A stretch of 56,887 bases of DNA from NCBI GenBank assembly GCA_903927025.1, contig CAIYLG010000004.1:1-56887 (forward strand), read 5' to 3'. Source of the stretch: an uncultured Armatimonadota bacterium. Lineage in GTDB: Bacteria > Armatimonadota > Fimbriimonadia > Fimbriimonadales > Fimbriimonadaceae. Under the pieces are notes generated by a model that did no database searches, was not told the DNA's origin, and was given only the letters and a program-made list of their open reading frames with translations. The translations under genes and the position numbers were made by a program. This document shows, one piece after another, positions 1 through 56,887 of the stretch. Every line of letters starts with the position of its first letter. Position 1 is the stretch's first letter.

Positions 1-1218
1 CCCGATCAGCTCATCCGCCTTCAGCCGAGGAACCTCGATATGCAGATCAATCCGATCCATCAGCGGCCCGCTGATTTTCGTCGCATACTTCGCGCACACC
101 GCCGCCGAAGCCACACACTTCTCTTCCGGAAGCCCCTTGAACCCACAAGGGCAGGGGTTCATAGCGCCGATTAAGATACAGGAAGCAGGAAAAGTCATCG
201 TCTGCTGAACCCGCGCTACCGTCACCACACTATCTTCCAAAGGCTGCCGCAGCGCTTCCAAAGTTGGCCTTTCGAACTCAGGCATTTCGTCTAAAAAAAG
301 CACGCCCAAGTGCGCCATCGAAATCTCGCCTGGCTTGGGATTCCGTCCTCCGCCGACGATGCTGGCGTGACTTGCCGAGTGGTGAGGCGCCCGAAATGGC
401 CGCTCCCAAATCAGTCCTTGCCGCCCATCCTTCTCCCCGCTCGCGCTCAGAATCCGGGTGACGGCAATGCTCTCCTCTAGCGAGAGCGGCGGCAAAATTG
501 TGGGCAACCGACGCGCCAACATCGTCTTGCCAGAGCCGGGAGGGCCCGTCATCAGCATGTTGTGCCCGCCCGCCGCCGAGATCTCCAGCGCCCGCACTGC
601 ATGGCGCTGACCCTTCACATCGCTGAAGTCCACCGTGTACTCAGGCACTCGCAACGAAGGGGAATCGTCAAACTTTACGGGCGAAAGCTCATCAGATCCG
701 TTCAAAAGCTCAACTGCCTGGAGCAGGTCCACGACGCCATAAACGTCCACACCCGTCGCCACTGCCGCTTCCTGGGCATTCGCGAGCGGTACGATCAGCC
801 GCTTGAAACCCTTCTCCATCGCCATCAGGGCGACGCTTACCGCACCATCAATCGGACGCAGCGTTCCGTCCAGGCCAACCTCGCCCAGCAAAAGCGTCGA
901 CTCAAGTTCAGAGAGAGCCACCTGCTTGTTGGCGGCGATGATGGCAATCGCCATCGGCAGATCGAGCCAAGGTCCTTCCTTCCGAATATCCCCCGGTGCC
1001 AGGTTGCACATGATCTTCCGATTCGGAAAATCCAGCCCCGAGTTTTTGATCGCGGTCCGAACCCGTTCCTTGCTCTCCTTCACCGCCGCGTCGGGAAGAC
1101 CCACCAGCATGAAGTACCGGTCCCCATCCCCCTGGATGTATCCCTGCAGGTCCACCTCAACCACAATAGGAACCGCGTCGATCCCCACAAGCGTAGCGGA
1201 GAAGCTCTGGGCAATCAC
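1..1218 (-). CDS. comM: ComM/YifB family Mg-chelatase-like AAA+ ATPase (3' end cut by window edge)
   Basis: 406 codons are visible before the gene runs off the left edge. The family is a hexameric AAA+ helicase (ComM) that helps branch migration of incoming DNA during natural transformation. The N-terminal Lon-S5-like domain (about residues 1-175) is followed by the Mg-chelatase AAA+ core: Walker A GPPGSGKT at 225-232, RAPHHSAS at about 276-283, Walker B LFLDEMPEF at 307-315, and the family cysteine motif NPCPCGF at 354-360. A GTG at 1218 is the only start codon after an in-frame stop, and it gives the usual beginning with LVGIDA near residue 10. The gene is isolated from the vapBC pair behind it. 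Decayed copies of its 5' end lie at about 1905-2087 and 14280-14345. Family assignment is very secure; a role in competence is by family. Confidence 0.95.
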   Translation of the reverse strand, partial: MIAQSFSATLVGIDAVPIVVEVDLQGYIQGDGDRYFMLVGLPDAAVKESKERVRTAIKNSGLDFPNRKIMCNLAPGDIRKEGPWLDLPMAIAIIAANKQVALSELESTLLLGEVGLDGTLRPIDGAVSVALMAMEKGFKRLIVPLANAQEAAVATGVDVYGVVDLLQAVELLNGSDELSPVKFDDSPSLRVPEYTVDFSDVKGQRHAVRALEISAAGGHNMLMTGPPGSGKTMLARRLPTILPPLSLEESIAVTRILSASGEKDGRQGLIWERPFRAPHHSASHASIVGGGRNPKPGEISMAHLGVLFLDEMPEFERPTLEALRQPLEDSVVTVARVQQTMTFPASCILIGAMNPCPCGFKGLPEEKCVASAAVCAKYATKISGPLMDRIDLHIEVPRLKADELIG

Positions 1219-1276
1219 CCAAAAAGCATAGTCGAATTGCCAGGCACCGCGCTAGGGCGTTGAGGGCGAGACTGAT

Positions 1277-1642
1277 TTAGGCAAGTCCCAATTCTTTCGC
1301 GATTCCGTCCAACCGCACATCGGCCGTTAAGAGCCCGACCCCATCCTTCAGAGCCGAAGCAAGAAGGTGAACGTCCATCCAGCCGATGCCTCGTCCATGG
1401 AGTTGATGCCGCCGCACCAGCGAGACTGCTTCAGAATGCGAACAGGACGCCGACCAAGTAAGTAGGGGATACCGGCTAAGAAGGGGCAGCCGACCACCTG
1501 GGTCGCCAATCAGCAGTTCGCCGTAGACCATTTCGTGACCTCGGACGGCATCTAGAGAAAGCAAGCGATCTACTTCTGAAAAATATGGCTCGCGCTTTTG
1601 CAGAAACCGAATCCAGGCACTGGTGTCGATCAGGACGGGCAC
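1277..1642 (-). CDS. vapC: VapC-type PIN-domain toxin ribonuclease
   Basis: A 121-residue PIN-domain protein of typical VapC length. The four acidic metal-binding positions are visible: D6 in LIDTSAW, E42 in YGELLIG, D90 in GWMDVHLL and D108 in LLTADVR. VapC toxins are Mg-dependent endoribonucleases that cleave tRNA or rRNA when freed from their antitoxin. The gene starts with GTG and overlaps the end of the upstream antitoxin gene by 13 bases, the usual coupled arrangement. The N-terminal motif is of the subgroup often paired with a ribbon-helix-helix VapB. All catalytic residues are present, so it is probably active. Confidence 0.92.
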   Translation of the reverse strand: MPVLIDTSAWIRFLQKREPYFSEVDRLLSLDAVRGHEMVYGELLIGDPGGRLPLLSRYPLLTWSASCSHSEAVSLVRRHQLHGRGIGWMDVHLLASALKDGVGLLTADVRLDGIAKELGLA

Positions 1643-1851
1643 TCGTCACCACTGCTGAACTCGGGCGGTCTGCGGCGTGGCGTATCCATCGCGCCCTGCT
1701 CCGAGCCGCCCAGGCTGCGAATTTCCTGAGACGCGATGTGAGTTACGAGTTGGCGCAATCCCAGATGAATCGCTTCGGTATCCGTCCGCGCATGGCTCAT
1801 TTCGCGTGCTTGTGCTAACAGGTCCGCGTCAACGTTCAGAGTCTTCCTCAT
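1630..1851 (-). CDS. vapB: VapB-type ribbon-helix-helix antitoxin
   Basis: A 73-residue protein whose start, RKTLNVDADLLAQA, matches the short beta-strand and first helix of Arc/MetJ-type VapB antitoxins. The following TDTEAIHLGLRQLV is the second helix. The C-terminal third is Arg/Pro/acid rich and should wrap the toxin. It is the first gene of the pair and overlaps vapC. The AT-rich leader holds several ATGCAT or CATATG palindromes between about 1849 and 1879, where such antitoxins normally bind to autorepress. That operator role is inferred. Confidence 0.85.
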   Translation of the reverse strand: MRKTLNVDADLLAQAREMSHARTDTEAIHLGLRQLVTHIASQEIRSLGGSEQGAMDTPRRRPPEFSSGDECPS

Positions 1852-1904
1852 GCATATGATTATGCCGAATGAGATGCATCAGGACGTGCAAGGCTACCCG
1901 CTTT

Positions 1905-2087
1905 TGTCGCGAGTGGAAGCCTCAAGAGCTATTCTTGATCGCGGTCCGATCCCGCTCTATCCTCTCGTTCATTGTCGCGCCACGCAAACCCACAAGCATC
2001 AAGTACCTGTCTCAATCCCCCTGGATGTATCCCTGCTGGTCTACCTCAATCACAATCAGAACCCCATCGATCCCCACAAGCTCCGCG
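1905..2087 (-). pseudogene. Decayed second copy of the 5' end of comM
   Basis: Read on the minus strand this stretch repeats the comM start with no indel over the first part. LVGIDGVLIVIEVDQQGYI parallels LVGIDAVPIVVEVDLQGYI of comM residues 10-28, and DNA identity is clearly high (shared blocks such as CCCCTGGATGTATCCCTG). A G-to-T change makes an in-frame TGA right after the IQGD motif. Beyond it the reading continues as RYLMLVGL, then MNERIERDR and TAIKN, parallel to comM residues 34-59. The copy fades near 1905. No intact ATPase follows, so this is a dead 5' fragment. Together with 1219-1276 and vapBC it fills the space between comM and the SDR gene. Confidence 0.8.
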
Positions 2088-2290
2088 TTTTGCACCAACC
2101 GAATGAGCTTGAGCCTATGATCGGATCCAAGCCGCCTCGCATCACTCCTTTCCACCTTGTCTTTAACGCGCATGCGCACTGAATCCCATGTGGAAACCTT
2201 CCTAATGACCTGTAGCCAGGCAGCCTTGCCCACCACGGGAGGCTCTTCCATTTTGCGCCCGCTCGTAATTCTTGTTTACAGGGGTCTCGC
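2088..2290. other. Intergenic stretch without a recognisable gene
   Basis: This links the comM fragment to the end of the SDR gene. An open frame on the minus strand runs from about 2251 into the comM fragment, but its sequence (rich in Arg, Lys and Val) resembles no family I recognise. It is best seen as fused debris. Confidence 0.4.
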
Positions 2291-3037
2291 TTATAGTTGA
2301 GTCCATCCTCCATCCACGGGAATCTCCGCACCTGTTGTGTAAGTGGCATCAAAGGCTAGAAAGGCCACGGCTTTGGCAATTTCTTCAGACTGCCCGATAC
2401 GCTTCATCGGCACGACTTCCTTCACTGTCTCGTACACCTGGTTTGCCGCCTCTTTCGGCATCCCCATCTTCCCAAGTATCGGCGTTTCAATGGGGCCCGG
2501 GCTAACCGCATTGACACGTATACCACGGGGCATCAACTCGGCAGCAAGGCTCCGAGTCATAGCGCGAAGGGCAGCTTTGGCGGCGCCATAGGCGCTGTTG
2601 CCTGGCATTCCCTTCACGTTGGCGATCGAGGTTGTAAAGACCACGGAACTTCCTTCCGGCATGAGTGGAGCAAGCTTCTGCACGATGAAATACGGCCCTT
2701 TGGCGTTCAGGTCGAGCATCGCATCGTAAACTTCCTCAGTCATCGCCTCAAAGGGGATGCGCCGGCTTATCCCCGCGTTTGAGAACAAAACATCAAGCTT
2801 GCCGAACGTTTCCTTGACCTTCTCAGCTAAGGCATCCATGTCGGAGAGCGAGGTCGCATCGCTATACATTGCGATTGCGTTTTCACCGAGTTCAGCCTGA
2901 GCCGCCTCGATCGTTGCCGGGGTGCGTCCGGTTAGGATCACCCGTGCGCCTTCCCCAACGAATAGCTTGGCCGTCGCGAGGCCGATGCCTGTCGTTCCCC
3001 CGGTGATGAGTACCGTTTTGCCTTTGTATCTGTCCAT
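2291..3037 (-). CDS. SDR family NAD(P)-dependent oxidoreductase
   Basis: A 248-residue classical short-chain dehydrogenase/reductase. It has the cofactor-binding GGTTGIG at 13-19, NAG at 87-89, the catalytic Ser137 in TTSIAN, and the Tyr150-Lys154 pair in SAYGAAK. The C-terminus PVDGGWTQL is typical of FabG-like and glucose-dehydrogenase-like members. Such enzymes oxidise alcohols or reduce ketones; the substrate cannot be read. AAGGAG sits 11 bases before the ATG. It is divergent from a TetR regulator and shares with it a 100-bp promoter region with two copies of an operator-like box, so it is probably repressed by that protein. TetR-SDR pairs of this kind are often induced by electrophiles or xenobiotics (inference). 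Confidence 0.93.
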   Translation of the reverse strand: MDRYKGKTVLITGGTTGIGLATAKLFVGEGARVILTGRTPATIEAAQAELGENAIAMYSDATSLSDMDALAEKVKETFGKLDVLFSNAGISRRIPFEAMTEEVYDAMLDLNAKGPYFIVQKLAPLMPEGSSVVFTTSIANVKGMPGNSAYGAAKAALRAMTRSLAAELMPRGIRVNAVSPGPIETPILGKMGMPKEAANQVYETVKEVVPMKRIGQSEEIAKAVAFLAFDATYTTGAEIPVDGGWTQL

Positions 3038-3077
3038 TTGAATCTGCTCCTTCTGAGTTCCAGGTCAGTCCTATCGG

Positions 3078-3106
3078 TTGTCGAATTTAGAACTGGATGG
3101 TATGAT
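3078..3106 (+). promoter_or_regulatory. Putative promoter of the TetR gene
   Basis: TTGTCG (3078-3083), 17 bases, then TATGAT (3101-3106), reading toward the TetR gene. The first operator-like box (3083-3101) fills the spacer, so a bound repressor would block RNA polymerase. On the other strand TTGTCT (3113-3108), a 17-base gap and CTAAAT form a weaker candidate for the SDR gene. Confidence 0.5.
3083..3101 (+). promoter_or_regulatory. TetR operator-like box 1
   Basis: GAATTTAGAACTGGATGGT. It is matched 50 bases downstream at 16 or 17 of 19 positions and, in inverse orientation, twice upstream of the second SDR gene. It lies between the -35 and -10 of the TetR gene. Binding by the neighbouring TetR protein is inferred. 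Confidence 0.6.
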
Positions 3107-3132
3107 AAGACAAAGATGACGGCCAAGTCAAG

Positions 3133-3151
3133 GAATTTTGAACTGTATGGT
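3133..3151 (+). promoter_or_regulatory. TetR operator-like box 2, overlapping the tetR start codon
   Basis: GAATTTTGAACTGTATGGT. This box covers the ATG of the TetR gene at 3147. The core AACTG-nn-TG-n-TT is shared by all four copies in the region. Confidence 0.6.
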
Positions 3152-3752
3152 TAATAATATTAAGAGGTCCAGAGGCAGGCCTAGAAAGTTCGATGAAGAT
3201 GAGGCGATCCGAATGGCCACAAACGTTTTTTGGGCCAAAGGCTTCGATGGGGCGACAATTGACGACCTCGTGGAAGGGATGGGCGTCGGACGGCCAAGCC
3301 TTTACGCCATCTTTGGGGATAAATCCACGCTGTTCGTGCGATGCCTGGAGGCTTATCGCGAAGACCTCGGGAAGCAAGCCGCCCAAGCCTTGTTCGGTCC
3401 GACTCACGTTCGTGAAGCGATTCGAGCTCTCCTTCGGTTCTCAGTTGAAACCGCCACGGATCCTGGTTCACCGCTCGGCTGTCTCATGGTCTGCGTCGCT
3501 CCGCTTGTGGATGATGACAACGTCCGGCGATTCCTTATCACCTCGAACGAGGAAACCACCAAGGCCATAGCTATGCGCCTGAACCAAGGAATTGAGGCGA
3601 AGGAACTTCAGGCTGATTTCCCAAGCGAGGAACGTTCTCGGATGCTCGCGGACATGTCTCGTGGCCTTAGGGTCAGAGCAAGAATTGGAGTCCCAAGGCA
3701 GGAACTCCTAGAAGATGCGGACAGGGCGGCGGAACTGTTCCTTCACGGATAA
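3147..3752 (+). CDS. TetR/AcrR family transcriptional repressor
   Basis: A 201-residue repressor with an N-terminal three-helix DNA-binding domain. RGRPRKFDEDEAI leads to the helix-turn-helix TIDDLVEGMGVGRPSLYAIF (about residues 36-55) and then the usual DKSTLF. The C-terminal ligand-binding domain (residues about 75-195) resembles the TetR_C family seen in regulators next to oxidoreductases. The ATG at 3147 is preferred over a TTG at 3138. It is divergent from one SDR gene and upstream of another, both with the same box in their promoters, so it likely controls itself and both enzymes. The inducer is unknown. Confidence 0.93.
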   Translation: MVNNIKRSRGRPRKFDEDEAIRMATNVFWAKGFDGATIDDLVEGMGVGRPSLYAIFGDKSTLFVRCLEAYREDLGKQAAQALFGPTHVREAIRALLRFSVETATDPGSPLGCLMVCVAPLVDDDNVRRFLITSNEETTKAIAMRLNQGIEAKELQADFPSEERSRMLADMSRGLRVRARIGVPRQELLEDADRAAELFLHG

Positions 3753-3855
3753 GAGCAACGCCCTATTCGATACATATCCTCCATGCTGCGGCGTTGCAAC
3801 CCGTCCTTCTCGGTCGAAGATGGACGCGGCCCCTGCAGTCCAGTTAATATTGAAA

Positions 3856-3872
3856 CATTCAGTTCAAAAATC
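3856..3872 (-). promoter_or_regulatory. TetR operator-like box 3 (upstream of second SDR)
   Basis: On the minus strand this reads GATTTTTGAACTGAATG, matching boxes 1 and 2 in its core. It sits just upstream of, and touching, the -35 element at 3874. Confidence 0.55.
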
Positions 3873-3873
3873 C

Positions 3874-3903
3874 TTTACACTGGCCGTCACTCGAATATAT
3901 AAT
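3874..3903 (+). promoter_or_regulatory. Strong sigma-70-like promoter for the second SDR
   Basis: TTTACA (3874-3879), 18 bases, then a perfect TATAAT (3898-3903), 74 bases before the ATG at 3977. It is bracketed by operator-like boxes 3 and 4, whose cores are 48 bases apart. Confidence 0.65.
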
Positions 3904-3904
3904 C

Positions 3905-3920
3905 AAACAGTTCGAAATTG
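3905..3920 (-). promoter_or_regulatory. TetR operator-like box 4
   Basis: On the minus strand this reads CAATTTCGAACTGTTT. It lies directly downstream of the TATAAT, where a bound repressor would cover the transcription start. Confidence 0.55.
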
Positions 3921-3976
3921 GCATGTGGCCCATTGGGCCTCACAGCTCGAATTTCACCCTTCACTAAGGAACACGC

Positions 3977-4936
3977 ATGAAACATTCGATCGCCCTCGTC
4001 ACTGGTTCCACATCCGGGCTCGGTTATGCCGCAGCCCTCCTTCTTGCGAAAGAGGGCTGCGGCGAGATCATCGTCACCGGACGCAGTCTGGCCAGGGTTC
4101 AGCAAACGGTCGCTGAACTGGGCGCCGAGACCAAGAATCAGGTCTTCACGCCGTTGGAGCTGGACCTGGACTCATCGTCCAGCGTTCAGTCCGCAGTCGC
4201 CGAACTCGTCAAGCGAGGAAAGCCGATCGATTTCCTTCTGCTCAATGCAGGGCTGGTTCCATTCAAGAAGCGCGCACTCACTGCTTCGGGCATTGAGGCG
4301 TCTCAGGGCCCTCTAATCGGCCACCATCAACTGACTGTCGGGTTACTCAGCGCCAACCTGCTGAGCCCGAACGCGCGGATTGTTATCGCCGGCGCGGAAC
4401 CTGCCCGAGGGGGCGTCCCCATGTTCAAGTACACCGACTTGCCAGCCTTCGCGGCCAAGTACTTTCAGGGTGACCGAACCGTCGCTGTTGAAGCCCTGAT
4501 ACACAACGGGCCGAACGTGAAGTACGTAGCCAACACTGCGTATGCCGACGCGAAGCTCATCGTCGCTTGGTGGGTCGCGGCGCTTGCGCGCCGGCTACCC
4601 TCCGGCATGGCCGTGTACGCTGTCTCGCCCGGTGGAGCGACTGACACCAAGGTGGTGCGAAGCGCTGGCTGGGCGCTGAAGCATATATTTATCCCAGTCG
4701 TGAACCTCATTCCCGGCATGAATCAGACGCCGGAGACCGCGGCCAGTCGCTACCTTCAGGCATCGGAATTTGGCACCGACGCCTCAGGGCAATTCTTCGC
4801 CTCGGCTAAAGGTAAGTTCTCAGGCCCAATTGAGGTGCAGCTTCAGCCACACCTCTACGATCGCGCCAGCCAGGAAGCTGCGTGGAAAGCCGTCGTCAAA
4901 GTCTCTGGCGTCGACTTTCCTACTCAGCACCCCTGA
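3977..4936 (+). CDS. SDR family oxidoreductase (divergent catalytic serine region)
   Basis: A 319-residue Rossmann-fold protein with cofactor motif TGSTSGLG (9-16), LNAG at about 89-92 and the Tyr189-Lys193 pair in NTAYADAK. The length and the long segment before the active-site Tyr resemble the retinol-dehydrogenase or protochlorophyllide-reductase-like SDR branch. Where a catalytic Ser is expected (after the RIVIAG strand) the sequence reads AGAEPARGG, with no Ser, so either the chemistry is altered or another residue serves. A near-consensus promoter with two flanking operator-like boxes precedes it, linking it to the TetR protein upstream. Substrate unknown. Confidence 0.85.
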   Translation: MKHSIALVTGSTSGLGYAAALLLAKEGCGEIIVTGRSLARVQQTVAELGAETKNQVFTPLELDLDSSSSVQSAVAELVKRGKPIDFLLLNAGLVPFKKRALTASGIEASQGPLIGHHQLTVGLLSANLLSPNARIVIAGAEPARGGVPMFKYTDLPAFAAKYFQGDRTVAVEALIHNGPNVKYVANTAYADAKLIVAWWVAALARRLPSGMAVYAVSPGGATDTKVVRSAGWALKHIFIPVVNLIPGMNQTPETAASRYLQASEFGTDASGQFFASAKGKFSGPIEVQLQPHLYDRASQEAAWKAVVKVSGVDFPTQHP

Positions 4937-5024
4937 GGAAGGTGTCCACCGAGAATTGTAACGACTGGAGATTCTTACGAGATCTCCCACGATCTCTTGG
5001 CTGCAGCTGGACTGCCACCACGCC

Positions 5025-5810
5025 TCACCCAAGTCGCGTACACCGAAACCCCTCGGCAAACTGGACGCCAATCGCCTTCCCATCTGCTTCGGCTCTGCTC
5101 CGAATAATCGACATGACCATCGAACTCGGCTCGCCGGTGAATTGACTCTTGTGGATCTTGAGCAATTCCGCCTTTCTTGGCCACACCTTGGAGATGTCCA
5201 CGAAGTAGTTCGCGGCGTGGGTGCTGTAGCGCATCACCCACTTCACACTCGGGCAGGATGTGAGGGCCGCTTCCGTCGCTTCTCCAGATCGAAGGTGGTC
5301 GCTGTGCTGAAGCCGCGGCGGATACGGAGGATCGAAGCACAACACATATTCCGGTTGGAACGCTTCAAGCTCGTGGCGAATAGCCTCGATGACTTTGGCA
5401 TCTGACTTTAGCCGGCCATCCGGTTCGTGCAGAAAGACGACCTCTGCACTGTATTCCGCTGCCGCTTCAATCTGTTCCAACTGTCGCACCCGTCGATTTT
5501 CGGCGGCGTCGGTCATAAACCGCGGGTAGTAACCCTTGTCGCCATCCGTGCACATCACGATCAGGATCTTTGCCCCAGCTCGACTGAGCTCAGTCAACGT
5601 CCCCCCGAGGTAGAACTCAGGGTCATCAGGATGGGCGGCGACGACGGCAACTCGTATACCCGGGGAAAAGAGATGCTCTGAATCCGGATCAACCGGAGGA
5701 TGAGGATCGGGTGTCGATTTCGGAAAGAAATCGATCCTCTGCGGTTGGTAGAAGTAGAGTCCCACCAGCCCAAGCGCACCCGCCGCGAAAACCCACGCGC
5801 CGAGTTTCAA
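5025..5810 (-). CDS. PIG-L/LmbE family deacetylase, membrane-anchored
   Basis: A zinc-dependent N-acetylglucosaminyl-type deacetylase. The signature AHPDDPEFYLGG holds the first His and Asp ligands, and HSDHLRSG supplies the later His ligand. A hydrophobic N-terminus (KLGAWVFAAGALGLVGLYFY) looks like an uncleaved signal anchor, placing the catalytic domain outside the inner membrane. I chose a TTG at 5810 because GGAGTGAGCTT precedes it with good spacing; the frame stays open to a TTG at 5876 and a GTG at 5828 is possible. The family acts on acetylated amino sugars, mycothiol or bacillithiol precursors, or antibiotics; the substrate here is unknown. It stands alone, convergent with the upstream SDR. 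Confidence 0.85.
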   Translation of the reverse strand: MKLGAWVFAAGALGLVGLYFYQPQRIDFFPKSTPDPHPPVDPDSEHLFSPGIRVAVVAAHPDDPEFYLGGTLTELSRAGAKILIVMCTDGDKGYYPRFMTDAAENRRVRQLEQIEAAAEYSAEVVFLHEPDGRLKSDAKVIEAIRHELEAFQPEYVLCFDPPYPPRLQHSDHLRSGEATEAALTSCPSVKWVMRYSTHAANYFVDISKVWPRKAELLKIHKSQFTGEPSSMVMSIIRSRAEADGKAIGVQFAEGFRCTRLG

Positions 5811-6040
5811 AAGCTCACTCCAATCCACAAGCTCCAGTACGAGTGAATCCTCGCAGTCATTTCCCCGAGCGAGCAACCAGGAGTCACCTTCGGCATCACT
5901 CGAAGCTCTCCTTCACCGTAGCATCGATCCCCAAAAGGAGGCCATTTTTACAATATAATTCTAACTAGCCTAAACTTGCTAATCACCTACCGATGGGGTG
6001 GCGATGCGCGTTCTGCCTGCTCAGACCCTGGTCAGGGAGG

Positions 6041-7561
6041 TTAGAAGTCATCGGGTTGCCACTTCTCAGCACCTTTCGTCTCCGAAACGTCTCCAACGAG
6101 GCCTTCCAGCAGCTCGGCCAATTCTGCGGCTCCTTCTTTGAAGCACCACTCAGCTCTTCGCGGGCACTGTGTCGCAACTTCGGCATAGACCTCCTCCATA
6201 AGGCGAACGGCAAGGCGATCAGGGTTGGATCCCCCGGCTTGACACCTTACGACGGCAAGGAAGATGGCATGGGCGGTGCGTGTTCCAAGATCAAATTCCA
6301 GCCTCAGGACTTCCGGTCGGGAAAGAGATTGCCTGAGCGGTGATCTTGGCGACACAGGTTCCGTGAACGGCTTCAGGTGCTCCCAAAGATCAGCGGCATT
6401 AAGCGAACCAACCAGCAACTCCTTAACTTCGTCGGATTTCACTGCCGTCCAAGCTCCCAGGTAGGCAGTCATCGCCTCTGTGGGCCCCTCAAAAATCCGG
6501 ATAACTCGTGCGTCGCGGTAGATGCGAGCCATTCCGTTGGGCTCGGTGTAACCACGAGCACCCAGAAGTTGCAGACAGGTGTCGAGCGTCATCCAGCTTT
6601 GTTCCGGTCCGACGATCTTTGAAGCCAGACAAACAAGCATCGACGGCTCATCATCCCGATCAAAAATGTCAAAGCAATACTCAAGGAAAAGGTGAACGCT
6701 TTGGGTCCGAGCTGACTCCTTTGAGATTCGGTCCGAAACCACCGGGTTTTCCGCCATGAGACCTCCGGCGATCTTCCTTTCCGAAACATACTGCCGGGCG
6801 AGTTGAAGGGCTCGAAGTGCGGCCGCATTGGCGAAGAGCGTCATCGCGATTCGCCCTGTCATCATCCCCGTCTGAGCAACTTCCATGCCTTGCCCCGGAA
6901 GGCCAAGCACGTATTCCGGCCCAAGGGAAACATCCTCGAAGTTCAGCTGATTCTGGACGACGGAGCGCAAGCCCATCGTCACCGACTCAGGTCCTTGAGA
7001 GACTCCAGATAGATCAAGCGGCACGGCAAAGCCAGTGATGCCCAGCCGTCGTCCGCCCTCATCGAATCCTTGGGCAAAAACGGCGGAGATACCCGACCAT
7101 GCGGCGAGCCCGCACCAAGCCTTGTGCCCATTAAGCAGCCATGTGCCATCGGCCAGCCGGTGGGCGACAGTCGTCATTCGACGGGGATCAGAACCCGCTT
7201 CCAATTCGGTAAGGGCAAACGCAGCAAGCAGTCGTCCCGAGGCAATGTCTGCCTTCCAGCGATCGCGAACCTCCGGTTGTAGGTGGGCGAGCAACACCTT
7301 TCCGCCAAGGAAATTGTGCATTCCGATGGCATTGCCCAGTGAAACGTCAATGATTGAAATCTGGTGGAGAACACGCAGCGCGTCTCCTGCCTTCAGTCCA
7401 CAGCCGCCATCTTGCTCTGGCGCCGTCAGTCCCAGAAGGCCACGACGTCCAAAATCCAGAAAGACGTTCGGGGGGAGGCATCGATGCTCATCGGCAAGGA
7501 GGGAGTTGAGACGCCGTCTCGCATAGTGTCGAGCCCATTCGATACAGGCTTCGGCCGTCAA
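6041..7561 (-). CDS. Acyl-CoA dehydrogenase family protein, last gene of the lipid operon
   Basis: A flavoprotein of the acyl-CoA dehydrogenase fold, about 506 residues. It has an N-terminal helical domain, a middle strand domain with ALTELEAGSD and WLLNGHKAWCG, and a C-terminal helical domain with LQLLGARGYTE and RIFEGPTEAMTAYLG; the last matches the FAD-binding/active-site IYEGTxEI region. The frame is open to 7675, but a TTG at 7561 overlaps the stop of the ketosynthase gene (ATTGA) and has GGAG at the right distance. Translational coupling is therefore likely. Within this operon it may act on an acyl-ACP or acyl-CoA bound chain to introduce or remove a double bond; that substrate is inferred. 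The extra 80 or so C-terminal residues beyond the usual end are unassigned. Confidence 0.85.
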   Translation of the reverse strand: MTAEACIEWARHYARRRLNSLLADEHRCLPPNVFLDFGRRGLLGLTAPEQDGGCGLKAGDALRVLHQISIIDVSLGNAIGMHNFLGGKVLLAHLQPEVRDRWKADIASGRLLAAFALTELEAGSDPRRMTTVAHRLADGTWLLNGHKAWCGLAAWSGISAVFAQGFDEGGRRLGITGFAVPLDLSGVSQGPESVTMGLRSVVQNQLNFEDVSLGPEYVLGLPGQGMEVAQTGMMTGRIAMTLFANAAALRALQLARQYVSERKIAGGLMAENPVVSDRISKESARTQSVHLFLEYCFDIFDRDDEPSMLVCLASKIVGPEQSWMTLDTCLQLLGARGYTEPNGMARIYRDARVIRIFEGPTEAMTAYLGAWTAVKSDEVKELLVGSLNAADLWEHLKPFTEPVSPRSPLRQSLSRPEVLRLEFDLGTRTAHAIFLAVVRCQAGGSNPDRLAVRLMEEVYAEVATQCPRRAEWCFKEGAAELAELLEGLVGDVSETKGAEKWQPDDF

Positions 7562-8790
7562 TCCGCTCTCCGGAACAGGAGGGAGACGTTGTGTCCGCCG
7601 AAGCCAAAAGAATTGCTCAGGGCATACTCGACAGATTTGGGTCTCGCGACGTTCGCGACGGAGTCGATGTCGCACTCGGGATCGGGACGTTCTTGGTTAA
7701 TTGTCGGCGGCAGGATACCATCGCGCATCGCGAGGAGACAGAAGATCGCCTCGATGGACCCAGCAGCCCCCAGCATATGGCCCGTCATGGACTTGGTGCT
7801 GCTCACCGGCAGATCATCGACGTGCTTTCCGAACACAGACCTAATCGCGGAGACCTCGATCCTATCGCCAAGCAGGGTAGAGGTCGCATGGGCGTTGACG
7901 TACCCGACATCGCTCGGATCGATCCCCGCCATTTGAATCGCCTCACGCATCGCGCGAATGGCCCCTTTTCCGCTGGGATCAGGCGCGGTGATGTGATGGA
8001 CATCCGAACAAGAGCCGTAGCCGACCATTTCGCCGTAGATCTTGGCCCCCCGTGCAATCGCGTGAGATCGCTCCTCCAAGATCAGCAATGCCGATCCTTC
8101 ACTCATCACGAAGCCGTCCCGCTCGGCATCGAACGGGCGAGAGGCGCGCTCAGGCTCCGTGTTCCGAGTCGAGAGAGCTTTGGCGGAGGCAAAGGCCGCC
8201 GTATGAAGAGGAATGGTGGCATCGGCGGCACCAACGACCATCGCATCGACCGATCCCCGTAGGATCATGTGATAGGCCTCGCCAATGGCGCTCGCACCTG
8301 ATGCACAAGCGCTAACCAGGCAATGGTTCGGTCCTTCGAGCTTATGCATGATGGACACGTAGCCCGAAGCCATGTCGCAGATCGTGAATGGAACCGTCAT
8401 CGGCGAAACAAAGCGCGGCCCCTTATTCAGCAGATTCGCCTGTTGCGCAACCAAGGTTTGGGTTCCCCCTACCGCCGTAGCGATGCAAGTCCCGGTCCGG
8501 GCACCTGCGTTGGAGTCATCCAAAAGACGGCTGTCCTGAATGGCCATTTTCGCTCCTGCGCAGGCATAGTGAAGGAATGGATCGCAGAGTGCCGCGTCGC
8601 GCGGATTCATCCAATCATCAGGGCAAAAACCGAGCACTTCGCCTGCAATCTGCTGAGCGAACCCAGAACTGTCCCACTTAGACGTGGATCGGATGCCCGA
8701 GCGGCCGGCAAGGATTGCTTGCCATGTGTCTTCGAGGTTCAATGCGAGCGGCGTTACGCCACCGATACCGGTGATCGCCACGCGCCTCAT
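7558..8790 (-). CDS. fabF: Beta-ketoacyl-ACP synthase II (FabF-type)
   Basis: A 410-residue condensing enzyme with the complete Cys-His-His triad: Cys162 in VSACASG, His301 in NAHATSTLLGD and His338 in TKSMTGHMLGAAG, with the conserved Lys333. It elongates acyl-ACP with malonyl-ACP. It lies 58 bases downstream of a stand-alone ACP gene and is coupled to the acyl-CoA dehydrogenase. No fabD, fabG or fabH is present here, so this is not the housekeeping fab cluster; a dedicated secondary-lipid role is likely. The DNA around the ATG has only a weak ribosome-binding site. Confidence 0.95.
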   Translation of the reverse strand: MRRVAITGIGGVTPLALNLEDTWQAILAGRSGIRSTSKWDSSGFAQQIAGEVLGFCPDDWMNPRDAALCDPFLHYACAGAKMAIQDSRLLDDSNAGARTGTCIATAVGGTQTLVAQQANLLNKGPRFVSPMTVPFTICDMASGYVSIMHKLEGPNHCLVSACASGASAIGEAYHMILRGSVDAMVVGAADATIPLHTAAFASAKALSTRNTEPERASRPFDAERDGFVMSEGSALLILEERSHAIARGAKIYGEMVGYGSCSDVHHITAPDPSGKGAIRAMREAIQMAGIDPSDVGYVNAHATSTLLGDRIEVSAIRSVFGKHVDDLPVSSTKSMTGHMLGAAGSIEAIFCLLAMRDGILPPTINQERPDPECDIDSVANVARPKSVEYALSNSFGFGGHNVSLLFRRAD

Positions 8791-8848
8791 TTCGGATCCG
8801 TTCCGACGGGATGATACAGTGTCCTTTTACGAACAACCCCGAGATAAC

Positions 8849-9106
8849 TCACTGGACCTCGGCTTTGGATTGGACATAGTCAACCAAATCCTGAATGGTC
8901 TTTAGCCCGGGGATATCCTCTTCCGGCACCTCTATGCTGAAGCGCTCTTCGAGCGCCATGGCGAGTTGAACAACGAAAAGTGAGTCAACTTCGAGGTCTT
9001 CGAGAAGGCGAGCCTCTGGGGTCACCGTCTCTAGAGGGACGCGAAGGATCTGGACGACCACTTCTTGGACAATAGTCAGTACGGAGGATGGGGCAGATTC
9101 AATCAT
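8849..9106 (-). CDS. Acyl carrier protein
   Basis: An 85-residue acyl carrier protein with the phosphopantetheine attachment serine Ser42 in LEVDSLFVVQL. Acidic helix II (ALEERFSIEVPEEDI) and the closing IQDLVDYV helix are typical. The ATG at 9106 is preceded by AAGGAA and starts 14 bases after the desaturase stop; a longer frame to 9214 would overlap the desaturase and is not needed. It most likely carries the chain for the adjacent ketosynthase and desaturase. The conserved motif is VDSL rather than the DSLD of housekeeping AcpP, as in carriers for secondary lipids. Confidence 0.93.
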   Translation of the reverse strand: MIESAPSSVLTIVQEVVVQILRVPLETVTPEARLLEDLEVDSLFVVQLAMALEERFSIEVPEEDIPGLKTIQDLVDYVQSKAEVQ

Positions 9107-9119
9107 GATTGGGATTTCC

Positions 9120-10232
9120 TTACTCTTCGGCTCGAGGGCGGCCGGGGACATTGGGATTCGGGACAAATTCAGTTCGATGAAGGCAGGCGGCTCCGCTTTC
9201 ATCCTCGTAAGCATTGATTCGTCTGGCGAGGTTCTTGACCGAATCTTCGATCTTGCCGTACTGCAAGCTCTCGAAGAGGGTGGTCTCCCTCAGCTTTCCG
9301 TCGACGTCCGGAACCAGGCGACAGCGTTTGATTCCTTCGTCAAGAGCGGCCAGGTTATCGACTCCCAAGTTATCAAGAATCAGCTGAAGCGTATCAACGA
9401 CATAGTGCTGACGGACGTTGAACACGCCGCATTCGGAAAGCGTCCGTGCAAATCCAGCGTAGTCTGGGACGAGATCTCGCCCCGGCATTGCGTAAAAGCG
9501 AAAGACGTCAATGAGCGCCTGGGCCGTTTCTTCCGGCTTGTAGTAAAACAGCAATCGAGCCCCTTCAAGGAAGAAGTTGTAGTGGGCTGCCTCATCGATC
9601 GCGATGACTCGTGCAACTTCGGCTAGTACAGGATCCACGTCCGGCGCGTGCGAAGTCGTCCTCTTCTCGCCCTTTGCGATCAGACATGTGTGCAGGTAGT
9701 TAAGCTGGGTGGCACGCTCCTGGACGACTTGATAGAGGAGCATTCGCGTGGGGTCTTCCCATGGCACCGTCCACTCATTTCGACGCAACGTATCTGTATA
9801 GTCTTCGATCCACTCAAGGGAGCGTTGCCCGGATGCCAGAAGGCAGTTCCGCCACAGATCGCTGTGGCGCATTTCCTCTGAACCCCATGAGACCTGAAAT
9901 CCTCCTCGGCCATAGGAGTCCCGAACAACGTGAGTGATGTTTCCCGTAACGTCCGGATTGAACTGCTCGACAGCGTAGAACCCCTCCAGGATTCGAAGCA
10001 CCTCGGGAGAGTGGTCCTTACGGAACTTCGACCAAGAGAAGCTACGGTCCGGGCTATACAATCTGGAACGCTGTGAGCGGTCGATGTACCATTTGTAGAG
10101 ACCGAGGAAAGAACGCTCCAGCGCACGCTCCCGCGCGGAGGCGCTCAACAATTCAGGACAACGCTCAGGCGCTTCTTCGCGGATATGGTCTTGAATGGTC
10201 GGTTCGAGGTCAACAATCGGCTTTGAATTCAT
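9120..10232 (-). CDS. Soluble acyl-ACP desaturase-like diiron protein
   Basis: A 370-residue helical protein. The motif EEMRHSD (about 119-125) matches the EENRHGD of stearoyl-ACP desaturases, QERAT is identical to the QERAT of that family, and IDEAAHYNFF matches the second DExxH diiron motif. These provide Glu and His ligands for a di-iron centre that oxidises an acyl chain bound to ACP with O2 and ferredoxin. Bacterial members are best known from mycobacteria (DesA-type) and are uncommon elsewhere. It lies 15 bases downstream of the methyltransferase and directly upstream of a stand-alone ACP, which is a ready carrier for its substrate. The regiochemistry cannot be read. The C-terminal 60 residues are unlike the family and end in a Pro/Arg-rich tail. 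Confidence 0.88.
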   Translation of the reverse strand: MNSKPIVDLEPTIQDHIREEAPERCPELLSASARERALERSFLGLYKWYIDRSQRSRLYSPDRSFSWSKFRKDHSPEVLRILEGFYAVEQFNPDVTGNITHVVRDSYGRGGFQVSWGSEEMRHSDLWRNCLLASGQRSLEWIEDYTDTLRRNEWTVPWEDPTRMLLYQVVQERATQLNYLHTCLIAKGEKRTTSHAPDVDPVLAEVARVIAIDEAAHYNFFLEGARLLFYYKPEETAQALIDVFRFYAMPGRDLVPDYAGFARTLSECGVFNVRQHYVVDTLQLILDNLGVDNLAALDEGIKRCRLVPDVDGKLRETTLFESLQYGKIEDSVKNLARRINAYEDESGAACLHRTEFVPNPNVPGRPRAEE

Positions 10233-10247
10233 GGTCGTTATCCTTGA

Positions 10248-11255
10248 TCAGATAGAAGTAATCTGCATGAAGACAATGTTCTGAACACGGTCTCGAAAGA
10301 TGTGCCGATCAGCGACATCGCCCTGTTTCAGCGACTGCGCCAGGTTCGACATTTCGGCTTCGTCTCGATAGGTAAGGAACCAGTCCTGGATGCACTCCAT
10401 AAATCCGATACCTTGTGTATCAGGCGCAAAATTTGCCAGAAGGAGTCGACCATTAGGTCGAAGCCTTGAAAATAGGGTCCTTGTTAAAGCGGCTGCGGTT
10501 CGCTCATTCAAGTAGTCGTAGAGGCCAGCACAGTAGATGGCATCGAAATCTCCAAGGTCGTATCGGTCCAACATTAGCCTTCGAATGTCGCCCCGGACAG
10601 TCTTTACCGCTGGCAATTCCCGGCATTCCGCTTCGACTACGCCTAGGCTGGCGGGGTCTTGGTCGAATGCGACTAACTCGAGGCAGGAGCCGTCGAACAG
10701 CGCTTTCGAAGCCGCAGCCTCCCGCAGATGACCAGACGCCACGGAGAGGATCCTTGCTCCTGGGGTGCATCGGCACACGTCGTCAATGAACCCTGCGAGG
10801 ATCATCGAGCGCTCTCGTACGCTACAAGCGGGGGACCCTCCAATCTCTGCTGCATAGAGCAGCGGATTTTCGCATTTTAAGGTGTCGGAACCTGCCGAAT
10901 AAATAAGGTCCAGGGTCTCAGCATCCCCCGCGTAACCACGAGGCTTTGAGTTTGTCCGGCCCGATAGCGGCGACTCATGTATCTTCCGAACTAGCTCTCG
11001 CGACTGCCGCGACTTCCCGATGTAAGCACGCCAATCTTCCGTCGGTAGTGTCGATCGAACACGGTCCAGCCACCTTCCCAAGAATTGAAGACAACCGCCA
11101 AAATCGGACTTCTGCCACATTCGCGTGGCTAGATCCCACATACGATCATCCTCTGCAATCGGTGCCGATATGCGCCACGGTGCGCATCGTTCGGGCCTGT
11201 CCTCATAGACAAATCTACCGGTCCTTACTTCACCGTCGGTGATCGACTTTGGCAT
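10248..11255 (-). CDS. Class I SAM-dependent methyltransferase, PhcB-like
   Basis: A 335-residue protein. The C-terminal half is a Rossmann methyltransferase: motif I ILSVASGHLRE (about 169-179), an acidic FDQD after strand 2 (about 197-200), DFDAIYCAGLYDYL as motif IV, and RLRPNGRLLLANF as the post-motif. The N-terminal half has KPRGYAGDAETLDLIY (about 104-119), a signature I associate with proteins annotated as 3-hydroxypalmitate methyl ester synthases (PhcB group); this is from memory and should be checked. The ATG at 11255 is chosen because a longer frame would run deep into the preceding gene. It starts 7 bases after that gene ends, so the two are in one operon. Confidence 0.8.
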   Translation of the reverse strand: MPKSITDGEVRTGRFVYEDRPERCAPWRISAPIAEDDRMWDLATRMWQKSDFGGCLQFLGRWLDRVRSTLPTEDWRAYIGKSRQSRELVRKIHESPLSGRTNSKPRGYAGDAETLDLIYSAGSDTLKCENPLLYAAEIGGSPACSVRERSMILAGFIDDVCRCTPGARILSVASGHLREAAASKALFDGSCLELVAFDQDPASLGVVEAECRELPAVKTVRGDIRRLMLDRYDLGDFDAIYCAGLYDYLNERTAAALTRTLFSRLRPNGRLLLANFAPDTQGIGFMECIQDWFLTYRDEAEMSNLAQSLKQGDVADRHIFRDRVQNIVFMQITSI

Positions 11256-11262
11256 GTCTGAC

Positions 11263-12054
11263 CTAGTTCCCAATGAACTTGTAGCCCAAGCTAACCGCGA
11301 CCCAGGGTCGGTCATTGTAGGCGTATGTGGTTCCCACGCTACCCACGTGGTCGAGTCCGAGGATGAATCCCGCTTGGAGATTTCCACCAGGAATATCGAA
11401 CATGATTCCAGCTCCTCCGGTTAGTCCAAACGTGCTGGTGCTCGTCACAGTTGCCGCATTTGTTAGAGCCGTTCCGCTCAGCGCGCTGATGCCAAGGAAC
11501 GTCCCAAAGTGGACGTACTTGGCGGCCCGAGGCGTAATATCGATGAAGTCTCCGATGGCCCCTCCAGGTTGCACAGAGCTGTCTTTGAACTCGTACCTAA
11601 AGGGTATCGACAGAAAAGTATGTTGCACCGTTGCAATTGGCTCTTCAGTCCTGCGCTGGAGATGAAACAACCTGTTGATCTGGTAATCGAAGTTATCAAT
11701 CTCGAAGAATGTTCCTTTATTCGGACAGGTGACCTTCTCGGGCAACTGAGTAATCCGAATGAGAACGACCCTAGTTACCCCATCCTTCACTTCATCTCGT
11801 CGACTCGTTATAACTTTTACAACCGTAAATTGACATCCGGCTGGCAACAACTGTTTTGGAGCGTTCTCCCCAGCAAGAGCATTTTCACGCGCCTTCGGCA
11901 TTGGATTACCAAGTCCAGTTGCAACATGGACCGGAACCGGTGCAAGCGGGATCGGCACCTCAACGACATAAGTTGCCCCCTCCTTTTGACCGAAGGCAGA
12001 CGCAGTAGCCAAGACCACTCCTACCAAAACAGAAAACTTATGAATGACTCTCAT
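11263..12054 (-). CDS. Secreted protein, possible outer-membrane barrel; first gene of the lipid operon
   Basis: A 263-residue protein with a clear signal peptide (VLVGVVLATASAFGQ, cleavage near residue 22). A soluble part follows, with VVKVITSRRDEVKDGVTRVVLIRI. The second half holds alternating strands rich in Gly, Thr and aromatics (TSTFGLTGGAGIMFDI, LQAGFILGLDHVG, RPWVAVSLGYKFIGN), as in small outer-membrane barrels. No family was recognised. GAGGGGAT lies just before the ATG. Its place at the head of the operon suggests an export or envelope role for the lipid product, but that is inferred from position only. Confidence 0.7.
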   Translation of the reverse strand: MRVIHKFSVLVGVVLATASAFGQKEGATYVVEVPIPLAPVPVHVATGLGNPMPKARENALAGENAPKQLLPAGCQFTVVKVITSRRDEVKDGVTRVVLIRITQLPEKVTCPNKGTFFEIDNFDYQINRLFHLQRRTEEPIATVQHTFLSIPFRYEFKDSSVQPGGAIGDFIDITPRAAKYVHFGTFLGISALSGTALTNAATVTSTSTFGLTGGAGIMFDIPGGNLQAGFILGLDHVGSVGTTYAYNDRPWVAVSLGYKFIGN

Positions 12055-12176
12055 ATCCCCTCACCGAACAGCTCTGCTGCCACTTGGAGCGAAGCCTGAA
12101 CGTTGACGGAATCATCGCACTTAGGCGACCGAAGGTCTATGCACCGCGTCACCAAACAAGGTGATTAGAATCACCG

Positions 12177-13454
12177 TTACGGCGTTGACATTGCCATGAC
12201 AGTGAACTTGGTGTCGCAGTTGCCTCCGTAGATCATAGGATCGACAAATACGTCGACGGTTTGACCTTGGGCAAGTTGAACGCCATAAAGGTGGAAGTAC
12301 GATATGTTGTTAATGAATACCGTGGAGCGGATGGGCCTCTCGTCGATCAACATCCCCGCTCGGTCCGCGTTATAGTTACCCCGACCGAAACGGTCACCCG
12401 TACCTCGACCGCCGACTTGAACGAAGATGTTGTAGCTCCCACCTTTCGGCGCTGTCCACCGGATATCTGGGGTCTCACCGTCTGACTGCATGGCAATATC
12501 TCCAGGTTCGACGCCGTAGGCAACCTCGCTCAGCGTATTCTTCCAGAGGGAAAACCAGCTTGGAGAGTGGTAGACGGTAGGCTTACTCCGTTTGGGGGGC
12601 GTGGTGCCGGTTGAGGGGATAATGTCCTTGATGACGAGACGCATGCTCTTGACGAAGCGTCCCTCAACGCGCGTTCCGAAGCTCCAAGGGCTTCCAGGGC
12701 GGTTGGCTTTATCAAAGTCCTTTCCCACATCCCAAGTCTGAATCGGGCCCGTTTGCCTTGGTCTGACACTTCCTCCCTTCGACCGTACGGTAGGAGCAAA
12801 TCTGACCGATGAGTAAAGGACAGATCCCAGAGCAAAGGCGGCAATCGCCAGCAGTGGTACCAGCGTTCTCCCAAGTGTTGGACGGCTGACCGCCTCTTTC
12901 TGCGAACCACTATTGGAGGGGACAACTGGAGACTCCCTGCTGAACTCATAGACCCGGAACGTCTGGCGGTCCTTGCCTCGCACGGTCCTGGGACGCCCGA
13001 TCCTATCACTCCATCGCTCGAAATGCCCCAAGATATCTGCGCTGGCGGTGGAGAGGAGTACCTGTCCGGGAAGTGCGGCCTCCATCACCCGCTTGGCTTC
13101 GGCGAAGGCAACCCCGGTCAGCTTTTTGCCTTGGATGCCATCAACTTCCAACAGCGGGCCTGAATGAATACCGGCACGGAATGTGAGGTCAGTGCGGCCC
13201 TTCACTTCTTCAAGTATCTCGGCAAGGCACTCGACAGGCGACGCAGGATCATCCAGGAACGCGATCGAAAGTCCGTCGCCCGTATCTTCAGCCTGCGCCC
13301 GGCCCTGGGCAAACTTGGTGCGAAACTCCGATGTCTCAAGCAACAGCCGCCGGAACTCCGATGTCGTCTGGCCAAAGGCCTCCAAGGACAACGCGGACGA
13401 CCTCACAAGGTCGACAAACATCACATGGGCGACGATTACCTTTGGACGACTCAT
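12177..13454 (-). CDS. Membrane protein with cyclase-like cytoplasmic domain and extracytoplasmic beta-sandwich
   Basis: 425 residues. Residues 1-170 form a class III nucleotide cyclase-like domain: VMFVDLVRSS with the first metal Asp, DTGDGLSIAF with the second, and FRAGIHSGPL. In the helix where active cyclases have VNxAARL the sequence is GVAFAEAKRV: the Arg is kept but the transition-state Asn is lost, so activity is doubtful. One membrane segment (LVPLLAIAAFALGSVLY, about 195-211) leads to an outer domain. Its motifs (WDVGKDFDKANRPGSPWSFG, DIRWTAPKGGSYNIFVQVGG, VQLAQGQTVDVFV) resemble the carbohydrate-binding-like beta-sandwich found in many secreted proteins of soil bacteria. It is an inside-out sensor architecture. 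The gene starts 4 bases after the Crp/Fnr gene. Confidence 0.8.
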   Translation of the reverse strand: MSRPKVIVAHVMFVDLVRSSALSLEAFGQTTSEFRRLLLETSEFRTKFAQGRAQAEDTGDGLSIAFLDDPASPVECLAEILEEVKGRTDLTFRAGIHSGPLLEVDGIQGKKLTGVAFAEAKRVMEAALPGQVLLSTASADILGHFERWSDRIGRPRTVRGKDRQTFRVYEFSRESPVVPSNSGSQKEAVSRPTLGRTLVPLLAIAAFALGSVLYSSVRFAPTVRSKGGSVRPRQTGPIQTWDVGKDFDKANRPGSPWSFGTRVEGRFVKSMRLVIKDIIPSTGTTPPKRSKPTVYHSPSWFSLWKNTLSEVAYGVEPGDIAMQSDGETPDIRWTAPKGGSYNIFVQVGGRGTGDRFGRGNYNADRAGMLIDERPIRSTVFINNISYFHLYGVQLAQGQTVDVFVDPMIYGGNCDTKFTVMAMSTP

Positions 13455-13458
13455 GTGT

Positions 13459-14187
13459 CTACAGGCCCAGGGCCTTAATCTGAACGACGATCGATCTGCC
13501 CTCCCGAGAGATCAGCCCGCGCTGTTCCAGCCTTGTGAGTTCTCGGCTGACGGTCTTGGCGTCGGCATCGCATCGCTGAGCTAAGATGGCTCGGGATACG
13601 TTCAGCGAAAGCGACCCATCGGGGCGTATCTGCTCCTCAAGGACAGCCAGTTGCCTCAGAACCGACCACAGCCGCTCGCCGACTGGCTCCCGTGCATCAA
13701 GCAGACGGTCGCCGTCCCTAACTTGGCGCACAAGGGTGAGCAAAAAGAACATGCAGAACCTGCCGTTCTGTTCGAGACAAGACCGCAGCGAGGCCCCTCG
13801 AAAGACGACGAACTCAGACCGGCCAATCGTGCGAATCCCAGTGGACCGGGGTGCGGGATCAATCACGGATAACTCACCGAAATACCTGCCGGGACCAAGC
13901 TCGCGCACAAACTTCACCTCGCCACTACTGACCATCTTCTCGACAGAGACGCGACCGCTCAGAATGACGTAAACCGAATCGTCCACATCTCCCTGAAAAA
14001 ACACCGTCGTCTCCGCCGGCTTTGAATAGTAGCTCGCTCCGGCCAGCAGGGTCTGCACCTGGACCTCAGTTAAGAACTTCAGCCATCCCGCACGCTCAAG
14101 AGCCTCGATTCCCCGGTCCATAAGAAGTTGCTTCGATATGTGAGATAGAACCCTTCGACGGTGAATAGTCTCAATCAATATACTCAA
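13459..14187 (-). CDS. Crp/Fnr family cyclic-nucleotide-binding regulator
   Basis: A 242-residue regulator. An N-terminal cNMP-binding beta-roll spans about residues 38-150, with GDVDDSVYVILSGRVSV and the phosphate-binding-cassette region YFGELSVIDPAPRSTGI. This differs from E. coli Crp (GELALxxxxPRxAT) but keeps the Glu and an Arg. A C-terminal winged helix (about 180-240) reads LSLNVSRAILAQRCDADAKTVSRELTRLEQRGLI. The gene is co-transcribed with the cyclase-like sensor 4 bases downstream, suggesting a dedicated sensor-effector pair. The target genes are not visible; the lipid operon just downstream is the obvious candidate. Confidence 0.9.
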   Translation of the reverse strand: MSILIETIHRRRVLSHISKQLLMDRGIEALERAGWLKFLTEVQVQTLLAGASYYSKPAETTVFFQGDVDDSVYVILSGRVSVEKMVSSGEVKFVRELGPGRYFGELSVIDPAPRSTGIRTIGRSEFVVFRGASLRSCLEQNGRFCMFFLLTLVRQVRDGDRLLDAREPVGERLWSVLRQLAVLEEQIRPDGSLSLNVSRAILAQRCDADAKTVSRELTRLEQRGLISREGRSIVVQIKALGL

Positions 14188-14279
14188 GCGAATTTCGAAT
14201 ATTAGCCTTCACTCCAAAGGAAAAATGGCCAACTTAAAACATCGCAATTGACTTCGGCGTGATCACGCTCGTGTGAAGC

Positions 14280-14345
14280 ATGAACAGCGCATGACTGAGA
14301 CCACATCGATCCCTACAAGCCTAGCGGAAAAGCGCTGCACGGTCT
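14280..14345 (-). pseudogene. Third, short comM 5' remnant
   Basis: On the minus strand this reads VQRFSARLVGIDVVSV, closely parallel to the comM start IAQSFSATLVGIDAVPI. An internal deletion follows and then a scrap like comM RYFML. No gene can be expressed from it. It lies in the gap between the Crp/Fnr gene and the membrane protein. Confidence 0.6.
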
Positions 14346-14380
14346 CCCAAAGTCACCGCGGTTGTATTGCAGGCGGCTGC

Positions 14381-15757
14381 TCAGTCCTTCTTAGGAATCG
14401 AAATTGTCCAGTAGGTGCTATCGGACTTGCGGTCGATCGGGGTCATCACTTCCATCTGTTGTCCGGGTCGCAGTGTTTCATACCTCGCGATCTGAGGTCC
14501 AAAATTGAACTTCGCAAACGGAGGATCGTAGAACCATTCCTGAAGAATGGCGACCGCGAAAATTGCGATCAACCCCCGGAAACCCCAGCGGATCAACGCG
14601 CTTCGTGCCTGCTGGCTAATCGCAAAGAGGCTGTACGCAAAGACCATGTCCAGGTAGAGGAAGTACCGTTCCCCGACGCCAGGGCAGCCAAGCAAATTCC
14701 AGGATGATTTCGAAATGAGACTCGTGACCAGGCAGTACAGTCCAAGCCAACCCAGCGCACGGAGGTAAGGCGGAGCCTTCCAAAGCCCGCCCACGATGAC
14801 GGCAATGGTAAAGATCGCACAGCCGAATTCCCGCATATCGAACGTCGGAACACTAATCGTGTGATAGGTGTAGTGAAACCCCCGAAGCGTCCCATAAAGG
14901 ATCTGGTTCGTGAGAATTCGAAAAAGATGGGTCGCGCTTGCGTCCTCGTTGATGCCATCGCGCGGATGCTGAAGCATCGAAGCGGCGGTAACGACTGCCG
15001 TCAACGTGGTTACCGCGAGGACGAGCCAGCGGGAGCGAAGCTGCTTAAAGCGAGACCAGCTAAAGATCGCGAGAATGGGCGCAAATGGCCCCGTGAGCCC
15101 GATCAACACCAGCACGGCGCCTTCGCCGAACCTTGAGAGAGCACGGCGACCAGGTTCCGAATACAGGATAGCCAGGCTGAGGATTCCCAAATACCACTGA
15201 CTGTGGGAGACATTCGCAAACAGTTCCGTCGAATTCGGGTCTGCAATCACAAAAAATGCCAATCCAAATCGAACGAGCTTGGACGGCAGCTGCTTCGCCA
15301 TTTGGCGGGAAAGCAGAAAGGCGGCCACTGCCGCCTGGACACAGAGCGCCGCTACCTCGAGGAGAAGAGGTCCATATCGAACCGGAAACCCCACCGCTGC
15401 CAGCGAGAGGAGCCTCGGCACCACGTGATAATAAGATGCATACTCGCGGAGGATGCTGTGCATCCCTTGGTTGAAAGCAGAAAGATAGAACTCTTGCCCA
15501 TCCTCGATATAAAACTGAGGGTTCACAAGCCAGTGCAAAGCACGACTCGAGACCAGCAGGAGGAAGAACAGAAAAGCCAGCAAGAACCGGCTTTCCAAAA
15601 GCCTCAAAGCTCGATTCATCCCGCGAAGGCCTGACTTTGGAATGCGGGAGAGGAGCGTCGTTTCAAGCTTTTGGCCGGCATTCTCGAGGCCAAATAGGGC
15701 TCCGTCAACGGCTTTTTCCAAAGACTTTAAGGTGGCAAACGGATCGTGCTTCTTCAT
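14381..15757 (-). CDS. Polytopic integral membrane protein, possible GT-C-type glycosyltransferase
   Basis: A 458-residue protein with about ten hydrophobic segments, among them FLLAFLFFLLLVSS near residue 55 and AVLVLIGLTGPFAPILAIFS. An N-terminal cytoplasmic stretch is followed by a first external loop containing FYIEDGQEFYLSAFNQG. Acidic residues in the first outer loop and this topology are typical of GT-C enzymes that use polyprenyl-phosphate sugars, but no family motif was recognised. The ATG at 15757 has no strong ribosome-binding site. Its genomic neighbours do not clarify its role. Confidence 0.6.
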   Translation of the reverse strand: MKKHDPFATLKSLEKAVDGALFGLENAGQKLETTLLSRIPKSGLRGMNRALRLLESRFLLAFLFFLLLVSSRALHWLVNPQFYIEDGQEFYLSAFNQGMHSILREYASYYHVVPRLLSLAAVGFPVRYGPLLLEVAALCVQAAVAAFLLSRQMAKQLPSKLVRFGLAFFVIADPNSTELFANVSHSQWYLGILSLAILYSEPGRRALSRFGEGAVLVLIGLTGPFAPILAIFSWSRFKQLRSRWLVLAVTTLTAVVTAASMLQHPRDGINEDASATHLFRILTNQILYGTLRGFHYTYHTISVPTFDMREFGCAIFTIAVIVGGLWKAPPYLRALGWLGLYCLVTSLISKSSWNLLGCPGVGERYFLYLDMVFAYSLFAISQQARSALIRWGFRGLIAIFAVAILQEWFYDPPFAKFNFGPQIARYETLRPGQQMEVMTPIDRKSDSTYWTISIPKKD

Positions 15758-15800
15758 GCCACCGGAACGCCATTATAACCGTGCTGTCCAACGACCCCAA

Positions 15801-17447
15801 TCACATCTTCAGGTGGAACCAGTGAAAGTCGGCGGCTCCGCCGGCACCGGAAGACTCGTGGCTGAAGTTGAACAGCGCGAATCGGTTTGCCGTCCAATCG
15901 AGACCCAGCCCCATCCCCAGCGTGTTGCCGATGGAAGTGAAATGCTTGCCGTCGAGGCTGTAGGCAAAAGTGGCTCGAAAGCCATCGTCCGTCGCGGTGG
16001 CTCGGAACCAAACCGAGTGGCCTATTAACTTGCCGCTAGTTTCAACCGTCTTCCCGTCATTCACCATCACAATGCTTCGTCGGCCCTTTTCTTGGCGAAC
16101 GGCGGCAAACGCATAAGGGAACTGAAAGACCCCTAGTCCGGCGACATCCCCATCCTTCAGTCCGCTCAAATCCAATTCAGTTGTGGCCTCTGACCGTGGT
16201 CCCTGAACGCGTTGGGTCAGCGTATTCCTAGCCCGAGTGAGGTCATCCGCGACTCCTGCTCGAATCCGCAGGTAGCCACGGCGCTCGGTCAAAGACCAAT
16301 TCTCCGGGTCTGGGTTGTGATTCCACTGCCACTGAAGTCCAAGCTTCTTGTCCTTAAATTCGTCTGAAGTCGCTGGAGGCTCTATCCGTTGGTAAGTGCC
16401 AGTGTTCGGCTTCATTGAGGTCAGAACTCCCTTTCCCTCACCGTTCTCGCCAAGCATCGGCCACCCATCGACCCACTTGACCGGAACCAGCATCGGAACT
16501 CGGCCGATTGGGCCCCTGTCCTGCATGATCACAAACCACCAGTCACCGTTCTTCAATTGAACCATCCCGCCCTGGTGAAGTCCATTGGGCGGATAGGCGC
16601 GATCATCCTTACAGATGCGCTTCCATTCGTAGGGTCCAAAGATGCTGTTTGAACGCAGGCATATCTGGAACCCTTCCGTGCCGCCTCCAGGGCAAGTGAT
16701 GTAGTATTTCCCCTTAATCTTATACACATGTGAGCCCTCAAGACCAAAAGGCGCCGACTTGCCTTTCTGCCCGAGTTCGCCGTTTGCATCAAATCCGCCG
16801 GACCAGATCTTGACGGCAGGACTCTTCACGGAGAGGGCGTCGGAGGCCAGTTCCGTCGCGTAGAGGGTGCCCTGCCCGTGGACAACATAGACCTTGCCGT
16901 CATCATCAAAGAAGAGGCCGGGATCGTACAGGTATTCAGGAAAGATCGTGCGCTTCCAAGGTCCAGCAGCGCTCTTCGCCACACACATGGAAAAGTGGCC
17001 ATGGGGCGTGCCAAATCCGTTCGGCGTGCAGAATCCCAAATAGAACTGACCGTTGTGATACCGCAGCGTAGTCGCCCAGGAGCCGTTCAAATAGAGCTGC
17101 CCGCCCTTCATGTCCCAACGAGGATCCTCATCGTAGCGGCTGACCGCGTAACCCGCCATCGCCCAATTCACCAAGTCTTTCGACTTTGCAATCGGACATC
17201 CAGGCACATAGTGCATCGAGGTAGAGGTCAGGTAAAAGTCGTCCCCCACTCGAATAATGTCCGGATCCGGCCAGTCTCCCCACATCAGCGGATTCGTGAA
17301 CGTGCCGTTCCCATTATCAGGACACCAAGACCGCACACGAGCTTGATCCCGAACCTTAGATTCATTGTGCGGGGACGGCGCTGGCAATGCCATTCCCGTG
17401 GCGAACGCTGACGCCAAAAGCAGACTCCATCGGAAAGCAGATGTCAT
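15801..17447 (-). CDS. Secreted GH43 family glycosidase (beta-xylosidase or arabinofuranosidase type)
   Basis: 548 residues. From the ATG at 17447 there is a signal peptide (FRWSLLLASAFATGMALPA); a GTG at 17471 is an alternative start. The five-bladed propeller domain begins with GDWPDPDIIRVGDDFYL, which holds the general-base Asp. LYDPGLFFDDDGKVYVVHG supplies the pKa-tuning Asp and FGLEGSHVYK the acid Glu. After about residue 360 there is a GH43-type C-terminal beta-sandwich (DEFKDKKLGLQWQWNHNP to DFHWFHLKM). The enzyme should release xylose or arabinose from plant hemicellulose outside the cytoplasm. It is followed by the membrane protein gene after 43 bases. Confidence 0.93.
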   Translation of the reverse strand: MTSAFRWSLLLASAFATGMALPAPSPHNESKVRDQARVRSWCPDNGNGTFTNPLMWGDWPDPDIIRVGDDFYLTSTSMHYVPGCPIAKSKDLVNWAMAGYAVSRYDEDPRWDMKGGQLYLNGSWATTLRYHNGQFYLGFCTPNGFGTPHGHFSMCVAKSAAGPWKRTIFPEYLYDPGLFFDDDGKVYVVHGQGTLYATELASDALSVKSPAVKIWSGGFDANGELGQKGKSAPFGLEGSHVYKIKGKYYITCPGGGTEGFQICLRSNSIFGPYEWKRICKDDRAYPPNGLHQGGMVQLKNGDWWFVIMQDRGPIGRVPMLVPVKWVDGWPMLGENGEGKGVLTSMKPNTGTYQRIEPPATSDEFKDKKLGLQWQWNHNPDPENWSLTERRGYLRIRAGVADDLTRARNTLTQRVQGPRSEATTELDLSGLKDGDVAGLGVFQFPYAFAAVRQEKGRRSIVMVNDGKTVETSGKLIGHSVWFRATATDDGFRATFAYSLDGKHFTSIGNTLGMGLGLDWTANRFALFNFSHESSGAGGAADFHWFHLKM

Positions 17448-17516
17448 TTGGCCAATCCAGTTTCTCGCCACCGCTGTAAGTTACCTTTCCGTCGCTGGCC
17501 TTCTAGAACCAACCGC

Positions 17517-18470
17517 CTAGCCCTTCTCGCGAACTTCAAGCTGCTTCTTAAGAGCGAGCTCGATCCCCGGGAACTGGTTCGTCAGCGTCAAGAAATGCAG
17601 CATCTCAAGGGCGATAAAGGTGTCCTGATGCTTTGCAAAGTACCCATAGACCAGTGCAGCCTTGATGCCGGGATAAGATGGCGATTTCGATCCTCCTTCG
17701 CCCCCTTCGGACACCTCTACCGCCGCATCGAAACTCTCAAATTCATCCACCGCACTCGCCGCGAATAAGGTCTTCGAGCGGTTGAACTCCGCCCGCTTCT
17801 GAATTTCCCATATCGTTTTGTTCGTCCGCCCCTTATCGTCAGTAACGGAGAGCGTCACCAATTGAGCGATGGCATCAGACACATGGCTCGACAAATATTC
17901 GCCCAGAACCTTGCTGTTGGCAACACCGAAGGGATAGCCCTTTGTCCCGCCAAATGCAGCCGGAATCGGTCCAATCGATATTCCTGGTGCCCCATCCACC
18001 TGTAGGGTGATGCGAACGGACTGAGCAAGTTCATCGTGAACCCAAACAACCGGCAGGCTTCCATCGCTGAACACCGTCATGTTTCCGACCGCATCCTCGC
18101 TATCTTGGCGGGCAAAGATCGCCAATTTCTCGAACGGAGCAGGTTTGTCCCCAGCGCCGGCTCCCCGGCCCGCCAGCACTGTTCGTGAAGCCAATTCACC
18201 CACCTGCGCCAATTCTGAAGGAACCGAAAAGGCCGTGTTCCCGGCTAGCCTTACTCTCCGCCCATCCAAGATGAGGACGGCCTTAGACGACGCACTTGAA
18301 AGCGTGATCCGATCACCGGTGAACAGCCGGACACAGTTTCTCAACGACTCGGCACTCAGAGGCACCGTCTTCCCCGCCCCATGAACGAGCTGTCCCTGGC
18401 CCGCGAACGATGCAACATAGCCTCGACTCGTGTCGAGGATGGCTAAAGCGGCGAAAAAAGCGAGTGGCAT
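17517..18470 (-). CDS. Secreted protein with FecR-like N-terminal half, unknown function
   Basis: 317 residues. A short hydrophobic N-terminus (LAFFAALAILDTSRG) suggests export. Residues about 30-110 (GAGKTVPLSAESLRNCVRLF, ITLSSASSKAVLILDGRRVRL) resemble the FecR/iron-dicitrate-type strand pattern in which a periplasmic protein carries a glycine-rich signal turn; this is a weak likeness. The rest is not recognised. It lies downstream of the caspase-like gene (76 bases) with the same orientation and probably in one transcription unit with it and the CHASE2 gene. Confidence 0.6.
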   Translation of the reverse strand: MPLAFFAALAILDTSRGYVASFAGQGQLVHGAGKTVPLSAESLRNCVRLFTGDRITLSSASSKAVLILDGRRVRLAGNTAFSVPSELAQVGELASRTVLAGRGAGAGDKPAPFEKLAIFARQDSEDAVGNMTVFSDGSLPVVWVHDELAQSVRITLQVDGAPGISIGPIPAAFGGTKGYPFGVANSKVLGEYLSSHVSDAIAQLVTLSVTDDKGRTNKTIWEIQKRAEFNRSKTLFAASAVDEFESFDAAVEVSEGGEGGSKSPSYPGIKAALVYGYFAKHQDTFIALEMLHFLTLTNQFPGIELALKKQLEVREKG

Positions 18471-18546
18471 TGCAATCTCAAATCCTTAGGCGGATCAAAC
18501 GAATTCCATTCACGGTCAATTTCCAAGTGGGGATTCAACGTTGGGT

Positions 18547-20631
18547 CTAAATACTTGACGATTTCGATCCTTTCTTCAGAGCTTCAGTGGCTTCGTCGAT
18601 TGAGTCCTTATCACCTATTTTCTTCGCAAGGGTGATGCACTCCTCCAGGATAGCTTTTGCCCGTGCCTTGTCCTTTTGAGCATATAAGGTCTTCGCAAAC
18701 TCCAAGAGCGCTTCAATCCTGTCTTGAGGCAGGTCAGCCGGACGCACTCGCAGCGAGTTTTCAATCGCTTCGCCAGAAAGCTTCAAATTGGCAGCCCGAT
18801 CACCGGTTTTGAGTTCCCGGTAGGAAGTGCCGAGCCCGAGCATCCAGGCGCCATACAAATCGGGGTAGGCCTTTTCGGTATCGACCCGGAGGGCACTTTG
18901 ATAGCACTCGATCGATTTTTTAAGGTTGGAATCAGGGTCTCCGGTCGTCAGTTCGCCGTAGGAGTCTCCGAGATTCCCCATCGCGGTCGACCACAATTCA
19001 GGCTGGGTTTTCTCGCTAAGGACCTCCACCACGTTCTGCAGACACTTGACCGATTTTTTGATATTCGCGTCCCAGTTGTCATCTCGCATCAAGCGCAGGG
19101 CGACTCCAAAATTCATCATCGTAGTGGCCCAATCGATTGGATCGTTGCTCGCGCTCGACACTCGAATGGCCTGTTCATAACACTCGATCGCCTTCTTGTT
19201 GTTTGCCGCAATATCTCCTGTTCTCAATTGGCGATAGCAGTTGGCGAGATTGTTCATCGTGCCGGCATATGCTTGCGGATCCGACTTTTCAGAACGAACC
19301 CTGAGGACGGCGTTGTAGGTGTCAATCGCCTGCCGTACGTTTGCTTCGCGATCCCCAACTTGGAGATTCCTGTAGGAAACTGCGAGGTTGTTCATCGAGC
19401 TCGCCCAGTCTTCGGGATGCGTCTTCTCGGTAAGAACACGCAGGGCGGCACGAAAAGACTGGATCGCCTTTTGTATGTTGGCCTGTCGGTCTCCCGTTGG
19501 CAGGTAGTTGTAGATCGCTCCAACTTTGTGCATCGCCAATGCCCATTGATCGGGGTAGGTCGATTCCGTAAACACCGTCATGGCTTGGTTGAGTGCGTCC
19601 AAAGCTTTGTTGAGGTTCTTCGTTCGATTCCCGGTGGCCAATCCAATCAGGGCAATCGCATATTTGTCTTGTGCCTCTCCCCAAGCCTTTGGAGACTTGC
19701 CTTTGTCGGCATCGTCTAGGGCATTTTCTGCCTCCAGTACTTCTTGACTCGACTTATACGATAGGGCTTCAGCCGCCTGTCGATCCTTCTCCAGTCGTTC
19801 TTGTCGGGCTCTTTCGTCTGCCTGTTCTACAAGTTTTCCTGGCTTAAGCGCAAAGACATAGGTGCCCTGTGAGAGGGAAGCGCGGGTGACCGGAATGTAA
19901 TCTTTTGCCCGATAAAGGACGTCGCACGCCTGGGCGACATTCAAAGGATAGGTGTCGTCCTTCCCAAGACACGATACGATCGCACTGATCATTTGGGTGG
20001 ATTGGGAACTGTCATCGCTATACGAGCGACCACTGGCGCTGGCCGCAGCCCAGATCCCTCGAAACGGTCGCTTGAATTTATCCGAAAGCGAGGCGCCTTG
20101 ATCACCCCCCACCGTGGCGTCAACCGATGTCATGGATCCGGAATGGCAGCTGTCCGCAAGCATCAGAACGTGCTTCGCGGGAATTCCCTCTTTCGTGAGC
20201 ACGGCATCCGCGACCTCTTTCATCGGAATCAGGTTGTTGGCGGTACCGAAGAGCTGGAAGTATCCAACCTTCTCTTTGACGAGTCCATGGGTCGCAACCA
20301 CGACCAGCACCCGGTCTTGGCGTGATACTCGCATCGGATCCTTAAGCTTGGCAAGCTCGATTCTCACGTTCGCGACAGTCGCAGTAGGGCCGGTGAGGAT
20401 CGCTATATTTCCTTTGGGAAACCCACACGTCTCACCAAGTGCCTTCGCGATTGCCTTTGCCGAATTGCCAAACGCGACTTCGCCCTGTGGCGGCGTGCTG
20501 TCCGCAATGATCAGGGCGTGGGAGGTTCGATAGACTTGCTCTCCCTGATACTCCAGTGGCATGATTTCCGGCGCCAACGTTGAACGGGCTGCAAGGAAGG
20601 CGGTCACGATGGAGGCGAGAGATAGGGACAT
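18547..20631 (-). CDS. Exported caspase-like (C14) peptidase with TPR repeats
   Basis: 694 residues. It starts with a hydrophobic leader (SLASIVTAFLAARSTLA), so the protein is probably periplasmic or membrane-tethered. A caspase-type domain (about 35-265) has the catalytic dyad His115 in VVATHGL and Cys162 in LADSCHSG. Residues about 270-330 are helical and charged. The rest is about seven to eight 45-50-residue TPR-like repeats with the pattern MNNLAxxYRxLxxGDRxANxxxAIxxYxxALxV, as in CHAT- and caspase-associated repeats. The ATG at 20631 is used; a TTG at 20637 is just upstream. The CHASE2 gene ends 6 bases before it. Caspase-like proteases in bacteria act as regulated proteases in signalling or cell death; here a periplasmic site and TPR ligand sensing are suggested. 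Confidence 0.88.
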   Translation of the reverse strand: MSLSLASIVTAFLAARSTLAPEIMPLEYQGEQVYRTSHALIIADSTPPQGEVAFGNSAKAIAKALGETCGFPKGNIAILTGPTATVANVRIELAKLKDPMRVSRQDRVLVVVATHGLVKEKVGYFQLFGTANNLIPMKEVADAVLTKEGIPAKHVLMLADSCHSGSMTSVDATVGGDQGASLSDKFKRPFRGIWAAASASGRSYSDDSSQSTQMISAIVSCLGKDDTYPLNVAQACDVLYRAKDYIPVTRASLSQGTYVFALKPGKLVEQADERARQERLEKDRQAAEALSYKSSQEVLEAENALDDADKGKSPKAWGEAQDKYAIALIGLATGNRTKNLNKALDALNQAMTVFTESTYPDQWALAMHKVGAIYNYLPTGDRQANIQKAIQSFRAALRVLTEKTHPEDWASSMNNLAVSYRNLQVGDREANVRQAIDTYNAVLRVRSEKSDPQAYAGTMNNLANCYRQLRTGDIAANNKKAIECYEQAIRVSSASNDPIDWATTMMNFGVALRLMRDDNWDANIKKSVKCLQNVVEVLSEKTQPELWSTAMGNLGDSYGELTTGDPDSNLKKSIECYQSALRVDTEKAYPDLYGAWMLGLGTSYRELKTGDRAANLKLSGEAIENSLRVRPADLPQDRIEALLEFAKTLYAQKDKARAKAILEECITLAKKIGDKDSIDEATEALKKGSKSSSI

Positions 20632-20637
20632 AGTCAA

Positions 20638-22137
20638 CTAAGGTTGGGCAGGTGCCGCGGGTTCACTTTCGGGTTTGACCTTGGATTTATTCTTCTGCTC
20701 TTGGTGATGAAGGTGCCTGCGGACCACGACCAAGGCAAAGGCAGCTTCACCAAATCCTTCAATCAAACAGCTCAAGAGAATGGCAGGCGCGCCTGGCACC
20801 AGAAGGTGATGGATGTGAGTTTGGCCACAGAACCACAAGACCAGGAATGGAATGATGACGATTGCGACAAACAGCTCAATGAACAACCGATGAATCTCGG
20901 CATAAGCGGTTTCTGAATGAAATTTCCGTTTGGTCAGCAGAATGGAAAGAAACAGCATCTTGAGCAAGGATGCAAACCCACCGATCATCGTCGCAAAAAT
21001 GAATTCCGACAGTGGGCCGGTTAAGACGAGGACCTGATTGCCCAACAAGGTGTGGATCGCAGAAGCCTGATAGAGCACCCCACTTGTCGATATCAGCGAG
21101 ATACTCGTGTCAATGGCCTTTTCTTTGTCGGCCGACTCCCCTTTGACGATCGCGTTGAACGACGACCGAAAGCGGTTGAGGCTTGCGCCACTGATCGGAT
21201 AGTTAGCAGTATCCCCAGGCGAAGGGCGGAGAAGATCACCCAGTATCACAACGCGTCCGGTGAACTGTTTCCCAATGCGTGCATCGGCAATCGCCGGAAT
21301 CGGGCCGTTCTTGGCATAGATATCCAACGACTCCTGAATCATCGCCGGCACGGCTTCGTAGTTGATGAGGAACTTCTCTCGCTTTGAGGACTCCTCATCA
21401 GGCGACATTGAGAAGAAGCGAGACTTTGTGAGTTCAAGCGGTTGGGATTCTCGTACGCCGCGGAGCCCCTTGAACTCTGCAATCGCAACCGGAAGCGTTT
21501 CGATATCGCCCTCACCCTTCACCAGCGAGACATCGGAGAAGCTGCCCGGTTTTGGGCTGGACTGCTCCAGGGTGCAAGCCAGGTGCTTATAGGGCTCCTG
21601 GAGCTCGGAAAGGTGCCCGCCCGCCTTCAAGAATCGGTCCGCACCGAAGTAGACGGGAATACCTTTCAAGGTGCACTCACGAATCGATTTCCACAGGTCG
21701 AACCGGATGGAATTTGGGTTCAAATTCGTTTGAGATGCTCGAGGCATATCCTTTGGATCGGAGATGTCCCAATCCAAAGCAATTGCGGTGGGCTTCGCAT
21801 TGGAGATCTGCTCCAGGAGCATCGCTGCATTTTTGAAATTCTCGCGCTGATCTTCAGTGCCGTTCGTAAGCTTGCCTTCTGACTGGAGTTCGCTGGCCAA
21901 GCTTGGAAGCGATTGAGAAATGTCAAAAACAACGACTGGAGATTGCCGCTTGGAATCTAGAAAGTTGTCCTGCAGCAGCTTTTGCTCGTAGGAATATCCG
22001 GTGAGCGGCATGTCCACAATCCAAGGTTGACGATCCAGCCAAAGATGCTCAATCAGGTAAGAGCCAACACCAATGATCAGCGCTTTGATGAGAAGCTCTT
22101 TGATCAGTGGGATCGACTTCTGAAAGTGCTTCTTCAT
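20638..22137 (-). CDS. CHASE2-type extracytoplasmic sensor membrane protein, no output domain
   Basis: A 499-residue protein with one N-terminal membrane helix (LIKALIIGVGSYLI), a large outer domain (about 60-380) and three C-terminal membrane helices (for example FIFATMIGGFASLLKMLFLSIL and LFVAIVIIPFLVLWFCG). The outer domain has CHASE2 features: VVVFDISQSLPS, AIALDWDISDP and RVVILGDL. CHASE2 normally feeds a kinase or cyclase; here the protein ends in a charged His/Lys/Pro tail without an enzyme. The ATG at 22137 is preferred because a TATAAT at 22178-22173 on this strand lies too close to a TTG at 22170. It is the head gene of the caspase operon. Confidence 0.82.
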   Translation of the reverse strand: MKKHFQKSIPLIKELLIKALIIGVGSYLIEHLWLDRQPWIVDMPLTGYSYEQKLLQDNFLDSKRQSPVVVFDISQSLPSLASELQSEGKLTNGTEDQRENFKNAAMLLEQISNAKPTAIALDWDISDPKDMPRASQTNLNPNSIRFDLWKSIRECTLKGIPVYFGADRFLKAGGHLSELQEPYKHLACTLEQSSPKPGSFSDVSLVKGEGDIETLPVAIAEFKGLRGVRESQPLELTKSRFFSMSPDEESSKREKFLINYEAVPAMIQESLDIYAKNGPIPAIADARIGKQFTGRVVILGDLLRPSPGDTANYPISGASLNRFRSSFNAIVKGESADKEKAIDTSISLISTSGVLYQASAIHTLLGNQVLVLTGPLSEFIFATMIGGFASLLKMLFLSILLTKRKFHSETAYAEIHRLFIELFVAIVIIPFLVLWFCGQTHIHHLLVPGAPAILLSCLIEGFGEAAFALVVVRRHLHHQEQKNKSKVKPESEPAAPAQP

Positions 22138-22226
22138 TGGGGCACGAACGATACGAGCGATCGAGTCCAAGGATTATATATAAATCGCCTGAACTGCGGC
22201 CTTAGGGCAGATACCCTGCCTTGCAA

Positions 22227-24668
22227 CTAGAAGCCGAGCCCCGGACCGCGCTTCGTCGCCAGACCGATCTGCTCGAAGCCGCCGTGGCGACCGTTGTACC
22301 AAAGCATCCACTGCTTCTTCGCTTCGTCATAGATCGCAAACGGCTTGTAGCAGGCGTCGGCGTCCCAGCCGTCCACGGTGGGACTGAGGATCGGATTGCT
22401 CTTCAGCCTCTCCCAATGCGAGATCCCATCCCTTGAGCGCGCAATCCCGATTTGGGCATGGTCGATGTCTCGGAACCCGATATAGAACATGTAGTTCCAG
22501 CCCTGCCAGCGAACGACCTGGCAGGCCGTCACCTTATGCTGCTCCCATCGGTTCGTTGGATCCGCCTCGAAAATTGGCAGCTTGTTCTTGGTCCAGTGGA
22601 TCCCGTCGGTGCTCACCGCGTAGCCAATTGCATCAGGCTCATACTGGTCGCCTCCCGAGAACCACATTCGGAACTGGCTCGCCCTCGCGTCCCAAAGCAC
22701 CGTGGGGCACATCACGGCCACCTTCTCCCAAGGCTGATCGGCCTCCAGAACCGGGCGTTCTCGCCGCGACCAAGTGAGGCCATCTTTACTGGTCGCATAT
22801 CCAATGGAGGAGTGCCCGTTGAACTGGCCCGTGTACCACATGTGATAAAGACCACCCTGCTTGATCACGGACGGACGGTTGATGTCGTCTTCCCAACCCG
22901 TCTTCGTGGGCCCAATCAGGATCTTCGGCTCACCCCAGTGAATGCCGTCCTCGCTCTCCGCCAAGGCAACGCTCTGCTTAGGTCGCCACGAGAAGTACAT
23001 CTTGAACTTCCCGTCTTCCTCAAGCAGACAAATATCGAAGCAGGTTCCAAGGTTTCCACCCAAAACCGGACCGTCGTGCTTCTCCCAGTCATCCTTCTTG
23101 GCAGCGAGCGGCTTCTGTGCGGGCAACTTTGCGGATAAGTCACCCAAACTCGCTCGCTGGGCCACCTTCTCGCCATCTACATAAAGGGTTAGGCCAGGCT
23201 CCCGTCCATAGTGGCTGCCATCGGCATCCCACAGGATGGTCAGCGACTTGCCATGGTAAGGCACACCGTCCAAGCAGAACCATGGCCATTCCTTATCAGG
23301 GACTAGCGGCTTCACTTCAATCTGATTGTCATCTCGTGGCCGAAGCCCCACAAGGCCCGTGACAATGAGATCAGCAAACCCTGAATGGTTGTAGCAAACG
23401 CTTCGGGGCAGGTCAACGATCCACTTGCCGGTGTCCGCATTCAAGTCCTCTGCAACCCATGGCCGACCATCCTTCGTTTGTGACCGTGAATAGGTTTTAA
23501 GCAGCTTTAAATAATCAGACTTAGAGACAACAGTCGGAGAATAGTTGTCGAGGAGGTTTGCCAAGGCGACCAATGTCTGGGTAGTGGCATAAGGCCAAGA
23601 AGGCCCGTTCCACAGGCAGTCGTGGTCCTCATGCCGCATGAATCCGGGGTTTCGTCGCTCCACTGTTGTGGGGCCAAAAGGCGCCGCAAATCCTTGAGGG
23701 TCCGAAAGCTGGGACCATGCCGACTCGAATCCCTTGCTCGGCAAATTGAAATACCAAGGGACAAAGCCAATCTGCTCCCGCACATTCCGGGTTTGAATCT
23801 TGGATCCATTGGGGTCGGCAGTCGCGGTTTCAAAGAACGAATCGCCAGCGTTCCATAGGTGATCCTGGACAAGCCCTTTGAGCCGGGCCGCCTTATCCCT
23901 AAATTCGGTTGCCAGCACCTGATCCCCGCCGTCAGAGGCAATGGCCGCGATCGCTGCCGCATCGCCAAACATATAGGAGTTGATCGTCGGTCGGTAACCG
24001 CTGCCTCCCAGCGAATACTCCATCCCGTCTCGGTCATCGATCTGGCGGAAGAGCCCGCTTGTGTCCAAGTGGCTCCGTTCCCGCGCGCGATAATTCGCAA
24101 CGAGATTGGGCAACACCTTTTGGGCGAACTTGCGGTCTCCCGTCGCCAAGGTCACGGCTCGTATTGCATCCGCAGCCCAAAAACTGTAGTCGCGCGGCTT
24201 GGCCTCCGGAAGCAGCCAGAACTCGGAATAGTCCGTCATGTACTTCGAGTCCCGAAGCCACCTGCCTTCATAAAGATGATGCCCAGCCGCGCAGGAAATC
24301 GTGTTGTGGGTGCCTGCCCAAGGCACCTGAGGCAGAAATTCGGTTACCACCCATCCGGCAGGTGTCTCCGCCAGGTGCTTGCGATAGCTCCACCACCGAT
24401 AGTAATAGGTCTCCTCAAGCTGCTTATCCGGACAGTCAAACCACGGAATGTTCTTCTCCAGAAAGGCCCAAGAACGATCGTTGGGAATGGAAAGCTTCTG
24501 AGACTGACTGGCGACCGAATCCTCTGCATTGAACCGATCGACGTAGTGCTTGAAGGTCGAGGGTGAAAGTACGGCAGTCTTCATGGGCAGCTGAGGCAGA
24601 GAGCGGTCCTTTGTCAAGATACAAATGGACTTGGCCAGGAGAATCGGCGCAACTAACGCGAAGCTCAT
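22227..24668 (-). CDS. Two-module glycosidase: MGH1-like (alpha/alpha)6 barrel fused to a GH43/GH130-like propeller
   Basis: 813 residues. The first 500 or so form an (alpha/alpha)6-barrel glycosidase of the mannosylglycerate-hydrolase/GH63-like group: DRSWAFLEKNIPWFDCPD, TEFLPQVPWAGTHNTISCAAGHHLYEG split over residues about 105-132, LDTSGLFRQIDDRDGMEYSLG, and WNGPSWPYATTQ with the candidate catalytic acid region. A beta-sandwich linker follows (VDGEKVAQRASLGDLSAKL). Residues about 550-813 are a five-bladed propeller of repeats such as IGYATSKDGLTW, IGYAVSTDGIHW and IGIARSRDGISHWE, as in GH43/GH130-type enzymes. The N-terminus from the ATG at 24668 is hydrophobic and could be a signal. No partner gene is adjacent. 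Confidence 0.85.
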   Translation of the reverse strand: MSFALVAPILLAKSICILTKDRSLPQLPMKTAVLSPSTFKHYVDRFNAEDSVASQSQKLSIPNDRSWAFLEKNIPWFDCPDKQLEETYYYRWWSYRKHLAETPAGWVVTEFLPQVPWAGTHNTISCAAGHHLYEGRWLRDSKYMTDYSEFWLLPEAKPRDYSFWAADAIRAVTLATGDRKFAQKVLPNLVANYRARERSHLDTSGLFRQIDDRDGMEYSLGGSGYRPTINSYMFGDAAAIAAIASDGGDQVLATEFRDKAARLKGLVQDHLWNAGDSFFETATADPNGSKIQTRNVREQIGFVPWYFNLPSKGFESAWSQLSDPQGFAAPFGPTTVERRNPGFMRHEDHDCLWNGPSWPYATTQTLVALANLLDNYSPTVVSKSDYLKLLKTYSRSQTKDGRPWVAEDLNADTGKWIVDLPRSVCYNHSGFADLIVTGLVGLRPRDDNQIEVKPLVPDKEWPWFCLDGVPYHGKSLTILWDADGSHYGREPGLTLYVDGEKVAQRASLGDLSAKLPAQKPLAAKKDDWEKHDGPVLGGNLGTCFDICLLEEDGKFKMYFSWRPKQSVALAESEDGIHWGEPKILIGPTKTGWEDDINRPSVIKQGGLYHMWYTGQFNGHSSIGYATSKDGLTWSRRERPVLEADQPWEKVAVMCPTVLWDARASQFRMWFSGGDQYEPDAIGYAVSTDGIHWTKNKLPIFEADPTNRWEQHKVTACQVVRWQGWNYMFYIGFRDIDHAQIGIARSRDGISHWERLKSNPILSPTVDGWDADACYKPFAIYDEAKKQWMLWYNGRHGGFEQIGLATKRGPGLGF

Positions 24669-24809
24669 TGCCGGCTCGAACCGCCATTCTCATTCACGAT
24701 CATTCCAGCCCCACTATAACGTATGCGTAGAGCGCGAGCACTTGATCTGATTGCTTCTGGGTGAGTGATTGCCTAGGACCTCTCATAGCTGCACCAGGCT
24801 AAGCGCAGT

Positions 24810-26102
24810 TCAATCCGAGCTCCTAACCTGGGGTGGGTAGTAACTCCAATCCGAGGCGCCAAGGCTAAAGAACATCTTTGACGTCGAGAACGTGACGTAC
24901 CCGACGAAGTCGTGAGGGTGCACGGACTTTCCATTTCGGTCCACCGTGTTTTGGCTGAGTCGCCATACCGGGACGCGAACCGTGATCTTCGTTGGAGCCT
25001 TCGTGAGCAGGTCATCACTCTGATTAAGAATGTATTTGCGTCCATTGATCATCAGGTGCCTTCCGTATCGTGCATGGAGGGGATCACCCAGTGGCGGAAA
25101 CCACTCAGATCGCTTCGCCGCAAGCAGTTTCGCCCCCACAATTTCGGGTTGATGTCCGGATCCGTAGTCCGGCCCTGCTCCACCGGTCGTGATCACGTCG
25201 ATACCAATTCCGTCCGGGATGTTAGGGTGGACGACAACGCCATAAAGCGTCGTTCGAATGCCAGCCAGAACCTTGCTCTGCTCCGGGTTGCCTATCGTGC
25301 GATTGAACTCCTGCAGGAGTTCCTTCTTGGTCCGATACTTCAGGCCAATCGGAAAGCGAGGCACTTCCTGAGCGGCGACGGCTGAGTTGGGATATTCAAT
25401 CATCCCCGTGCCCTCGTTTGTGTCTCCATTCGCGGTTTCTCGGTGCCCATCGGTGAAGCAGATCAGCTTCGACTGGGGATCCACGTCCACGTGCTCGGTC
25501 GAGTGGTTATGCATGGCATCGGTGTCTTGCCACTCATATCGAGTGAAGTGCCTTCCGTGAGCCACCACATCCCTAACCGTCGGTGGCTCGCGATGCATGC
25601 CAGTCAGCTCAATGCCAATCGTTCCATCGAACTTCCAAAATGAATCGGTGGCGGCATCGTAGGTCGATGAGAAGCCCTCCGTAAAGCGGCTGTCATAGGC
25701 GAGCATCCTGCCATCTTTGAATTGCTCAGTGAGGGTGTAACCCTGCTTCCTAAAGTAACGGTCGGAGAACTTCCAAATGTCGAGACCAGGGGTCTGCGGC
25801 CAGGGCGGAATAGTTGGGTTCTTCAGAAAGTCTATAGATTCGATATGGACATGAACAATCGGCTGGGCAGACGACAGCCGCTTTGCCTCGGCGAGTGCCG
25901 CTAGTGCGGAGGTCGGCTTTAAGACAACCCCCAATCCCCCTGCAATCATCAGACACCCAACCCCTGCCACAGCCAGTTTCTTGACCCTTGCCTTGGCCTC
26001 TCGACGTCGAGAAAGAACGGCCAATTCAGCCGGGCTCTGTCTGGGAGCCGCACCCTTCAGGGTCGCAAAACCAGCTTCGATAAGTTCGTCAGGATTCAGC
26101 AT
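24810..26102 (-). CDS. Membrane-anchored protein paired with an ECF sigma factor, probable anti-sigma or output protein
   Basis: 430 residues: a 42-residue cytoplasmic N-terminus (NPDELIEAGFATLKG) rich in basic residues near the membrane, one helix (LAVAGVGCLMIAGGLGVVL, about 43-61), and a 370-residue extracytoplasmic part with no recognised family. Its ATG is inside the end of the sigma-factor gene (7-base overlap), so the two are translationally coupled. This is the usual place for an anti-sigma factor, yet no zinc-finger anti-sigma domain is seen; similar long proteins are common downstream of ECF genes in this type of genome. The function of the outer domain is unknown. Confidence 0.7.
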   Translation of the reverse strand: MLNPDELIEAGFATLKGAAPRQSPAELAVLSRRREAKARVKKLAVAGVGCLMIAGGLGVVLKPTSALAALAEAKRLSSAQPIVHVHIESIDFLKNPTIPPWPQTPGLDIWKFSDRYFRKQGYTLTEQFKDGRMLAYDSRFTEGFSSTYDAATDSFWKFDGTIGIELTGMHREPPTVRDVVAHGRHFTRYEWQDTDAMHNHSTEHVDVDPQSKLICFTDGHRETANGDTNEGTGMIEYPNSAVAAQEVPRFPIGLKYRTKKELLQEFNRTIGNPEQSKVLAGIRTTLYGVVVHPNIPDGIGIDVITTGGAGPDYGSGHQPEIVGAKLLAAKRSEWFPPLGDPLHARYGRHLMINGRKYILNQSDDLLTKAPTKITVRVPVWRLSQNTVDRNGKSVHPHDFVGYVTFSTSKMFFSLGASDWSYYPPQVRSSD

Positions 26103-26629
26103 GAAGATTCTCCAAGGAGGTGGCGCAGGCGTTGCCGAGCGGTAAACAGGCGTGACTTAACAGTTCCTTCGGGGATATCCAAGATCCGGGCGATCTCTTC
26201 CACGGAGAGGTCGCTAATCTCCTGAAGGACGAGAGGCTGAGCGAGGGCCGAGCCAATTTGAGAAATCGCCTTCAGCAGAGACTGCGCCGCATCAATCTCA
26301 CCAAACGACTTCTCGTGCAAAACCAAATCTGAGGTCAAAGGTGCACGCGGCTTTCGCCTGCGGCTCCAATGAGTGAAGGTGTGATACGCCACCCGATGGA
26401 CCCAAGTCTTTAGCCCCGACTCCCCCCGATAGGATCGAATATGGGCTTTCGCCTGCAGAAGGCTGTCTTGAGCAAGGTCCTCCGCATCCTCAACACTATC
26501 GGTCAAACACAGCATGTATCGGTAGACGCCTGCATGGTAGGCGCGAAAGAACGCCGCAACACAGGCATCGTCATTGCAGGCAACCCCACGGGCAAGTTCC
26601 ATCTCAGAATTCCTGCAATCTTTGCCCAT
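26096..26629 (-). CDS. RNA polymerase ECF-type sigma factor
   Basis: 177 residues. Sigma region 2 (about 24-95) contains DAEDLAQDSLLQAKAHIRSY, LKTWVHRVAYHTFTHWSRR and other promoter-melting positions. Region 4 (about 120-172) has LSVEEIARILDIPEGTVKSR, the helix-turn-helix for -35 recognition. There is no region 1.1 or 3, as in extracytoplasmic-function sigmas. The ATG at 26629 is chosen over a TTG at 26632. The first 19 codons lie in a 314-bp tandem duplication, so an upstream copy of the start codon and leader also exists. It overlaps the next gene by 7 bases. Confidence 0.93.
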   Translation of the reverse strand: MGKDCRNSEMELARGVACNDDACVAAFFRAYHAGVYRYMLCLTDSVEDAEDLAQDSLLQAKAHIRSYRGESGLKTWVHRVAYHTFTHWSRRRKPRAPLTSDLVLHEKSFGEIDAAQSLLKAISQIGSALAQPLVLQEISDLSVEEIARILDIPEGTVKSRLFTARQRLRHLLGESSC

Positions 26630-26886
26630 CAATCCATTGAGCCACGCGAACCGCTGGCCGTTCAGATATTTTCCGGGATTCGAGAGATCCTGCCCAGTCC
26701 AGGGCCTGGAGGGGACCGGGATTATTCACAGGCTGGCGTGAACCACCGTATTGGACATCCAAGCTCCCGTAGCCCTTGGCCACGCAAAAGAGTCGTCAAA
26801 CGGCTCCCTCTCCCGCCATCCGTGGCGGGCGGAGGGTGGGGAGGGGGTGGCGAACGTCCGTGCTCCCGGCTTCGCCGGGGTCCCTA
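26573..26886. repeat. Tandem duplication copy 1 (314 bp)
   Basis: It spans the first 19 codons of the sigma-factor gene and its upstream region. About 96 percent identical to copy 2. Both copies hold an imperfect palindrome (CCCGCCATCCGTGGCGGG at about 26812-26829) and a stem-loop (CCCGGCTTCGCCGGGG). Confidence 0.9.
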
Positions 26887-27200
26887 ATTGCAGGCAATCC
26901 CACGGGCAAGTTCCATCTCAGAATTCCTGCAATCTTTGCCCATCAATCCATTGAGCCACGCGAACCGCTCGCCGTTAAGATATTTTCCGGGATTCGAGGG
27001 ATTCTGCCCAGTCCAAGGCCTGGAGGAGACCGGAATTATTCACAGGCTGGCGTGAACCACCGTATTGGACATCCAAGCTCCCGTAGCCCTTGGCCACGCA
27101 AAAGAGTCGTCAAACGGCTCCCTCTCCCGCCATCCGTGGCGGGCGGAGGGTGGGGAGGGGGTGGCGAACGTTTGCGCTCCCGGCTTCGCCGGGGTCCCTA
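26887..27200. repeat. Tandem duplication copy 2 (314 bp) with an orphan sigma leader
   Basis: Repeats copy 1 immediately, head to tail, with about ten changes. On the minus strand it restarts MGKDCRNSEMELARG at 26943 and reaches a TAG after 19 codons, so a short leader peptide could be made. The stretch 27201-27303 holds nothing recognisable. Confidence 0.9.
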
Positions 27201-27303
27201 TTCCTCGCCATTTTCAGCTGGGGACAAACTCACAGCCAGGGGCGCGTAATCGCTCGCCACCTGTCAGTAACCTCCCGCACCCTCACGCGTCAGAAACCAG
27301 ACA

Positions 27304-27711
27304 ATGGCGCAAACATTGAAGATACAGATTCTAGTCGGGTTAGCGGTGGCAGCACTGCCAGCCTTCTCCCAAGCTCCGCCAAAGCATCTCAACCAATTTA
27401 GTTGGTCCATCAAAGTCACCCACGACAAACTTGGCACCCCCACCAGCCTCGTCTCCCTCATCATCAACAAACGAAATCACTTCGTCACTAAAGTCATAGG
27501 CAATGAGATGAAACCAATGACTCGCGACCAATTCGCCGGTTGGAAGGTTCCCAAAATCGCCACAACCGCATGCTTCGGCTGGTTCGCCGGAGGCGGAGAC
27601 CTGTACTACGCGATTGAGCGTCGTCACGCTCTAAAGATCTATCACCGAGCGATCGACGAGTCAGATGACAAGGCGCAAAACGCCGATTTGGTCCTTTCCA
27701 TCAATCTGTAG
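27304..27711 (+). CDS. Small secreted protein of unknown function
   Basis: 135 residues with a signal peptide (IQILVGLAVAALPAFSQA). The mature part is basic at the start, then has two Cys-free segments with NHFVTKVIGNEM and WFAGGGDLYYAIERRH. No family was recognised. It is convergent with the large regulator gene, 30 bases away. Confidence 0.6.
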   Translation: MAQTLKIQILVGLAVAALPAFSQAPPKHLNQFSWSIKVTHDKLGTPTSLVSLIINKRNHFVTKVIGNEMKPMTRDQFAGWKVPKIATTACFGWFAGGGDLYYAIERRHALKIYHRAIDESDDKAQNADLVLSINL

Positions 27712-27741
27712 AACTCCATGCGAGCGCGCGGTCCGAATGAG

Positions 27742-30700
27742 TCAACCTTCGGCGCCCTGTAGAGCCATCTCAATGGCCGCCTCGACCGCCATCGTGCTGC
27801 CATGCTCCCAAGCCTTGGCGAACATCTCCTCGCCCAGCCGTATCCGCCCGTCGGCAACGGTTCGGTCGAATACTTCGCGCTTAACCGGAGACAAGGCCCC
27901 ACCGATCTCGGTTCGCAGTGATTCTGCCGCAGCGAACAAACTCACTGCCTCTGTCACATTTCCCTTGTGAGCGAGAATGCTGCCAAACGACTCCAGCGAT
28001 TCAGCAATGCCCCAAACATTTCCAATCTCAAGCTGAATAGCCAAGCTGCTCTGAAGAATGCTGCGAGCGGCGGAATAGTCCCCCTCAGCCATTGTTAGCC
28101 GCCCCAATCGGCCAAGCGAGTTTGCCAATCCCCGGCGGTCCCCAATCTCCTTTGAAATGGACACGCTTTCCTGATAGTGGGATATGGCAGACGCATGGTC
28201 TCTCTGGACCGCTGCCACCCCTGCTAGGTCATGGAGCAGGCAGGCAATACCCCGTCTGTCACCCATCTCCTGATAGATGGCCAAGCTGTCCCCGTAATAG
28301 GACCGAGCGGCGTCGTGCTCAGCGAGTGCCGAGGCCACGATTCCCAATCCGTTGAGTGAGTAGGCGATGCCGCCTTTATCCGCAATTTCCTTATATAGGG
28401 CCAGAGCCAGATCATAATTCGCCCTCGCGGAGGTCAGGTCGCTCTGGTAATAATCGGCGTTTCCTAGGCCGTTGAGACAACTCGCAGCCCCGCTTCGATC
28501 ACCCAGCGCCCGATAAAGGCCCAAACTCTCTTCGAAGCAAGCCCTCGCTTTGTCATGCTCATCCCGAAAATTGGCAACCCGCCCAAGCCGGCTGAGCGAT
28601 TGAGCTAACCCAGCCTGGTCGTCAGTTTCCCGATAAATGACTAAACTCGACTCAAAATTGCCTTGAGCGGCAACATAGTCATCCTGATTACATTCGGCAT
28701 CGCCAAGGCGATTCAGAGAGGCCGCAACTCCTCTTCGGTCGCCCAGTTCCTCATAGATGCCCAAACTCTCTTGGGCGTACCCCCTTGTGGAGGCATAGTC
28801 GCCCTGATGGGATGCCAAGTCGGCGACTGCATCAAGGACTGTCGCGCGCTCTCCGCCCTCAACCCTTCCCAAAATTCGTACGCACCACTCACGACCCTCC
28901 GAGAGGTGTCCGCGAATGATCCAGAACCGACTCAGCGCCCGGCAAAATCGCAGCGCTGTCCCAACTCCGTTCTCCTTCAGACTGCAGTCCAAAGCCGCGA
29001 GCAGGTTCTCATGGTCCTCCTCTAGCCTCAACAGCCATTCGCCCTGCTCCATGCCTCCGAGCTTTCGCTCTGCCGCCTCGGCAAGATTCAGAAACACGTC
29101 TCTGTGTCGGGCCCTCACCGCTTCGCTTTCCCCGTTCTCCACAAGGCGATCCCACGCATACTGTCGGACCGTTTCAAGCATGAGATATCGAATGCAGTCT
29201 TTACGCTCCGAGACCTGCACCATAGACTTGTCCACCAGCGAGGTCAGCACATCCAGCACTTCGATGCCAGCAATTAGGGGCATTGAGCCGTGAATCCCAT
29301 CGTCATGAGTGCTGGAGCCCACCCACTCGGATGCTTCGAGCGTCCACCCATCCGCGAATACCGATAGGCGCCTCAGCAGAAACCGTTCCTGCTCCGTCAA
29401 TAGGTCGTAGCTCCAGTCAAGCGTTGCCTGGAGCGTTTGTTGCCTGGGCTGAGCCGTACGGCTCCCGCGAGTTAGCAGGCGCAAGACATCGTCAAGCCGT
29501 CTGGCAATCTGTTCGATCGGCAAGACCTTGACGTTGCCTGCAGCCAGCTCAATCGCAAGCGGAATACCGTCGAGGCGCTCACAGATCCGGGCAACGGAAA
29601 GTGCATTGCGCGGGGTCAAGGCAAAATCCTTCTGCACAGCCTCTGCTCGTTCCAGAAACAGCCGTACCGAAGCCACCTGGTTGAGCTCCCCCAGCAGCGC
29701 CTCTGCGTCGGAAGGCAGGTGCGCCAAGTCTGGGACGGGCAACAACGGAACTGGCCAATTCACCTCGCCCGTGATCCCAAGTACCTGTCGACTGGTAGCC
29801 AAAATCCTGACCCCGCTACAAGCATCAAGAACGTCTGAAACCAGTACCGCGCACGTCTCAAGCAGATGCTCGCAGTTGTCCAGCACAAGCAGCAAAAGTC
29901 TGGATCGCAGAAAGCTAACGAGCGACTCGTGCAGGGTGCGCCCCGCTTCATCGCGCACACCGAGCGTAGAGGCCACTACCTGAACAACGAGATTTGGATC
30001 CGAGATTCCCGCCAGTTCCACAAACCAAGCCCCATCCGCATATTCCTCAGCCAGCGCCTCTGCCACGGCGACGGCAAGCCGTGTCTTGCCCAGACCGCCT
30101 GTCCCGGTTAGAGTCAGCAGTCGACGCAGCCTCAGGCGTGCCGCGACCTTGGCAACCTCCTCACTCCGACCGAGTAAGTCTGTCAATGGCCGTGGAATTC
30201 GGCGCGGAGAGGGTAGAGCGTCATGGCTGGGAACCACTACGTCCGCAGCCACAACTTTCTGGCGAGCCCCCGCTCGGACGCGATTATAGAGTTCCGTCGT
30301 GAGCGGACCTGGCTCGGTATTGAGTTCACGGTGAAGGTGAAGGCGCAGGTCACGGTACGCCTGCACCGCGGCTCCAACATCGCCCGTCGATGCCAACGCC
30401 CGAATCAAAATTCGATGCGCCGCCTCCTGAAGGGGGTCCACCGCAATGATCCGGCGTGCACACTCAATCGCCGTTTCCGAATCACCGCGCTCAAGGGCCG
30501 TCTCAGCAAGGGTTCGAAGTCCGGCGAGATAGGACTGCTCGCGATTTCCACGCTCAAGCAGCGCCCACTCCTCCGGACAATCACCCAGAAGCGGGCCACG
30601 GTAGGCGGCGATCGCAACTTGTAAACCTGAAGCATCTCCCTTCTGAATTCCGAGATCAAAGGTGACAACGTCCACCTCCGCATCCATCAGGTCCAAAGCG

Positions 30701-31014
30701 AGGGCCTGGGAAGTCGGCGATTGCAAACGTGCAGCTTCAGTGCCAAGCGCATGCCGCAGCTCCGTCAGACAGTGGCGTAGATACGCCAACGCCTGACTTT
30801 GGCTGCTATCGGGCCACAGCGTGCCCGCAATCCAGTCCCGCTCAACTGGTTTTCCCTTTCGCAGCGCCAACAAGGCAAGCAGCCACACGCCTTTGCGCGA
30901 GCGTAGACGTGGAAGTGGGAGACCATGAACCTCGATCTCAACGGCACCCAAGAGCCTAATGGCCAGAGGCGGCGGACTTTCGCTGGTGATGGTGGCCACG
31001 GGGTCAATCTGCAT
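27742..31014 (-). CDS. AfsR/SARP-type regulator: DNA-binding + BTAD + NB-ARC ATPase + TPR
   Basis: 1090 residues. An OmpR-like winged helix (about 18-110; LLGAVEIEVHGLPL, WLLALLALRKGKPV) is followed by a bacterial transcriptional activator domain (about 115-265; DVVTFDLGI, AHRILIRALASTGDVGAAV). A STAND/NB-ARC ATPase comes next: Walker A GTGGLGKT at about 304-311 and Walker B LLLLVLDNCEHLL at about 373-385, then GIPLAIELAAGNV. The end is about nine 40-residue TPR repeats (YAQESLGIYEELGDRRGVA and similar). The arrangement is that of AfsR. The ATG at 31014 is used; a GTG at 31074 also stays open. Target genes are unknown; a small membrane protein gene is transcribed away from the same intergenic region. 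Confidence 0.92.
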   Translation of the reverse strand: MQIDPVATITSESPPPLAIRLLGAVEIEVHGLPLPRLRSRKGVWLLALLALRKGKPVERDWIAGTLWPDSSQSQALAYLRHCLTELRHALGTEAARLQSPTSQALALDLMDAEVDVVTFDLGIQKGDASGLQVAIAAYRGPLLGDCPEEWALLERGNREQSYLAGLRTLAETALERGDSETAIECARRIIAVDPLQEAAHRILIRALASTGDVGAAVQAYRDLRLHLHRELNTEPGPLTTELYNRVRAGARQKVVAADVVVPSHDALPSPRRIPRPLTDLLGRSEEVAKVAARLRLRRLLTLTGTGGLGKTRLAVAVAEALAEEYADGAWFVELAGISDPNLVVQVVASTLGVRDEAGRTLHESLVSFLRSRLLLLVLDNCEHLLETCAVLVSDVLDACSGVRILATSRQVLGITGEVNWPVPLLPVPDLAHLPSDAEALLGELNQVASVRLFLERAEAVQKDFALTPRNALSVARICERLDGIPLAIELAAGNVKVLPIEQIARRLDDVLRLLTRGSRTAQPRQQTLQATLDWSYDLLTEQERFLLRRLSVFADGWTLEASEWVGSSTHDDGIHGSMPLIAGIEVLDVLTSLVDKSMVQVSERKDCIRYLMLETVRQYAWDRLVENGESEAVRARHRDVFLNLAEAAERKLGGMEQGEWLLRLEEDHENLLAALDCSLKENGVGTALRFCRALSRFWIIRGHLSEGREWCVRILGRVEGGERATVLDAVADLASHQGDYASTRGYAQESLGIYEELGDRRGVAASLNRLGDAECNQDDYVAAQGNFESSLVIYRETDDQAGLAQSLSRLGRVANFRDEHDKARACFEESLGLYRALGDRSGAASCLNGLGNADYYQSDLTSARANYDLALALYKEIADKGGIAYSLNGLGIVASALAEHDAARSYYGDSLAIYQEMGDRRGIACLLHDLAGVAAVQRDHASAISHYQESVSISKEIGDRRGLANSLGRLGRLTMAEGDYSAARSILQSSLAIQLEIGNVWGIAESLESFGSILAHKGNVTEAVSLFAAAESLRTEIGGALSPVKREVFDRTVADGRIRLGEEMFAKAWEHGSTMAVEAAIEMALQGAEG

Positions 31015-31088
31015 CTTTTTCCCACGCACACGCTTTTTGTCCTGTGCCGCACACGGTTCCGCATACGGTGGCACCAGATATTAAGAGC

Positions 31089-31631
31089 ATGGAAACAACC
31101 TCAACTTCGCTGATGTGTTCAAGAACGCTTGCCGGTACCGCACGAGTAGTCTTTGTACAGCGATTAGCATTGTTGCTCGCCTTCGTTATAATGCTTTTCC
31201 TCGCAGCACCTGTGGCAAAGGCACAGTCGAAATCCGACCTAAAGGGGCTCGGCACGGTTCAGTTCTCAATCTCAGGGGTCTCAAAATTCGAAGTCACCGG
31301 AACAGAATCTCATCTCAATCAATTCACAAGTAAAGGCGAACTTCATTTTACGCCTGGCAGCAAGCCTGATGGCGCACTGAACGGGTCAGGCGTCATTGTC
31401 ATGCACGCGGCTAACGGAGACCAGTTGGTCGGAACTGTCCTGCTGGTTACCGATGCATCGGGCAATGGCAACATAGGATTTGCATGGCGTGACTCCGTGC
31501 GTTTAAACGACGGCACTACCGCCTACAGCACCGGCCAATTTCACAAGTCACTTCCGGACAACATGCTAAAGATCGTAAAGGCAAAGCACGGCCTGGTTGT
31601 CATTGCGATCATCGCAATTCTGATCGGCTGA
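31089..31631 (+). CDS. Small membrane-anchored exported protein
   Basis: 180 residues. A hydrophobic leader (LALLLAFVIMLFLAAPVAKA, about 26-45) precedes a beta-rich domain (KGLGTVQFSISGVSKFEVTG, GSGVIVMHAANGDQLVGTV). A second hydrophobic stretch sits at the very C-terminus (GLVVIAIIAILIG). No family was recognised. It is divergent from the AfsR-like gene, from which it is separated by 74 bases, so a shared control region is likely. The frame is open to a GTG-like start at 31044, but 31089 gives a normal signal peptide. Confidence 0.65.
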   Translation: METTSTSLMCSRTLAGTARVVFVQRLALLLAFVIMLFLAAPVAKAQSKSDLKGLGTVQFSISGVSKFEVTGTESHLNQFTSKGELHFTPGSKPDGALNGSGVIVMHAANGDQLVGTVLLVTDASGNGNIGFAWRDSVRLNDGTTAYSTGQFHKSLPDNMLKIVKAKHGLVVIAIIAILIG

Positions 31632-31643
31632 GGAAGCCTGTGA

Positions 31644-31680
31644 TCAAGCTGATTCGAGTCTAAGGCTCGAATCAGCTTGA
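31644..31680 (+). terminator. Long perfect hairpin after the small exported protein gene
   Basis: TCAAGCTGATTCGAG (31644-31658), a 7-base loop, then its exact complement (31666-31680): a 15-bp perfect stem starting 13 bases after the stop. No T-tract follows, so it may be a stabiliser or a weak terminator. Confidence 0.6.
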
Positions 31681-31753
31681 CGAGAGAATTCTGGAGCGCA
31701 TTCGCCAGTCACAACTCCGTGGTCTCCTTGTCCTCACCGCGCTCGCCACCCGT

Positions 31754-33067
31754 CTAGATCGCCGGCGGCTGCCAACCGCCAAACTCGGACTCGATCAGCT
31801 TGGCAACCGCCAAAGCCACGTCCTCCCGCCAAGGTTGAGCCACGATCTGTACTCCGACCGGCATCCCGTCCGCCGAAGTTCCTGCCCGGACGACCACGCA
31901 CGGATATCCAACCAAGCTGAACGCCAGGCAGTAAGAGATGCACCCTTCCGGGCTATGCTTCCCAGCCGGGAATTCCGCGACCGGCGTCACTAGGAAGTCG
32001 ACATTCTCCATGAAGGCCGCCATAGTGCGCCGGAACCGATCCCATTCGAATAGATGACGCTCGACTTCGATCCCAGTCATCCGCCCGTCGCTGTCCGGTG
32101 CCCAATCATCACCAAGCCCCTCTGAACCAGAACGACTCCAGTAGTCCTGGGTGATGGGCCATGCCTCTTCTAATCGACTTGGCCACTCCTCCGCCATCCG
32201 GATTCCAGATCGATCTAGGAATGCAGCCGTGTCTTGGGTCACCCGTCCACAGTCCGCCGATGGCTCTGCACCGTCATAGTGCGAGTAGAACGCCCCTCGA
32301 AGCCCCCTCACATCTACCGAATTCCAATCAAAAATCGGCATCGGTACCGCGCTCGCATCTCTCCAATCCACCCCGGAAAGAATTGGCAGAGACGCCGCAA
32401 GGTCCTCCACGAACCGAGCCATCGGCCCGATCACAGTGCGCGGGTCCACTAAAGTGTTGATGCGAGGCAGATGACCGGTGATAGGAATACGACCCGTCGT
32501 CGGTCTCAGACCAACAATGCCGCAGCAGTGAGCCGGATCTCGAATGCTTCCACCAGAATCGCTGCCCAATCCAATTGGAGATCCACCTGCGGCAATAATC
32601 GCCGCCTCTCCGCTGCTGCTGCTCCCTGGACTGTAATCCAAACGGTAAGGGTTGTTCGTGTGCCCGTAGATGAGGGAATCCTCAAATACCGTCGTCTTTC
32701 CCAACGGAACGCAGCCAGCCGCGATCATCCTCTCGACCGCGGTTGCGTCTTCCGCAGGCACATGGTTGCGGTACCTCTCGTCGTTGGCAATGCACGGCAT
32801 CCCCGCAACTTCAATCCAATCCTTCACCGTGAACGGCACACCATGCAAAGCGCTGCGTCTCAACCCGCGGGCCAATTCCTCATCTGCCTCACGCGCTCGT
32901 CGCAGTGCAGACTCCTCAGCAAGATAAAACACCGCATTGAGGAGCGGGTTGACCTCATGAATGCGTCCAAGGTGCGCCTCGACGACCTCAACCGACGAGA
33001 CACTTTTTGCCCCAATCGCTGCCCCCAACTGAGAGGCAGATGCATAGATAAGGTCCGTCGAAGTCAT
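31754..33067 (-). CDS. Amidase signature family enzyme
   Basis: 437 residues of the amidase signature family. The Ser-cisSer-Lys triad is present: Lys in VPFTVKDWIEV (about 82), the glycine/serine stretch SPGSSSSGEAA (about 147-157) and the nucleophile Ser in GSDSGGSIRDPAHCCG (about 170-185). Such enzymes hydrolyse carboxamides; members closest in architecture are amidase and Glu-tRNA amidotransferase A-like proteins, but gatB and gatC are absent, so a stand-alone catabolic amidase is likely. No signal peptide. The gene stands alone. Confidence 0.93.
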   Translation of the reverse strand: MTSTDLIYASASQLGAAIGAKSVSSVEVVEAHLGRIHEVNPLLNAVFYLAEESALRRAREADEELARGLRRSALHGVPFTVKDWIEVAGMPCIANDERYRNHVPAEDATAVERMIAAGCVPLGKTTVFEDSLIYGHTNNPYRLDYSPGSSSSGEAAIIAAGGSPIGLGSDSGGSIRDPAHCCGIVGLRPTTGRIPITGHLPRINTLVDPRTVIGPMARFVEDLAASLPILSGVDWRDASAVPMPIFDWNSVDVRGLRGAFYSHYDGAEPSADCGRVTQDTAAFLDRSGIRMAEEWPSRLEEAWPITQDYWSRSGSEGLGDDWAPDSDGRMTGIEVERHLFEWDRFRRTMAAFMENVDFLVTPVAEFPAGKHSPEGCISYCLAFSLVGYPCVVVRAGTSADGMPVGVQIVAQPWREDVALAVAKLIESEFGGWQPPAI

Positions 33068-33285
33068 AGGGCGCTACTAGTCAAGCACAACCACCCCCGC
33101 GATCGCTCGTTCGCCGAATCGAAGTGCTCAAATCTGAGCAAGCGAACAAACGAGCACCCCCACAATGACCACGCGTTGCAGTGGAGTGAGACTCTTACTA
33201 CGCGAGCTAAATGAATCCCAATTCACCCGCAATATTCCCGGGAACGCCAAAATCCAAGACCGCGTTGCCACAGATGGAGGAACTC

Positions 33286-33888
33286 ATGCCAAATTCATTC
33301 ATCCGCAGTTCTCTGCGTGCACTTTTCGTCTCCACATTTGTCAGCCTCGTAGGAGCATCCATCGCCCAGACGGAAGCTGCCAAATCCCAAACCGAGATTG
33401 ACTCCATCAAACCGACCGAATGGACAAGCAACCTCGCCCCGTCCCTTGGGTCTGCCTCAGCGCCCATCCAAATCGTCTTCTTCGTGGACTATCAATGTCC
33501 AAGCTGCCGGACAGCGGATCCCCAGGTCAGGGAAGCCGTTTCGAAGCGGCCAGATGTGGCTCTGATCTATCGCGAATTCCCTCTCCACATGCATCAGTTC
33601 GCCAAGACTGCAGCCATTGTCGCTGAAAATGCCCGAGTCCAAGGGACGTTCGAAGTGGCCCACAAAGCCCTGATGGACGGAAAGACTCTCACCCAGGCAA
33701 CTCTAAAGGTGGCATCTTCAAAGGCCAACGTCAGCACAAAGGAATCTGCGTCCGTGGCAAAGCGTCTCGAATCTGACCACCTGCTGGAAACCAAGGCAAA
33801 GCTAAACATGGTCCCATGCTTCATCGTCATCGAGAATGGCAAAGCGAAACTCATGAACAAGCAGCAGGTGCTAGAGTTCCTCAAGTAA
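33286..33888 (+). CDS. DsbA-like thioredoxin-fold protein, exported
   Basis: 200 residues. A signal peptide (ALFVSTFVSLVGASIAQT) is followed by a thioredoxin fold. APIQIVFFVDYQCPSCRTADP holds a CPSC redox pair, a helical insertion follows, and NMVPCFIVIENGK supplies the cis-Pro loop (VPCF instead of the more common VPTF). This is the DSBA/thioredoxin_4 type used in periplasmic disulfide chemistry. The ATG at 33286 is best supported, with GGAGGAACTC just upstream. The extra Cys beside the cis-Pro is unusual and could form a third redox thiol. Confidence 0.88.
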   Translation: MPNSFIRSSLRALFVSTFVSLVGASIAQTEAAKSQTEIDSIKPTEWTSNLAPSLGSASAPIQIVFFVDYQCPSCRTADPQVREAVSKRPDVALIYREFPLHMHQFAKTAAIVAENARVQGTFEVAHKALMDGKTLTQATLKVASSKANVSTKESASVAKRLESDHLLETKAKLNMVPCFIVIENGKAKLMNKQQVLEFLK

Positions 33889-33974
33889 ATGACATGTGAA
33901 CCGGCGTCTTTACGCAAAAGGGGAGCAGCGGTCAACAAGTTCGGGCGTCTGACTGTCCAGGTGAGGTTGAACAA

Positions 33975-34502
33975 ATGAAATCGTTGCTCCTACTGAGTTT
34001 GTCTGTTGCCACGGTGAATCCAAGTCCGTTTGACACTCTAGAAAAGCTCCCCACTTTGAAGAGCTACGTTGGCCACGAGGCTACTTACCCGCATGCGCCA
34101 AAAGGCTCCACCCTCATCTATAACAAGGCGTTCTTCGACGAAACTCGTCGCCTGACCGTCACGGCCGCGGTGTTTCCTAGAGCTTCATCCATAAACTCTG
34201 CAATTCAGTTTCGAGACAAGGATCGGCAAGGAGCATCCATCGCGATGTCCTTGCCCGAATTCGAGAAAGACGGCTTTCGGATCCACTTCGTGGCGAACCC
34301 CAAATGGCTTGAAACCGACCTCGTGGTTGGAAAACTTTGGGTTCAAGTCGCACTGGATCGGGGGAAGTACATCAAGTCCGATTCAGATGATGGCGATACA
34401 GCGATTGCCAAAGAGTTTCGAGGGGATACAAAGAGCTACAAGCTGTTCAAAGCCATCCTTCCTGAGATCAAAAGGCTCGCCAAATTAGCAAGCCAACGGT
34501 GA
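33975..34502 (+). CDS. Small exported protein of unknown function
   Basis: 175 residues with a short signal peptide (LLLLSLSVATVNPS). Basic and aromatic residues are spread evenly (GFRIHFVANPKWL, KLWVQVALDRGKYI). No family was recognised. It lies 86 bases downstream of the DsbA-like gene on the same strand; it has no Cys, so it is not an obvious disulfide substrate. Confidence 0.6.
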   Translation: MKSLLLLSLSVATVNPSPFDTLEKLPTLKSYVGHEATYPHAPKGSTLIYNKAFFDETRRLTVTAAVFPRASSINSAIQFRDKDRQGASIAMSLPEFEKDGFRIHFVANPKWLETDLVVGKLWVQVALDRGKYIKSDSDDGDTAIAKEFRGDTKSYKLFKAILPEIKRLAKLASQR

Positions 34503-34569
34503 GAGGAAGCCATTCAAGCCTAAGCTAAAGGATCATCTGCCTTATCGTGACTCGCGCTATCATTCTCCG

Positions 34570-35394
34570 ATGACTGCCTCCGAGCAACGACGCGCGGCTG
34601 ATCGCGATGCCCTCCTTTTAGCGCTGACACAGCAGGTCAAAGCAGACCACCGAATTGAGGCATGTTGGCTGTTTGGATCTTTAGGTCGCGGCACCCAAGA
34701 TGCATGGAGCGATCTTGACGTGGTTCTTGTCATCGCCAACGACCATTTCGAGAACTTTCTTTCTGAACGGTATCACCAAGTATCCAGGCTCGGGAGCGTT
34801 GTGCTCCACGTCGAATCCGCGCATAACGGCCCTCCAGGCGGTTGCTACCTTATGACCGGATACGATTTCCCCGCTGGCATCCAACTGGTGGACTGGTACT
34901 GGCAGCCCAGTCAAAGTGCAAAGTTCGCAAAATCAGAAGCGGTGCTGGTGATGAATCGTCAGCCCCCTGAATACGAAGCCTGCCAAGGGGAGCTAGTCGC
35001 AATGTGGCAGAGACCAGAGAATGATAGCAAGCTTGCTCTCTGGGCTCCTACCGAAGATCAAGATCGGGCCAACTGTGCGGCCTTGGCTTGGGCCATGCTT
35101 GCCATCCAGGCAAAGAACATTGCCCGTCATCCTGCCGAAACTGGCCTGATCTACCAAGATTTCATTGAGACTCTCTTAGCAAGAGCCTGTGGCCAAGACA
35201 ACAATTCCCACAGATTCGGCAATGAAATGGAACTCACTACTCCGCAAGCACGAATCTCACGATTGCAGGCGATCGCCCAAGAGCTTAACGATTCATGTCC
35301 CGAGCGCAACTCTGCCGCTTCCGGAGTCGGTGAGCTTCTGAAGTCGATCAAAAAGCACACCGAATTTCAGTTGGAGCCCAGAATCGATGAGTAG
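34570..35394 (+). CDS. Nucleotidyltransferase-fold protein, aminoglycoside adenylyltransferase-like
   Basis: 274 residues. The N-terminal domain has the Pol-beta-type motif GSLGRGTQDAWSDLDVVLV, with the GS and the DxD metal Asps (about 36-52), typical of aminoglycoside and other small-molecule nucleotidyltransferases. A third acidic residue is in the strand IQLVDWYWQ. The C-terminal helical domain (residues about 150-265) is unassigned. The substrate cannot be read; drug modification is one option among several. No partner toxin-antitoxin gene is adjacent. Confidence 0.78.
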   Translation: MTASEQRRAADRDALLLALTQQVKADHRIEACWLFGSLGRGTQDAWSDLDVVLVIANDHFENFLSERYHQVSRLGSVVLHVESAHNGPPGGCYLMTGYDFPAGIQLVDWYWQPSQSAKFAKSEAVLVMNRQPPEYEACQGELVAMWQRPENDSKLALWAPTEDQDRANCAALAWAMLAIQAKNIARHPAETGLIYQDFIETLLARACGQDNNSHRFGNEMELTTPQARISRLQAIAQELNDSCPERNSAASGVGELLKSIKKHTEFQLEPRIDE

Positions 35395-35493
35395 GCTCCA
35401 GACTCCATTACTCATCTCTTGACAGCGCTTCAAAGTCAATGGGCCAGTCGGAGCAGAGCAACTACCCCACTGGCCCTTGGCCATGCCCAAACG

Positions 35494-36390
35494 TTAGGCG
35501 GTGAACAGCTGCTTGTTCGCTTCCAGCCACACTCCGAATGGGGTCGGCTTTTTGCCGGTGAGCCGCTCGTAGTCCGAAGTGACCACACTCAGGTCGCCTG
35601 CCGCAGTAGCCGCATCGAATGACGCAATCATCGTCGCGACGACTTCTGGAAGTCCATGACTCTTGGCACCCTCAATGATCGCCCCTACCGGAACCTGCAC
35701 CACTGAGATCGGCTTGCCTACCGCTTCGCTGACCTTCGCGGCAATCGCAGGGTAGCTGAGCGCAGTCTCGCCTGTCAGCGTCAAAGTTTCATTCTCAAAT
35801 TCAGAACCTGCCACCAAGGCAGCGGCGGCAGCCTTTGCCAAGTCTTGACGAGACAGGTAGGAAATGCCACCGTCGCCCGCGGCGGAATAGAGCGTCCCGC
35901 TGGAAACCGCACCTGGAATCGTCACCGCAAGATTCTCGAAGTACCAGCCGTTGCGGAGAATGGTGTAGGTCAGGCCACTCGCTTTGATGGCGTTTTCAGT
36001 GCCGAGGTGCACACTGGCGAAGCTGACTGCAGAGTCCTCTGCTTTGGGCATTGACGTGTAAACAATACTCTGGACTCCTGCCAGCTTCGCCGCCTCAACC
36101 GCATGAAGGTGCTGGCCCAAGCGAAGCTCGTTTACCGGAGAGTCGGTGCTGATAAGCAACAGGCGATCGACTCCCCTAAAGGCTTCAGCTAAACCAGCGA
36201 CATCGGTAAAGTCCGCCTTTCGAGTCTCGACTCCAAGTTTGGCCCACTCTACCAGTTGGTCCGGATTTCGAGACGCGGCGATAATCTGCTCGACCGGATA
36301 TCCGAGTGAGCGAACAAGCTCAGCAACAACGAGGCTGCCCAAATGGCCGGCTGCGCCTGTGACGAGAATTTTAGGTTGGTGGTTTGACAT
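35494..36390 (-). CDS. NmrA-like NAD(P)H-binding reductase, QorB type
   Basis: 298 residues of the atypical-SDR NmrA fold: KILVTGAAGHLGSLVV (about 7-22) binds NAD(P)H, then RNPDQL, RGVDRLLLIS and GVQSIVYTSMP follow. No catalytic Tyr-Lys pair is needed in this group. E. coli QorB reduces quinones with NADPH and lies beside an HxlR-family gene, as here. AAGGAAACC precedes the ATG. It is divergent from the HxlR gene and shares palindromic operator-like sites with it, so induction by quinones or disulfide/electrophile stress is likely. Confidence 0.9.
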   Translation of the reverse strand: MSNHQPKILVTGAAGHLGSLVVAELVRSLGYPVEQIIAASRNPDQLVEWAKLGVETRKADFTDVAGLAEAFRGVDRLLLISTDSPVNELRLGQHLHAVEAAKLAGVQSIVYTSMPKAEDSAVSFASVHLGTENAIKASGLTYTILRNGWYFENLAVTIPGAVSSGTLYSAAGDGGISYLSRQDLAKAAAAALVAGSEFENETLTLTGETALSYPAIAAKVSEAVGKPISVVQVPVGAIIEGAKSHGLPEVVATMIASFDAATAAGDLSVVTSDYERLTGKKPTPFGVWLEANKQLFTA

Positions 36391-36429
36391 GGTTTCCTTA
36401 ATTACTAAACAGAACTCGGTTCTGAATGT

Positions 36430-36448
36430 ATACTGTAATTGTCAGTAT
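36430..36448. promoter_or_regulatory. Inverted repeat, possible HxlR operator 1
   Basis: ATACTG, 7 bases, CAGTAT. HxlR-family repressors such as YodB bind TACT-n-AGTA-type palindromes. It lies 40 bases upstream of the QorB-like ATG. Confidence 0.5.
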
Positions 36449-36487
36449 CCATCGACCTCACGCACTCCCGCAAGAGAGGCGAAAAAA

Positions 36488-36500
36488 GTTACTGAGTAAC
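36488..36500. promoter_or_regulatory. Perfect palindrome GTTACTGAGTAAC, possible HxlR operator 2
   Basis: A 13-base perfect palindrome (GTTACT-G-AGTAAC) 24 bases before the HxlR ATG, followed by another GTTAC. This position fits autorepression. Confidence 0.6.
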
Positions 36501-36523
36501 ATTTTTGTTACCAACCGGACGAC

Positions 36524-36910
36524 ATGAAGATTGAAGACGCAAATCTAGAGGGCTTCCTCAGCCACTGCCCGATTCGAACCATCCTGGATCGCCTCGGAGA
36601 CCGCTGGACGCTCCTCGTTCTCGTTGAACTTCAAAAGGGCACTCGCCGCTTCAGCGTCCTTCGCAAACAGATCCCCGACATCTCTCCGAGAATGCTTTCC
36701 CTCACCGTGAGGCGACTGGAAGAGGACGGCATGGTCTCCAGGGAGGTCTTCCCCACCATCCCGCCCAAAGTCGAATACACCATCACCCCACTCGGACTCT
36801 CCTTCGTGCAGTCTCTGAATGTGGTGGTTCAATGGGCCGCTGAAAACCGAGAAGCTGTCCTCGCCGCCCGAAACGCCTACATCCCCCCCGCCGCCGAATC
36901 CGTAAAGTAA
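36524..36910 (+). CDS. HxlR family winged-helix regulator
   Basis: 128 residues with the HxlR signature: FLSHCPIRTILDRLGDRWT (Cys at about residue 14), FSVLRKQIPDISPRMLSLTV as helix-turn-helix, and RRLEEDGMVSREVFPTIPPKVEYTITPLG as the winged part, given here in shorter pieces of that stretch. The single Cys near the N-terminus is the redox switch in YodB/QorR-type sensors. It is divergent from the reductase gene and likely represses it and itself until the Cys is modified. Confidence 0.92.
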   Translation: MKIEDANLEGFLSHCPIRTILDRLGDRWTLLVLVELQKGTRRFSVLRKQIPDISPRMLSLTVRRLEEDGMVSREVFPTIPPKVEYTITPLGLSFVQSLNVVVQWAAENREAVLAARNAYIPPAAESVK

Positions 36911-37068
36911 GCGTTCGGTTAAGACTCCGCAAACCTCAGCGAGGTTCCATTAATCAGATCACCCCAAATGGGTAGGTACGGATACATCCCTGACTGTCAA
37001 GCCGGTTGCAGGTGTTGTTTCAAAATCCACCAGGCTTTCACCCAACACAATGTGATGCACTTGCTCGA

Positions 37069-37096
37069 TTGAAGTCCGCGTGTTCGCGGACCTCAA
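37069..37096 (-). terminator. Hairpin downstream of the large WD40 gene
   Basis: A 12-base stem with one mismatch (37069-37080 with 37085-37096) around the 7-bp core GTCCGCG/CGCGGAC and a TGTT loop. It lies 25 bases beyond the stop of the minus-strand gene. No T-run is present. The gap 36911-37120 holds no other feature. Confidence 0.45.
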
Positions 37097-37120
37097 TCTT
37101 AAGGCCGATGCCCCCGCCAA

Positions 37121-40100
37121 CTACAAGATAGTCAGAATGGCAGTCTTCGTAACGCCGCCACTGGCCGCACTGATCGTTGCAGATTTACCCGACCCCGCCT
37201 TAGTCGTCCTCACCGAGAAGACAACAGACGAACGTCCGGCAGGCACCGTAACGGTGGCTGGCACCGTTGCTGATGACTGGTTGCTTGAAAGGGTCACTCT
37301 GATGCCACCTGTCGGAGCAATCGCATTCAAGTGAACCGTTGCGGAACTGGAAAGCCCGCCCTTCACCGAAGTAGGGCTCAGACTGACTGATGTTAGGACA
37401 GGGGCCGTGATAATGACCGTTGCCGTCAATGTCGTGCCATTTAGGCTTGCAGATATTCCAGCCGTCGTTTGAGTCACTACAGCGAGGGTCCTCACAGAGA
37501 AGGTGGCAGATGTCGCTCCAGCAGCAATCGTTACCGAAGGCGAAACAGTTGCAGACCTTGAGTTGCTTGTCAACCTGACAGTCAGTCCCCCAGTCGGAGC
37601 CGCTGCGCTTAACCTCACGGTGCCGGTAACAGTGGTTCCACCAGGAACCGACTCTGAGTTCAACGTCTCTGAAGTCAGGATCGGAGGATTGATCGTCATC
37701 GTAACCGTCTTGGTCACAGTGCCAGCCCTTGCCGTGATCACAACTGACTTCGCCGTGGTGACTCCCTTCGTTGTCGCGGTAAACCCAATCGAGTCATGGC
37801 CAGCGGCAACCGTAACGGACCTTGGAACCACGACAGCAGCATTGCTTGAGGACAGCGTGACGACGAATCCAGTTGAGGCTGCCTTGCCGGTTAGGCTGAC
37901 CGTCCCCGCAGACGAAACGCCTCCAGTCATCGTGGAGGGCGTAACGCTCACAAGGGCAAGCACCGCCGGGGTCACCGTGAGAGTCGCAGTGGCAGTAACG
38001 CTGTTCAGCGACGCAGTGACCGTCGCCGTACTCGACGCCGACACCCCGGAAGTCGTCACCGTGAACGTTCCTGAAAGCGCGCCGGCCGCGATGATGACCG
38101 AAGCGGGAACGGTTGCCACAGTGCCAGAAATCGACAGGGCGACTGTCGTGCCGCCGGCTCCTGCCGCACCTGTTAGAGTTACGGTTCCAGTCGAGTTGGA
38201 GCCGCCACCCACTGAAGCTGGGTTTAGGGTCACCGAAACTAGAGTTGCTGGCGTCAGGGTCAGTGGCGCAGTCTTTGATCCGGTAGTTCCCGCCGTTATA
38301 TTGACAACCGTTGGTGAATTCACCCCACTCGTCGTGACCGTGAATGTCGCGGTAGTTGCGCCTGAGGCGATGAGTACCGTCGCGGGAACAACCGCGTTGA
38401 CACTATCTGAGAAAAGAGGCGTGGCAAAGCCACCTGTCGGAGCCGTTGCGGAGAGCGTCACCGTTCCCTGAGTGGCGTGGCCACCCAGGACGGAAGTCGG
38501 ATTCAGGGTCAGGCTCGACACCGTGATCGTACTCAGAGCTGGAATCGTGGCAACCGCCACACCTCCGCTCGACAATTCCGTCGCGATGAGATTTGCTGTC
38601 GGGGAGACTGCTACCGCACCGACAGCGCCGAGTCTATACGTGAACGCAAGGGTATCGGAGGTCCAATCGAACATTTGAAGCCCAACATCGGTCGATGCAA
38701 AGAGCGCCTGAGTGTTGGTGGAGTATCCAACACCTGAGACCGTCGTCGTTCCATGGGCTAGGCTCACCGATATCTTGAGTGTGAGCGCTGGAACATTCCA
38801 AATTTCCAATACACCAGCCGGTGCCGCGTTTTGTGAATTTTCGTTTCCTCCCGCAACCACTAAACTGGCCCCGTCATGCGAGAACAGTAGGGATCGCACA
38901 GGACTAGCAGCCGAACTCAAAGTAGAAAGCTTCGATCCGGTCGACACATTCCACACTTCTGCCTTTTCACCGCCAGCGGCAAGGAGGGTGCTATCTGCGG
39001 AGAATGCAATCGAACTTGGAAAGTTGATCGCAGAGTTCAGGGTCCTGATCTTCTGACCGTTGGAGACGTTCCAGATCTCCAATACGCTTACGTACTGCCC
39101 TCGCGTAGGAGAAGACTGCCCAAATGTTGCCACCATCGTGCCGTCCGGCGAAAACGCGACAGCTTGAATTCCAACCGTTGCCGTTGTTGCCAACCCAGCA
39201 GAAAGGGTGCCACCGGCTGTCGACCAAAGCTCTGCAATGCCGTTGGATGAGCCGTAGCCGCCAACCGCAACTAGAGTGCCGTCCGGTGAAAATGCCGTGG
39301 ACGCGACCGAGACGCAGGTTGTTGGAAGCGTGAAGTTGAGAACGCCAGTCGAGGCATTCCACAAAAAGAGATCGCCGTAAGTTGACTGCGCTGATTCAGA
39401 GCCACCCGTGACCAGATTCTGACCATTAGGTGAAAATGCCATCGTCGACAACCCGAAATTTGAGGGCCCAGTAATCACGAATGTCGGCTCGGTCAACGCC
39501 GCCAGACTCCACGCCTCAAAAACCCCACCTCTGTCCGCGCTGTTAATGGATCCTCCGTCACAGACAGACCTGCCGTCCGGTGAAAATGCGACCGTATTCA
39601 CCCCTCCAGTCGCAAACGTTGACAAGAGGCTTAGCTGGCTCTTCGTGGCAACATTCCACAGTTCCGCAACGCCAGCGTAGGATAGATTCAGTCCACCGTC
39701 ACAAAGAGTGGCTCCATCGGGAGAAAAGCAGACCGAACTCACCGAACGGTTTGCACTCGTGCCTAAAGTGCTCGACACGTGTTGGGTCGCGATATCCCAA
39801 AGCTCCAGCACACCCGTCGAACCAAAAGCGCCCGCAGCAGCCAGCAGAGTTCCATCCGGAGAGACAGCGACAGATGCAACCGTCGTGGCTGCGGAGTGCA
39901 GTGTGCCGGACGAAGCTCCGGTCGTCAGGTTCCAAAGCTCTATCGCGCCGCCGTAAGAAAATGTGGAAGCGTTGTAAGCCGTTCCGCCGGCAGCCAATGT
40001 CTTACCATCTCGCGAAAAAGCCACGGAGTACACCCACGCCTCCATAGTTCCGTAAGCGTTCGCCAGGACGCCGGTTGCTACAGTCCAGGTCTCAAGGAAT

Positions 40101-40594
40101 CCGCTGCCCAAACTTGACTGCCCACCATCTGCCAGCAAAGTACCGTCTGCCGAAAACGCCAAGCTCGAAATGACCCTGCCCGTCGTGGGAAGCGACTTCA
40201 CGAGGAGGCCATTCGAAGTGTTCCAAAGCTCGACCACACCAACTTTGCTGTAGTCGGCTTTTTGATAGAATCCGCCAACCGCGAGGAGCGTTCCGTCAGG
40301 AGAAAACGCTGCTGAATTGACAACAGAAGCCGCCGTTGGGAGATTAAGGGTGGTGTTTGCAGATGTTTGGAGCGTCGTAATTTCAACGCCACCAGAGCTT
40401 CCGATCGCAGCCTTATGACTGTCAGCAGAATAGGCAACTGTATTCGGTGAAGTCAACTTGCTGTAAGTCCATCGGTTAACCAGCGGCCCTTGCCCAAAGC
40501 TGAAACTTGAGGCCAAACAGATTAGAAGAAGTAGAAACGATTTCGGCGTAGCCTTGGCGCGAAAACCGGAAAAAATGGCAATGGATAAATGCAT
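37121..40594 (-). CDS. Large secreted WD40-type beta-propeller protein with five Ig-like repeats
   Basis: 1157 residues. A signal peptide (SFLLLLICLASSFSFGQ) from the ATG at 40594 is preceded by GAGAGGG. About residues 45-700 form WD40/YVTN-like blades with the recurrent VAFSPDGTLLAVGG and LELWNVSTG. Then five tandem Ig-like repeats of about 90 residues begin with LNPTSVxGG and contain APTGG, SSATVPATVTVxAG and TFxVxT. The last repeat ends the protein at TILTIL-like strands. It is a surface or periplasmic binding protein; the ligand is unknown. A long antisense open frame (37503-38471) is a shadow of the repeats. Confidence 0.88.
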   Translation of the reverse strand: MHLSIAIFSGFRAKATPKSFLLLLICLASSFSFGQGPLVNRWTYSKLTSPNTVAYSADSHKAAIGSSGGVEITTLQTSANTTLNLPTAASVVNSAAFSPDGTLLAVGGFYQKADYSKVGVVELWNTSNGLLVKSLPTTGRVISSLAFSADGTLLADGGQSSLGSGFLETWTVATGVLANAYGTMEAWVYSVAFSRDGKTLAAGGTAYNASTFSYGGAIELWNLTTGASSGTLHSAATTVASVAVSPDGTLLAAAGAFGSTGVLELWDIATQHVSSTLGTSANRSVSSVCFSPDGATLCDGGLNLSYAGVAELWNVATKSQLSLLSTFATGGVNTVAFSPDGRSVCDGGSINSADRGGVFEAWSLAALTEPTFVITGPSNFGLSTMAFSPNGQNLVTGGSESAQSTYGDLFLWNASTGVLNFTLPTTCVSVASTAFSPDGTLVAVGGYGSSNGIAELWSTAGGTLSAGLATTATVGIQAVAFSPDGTMVATFGQSSPTRGQYVSVLEIWNVSNGQKIRTLNSAINFPSSIAFSADSTLLAAGGEKAEVWNVSTGSKLSTLSSAASPVRSLLFSHDGASLVVAGGNENSQNAAPAGVLEIWNVPALTLKISVSLAHGTTTVSGVGYSTNTQALFASTDVGLQMFDWTSDTLAFTYRLGAVGAVAVSPTANLIATELSSGGVAVATIPALSTITVSSLTLNPTSVLGGHATQGTVTLSATAPTGGFATPLFSDSVNAVVPATVLIASGATTATFTVTTSGVNSPTVVNITAGTTGSKTAPLTLTPATLVSVTLNPASVGGGSNSTGTVTLTGAAGAGGTTVALSISGTVATVPASVIIAAGALSGTFTVTTSGVSASSTATVTASLNSVTATATLTVTPAVLALVSVTPSTMTGGVSSAGTVSLTGKAASTGFVVTLSSSNAAVVVPRSVTVAAGHDSIGFTATTKGVTTAKSVVITARAGTVTKTVTMTINPPILTSETLNSESVPGGTTVTGTVRLSAAAPTGGLTVRLTSNSRSATVSPSVTIAAGATSATFSVRTLAVVTQTTAGISASLNGTTLTATVIITAPVLTSVSLSPTSVKGGLSSSATVHLNAIAPTGGIRVTLSSNQSSATVPATVTVPAGRSSVVFSVRTTKAGSGKSATISAASGGVTKTAILTIL

Positions 40595-40845
40595 GGGAGC
40601 CCTCTCTGCTTTGAGACAACTGACTTTGAAATCCGTAAAAATTACGGGAGTCACCAGGATAAAACATCCGGTGGTCCAGAATCGAATCATTCACGAAAAC
40701 CGCATTTTTACCTAATATGCAAGAGTCATCGCTCACGTTCTCAACTCCTTGAGGAGCCTTGTTCGCACTTCTGGGGCGGGCGAATCAGAGTAGCTTTCAA
40801 AAGGCATTTGAAGAGCCGAGAAAATATCGGCAGGCTCTCAAATCT

Positions 40846-41439
40846 TCAGAACTCTCGGACCCAGAACTCAGGACCAAACATCGACTCATGATCTCGAAGC
40901 GTCTTCAGCCGCTTCCGGTCGTCGGCAACGGAGATACGAGCCATCCCCTTAAGCGCCAACAGACAGAAGTGCCTGTTGGACAAAATCCCGTTGCGTCTCG
41001 CTTCTGGAGATTGAGGGGACATTAGCCTGTAGCGTTCGTAATCCTGCTCCACGACAGTCTGCGATTCTCCATCTACATCCAAGGGCTGGACGCCAAATGC
41101 CTGCCCATCCCACTTCCAGATTCCATGCCCTTCGGTTCCCTGCACCGATAGCGTAAGCGCACCGTTTTGCTCAAACTTGAGGCGAGTGGGCATCGCACCT
41201 TCTGCAAGGCGAAAGAAATCGTGGGTCAGCGAAGATTGAGCATCTTCATGGCGGGATACCCAGGTTCCAACCACAAAGCCTTCAGGACTGGAAAGCCGCT
41301 TGCTCGACCCGTACATTGGGGCGCGATTTCCCATACCGGGCGGATGAGTTCCGCGATACCAAAAGGCGAGGGTAAACAGGATCGCGCACGTCATGGGCAT
41401 CATCCAAACCAGCAACACAATTCTCCGTAGTGCCCTCAT
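40846..41439 (-). CDS. Membrane-anchored small protein, possible lipocalin-like domain
   Basis: 197 residues. One N-terminal hydrophobic helix (IVLLVWMMPMTCAILFTLAFW) and an extracytoplasmic part with VVGTWVSR, LKFEQNGALTLSVQG and IWKWDGQAF, which resembles a lipocalin- or DUF-type small beta-barrel (GxW start). No family was assigned. It is transcribed toward the large WD40 gene (same strand) and away from the second WD40 gene. Confidence 0.55.
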   Translation of the reverse strand: MRALRRIVLLVWMMPMTCAILFTLAFWYRGTHPPGMGNRAPMYGSSKRLSSPEGFVVGTWVSRHEDAQSSLTHDFFRLAEGAMPTRLKFEQNGALTLSVQGTEGHGIWKWDGQAFGVQPLDVDGESQTVVEQDYERYRLMSPQSPEARRNGILSNRHFCLLALKGMARISVADDRKRLKTLRDHESMFGPEFWVREF

Positions 41440-41594
41440 GACTCAGTGGACGAACTCCTCACCGGACGAGTTTCAATACTCCTGAGATCCTTAATCGAGG
41501 CTCTCGACCCAATGAGACACTTTTATGTGACACGACCGCTCCTCGAGACAAGTTATGTTGAGTTGTGTCGTTTGACATTTATGGAGAGAGTCCT

Positions 41595-43949
41595 ATGCCG
41601 AGCCAACGAACCTTTCTTGCTCCTCTCCGCCTTAAATGCTTAGCGGCATCCTCACTCACATTCCTCTGCGCGGCAATTCCTATTTTCGCTGAAGCGCAGG
41701 TCAACCTGCCACTAAAGTGGGCGTTCTCACAGGTGTTCATGCCCCAGTGCGTTGCCCTCTCCAATGACGGCAAGTGGGTGGCAACTGGAGGAATGGGCGG
41801 CGCCCTTCTCTATAACCGATCAACCGGAACTGCAAAGAACTTAGAGCCGATTCACGCTATCGTCAATCACGTCTGCTTCTCACCGAATAGCCGTACCTTG
41901 GCGATCACTTCGGAGAACAGCTCCGATGTCGGTGTCACCCAGCTATGGAACGTCCAAACCGGCACCCTTGTCTCTACAATTCCCTACCCAGCAACCTCGA
42001 ACGGAGTCATTGCATTCGCTCCCACTGGTTCGACCCTAGCCATCGCGGGCGAAGCTAAGACGGGGGGAAACTGTATCCAGTTGTGGGACTCGATATCAGT
42101 GAAGCCCACCCAAACCATCCCGCTTGACATCGGACCTGTCTCCGTTGCCTTCTCCAAAGACGGAAAGAGGCTCGCGTGCGGCGGCTTTCCTACTTCCGGC
42201 AGCTGCGTCGAGGTCTTCGATCTCCCCAGCGGCAAGCTCCTCCGGAAGATTGGTACGTCCACGTTCTTTGACATCCTCAGCGTCTCCCTTTCTCCCGATG
42301 GAAGTATCGTGACCTCCTCGGGCGGAAACTGGGATCCAGGATTCGTGAACCTATGGAGCGTTTCCACCGGTAAGTTGCTCCACTTACTGAACATGGCCGA
42401 TGCCTCTGCGGTCAACCAGGCAACATTTTCACCAGACGGCAAAACGCTGGCCACGGCAAAGGAAGGGAGCAGCATCAAAGACACTGTCCAGATATGGGAT
42501 GTTGCCAGCGGCCAGCTTCTTCAGTCCTTGCCAACCCTTGCCGCAGGTGGAGCATGGGGAGTTGCATACAGCGCAGACGGGAAGACCCTAGTCTCTGCCG
42601 GCATCGGTGGATACCAGGCACCGGTCGCCGCCGACGCCAGCCTCCTTGAGTTCTGGACTGCCTCTGGGGCATCCACTGGATACTTTTACACGGCAGCCAA
42701 AACAGTTCAAGGTCCGATCTCGTTCACGAATAACGGTAAAGCCTTGGTTGTCCCCGAGTGGATTCAAGGCGATACCACGGGCGCCCACGTTGTTGAGATG
42801 TACGATGCGCAGACTGGCAAGCTAATCGGCCCAGCCCATGCTCCAACCAACGGTCAGGTCACCGCACGTGCGTTTTCTCCATCGCGAAACGAACTCGCCA
42901 TCGCTTCATCGACCACTGGCTCAAACCCAGCCTTCCGCTTGGATATCTGCGATCCCCTCACCGAAGACCTCCTTAAGACCATTGATGTGGAAGCCCTTGG
43001 CCCCATCCACTCCCTCGTTTTCTCCCGGGACGGGAACCAGATCTACCTCACTGCGGGTGTATCACAAAAGAGACCCTACGTGATCGACCTCGTGAAGGGC
43101 AGTCACCCCACACCAATCTCAAGTTCAGCCGATGTGGTCAAGATCTTCCCTCTTGCCGACGGCAACACGGTTGGTCTCCTTCACCCAAAGGGCAACTCCG
43201 TCGAATTGACGACCTGGGACTGGGCCGCTAATCGGCAGGTCACTTCACTGACCTCAGGCAGCAGACAGGTCCTTGGCACCGACATCTCACCAGATGGTCG
43301 CACCCTTGCGATCCAGGGATGCACCCTCTATTCGGAAGGTTTCGGCCAAACATGGGAGATGTTCGCCTATGGATTTATCGAACTTTGGGACATCGCAACT
43401 TCAACTCTCACCGCGAGTCTCGGCGGAGACCCAGTGGGAGTTCCACGCCCTGGCGAAACCTTTGCCATTGCATTCTCGCCTGATGGCCAATACCTCTTTG
43501 GATCGTATGGAGGACCGGTTGCGGTAAGCATGGCGGATCATTCCATCCAGACTCTAAATAACGGCTCCCCTTTCTCAATGGCTTTTAGTCCAGATGGTTC
43601 GCTCGTTGCCTGCGGCCCTTGGGGAGAGGAAGGGATCTATGTCGGCAAGAACCCGTTCTTCGGTCTGGTGGTCCCCAAGGCGGTAACCATTAACCCGTCG
43701 CTGGCTTCGGGAGGGCGCAGCATCGAGGGAACCGTCCACCTGCAGAGCCCAGCTCCTCCAAAAGGCGCCTACTTGACTCTTTCCTCGAGCGACCCCCACG
43801 CCAGTTTTCAGACGACCCTTATTGTCCCCCCAGGTGCCGTGACGGCAACGTTTAAGATTCAAACTCGAAAGGTGCCTTCCAAAACCGCGGTAAAAATTAC
43901 CGCCTCGGCCGGCAATTTAACTGCCTCCGCTACCCTCATCATCTCGTAA
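41595..43949 (+). CDS. Secreted WD40-type beta-propeller protein with one C-terminal Ig-like repeat
   Basis: 784 residues. A signal peptide (CLAASSLTFLCAAIPIFAEA) starts at the ATG at 41595 (GGAGAG upstream). Repeated blades carry VAFSKDGKRLACGG, VSLSPDGSIVTSS, ATFSPDGKTLATA and WDVASGQLLQSLP. The last 90 residues are an Ig-like domain with LASGGRSIEGTVHLQSPAPP and ITASAGNLTASATLIIS. Its beginning (LPLKWAFSQVFMPQCVALS) is nearly the same as that of the next gene. The two form a tandem duplicate pair, 11 bases apart. Confidence 0.88.
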   Translation: MPSQRTFLAPLRLKCLAASSLTFLCAAIPIFAEAQVNLPLKWAFSQVFMPQCVALSNDGKWVATGGMGGALLYNRSTGTAKNLEPIHAIVNHVCFSPNSRTLAITSENSSDVGVTQLWNVQTGTLVSTIPYPATSNGVIAFAPTGSTLAIAGEAKTGGNCIQLWDSISVKPTQTIPLDIGPVSVAFSKDGKRLACGGFPTSGSCVEVFDLPSGKLLRKIGTSTFFDILSVSLSPDGSIVTSSGGNWDPGFVNLWSVSTGKLLHLLNMADASAVNQATFSPDGKTLATAKEGSSIKDTVQIWDVASGQLLQSLPTLAAGGAWGVAYSADGKTLVSAGIGGYQAPVAADASLLEFWTASGASTGYFYTAAKTVQGPISFTNNGKALVVPEWIQGDTTGAHVVEMYDAQTGKLIGPAHAPTNGQVTARAFSPSRNELAIASSTTGSNPAFRLDICDPLTEDLLKTIDVEALGPIHSLVFSRDGNQIYLTAGVSQKRPYVIDLVKGSHPTPISSSADVVKIFPLADGNTVGLLHPKGNSVELTTWDWAANRQVTSLTSGSRQVLGTDISPDGRTLAIQGCTLYSEGFGQTWEMFAYGFIELWDIATSTLTASLGGDPVGVPRPGETFAIAFSPDGQYLFGSYGGPVAVSMADHSIQTLNNGSPFSMAFSPDGSLVACGPWGEEGIYVGKNPFFGLVVPKAVTINPSLASGGRSIEGTVHLQSPAPPKGAYLTLSSSDPHASFQTTLIVPPGAVTATFKIQTRKVPSKTAVKITASAGNLTASATLIIS

Positions 43950-43960
43950 CTTCCACGCTC

Positions 43961-46282
43961 ATGAAGAACTCACTAAAGGGGATCGGGGTTACGCTAGTGC
44001 TAGCGGCCATCTGCCTTCCCAAAGCATCCTCAGCCCAAATCACCCTTCCGATCAAGTGGGCCAATTCGCAAGTATTCAATCCGCAATGCGTCGCCTACTC
44101 GCCCGACGGCAGGTGGATTGCGGTAGGAGGCTGGGGAGGCGCGATCCTCTATGACCGCAAAACAGGCGCCATTAAAAACATTGAGCCCCTCACTGGGGTC
44201 ATCAACAACATCGGCTTCTCACCAAACAGTCGAACTGTCGCACTGACCACGTTCGATACCAATGAGGTGGGTGAGACAGAACTGTGGAATGTCGACACTG
44301 GCGCCCTCGCCGCAACGATTCGGGAGCCTTCAGATCGAGACGGAGTGATGGCGTTTGCTCCAGTTGGGTCCACAATTGCCGTCGCTGGACTGACCAAGTC
44401 AGGCAAAACCTGCGTCCAACTCTGGGATACGATCGCAGTAAAGCCAATCCAGACGTTCCTAACCTCGTTCCAACCCAAAACGGTCGCCTTCTCCACCAAC
44501 GGAAAGCAGGTCGCTTGCGGCGGTTGGTCTCAATCCGGAAGCTCCATCCAAATCTGGGACCGAGCTAGCGGCAAGCTTCAGCGAACAATCTCGACATCGT
44601 CCACAAACGATCTCTTGAAAATCGCCTTCTCCCCAGACGGAATGACTATTGCCGACTGCGGCGGCTACTCCTTGCCCGGCTCGGTGAAGCTCTGGAATGT
44701 CGCCACCGGACAGCTTAAATTGTCGTTGCCGACCAGTGCTGTTCTCGCCGCCGAAAACGTTGCCTATTCCATCGATGGTAAAACCCTGGCCGTCGTAGGG
44801 CATCCTGGTGGAGGCAAAAGCTGCATCGAACTCTGGAATCCCACAACCGGCAAACTGATCGAAAATGTTCCCAGCCTAGAGACCGGCGGCACCTACGGAG
44901 TTGCATTTTCACAGGATCGAAAGGGCTTTGCCACGGTTGGATCGAATGACAGTGTCTCTTCAACCTCAGACGGTTCTTGCATTCTTGAACTTTGGAATCC
45001 AAATGGAACACCAGCCGGGATCGCCTACACCGCCCAAACCACTGCTACGGGTCCCGCTTCATTTTTCAATAACGGAAAGCTACTCGCTGTCCCAGCCACT
45101 AGCTTTGTAAATGGAGCCGACAAAAACGTCCTCGATCTATATGACGTCCCCACCGGAAAGCTTTTGGCGGCGACGACCTATGCATCTCAACCGAACGTCA
45201 ACTCCGTCGCCTACTCTCCCACTCACAACCAAATTGCCGTCGCAAAGTCAGTGGGAACCAGTTCTGCTCCCGCTACAGATCTGAAGCTAGTCGATCCGCT
45301 AACCGGAACATCCATCCTCACCTTAGACGCGTCGGCGCTTTCCGCCATTAATTCAATGGCGTTCTCCCCAGACGGCAGTCATCTTTATGCGACGACTGGG
45401 AACAACACGCAGAAGGCATACATCTTCGATGCGGTAAAAGGCGGTGCCCCCAGCGAGATTCCGGACCTGAGCATCATCTTTGGGGTCCTAAACTCCCAAA
45501 GTCAGAACACCCTCGCCTTTCTCTCCGCCTATGGGATGTCGTTGGAATTCAAGACCTGGGACTTGAAAGCCCAAAAGTGGATCGGAACGATCACTCCGAA
45601 CGTCGGAGGAATTCTTGGATACGCACTTTCCCCGGATGGCCGCACCCTGGCAGTAGAAGGAGCTGAGGTGTACACCCAGGGTCAGGGCACGGTCTATGCG
45701 ACGGGATCCATCGAGATTTGGGACGTCAACAGCTCAACTCGTATCAAATCCTTGGGCGGAATTCAGGTTGGCCTTCCATTCCCGAACACTTCCTACGCCA
45801 TGGCGTTCTCCCCGGACGGTCAGTACCTCTTGGCCGTCCTAAATAACCCTCTTGCAGTTAGCATGGCGGATTTTTCGATGCAGGACCTGTTCAACGGATC
45901 CAGCCACAACATGGAGTTCAGCCCGGATGGTGCGCTAATTGCAAGCGCTCCGTGGGGCGAGTTGGGAGTCAATGTGGCAAGAAACCCACTGTTTGGCCTC
46001 GTCACGCCGTCCACACTGTCCCTTAGTCTGCCGCTGGTCAAGGGCGGTTCGGTCGTCACGGCAACCATCCACCTTCAGCACCCTGCCCCACCCAAGGGTG
46101 CCTACCTAACCCTATCCACAAGCGATCCCCACGCCTCGCTGCCAGTCAGCATCCTCATCCCCGCCGGAAAGAAGACCGTCACCTTTACCGTTCAGACCCA
46201 AAAGGTCTCGGCAAAGACGACGGTCAAAATCACAGCGTCAGCCGGAATCATGAGCGCAGGGACAACTCTCACGATCTCTTGA
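43961..46282 (+). CDS. Secreted WD40-type beta-propeller protein, tandem paralogue
   Basis: 773 residues. A signal peptide (GVTLVLAAICLPKASSAQ) is followed by the same blade order as the preceding gene (LPIKWANSQVFNPQCVAYS, IGFSPNSRTVALTT, IAFSPDGMTIADCGG, MAFSPDGQYLLAV) and one Ig-like end (VTATIHLQHPAPPKGAYLTL). It is about equally long and clearly derived from a local duplication. The stop-to-start gap of 11 bases indicates co-transcription. Confidence 0.88.
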   Translation: MKNSLKGIGVTLVLAAICLPKASSAQITLPIKWANSQVFNPQCVAYSPDGRWIAVGGWGGAILYDRKTGAIKNIEPLTGVINNIGFSPNSRTVALTTFDTNEVGETELWNVDTGALAATIREPSDRDGVMAFAPVGSTIAVAGLTKSGKTCVQLWDTIAVKPIQTFLTSFQPKTVAFSTNGKQVACGGWSQSGSSIQIWDRASGKLQRTISTSSTNDLLKIAFSPDGMTIADCGGYSLPGSVKLWNVATGQLKLSLPTSAVLAAENVAYSIDGKTLAVVGHPGGGKSCIELWNPTTGKLIENVPSLETGGTYGVAFSQDRKGFATVGSNDSVSSTSDGSCILELWNPNGTPAGIAYTAQTTATGPASFFNNGKLLAVPATSFVNGADKNVLDLYDVPTGKLLAATTYASQPNVNSVAYSPTHNQIAVAKSVGTSSAPATDLKLVDPLTGTSILTLDASALSAINSMAFSPDGSHLYATTGNNTQKAYIFDAVKGGAPSEIPDLSIIFGVLNSQSQNTLAFLSAYGMSLEFKTWDLKAQKWIGTITPNVGGILGYALSPDGRTLAVEGAEVYTQGQGTVYATGSIEIWDVNSSTRIKSLGGIQVGLPFPNTSYAMAFSPDGQYLLAVLNNPLAVSMADFSMQDLFNGSSHNMEFSPDGALIASAPWGELGVNVARNPLFGLVTPSTLSLSLPLVKGGSVVTATIHLQHPAPPKGAYLTLSTSDPHASLPVSILIPAGKKTVTFTVQTQKVSAKTTVKITASAGIMSAGTTLTIS

Positions 46283-46337
46283 GCGTGGGGCTGAACCACA
46301 TGTACGGTGACACTTCAAGACCACCGGTTTGGGCTGA

Positions 46338-47090
46338 TCAGTGAATGTGTGTTCTAAAGAATTCATTCAGCCGCTCCATGGCGACTGGTTCCTTCCGCTG
46401 AACCTGAAGCTCAGAGATTCGCTCAATTTCATGGATGATGAACGTATCCAGCAAATCCCGTCTCGGTACATAACCAAGTTCAGAAGTAACCGCCTTTTGA
46501 GCCAGAATCTCCGCGACCTCATCGGCAACGCCCCCCGGCTCCCCAACCGATGAAACCAGGTCCGAAAAGAGCACCGGCGGCACCGAACCGCTCCTCTCAA
46601 TCCATCGGCAGGCAAACAGCGGCCTCAGCACGTAGAGATACTTCTTCAACCTCACCGAGTCACTCACAAAGTAGCTGTTCCAGTTAGACTTGGCTGTGTT
46701 CAAATAGTGGTGAAGGCAGGTGGTCATGCACGTGCACTCGTCCGCCAAGTTGCGGAAATCCTGCATGAACGCTTCATCTTGCTGATAGACGATTGGAGAG
46801 TTGAGCCACTCCAACAGAGACGGATTGGACTTCCGCAGAAGCATGAGAGCCTTCTTGAGGTCCCACCCGGCATAGTCAAGGTCAGGGTCGAGCATCGCCT
46901 CAATAACATCCCGACCTTGCGATACCGACAGGTACCAATCAAGGGGATGTCGATACACAAACCGGATGTCGTAATCGCTATCCGGCGAAGCAAATCCCCA
47001 CGCACGGCTTCCAGATTCAACCGCGTACAAAGATTCCGCCCCCGCCTGCTGGCAAACATCAGCCAGCTTCTGCCTGATCAAAGATTCCAT
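46338..47090 (-). CDS. RlaP-like nucleotidyltransferase (PF10127-type)
   Basis: 250 residues. YAVESGSRAWGFASPDSDYD (about 23-42) is the signature of a predicted nucleotidyltransferase group that includes RlaP, found next to RNA ligases and repair enzymes. The DxD pair supplies the metal ligands. SLLEWLNSPIVY is the conserved later motif. No RNA ligase neighbour is visible here. The ATG at 47090 is used; the frame stays open to a GTG at 47123. Confidence 0.8.
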   Translation of the reverse strand: MESLIRQKLADVCQQAGAESLYAVESGSRAWGFASPDSDYDIRFVYRHPLDWYLSVSQGRDVIEAMLDPDLDYAGWDLKKALMLLRKSNPSLLEWLNSPIVYQQDEAFMQDFRNLADECTCMTTCLHHYLNTAKSNWNSYFVSDSVRLKKYLYVLRPLFACRWIERSGSVPPVLFSDLVSSVGEPGGVADEVAEILAQKAVTSELGYVPRRDLLDTFIIHEIERISELQVQRKEPVAMERLNEFFRTHIH

Positions 47091-47237
47091 CGATGCATCT
47101 ATTGTGTGCCCAGAATCGCCCACATGCCAGATTTAAGCCCGCTCCATAAGTCCCAAAGGGATGCTCAGTTGAGCGAAAAGTTGGAAGAGCACTGCTACGG
47201 ATAACCTGGTGCACAAGGGCAACCGCGGGCTTCGATG

Positions 47238-47474
47238 ACGCCAAAGGCGTTGTTTCCGCGAAACTAAGGGTTACACGGGCAAGGCCCGGGTTACCCTGGT
47301 ATGTCGGGGCCTCAGGTGATCCAACACCAACGGTGTTGTTTCTCCGAAATATTTGGAGACATCCGATTTACAACGCGCAATTTACAAGGACCGACGAGGC
47401 CCTCCACATTCAGGTCAGGTCCGATTTCATCGGCCCACACCTTCGGTTCGCATAAACGACGCCGTTGGCGTCAT
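47238..47474. repeat. Palindrome-rich direct repeat, copy A
   Basis: A series of short palindromes: ACGCCAAAGGCGT, GGGCAAGGCCC, ACACCAACGGTGT, TCTCCGAAATATTTGGAGA and GACGCCGTTGGCGTC. Copy B (48561-48843) repeats them in the same order and orientation. The surrounding gap 47124-47695 holds no gene, apart from this element and a heptamer tract at 47638. Confidence 0.85.
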
Positions 47475-47637
47475 CCGATTCGGTGAATTGACATGTTCGG
47501 ACCGTGGCCAATCCCCGTCCATGCCTTCATACCCATCATTACCGACACCCAATCAAGGCAAAGGTGCCGTTTGTGCGAAGCGAAGACCCACCGAAAAAGC
47601 GTCCAAATCCAAATCCAAAGCAACTCCCTGCAACTCC

Positions 47638-47670
47638 AAAACCCAAAACCCAAAACCCAAAACCCAAAAC
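47638..47670. repeat. Simple repeat (AAAACCC)4
   Basis: Four exact heptamers and part of a fifth, preceded by three TCCAAA hexamers near 47602-47619. It lies just before the start of the first small membrane protein; slippage could alter the leader. Confidence 0.9.
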
Positions 47671-47695
47671 TCCCAATATAATCAACAGCAAGGAA

Positions 47696-48115
47696 TTGAA
47701 ATCCGCGGACGCAGACCATAGAAGACGAAGACTCTTCCCAGCACTCGCCCTATGGGAGACGGTGGGTCTTCTCCTCCTGTGGGTTGCTTCACTGCTCTTT
47801 TGGGAGCCGCAGTTTATGCGCAACAGTCCATTGTTTATGCTCACGATGATCACAAATGCCGTGAACGTGGGCCAGCAAGGATCGAAGGTGAAGCCAGAGC
47901 GCGCTTACCCCTGGCTGATCGCGTCTTTTTGCATTTTCTGCCTAACCAACTTCGTGATACTTGAGCTGCGACCACACAATCTAATCACTCGCACCGTGGA
48001 TGCCTGCGGACTCGCCCTATTCCTCCACATCGTCTGGATGCGCTTTCAAATCCACTTCATCGACGTACGCGCGGCACGACTCGAACTCCCCTTAGATTCA
48101 ATAGTTGCGAAATGA
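47696..48115 (+). CDS. Small polytopic membrane protein, paralogue of the next gene
   Basis: 139 residues from a TTG at 47696, aligned with the ATG of its neighbour: KSADADHRRRRLFPALALWE against RSIQADDRRRKLFPVLSLWE. Four hydrophobic segments (VGLLLLWVASLLFW, LTMITNAVNVG, WLIASFCIFCLTNFVIL, and LALFLHIVWMRFQIHF). The frame is open upstream to 47504, but that part is a Pro/Lys run coded by the heptamer tract. Function unknown. ATGA overlap with the next gene shows coupling. Confidence 0.65.
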   Translation: MKSADADHRRRRLFPALALWETVGLLLLWVASLLFWEPQFMRNSPLFMLTMITNAVNVGQQGSKVKPERAYPWLIASFCIFCLTNFVILELRPHNLITRTVDACGLALFLHIVWMRFQIHFIDVRAARLELPLDSIVAK

Positions 48116-48540
48116 GATCCATTCAGGCAGACGATAGGAGGCGCAAGCTGTTCCCGGTGCTGTCTCTATGGGAGTCACTCGGCCTTCTGTTGCTTGGTTT
48201 TATTTCGTTCATCAACATTGGCCACGCGGGGGAGGGAACTCAACTCGGCACCCTTTCCCTGGGGGCAGTGTGCCTAACGCAGAGCGTCAAAGGCTCCGGG
48301 ATTCGCCCCTCGCGCGCGCACTTCACTGGGTTGTTTCTGTTATGCCTGATCAGCCCAGCCGTATTCGTCAAGGGAGAATTGGCCCAGCACACGCTCACTG
48401 CCCATCTCGTGGATACATGCGGATTTGGCATATTTCTCCACATCGCTTGGATGACATTCAAGATCTATCTTCACGATGCTCGCAAAGCAAACATGAGCGT
48501 ATATGGCAAGCCTCTATCGAATCAGGCCGAGCCTGGCTGA
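48112..48540 (+). CDS. Small polytopic membrane protein, tandem paralogue
   Basis: 142 residues with three to four hydrophobic segments (LGLLLLGFISFINIG, LGTLSLGAVCLTQSV, GLFLLCLISPAVFVK and FGIFLHIAWMTFKIYLHD). It parallels the preceding protein over its whole length. Function is unknown; a general small membrane sensor or transporter subunit are both possible. The gene overlaps its predecessor by 4 bases. Confidence 0.7.
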   Translation: MRSIQADDRRRKLFPVLSLWESLGLLLLGFISFINIGHAGEGTQLGTLSLGAVCLTQSVKGSGIRPSRAHFTGLFLLCLISPAVFVKGELAQHTLTAHLVDTCGFGIFLHIAWMTFKIYLHDARKANMSVYGKPLSNQAEPG

Positions 48541-48560
48541 TCCGCTACCTAATCGCAATA

Positions 48561-48843
48561 ACGCCAAAGGCGTTGTTTCCGCGAAGCTAAGGGTTAAACG
48601 GGCAAAGCCCGGGTTACCCTGGTATGTCGGGTCCTCCAGTGATCCAACACCAACGGTGTTGTTTCTCCGAAATGTTTGGGGACGTCTGGTTTATGACGCG
48701 CAATTCACAAGAGCGGGCGATTCCAATTTCCCAGAGAAACAGCTTGTTTCGGGTTAAAACGGGATTGTCCCCCAAAATCCAGGTGAGGGACGCTTTCATC
48801 GACCCACACCTTCGCTTCGCATAAACGACGCCTTTGGCGTCAT
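48561..48843. repeat. Palindrome-rich direct repeat, copy B
   Basis: Matches copy A with a 46-base net insertion between the third and fourth palindromes. Together A and B flank the two small membrane protein genes. The rest of 48541-48854 holds nothing else. Confidence 0.85.
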
Positions 48844-48854
48844 GAAACTCAACC

Positions 48855-50351
48855 CTATAGGGTCAAGGTCAGCTTCGAAACCGATGCGGCGGGCAAAGTC
48901 AGGACAATCTCCGACTCTCCTGAGGACGTGACCAAACTCTGGGCCGATATCGTCACCTTGGTCGGCTCCTCATAAGTGTTGTGGGCAAGGATATCGCCAG
49001 CAGGGAAATCAAGCCCTGTCACGCTGGCAATCTCCTTCAAAATGCCTCCCATCAGGCGCACCGTGGTTTCGGCGGCGTCTGTGGCGCTAGCATTCACCAA
49101 CGTCAGCGTAAGCGTATTTCCTTTCACAGATGCCGAGCCGGACACAGTGGGAATATTCCCCTTTGGCGTCTCAATCTCAGGCGTGGCCGCCACAACCCGA
49201 ACGGACTCCCCACCCTGATGATCCGAGTACATGTCGTACACGTGGAACGTAGGCGTCAGCACCATCTTTTCCCCTTCCGTGAGAATCATCGCCTGAAGAA
49301 CGTTGATCGTCTGCGCAATGTTGGTCATTACAACCTTCTCGGCATGACGGTTAAAGATGTCTAGGCTCATCGCCGCGACTAGAGCGTCGCGAACCGTGTT
49401 CTGCTGCCATAGGAACGCCGGATTGTGGCCCTCCGTTGGCTTGTGCCAGGTGCCCCATTCGTCGATGATCAGCCCAATCTTGCGCTCTGGGTCAAACCCA
49501 TCCATCAATCCCCGTTGCTGAATGATCAGCGGCTCAATGCCAATTGCGCTGTGCAGAAGCTCGTACCACTCGCTAACCGAGTATTCGGTCCCCTGTCCGG
49601 CAGTGCCGCAATAGTAATGAGCGGCAAAGCCATGAATATCGGTGCCGCGCCAGAAATCCTTTCTCAGCTTGGTGAAGAATCGCCGGGTCCAATCAAGGTC
49701 GTTCTGCGCAGGACCACAGGCAATGAGGAACAGCTTGGTCTCGCCCAGATTCCGCATGTAGCTGGTGTAGCGCCGATATTCGGTGCCATAGTCCTCCGGC
49801 GAGAAGTTGCCTCCACAGCCCCAATTCTCGTTGCCGACTCCCCAGAACTCCACCCCAAACGGCTTTTCCTCTCCGTTTTTTTGGCGCTCAAGGCCCAATG
49901 TGCTGTCACCGGGATAGTTGCAGTACTCCACCCAATCCCGCATCTCGCGAACGGTGCCGCTGCCCAAATTACCCGCGAAATATGGCTTCGCGCCCACTAT
50001 ACGACAGAAGTCGATGAACTCATGAGTCCCAACGTGATTGGACTCCACCACATTTCCCCAGTGAATGTTGATCCGCCTAGGACGAGACTCCTTGGGACCG
50101 ATACCATCTTGCCAATGGTAGTCGTCGGCGTAGCAGCCACCCGGCCACCGAATCACCGGCGCCTTGATCTTCTTGAGTGCCTCAATCACATCGTTCCGAA
50201 AGCCCCGAGTGTTGGGGATCGAGGAATCTTCGCCAACGTAGCAGCCCTCATAAATGCACGCGCCAAGGTGCTCCATAAAGTGACCGTAAATGTTGGGGTT
50301 GATAGTTCCGACCGAATCAGAAAGCACGACGTCGATGCGAGCTGAGGACAT
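48855..50351 (-). CDS. GH51 alpha-L-arabinofuranosidase, cytoplasmic
   Basis: 498 residues. A (beta/alpha)8-barrel with the GH51 acid/base Glu175 in GVGNENWG and nucleophile Glu298 in IIDEWGTW. The early motif HFMEHLGACIYEG and the APVIRWPGGCYADDYHW region bind the substrate. A C-terminal beta-sandwich closes the protein. No signal peptide is present, so it should act on arabino-oligosaccharides taken up into the cell. It is divergent from the oxidoreductase operon. Confidence 0.95.
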   Translation of the reverse strand: MSSARIDVVLSDSVGTINPNIYGHFMEHLGACIYEGCYVGEDSSIPNTRGFRNDVIEALKKIKAPVIRWPGGCYADDYHWQDGIGPKESRPRRINIHWGNVVESNHVGTHEFIDFCRIVGAKPYFAGNLGSGTVREMRDWVEYCNYPGDSTLGLERQKNGEEKPFGVEFWGVGNENWGCGGNFSPEDYGTEYRRYTSYMRNLGETKLFLIACGPAQNDLDWTRRFFTKLRKDFWRGTDIHGFAAHYYCGTAGQGTEYSVSEWYELLHSAIGIEPLIIQQRGLMDGFDPERKIGLIIDEWGTWHKPTEGHNPAFLWQQNTVRDALVAAMSLDIFNRHAEKVVMTNIAQTINVLQAMILTEGEKMVLTPTFHVYDMYSDHQGGESVRVVAATPEIETPKGNIPTVSGSASVKGNTLTLTLVNASATDAAETTVRLMGGILKEIASVTGLDFPAGDILAHNTYEEPTKVTISAQSLVTSSGESEIVLTLPAASVSKLTLTL

Positions 50352-50453
50352 ATCACTATTCTGGAGGATAGATAGCCAATTGGGAATACCCCTACCTTAC
50401 AGATTGAAATTCTTAAAGCGAGATAGGAGCCGTTGGAGTCATCATAGTGAGGC

Positions 50454-51575
50454 ATGGAGGTGGGGACCTACGACGCAATAGTGGTGGGCGGCGGCATCGT
50501 TGGCTGCGCCTGTGCCTACTACCTCTCTGAAGTTTTCGAGAGTGTCCTCCTCATTGAGCCTGGTCCCATCGGAGGCGGCTCGACCGCGGCAGGTATGGGT
50601 CACGTCGTCGTCATGGATGACTCACCCGCACAATTTGCGCTGACCCATGACTCCCAAAAGCTTTGGAAGGGCCTGTTCTCCCAAATGTCGGATGCCTGCG
50701 AGGTCCGCGAGACCGGAACCCTGTGGGTCGCCGCAGATGAAGAAGAGTTCTCCCACGTGGAAGGCAAGCGGCGCTTCTATGAGCAGCACGGGGTTCATGC
50801 CGAAGTGCTGGATTCGCAACAGGTAGCCGAAGCGGAGCCCAATTTGCGCCCCGGACTTCCTGGCGGACTTAGGATCCCCGGAGACTGCGTGATCTACCCC
50901 GTCACCGCCGCAGGATGGCTCCTGGAGCAGGCAAAGCGACGCGGAACCGTTGTTCGCCAGGGCAAGCCGGCGGTTAAGGTCACCGGTGGCTCTGTGATGC
51001 TCTCCGATGGGAGCCGGTACACCTCTGCCGTCGTTGTCAACGCTGCTGGAGGCCATGCGTCGGAACTGACACCAGGTCTCCAAATCGAGCCAAGAAAGGG
51101 CCACTTGGTCATCACCGATCGGTATCCCTGGTTTGTTCACCACCAACTCGTGGAGTTGGGATATCTCAAGAGCGCCCATGAGATGTCCAGCGAATCCGTC
51201 GCCTTCAACGTGCAGCCCAGAGCCACCGGTCAGGTCCTCATCGGGTCCTCTCGACAGTTCGTCGGGTGGGATGGAGCAATCGACCATAGAATCGTCGCCA
51301 AAATGATCGCGCGTGCCGCCGTGTACATGCCCAAAATCGCCGAACTCTCAGCGATTCGTATCTGGACGGGATTCCGTGCGACCACCCCGAACAAGCTCCC
51401 GATCATCGGCTCCATGCCAGAGGACCCGCGGATGATGATCGCTGCCGGGCACGAAGGACTCGGCATCACGACGTCGCTGGCGACCGGAAAGCTGATTGCC
51501 GACCTTGCTTCTGGCATCACCCCAAGGATTGATCCCTCACCCTTCGCCCCTGGAGCCGCCTACCACCATGACTGA
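50454..51575 (+). CDS. FAD-dependent oxidoreductase, hydroxyproline-dehydrogenase beta-like
   Basis: 373 residues of the DAO/glycine-oxidase fold. YDAIVVGGGIVGCACAYYLS (about 6-25) is the FAD Rossmann motif and WTGFRATTPNKLPIIG plus GHEGLGITTSLATGKLIADL are the conserved closing motifs. It overlaps a small 2Fe-2S gene by 8 bases; with the downstream flavoprotein it forms an alpha-beta-gamma dehydrogenase like D-hydroxyproline or D-proline dehydrogenase. Confidence 0.9.
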   Translation: MEVGTYDAIVVGGGIVGCACAYYLSEVFESVLLIEPGPIGGGSTAAGMGHVVVMDDSPAQFALTHDSQKLWKGLFSQMSDACEVRETGTLWVAADEEEFSHVEGKRRFYEQHGVHAEVLDSQQVAEAEPNLRPGLPGGLRIPGDCVIYPVTAAGWLLEQAKRRGTVVRQGKPAVKVTGGSVMLSDGSRYTSAVVVNAAGGHASELTPGLQIEPRKGHLVITDRYPWFVHHQLVELGYLKSAHEMSSESVAFNVQPRATGQVLIGSSRQFVGWDGAIDHRIVAKMIARAAVYMPKIAELSAIRIWTGFRATTPNKLPIIGSMPEDPRMMIAAGHEGLGITTSLATGKLIADLASGITPRIDPSPFAPGAAYHHD

Positions 51576-51816
51576 ATTGATTCACATCCTCATCAATGGG
51601 CATGCGGTCACGGTCAAGCCCGGCACAAGCATTGCGGCCGCTGTGCTCAACGCTGGAACGACCGCTTTCCGCAAGTCGGTCAGCCATGTGCCAAGAGGTC
51701 CAGTCTGTGGAATGGGCGTCTGCTTCGAGTGCAGGGTGAAGATCGACGGGATCGAGCACCAGCGCTCCTGCATGGTTCTCTGCTCGGAAGGAATGGTGAT
51801 CGAAACGGATGTCTGA
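51568..51816 (+). CDS. (2Fe-2S) small subunit, dehydrogenase gamma-like
   Basis: 82 residues with the plant-type ferredoxin cluster motif GPVCGMGVCFECRVKIDG and a later Cys in RSCMVLCSEG. The protein is of the length of hydroxyproline-dehydrogenase gamma. The start overlaps the upstream gene by 8 bases and its end overlaps the next by 8 bases, so the three are strictly co-translated. Confidence 0.92.
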   Translation: MTELIHILINGHAVTVKPGTSIAAAVLNAGTTAFRKSVSHVPRGPVCGMGVCFECRVKIDGIEHQRSCMVLCSEGMVIETDV

Positions 51817-53077
51817 TCTCACCCCTAAGCAAATATGGATAGTGGGAGCAGGCCCCGCTGGCATCGCCGCCGCCGAAGCGGCATTGGAATCTGGTGCCAC
51901 CGTCGGGGTGATCGACGAAAACCCAGCCCCTGGCGGCCAAATTTATCGGGCCCTTTTGGGCGTGATGAAGCCAGAGATTCAATCACGGGTCGACGCCCTA
52001 CATGCTAAGGGCGTTCTATTTCTAAACCAAACCACCGTCATCGATGCCCCAGCAGTTGGAGAACTCACCGTCAAAGGTCCAAACGGCCCGGAGCGGCTCC
52101 GATATGAGAGCCTCATTCTTGCCACTGGTGCCAGAGAGCTGTTCCTCCCGTTCCCAGGATGGACCCTCCCAAACGTGATGGGTGTAGGCGGTCTCCAAGC
52201 CCTCGTCAAATCGGGTCTTGACGTTTCCGGCAAGAGAATCGTTGTCTCAGGCACTGGCCCCTTGCTTCTCGCAGTTGGTGCATACCTTAAACAAAAAGGA
52301 GCTAAAGTTGTACGAATCGCGGAACAAGCACCCGCTCAACGTATCCGCGAATTCACCCAACGCCTCGTCGGCTACCCCTACAAGCTCGGGCAGGGAATCC
52401 CCCTGATGCTATCTATAGGGGCTACCGTGCGAACGAGCGCATGGGTCGAGAGAGCAAACGGCAGCCATGTCTTGGAATCCGTCAAGATCAACTCCCACCA
52501 GGAGCCAATCCGATGCGATTACCTCGCCTGCGCCTACGGGTTTGAGCCAAACGTTGAGCTGGCGACGCTTCTTGGATGCGAGCTTCATCGCGGTTTCGTC
52601 GAAGTTGATGAAACCCTTCGCACCTCGGTCCCCTATGTTTGGTGCGCCGGAGAGCCAACTGGCATCGGTGGCATCGACCTAAGCGAGATCGAGGGCAAGA
52701 TCGCTGGATATTGCGCGACAGGAAACGAGAAGGCAGCCCAGCGGCTGATGCCCACCCGGGCCAGGTGGATGCGCTTTGCTGCGATGCTGGAGGTCACTTA
52801 CGCCCTCCGCGATGAACTTAAAACTCTCCCCAATCCGGAAACCATCCTCTGTCGCTGTGAAGACGTTTCAATCGAACAGGCAACAGAGTGGAACGGATCC
52901 CGCGCGGCAAAGCTGCATTCAAGGTGCGGGATGGGCCCCTGTCAGGGAAGAATCTGCGGTGCCGCAGGCCGATTCCTCTATGGGTGGGAGCACGGAACCG
53001 TCCGCGCTCCGCTCGTCCCCGTGCCGCTCTCCGATCTCACGGAGCGCGACCCCGAACTGACAAATCATACTAACTGA
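51809..53077 (+). CDS. FAD/NAD(P)-dependent oxidoreductase with C-terminal cysteine domain, dehydrogenase alpha-like
   Basis: 422 residues. Pyridine-nucleotide-disulphide oxidoreductase fold with IVGAGPAGIAAAEAALES and ERLRYESLILATGARE; the second dinucleotide motif is VVSGTGPLLLAVGAYL. The C-terminus has a BFD-like [2Fe-2S] binding set ILCRCEDVS and CGMGPCQGRICG. This matches alpha subunits of the D-hydroxyproline/D-proline or opine/octopine dehydrogenase family. It is the third gene of the operon. Confidence 0.9.
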   Translation: MSDLTPKQIWIVGAGPAGIAAAEAALESGATVGVIDENPAPGGQIYRALLGVMKPEIQSRVDALHAKGVLFLNQTTVIDAPAVGELTVKGPNGPERLRYESLILATGARELFLPFPGWTLPNVMGVGGLQALVKSGLDVSGKRIVVSGTGPLLLAVGAYLKQKGAKVVRIAEQAPAQRIREFTQRLVGYPYKLGQGIPLMLSIGATVRTSAWVERANGSHVLESVKINSHQEPIRCDYLACAYGFEPNVELATLLGCELHRGFVEVDETLRTSVPYVWCAGEPTGIGGIDLSEIEGKIAGYCATGNEKAAQRLMPTRARWMRFAAMLEVTYALRDELKTLPNPETILCRCEDVSIEQATEWNGSRAAKLHSRCGMGPCQGRICGAAGRFLYGWEHGTVRAPLVPVPLSDLTERDPELTNHTN

Positions 53078-53092
53078 GGCAGGAACAAATAC

Positions 53093-53980
53093 ATGGAATG
53101 GCGCGGAGTTATCCCAGCAATCACAACCAAATTCAACGACGATCTCACCGTCGATCACACTTTCATCGCTGAGCACGTCAAGTGGCAGATCGACGCAGGA
53201 TGCACCGGCATCATGGCACTCGGATCACTCGGCGAGGGCGCAACGCTTACCTACGAAGAGAAGGTGGCGATCCTTAAGACCTGTGTCGAGGCAGTTGGAG
53301 ACCGTGTTCCCATCGTTGCCGGCATCTCTGCGCTAAGCACGGCTGAGTGTGTTCAGCTCGCCAAAGACGCTCAAGCCGTCGGTTGTAAAGGGCTCATGGT
53401 CCTCCCCGCCTACGTTTACAAAGGAGATTGGAGAGAGACTCGGGCCCACTTTGAAGCCGTGTTCCAAGCAACCCCGCTCTCTTGCATGCTTTACAACAAC
53501 CCGATTGCCTATGGAGTGGATGTGCTTCCTGAGCAGGTCGCAGAACTCGCCGAGCGCAATCCGAACATGCACTCCGTCAAAGAGTCGAGCGCAGACGTAC
53601 GCCGCGTGACCGCTATCAAGCACCTTGTTGGAGACCGCATTGCCATCTTCGTGGGTGTCGATGACATCATCGTCGAGGCACTCGCTGCGGGCGCAGTTGG
53701 CTGGATCGCAGGACTCGTAAACGCTTTCCCCAAGGAATCGGTAGACCTCTACAACCTCTGCATGGAAGGCAAATACGCAGAAGCCGACCCTATCTACAAG
53801 TGGTTCCTGCCGCTCCTCAAACTGGACGTCGTCCCCAAATTCGTCCACCTCATCAAGCTGACCCAGCAAGAGGTCGGAATGGGCTCCGAGCGAGTCCGCC
53901 CCCCACGCCTCGAACTTGTCGGCGAAGAACGAGAAATCGCCCTAGCCACCATCCGAAAAGGCATCGCAGAACGACCTTAA
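53093..53980 (+). CDS. DapA-family lyase/deaminase, likely pyrroline-4-hydroxy-2-carboxylate deaminase
   Basis: 295 residues with the class I aldolase barrel. Schiff-base Lys163 in SVKESSADVRR, Tyr134 in CMLYNNPIAYG and GSLGEGATL at 43-51 are all present. Because it directly follows the alpha-beta-gamma hydroxyproline-type dehydrogenase (15-base gap) it is most likely the deaminase that turns delta-1-pyrroline-4-hydroxy-2-carboxylate to alpha-ketoglutarate semialdehyde. It could alternatively be an N-acetylneuraminate-lyase or dihydrodipicolinate-synthase relative. The epimerase and the semialdehyde dehydrogenase are not in this window. Confidence 0.87.
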   Translation: MEWRGVIPAITTKFNDDLTVDHTFIAEHVKWQIDAGCTGIMALGSLGEGATLTYEEKVAILKTCVEAVGDRVPIVAGISALSTAECVQLAKDAQAVGCKGLMVLPAYVYKGDWRETRAHFEAVFQATPLSCMLYNNPIAYGVDVLPEQVAELAERNPNMHSVKESSADVRRVTAIKHLVGDRIAIFVGVDDIIVEALAAGAVGWIAGLVNAFPKESVDLYNLCMEGKYAEADPIYKWFLPLLKLDVVPKFVHLIKLTQQEVGMGSERVRPPRLELVGEEREIALATIRKGIAERP

Positions 53981-54027
53981 ACTGGGCTCGGCCTTGCCCC
54001 AAAAGGGCCGTATCTCCGGAGACGCGA

Positions 54028-56322
54028 CTACTGCGCGTCTACCGGAGCCGGAATCGTTATGATATGGTGTCCCACGCTAAGCGCCAGCATTCCAAGCTTG
54101 GCCGATACGCCCTTGGGAATCGTCACGTCAACCTTGTAGCCAGTCCCTGAAGCCTCAACCCGGACCTTCAACGGTCCGTTCGGAGTCGGCACCGTTCCCG
54201 CCGCCCACTTAAGCGATCCCAGGTTCGGGTTGATCTCACAGGTCCGGAACCCTCCACCGGTGGACTTGACGCCAAGAACCCGCTCCGTCAGGAAGTTGGT
54301 TGGCCCTGCCGACCAACCGTGGCAAAGGCTCACAAAGTAGCCGGTACCGTTGTCAGCCTGCAAGTTGGCATGGAAATTGACATCCGGCCAGTTGTCACCA
54401 ACCGTGTGCTCTTTCGGCCAGGTTGGATCATATCCTTCCCACCAGCTGGTCGCTCCATCCGCGAGCATGCCGCCCCAGAACTCCCGGACGTACTTCATCG
54501 CGTCCGCCATGTGCCCCGACTGAACGATCGAATCGAGAACATAGTTGCCGTAGTACGGCGAAACCGTCTGGCTCCAAGCGTCCGTGCCCGGTGCAAGGAT
54601 CTTCTTATAGATCTCCTTGGTCTGGTCAGGCGTCGCCACTCCTGCGAAAATCGCCATTGCGTTCTCCTGCCTCAGTGCCCCAAAGGTTCCATCGGAGAGC
54701 AGCTTGGCCTGGGCCGTCGCCGTCAGGTCCTCGGCGAATTTTTGGTACTTGGTCGCTGAATCGGTGTCACCTAGTTCAGTGAGGATGAACGCGGCTTCCT
54801 TCGAAGCCTTGATCAGAAACAGGTGTGTGGCGGCGTAGGCTTCGGGCGAATCACCATTAAAATGCGGTGCCCAGTCCACAAAGCACCACTGCTTGTGGTT
54901 GTTCACGTACACACCGCTGTCGTTAAGTTCTGACTTAAGAAACTCCAGCATCGATAGGAGAGGCTGATGCTGCTTCTTGAGCCAATCCATATCCCCTGTG
55001 TGGCGATAAAAATCGGCGACGCCGGCGATCCAAGCGCATGAGTAGCCTGGAATACCATTAACGTGTCCACCCGGCAATGAACCCTCTGGATGGCCCGCCT
55101 GCGCATCCTGGCGAAGCCGATCCATGGTTTGCTCCATCAGGAATTTATCCAAGAAAGCGTTGTTGATGACTTCGCCTGAAACATGGAGGTCACCCATCCA
55201 TCGAGCTCGGTCGCGCTTAGGGGCATCCCAAATATCCTGTTGCATACACAGATGCGAAGTGTAAACGCCGGTGTACCAAACCTTTGTGAAGAGGGGATCG
55301 GAGCAGTCGAAGCTGCCCTTGTACTCCACTGGGTAGTACAGATGATCCATCCAAACGTTGACTCGAGCTTCTTGGACGTCGGCCGGAAAGGTCAGTGAGG
55401 CGTATCGCAACGCCGTGTACTCAGAGAACCCAGGCTTGGACCCTAATTCAAGATTGCTGGATCGCCATGGCTTCTCGAGGGCTTCCATCGCAGATTCTCC
55501 GGTTCCAAGCTTCACGGAAATCGAGTTTGAAGAGGAGATTCCAACACGTCCGCTAAGCTCTTTGCCAAAGTCGACAACGGCAGTCCATGGCTTTCCATCG
55601 GTGCTCGTCCGCTTCAGAATCATGCTCTCCGCAGTAGATGCCCACGCTTGATGAGAACCAGCATTTGTCATCCGCACAGGCGGTAGCTTCAGATGCGCCA
55701 AGTAGCCAGGAATCGAATCCAGCTCAACTGGCCATCCGGACATTTGCCCCGCCCAGACCCCTTCCCCAACCTTTGACTCAGAGGTCGCCGTTTCCCATGA
55801 GGAGTCGCTAAAGTCGGTTGCCGTCCAGTTATCGCCGGGGATAGTGTCTGTTGCCTTCCAGCTTCCATCGCTCAAGAGAATCGGCTTACCATCTGCCTCC
55901 AGCCGAAGCACCATGCCTGCCTGTCCACCGGCATTGGTGCCTTTAACGCAGATTTCGTTTGCTCCAGACTTCAAAAGTGCGGTGACGTCGTAAGTCTGTA
56001 CCTTGGCCCACACGAGATCGTCTGACGGATTGGGATGGCTCGATCCGACCTCATGTCCATTCACATAAGCGACAAAGTAATTGTCCGCCGTCACGCTGAG
56101 CTTTACTTTGCTTGGCACGTTGCTCAGGCTAAGCCCATGCCTGAAGTAGGCGACCTCGGTGTCGGTGGTCTTAGCCGTCCAAATCCACTCCGCATCCTTC
56201 CCCAGCTTCAACTTGGAAGCCTTACGCTTTGGAATAGGCATACCGTATGTCGGGTCTAGCGGAAGCTTCGTCTGAAGCGTCCCGCCAGAAAGAAAGATCA
56301 GCGCAGCGCAGGCAATCCCCAT
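54028..56322 (-). CDS. Secreted GH78-like alpha-L-rhamnosidase
   Basis: 764 residues. A signal peptide (MGIACAALIFLSGGTLQT) from the ATG at 56322 is followed by an N-terminal beta-sandwich (AYVNGHEVGSSHPNPSDD, LLKSGANEICVKG), a concanavalin-like domain and the (alpha/alpha)6 barrel. QDIWDAPKRDRARWMGDLH carries the general acid/water-activating region of the family (DxxxRxRxGWxGD). The closing C-terminal beta-sandwich has INPNLGSLKWAAGTVPTPNG, typical of rhamnosidases. It should cleave terminal rhamnose from plant glycans. A longer frame to 56415 exists but lacks a signal. A GH78-like fold with no obvious neighbour for uptake. Confidence 0.87.
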   Translation of the reverse strand: MGIACAALIFLSGGTLQTKLPLDPTYGMPIPKRKASKLKLGKDAEWIWTAKTTDTEVAYFRHGLSLSNVPSKVKLSVTADNYFVAYVNGHEVGSSHPNPSDDLVWAKVQTYDVTALLKSGANEICVKGTNAGGQAGMVLRLEADGKPILLSDGSWKATDTIPGDNWTATDFSDSSWETATSESKVGEGVWAGQMSGWPVELDSIPGYLAHLKLPPVRMTNAGSHQAWASTAESMILKRTSTDGKPWTAVVDFGKELSGRVGISSSNSISVKLGTGESAMEALEKPWRSSNLELGSKPGFSEYTALRYASLTFPADVQEARVNVWMDHLYYPVEYKGSFDCSDPLFTKVWYTGVYTSHLCMQQDIWDAPKRDRARWMGDLHVSGEVINNAFLDKFLMEQTMDRLRQDAQAGHPEGSLPGGHVNGIPGYSCAWIAGVADFYRHTGDMDWLKKQHQPLLSMLEFLKSELNDSGVYVNNHKQWCFVDWAPHFNGDSPEAYAATHLFLIKASKEAAFILTELGDTDSATKYQKFAEDLTATAQAKLLSDGTFGALRQENAMAIFAGVATPDQTKEIYKKILAPGTDAWSQTVSPYYGNYVLDSIVQSGHMADAMKYVREFWGGMLADGATSWWEGYDPTWPKEHTVGDNWPDVNFHANLQADNGTGYFVSLCHGWSAGPTNFLTERVLGVKSTGGGFRTCEINPNLGSLKWAAGTVPTPNGPLKVRVEASGTGYKVDVTIPKGVSAKLGMLALSVGHHIITIPAPVDAQ

Positions 56323-56449
56323 GGTTTTGGCAGTGTACTGGAGAGGGGTCACAATGCGATCAAGTGAGTGAAGACCGCAACGAACATCCACCGATTCCTC
56401 CAATAACTTCCCCAAACCGTCCCCTTCCTTTCGCCCCGGAGAGAGGACG

Positions 56450-56476
56450 GGAGCGCTGGGTTCACCCGGCGCGCCG
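56450..56476. repeat. Left arm of a 27-bp perfect inverted repeat
   Basis: It begins GGAGCGCTGGGTTCACCC and ends in GGCGCGCCG; exact complement of 56764-56790. It encloses four tandem 72-bp units. Confidence 0.9.
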
Positions 56477-56760
56477 CGTGATGCTTCAGCGCACGCTCCG
56501 GAAGCCTCGGAATCTGCAAAGGTTTTCTCGCAAGTTGAAGCTTCGCCGCGTGATGCTTCAGCGCACGCTCCGGAAGCCTCGGAATCTGCAAAGCCTTTCT
56601 CGCGAGATGAAGCTTCGCTTCGTGATGCTATAGCGCACGCTCTGGAAGCCTCGGAATCTGCAAAGCTTTTCTCGCGAGCTGAAGCTTCGCCGCGTAATGC
56701 TTCAGAGCACGCTCCGGAAGCCTCGGAATCTGCAAAGCCTTTCTCGCGAGCTGAAGCTTC
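56473..56760. repeat. Four 72-bp tandem repeats
   Basis: Units begin at 56473, 56545, 56617 and 56689, each exactly 72 bases and about 85-95 percent alike. Each holds GAAGCTTC and a GCTTC/GAAGC stem. Reading frames stay open through two units on both strands, because 72 is a multiple of three, but no ribosome-binding site or known protein is seen. Confidence 0.9.
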
Positions 56761-56763
56761 GCT

Positions 56764-56790
56764 CGGCGCGCCGGGTGAACCCAGCGCTCC
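56764..56790. repeat. Right arm of the 27-bp perfect inverted repeat
   Basis: Exact complement of the left arm, beginning CGGCGCGCCGGGTGAACC. The rest of the window to 56887 holds nothing recognisable. Confidence 0.9.
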
Positions 56791-56887
56791 AGTGGGCTGG
56801 TATTTCTCCGTGGTCCAGACGTGCTACCTACGGTGAACGCCCGCTTTGGCGGGGGCTAAAAGAAGCGATTTCCAAGTTGTGCGATGC

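Follow-up and report, generated by a model that had tools for sequence, protein, structure and literature searches.

An output-less CHASE2 membrane protein and a probably exported caspase in a recurrent gene set of Armatimonadota

The three-gene locus

The window considered here, a stretch of 56,887 nucleotides, is one whole contig (C4) of the genome of an uncultured Armatimonadota bacterium. Three adjacent open reading frames (ORFs) lie head to tail on its minus strand. The first (20638..22137) encodes a CHASE2 membrane protein of 499 aa without an output domain, as judged from the ORF, its hydropathy, and homologues that score over the Pfam cut-off. The second (18547..20631) encodes a caspase of family C14, 694 aa long, predicted to be exported and carrying a TPR domain, identified by Pfam, alignment, and a structure model. 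The product of the third (17517..18470), 317 aa, is a predicted exported, distantly FecR-like partner protein, recognized by its hydrophobic N-terminus and profile comparison and without a Pfam match. As the preliminary description of this DNA had noted, the caspase gene starts 6 bases after the CHASE2 gene: its ATG at 20631 follows the TAG in the same frame, and one TAG and two codons part the two ORFs.

A second genome, G019, has the same three genes in the same order, with the TAG at the same place. An apparent fused frame of 1200 aa in that genome was considered as a CHASE2-caspase fusion and dropped; the same TAG stands between the two genes. Between the two genomes, all three genes have saturated synonymous sites (pS 0.75–0.84) while pN is 0.12–0.21, which indicates strong purifying selection on all of them. 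Judged by these comparisons, the three-gene arrangement is not a product of chance. The glycoside hydrolase genes that flank it in the window are not beside the module in G019, where there are other neighbours, and the three genes are therefore the unit. Positions 22227–24668 of the window encode an 813-aa protein in which an MGH1-like glycoside hydrolase domain is combined with a region having GH32/GH130/GH43-type matches.

Recurrence of the gene set

Seven modules carry the gene set, all from one Armatimonadota family and two of them in this genome. Module content is kept while order and strand vary, in five arrangements. The window and G019 share the order CHASE2-caspase-FecR; G007 has CHASE2-FecR-caspase, G004 has CHASE2-FecR followed by a WD40/caspase gene, with WD40 repeats in place of the TPRs, and G162 has FecR-CHASE2-caspase. 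The second module of the window's own genome, on contig C12, consists of CHASE2-FecR facing a caspase gene on the other strand, and in G126 a gene for an exported protein with a C-terminal caspase domain precedes, and overlaps, the CHASE2 gene. Conservation of the three-gene order, proposed earlier as a check, is found only in the nearest relative, G019; gene content is kept in all seven modules. Such variation in order and strand points to genes linked by function, not to a neighbourhood passed on by descent.

With leave-one-out profiles, all six attempts found the CHASE2 homologues again; of the FecR-like homologues, four were recovered well, that of G162 marginally, and that of G126 not at all. 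A scan of genome contigs returned only two modules that had already been found (L105 and L106) and an exported caspase without CHASE2 from Phycisphaerae (L107).

The CHASE2 protein

The CHASE2 gene starts with the ATG at 22137, in agreement with the start of an 80% identical relative (MNKRLKKAIP...). Hydropathy points to a basic N-terminus, one transmembrane segment (TM; residues 11–29, 22051..22107), a long ectodomain, three C-terminal TMs (residues 379–471, 20725..21003), and a tail, all encoded on the minus strand; one TM before the ectodomain and three after it is the layout of CHASE2 receptors. Residues 104–370 of the ectodomain (21028..21828, minus strand) match the CHASE2 family PF05226 with 22.1 bits (E 1.3e-4), below the cut-off of 26.3, and four homologues exceed that cut-off with 29.7–61.5 bits (in G007, the second module of the same genome, G004, and G126). 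No cytoplasmic output domain is present: the protein ends in a charged tail of 28 residues that has no Pfam match, in line with the enzyme-less CHASE2 protein first described.

The caspase and its TPR domain

The caspase of the window matches Peptidase_C14 (PF00656) with 30.6 bits and an E value of 3.4e-7, over the cut-off of 21.4. Pfam and the structure model place its p20-type domain at residues 56–226 (19954..20466, minus strand), and the order of strands and helices in the model is caspase-like, in a part of the model that has low confidence. The catalytic dyad that had been named earlier, His115 (20287..20289) and Cys162 (20146..20148, both minus strand), occupies conserved alignment columns, is found in all seven module caspases, and aligns with that of the solved metacaspase-4 (6w8s, E 3e-7); the entry 6w8r has Ala at the position matching Cys162. 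With a p20 domain over the cut-off and a His/Cys dyad, the protein falls within the caspase family and is a putative protease.

Some indication of specificity comes from Asp160, two residues before Cys162, which on reading the sequences is part of a D-x-C motif in all seven module caspases. Orthocaspases cut after basic residues, and their specificity pocket retains acidic ones (PMC6426788). Conservation of Asp160 together with this pattern makes cleavage after Lys or Arg the likely specificity of the window caspase.

Towards the C-terminus, residues 336–690 (18562..19626, minus strand) form eight TPR-like helix pairs, about the number given in the preliminary description, according to Pfam (TPR_12, E 4.7e-16), the model, and matches to TPR superhelices of the LGN/Rap type. 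The modelled TPR region resembles the peptide-binding TPR domains of LGN and Rap (Z 25–30). Structure matches of the caspase model cover essentially this part (residues 290–694) and are, for that reason, uninformative on the caspase fold.

Probable export of the caspase

Residues 1–20 of the caspase (20572..20631, minus strand) resemble a signal peptide in hydrophobicity and in their pattern of divergence. Only 7 of the 20 residues are identical to the G019 homologue, compared with 78% identity in the remainder of the protein, and pN is 0.36 in the N-terminus and 0.08 in the caspase domain. Hydrophobicity is kept while the sequence is free to change, as expected of a signal peptide. Two simple, home-made rules for signal peptides, triggered by 2% and 6% of internal Met starts, were applied, and each of the seven module caspases satisfies one or both. 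The G004 and G126 proteins begin with a signal-like N-terminus, and their caspase domain follows only hundreds of residues later. Counting against export, the n-region of the putative signal peptide in the window has no basic residues. The signal peptide first noted from the sequence is in line with the simple rules and the divergence pattern, and the window caspase is probably exported.

This may be a common situation in the phylum. Signal-peptide-like N-termini were found in 28 of the 30 best-scoring Peptidase_C14 proteins of an Armatimonadota survey (L055–L084), which suggests that exported caspases are the rule there. An N-terminal helix, possibly a signal peptide, is present in many bacterial metacaspases (PMC3501461), and a secreted caspase has been reported in Bradyrhizobium (PMC3355149). 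The earlier premise that bacterial caspases are usually cytoplasmic does not hold up against the survey and these reports. In the Phycisphaerae locus L107 (7770–9565), an exported caspase is followed, by reading, by an FGE-sulfatase-like region in the same ORF.

The FecR-like protein

The third protein had been described as secreted and FecR-like. Its hydrophobic N-terminus fits the first part of that description, and its resemblance to FecR is only distant. Neither this protein nor the other FecR-like module proteins that were scanned match PF04773 (FecR). In hhalign comparisons, the window protein reached a probability of 71% to a true FecR protein, L020, and 22% to another, L023, with controls at or below 0.2%, which we regard as a weak and distant likeness. 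The structure model has a pLDDT of 47.9, too poor for fold searches. The N-terminal part of the G126 protein is not recognizable as FecR by profile (0.6%), and a FecR-caspase fusion in that genome, lacking profile support for the FecR part, was not kept. A lone homologue of the window protein (L114:7851–8804, from G004:C125) stands without CHASE2 or caspase neighbours, a point against the sensor-protease reading given below.

CHASE2 proteins with and without an output domain

The output-less CHASE2 proteins were compared with others from the same family of bacteria, of which 16 contain a cyclase domain by Pfam and one ends in an unassigned C-terminal tail. Pfam genome scans had missed the window's own CHASE2 protein and caspase, so the search for caspase neighbours was repeated with a local profile, which covered all six frames at the comparison loci. 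A caspase adjoins 7 of 7 output-less CHASE2 proteins and 1 of the 17 that bear a cyclase or tail at the C-terminus (Fisher p 2.3e-5, in a test that takes no account of relatedness). The sole exception to this contrast is a CHASE2-cyclase at L088:3518–10526 (G159:C16), with an exported-looking caspase a few kilobases away. In a tree, the seven output-less proteins sit on one branch (100/100), together with the CHASE2 protein of L021, which lacks an output domain at the C-terminus and bears a cyclase-like region at the N-terminus. Its neighbours (L021:1–5242, G156:C20) are a FecR-like gene and genes for two exported proteins, one of 634 aa and the other a WD40 protein that is truncated at the contig end and is possibly a caspase. 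Taken with the tree, the contrast indicates that the missing C-terminal output domain goes together with the caspase neighbour; a single ancestral change may lie behind this.

Relation to known systems

Some of these associations have precedents. In the BiofilmReg operon of Burkholderia, a CHASE2 histidine kinase adjoins an exported LysM-FecR protein, and the CHASE2 sensor has one TM, the CHASE2 domain, and three TMs, as in the window (PMC5192318). The window departs from this by a CHASE2 protein that lacks an enzyme domain in the cytoplasm and by the addition of a caspase that is probably exported. CHASE2-FecR pairs with a histidine kinase also occur in Armatimonadota (L020 and L023), and at L092 a CHASE2-cyclase of the same family has a true FecR neighbour.

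A link between caspase and CHASE2 is likewise known from Trichodesmium, as a metacaspase-CHASE2 fusion with a caspase predicted to be cytoplasmic (PMC3501461), whereas the window caspase is a separate protein and probably extracytoplasmic. The caspase-YARHG protein of Bradyrhizobium (PMC3355149) and the Phycisphaerae protein at L107 combine a signal peptide with a C14 domain, as the window caspase probably does; CHASE2 or FecR neighbours are not reported for the former (PMC3355149) and were not seen at the latter. We found no open-licence paper on an output-less CHASE2 protein with an exported caspase. What would be new here is a sensor pair in which an extracytoplasmic protease replaces the cytoplasmic enzyme, CHASE2-FecR pairs and CHASE2-caspase fusion being already known.

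Possible mechanisms

Our preferred reading, to which we give a little less than an even chance, is that the module is an outward-facing, membrane-anchored sensor-protease unit, with an exported caspase that docks through its TPRs and is under the control of CHASE2 and the FecR-like protein. Domain content, the catalytic dyad, the absent output domain, the recurrent co-occurrence, and the probable export are the elements of this reading that the sequences support. The CHASE2 protein would span the inner membrane with its N-terminus inside, its ectodomain outside, three TMs, and a short tail inside, and would anchor or sense outside the cytoplasm. The FecR-like protein would be exported and act as its partner, much as in CHASE2-FecR gene pairs already known. 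The exported caspase would serve as the output, replacing the cyclase or kinase of the cytoplasm: its TPR superhelix would dock a peptide or partner (the CHASE2 ectodomain, the FecR-like protein, or some other protein of the envelope), and its C14 domain would cut an envelope substrate, probably after Lys or Arg. We infer the physical complex, the gating of the protease by CHASE2 and FecR, the substrate, and the P1 specificity. More tentative still is the wider proposal that a family of CHASE2 receptors gave up its cytoplasmic enzyme and now relays its signal by way of a partner protease outside the membrane, as an extracytoplasmic ligand-gated caspase system.

One of the two main rivals, which we consider unlikely, holds that the genes share their regulation while the caspase works on its own as a general envelope protease, outside the control of CHASE2 and FecR. 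Exported caspases are widespread in Armatimonadota without CHASE2 neighbours, and the C12 caspase lies on the opposite strand, as this would allow; it is weakened by the finding that, however the modules are rearranged, an output-less CHASE2 protein always comes with a caspase.

The other main rival, a cytoplasmic caspase that forms the output half of a split CHASE2 receptor, with an incidental hydrophobic N-terminus or read-through of the TAG into a fusion, seems improbable. It draws on the shared reading frame, interrupted by a single stop and two codons, and on the predicted cytoplasmic caspase of the Trichodesmium fusion (PMC3501461). Against it, the TAG persists in a relative whose synonymous sites are saturated, other modules have the genes separated or in a different order, and the N-termini of all seven caspases are hydrophobic, with exported architectures in G004 and G126. 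Read-through, moreover, would turn the hydrophobic stretch into a fifth TM and still leave the caspase outside.

Several bacterial systems of cell death and immunity employ caspases, and the module might be a killing or self/non-self system whose exported caspase acts on other cells or invaders; a PADLOC search gave no match beyond a weak TPR hit, the module has no toxin, immunity, or pore gene, and we hold this very improbable.

Significance

If the sensor-protease reading is true, bacterial caspases would work outside the cytoplasm as regulated envelope proteases. The ligands of CHASE2 are unknown (PMC5192318), and the domain would gain a system whose output is a measurable cleavage. The survey, which suggests that exported caspases are the rule in Armatimonadota, turns the focus from programmed cell death as the role to be assumed for them by default.
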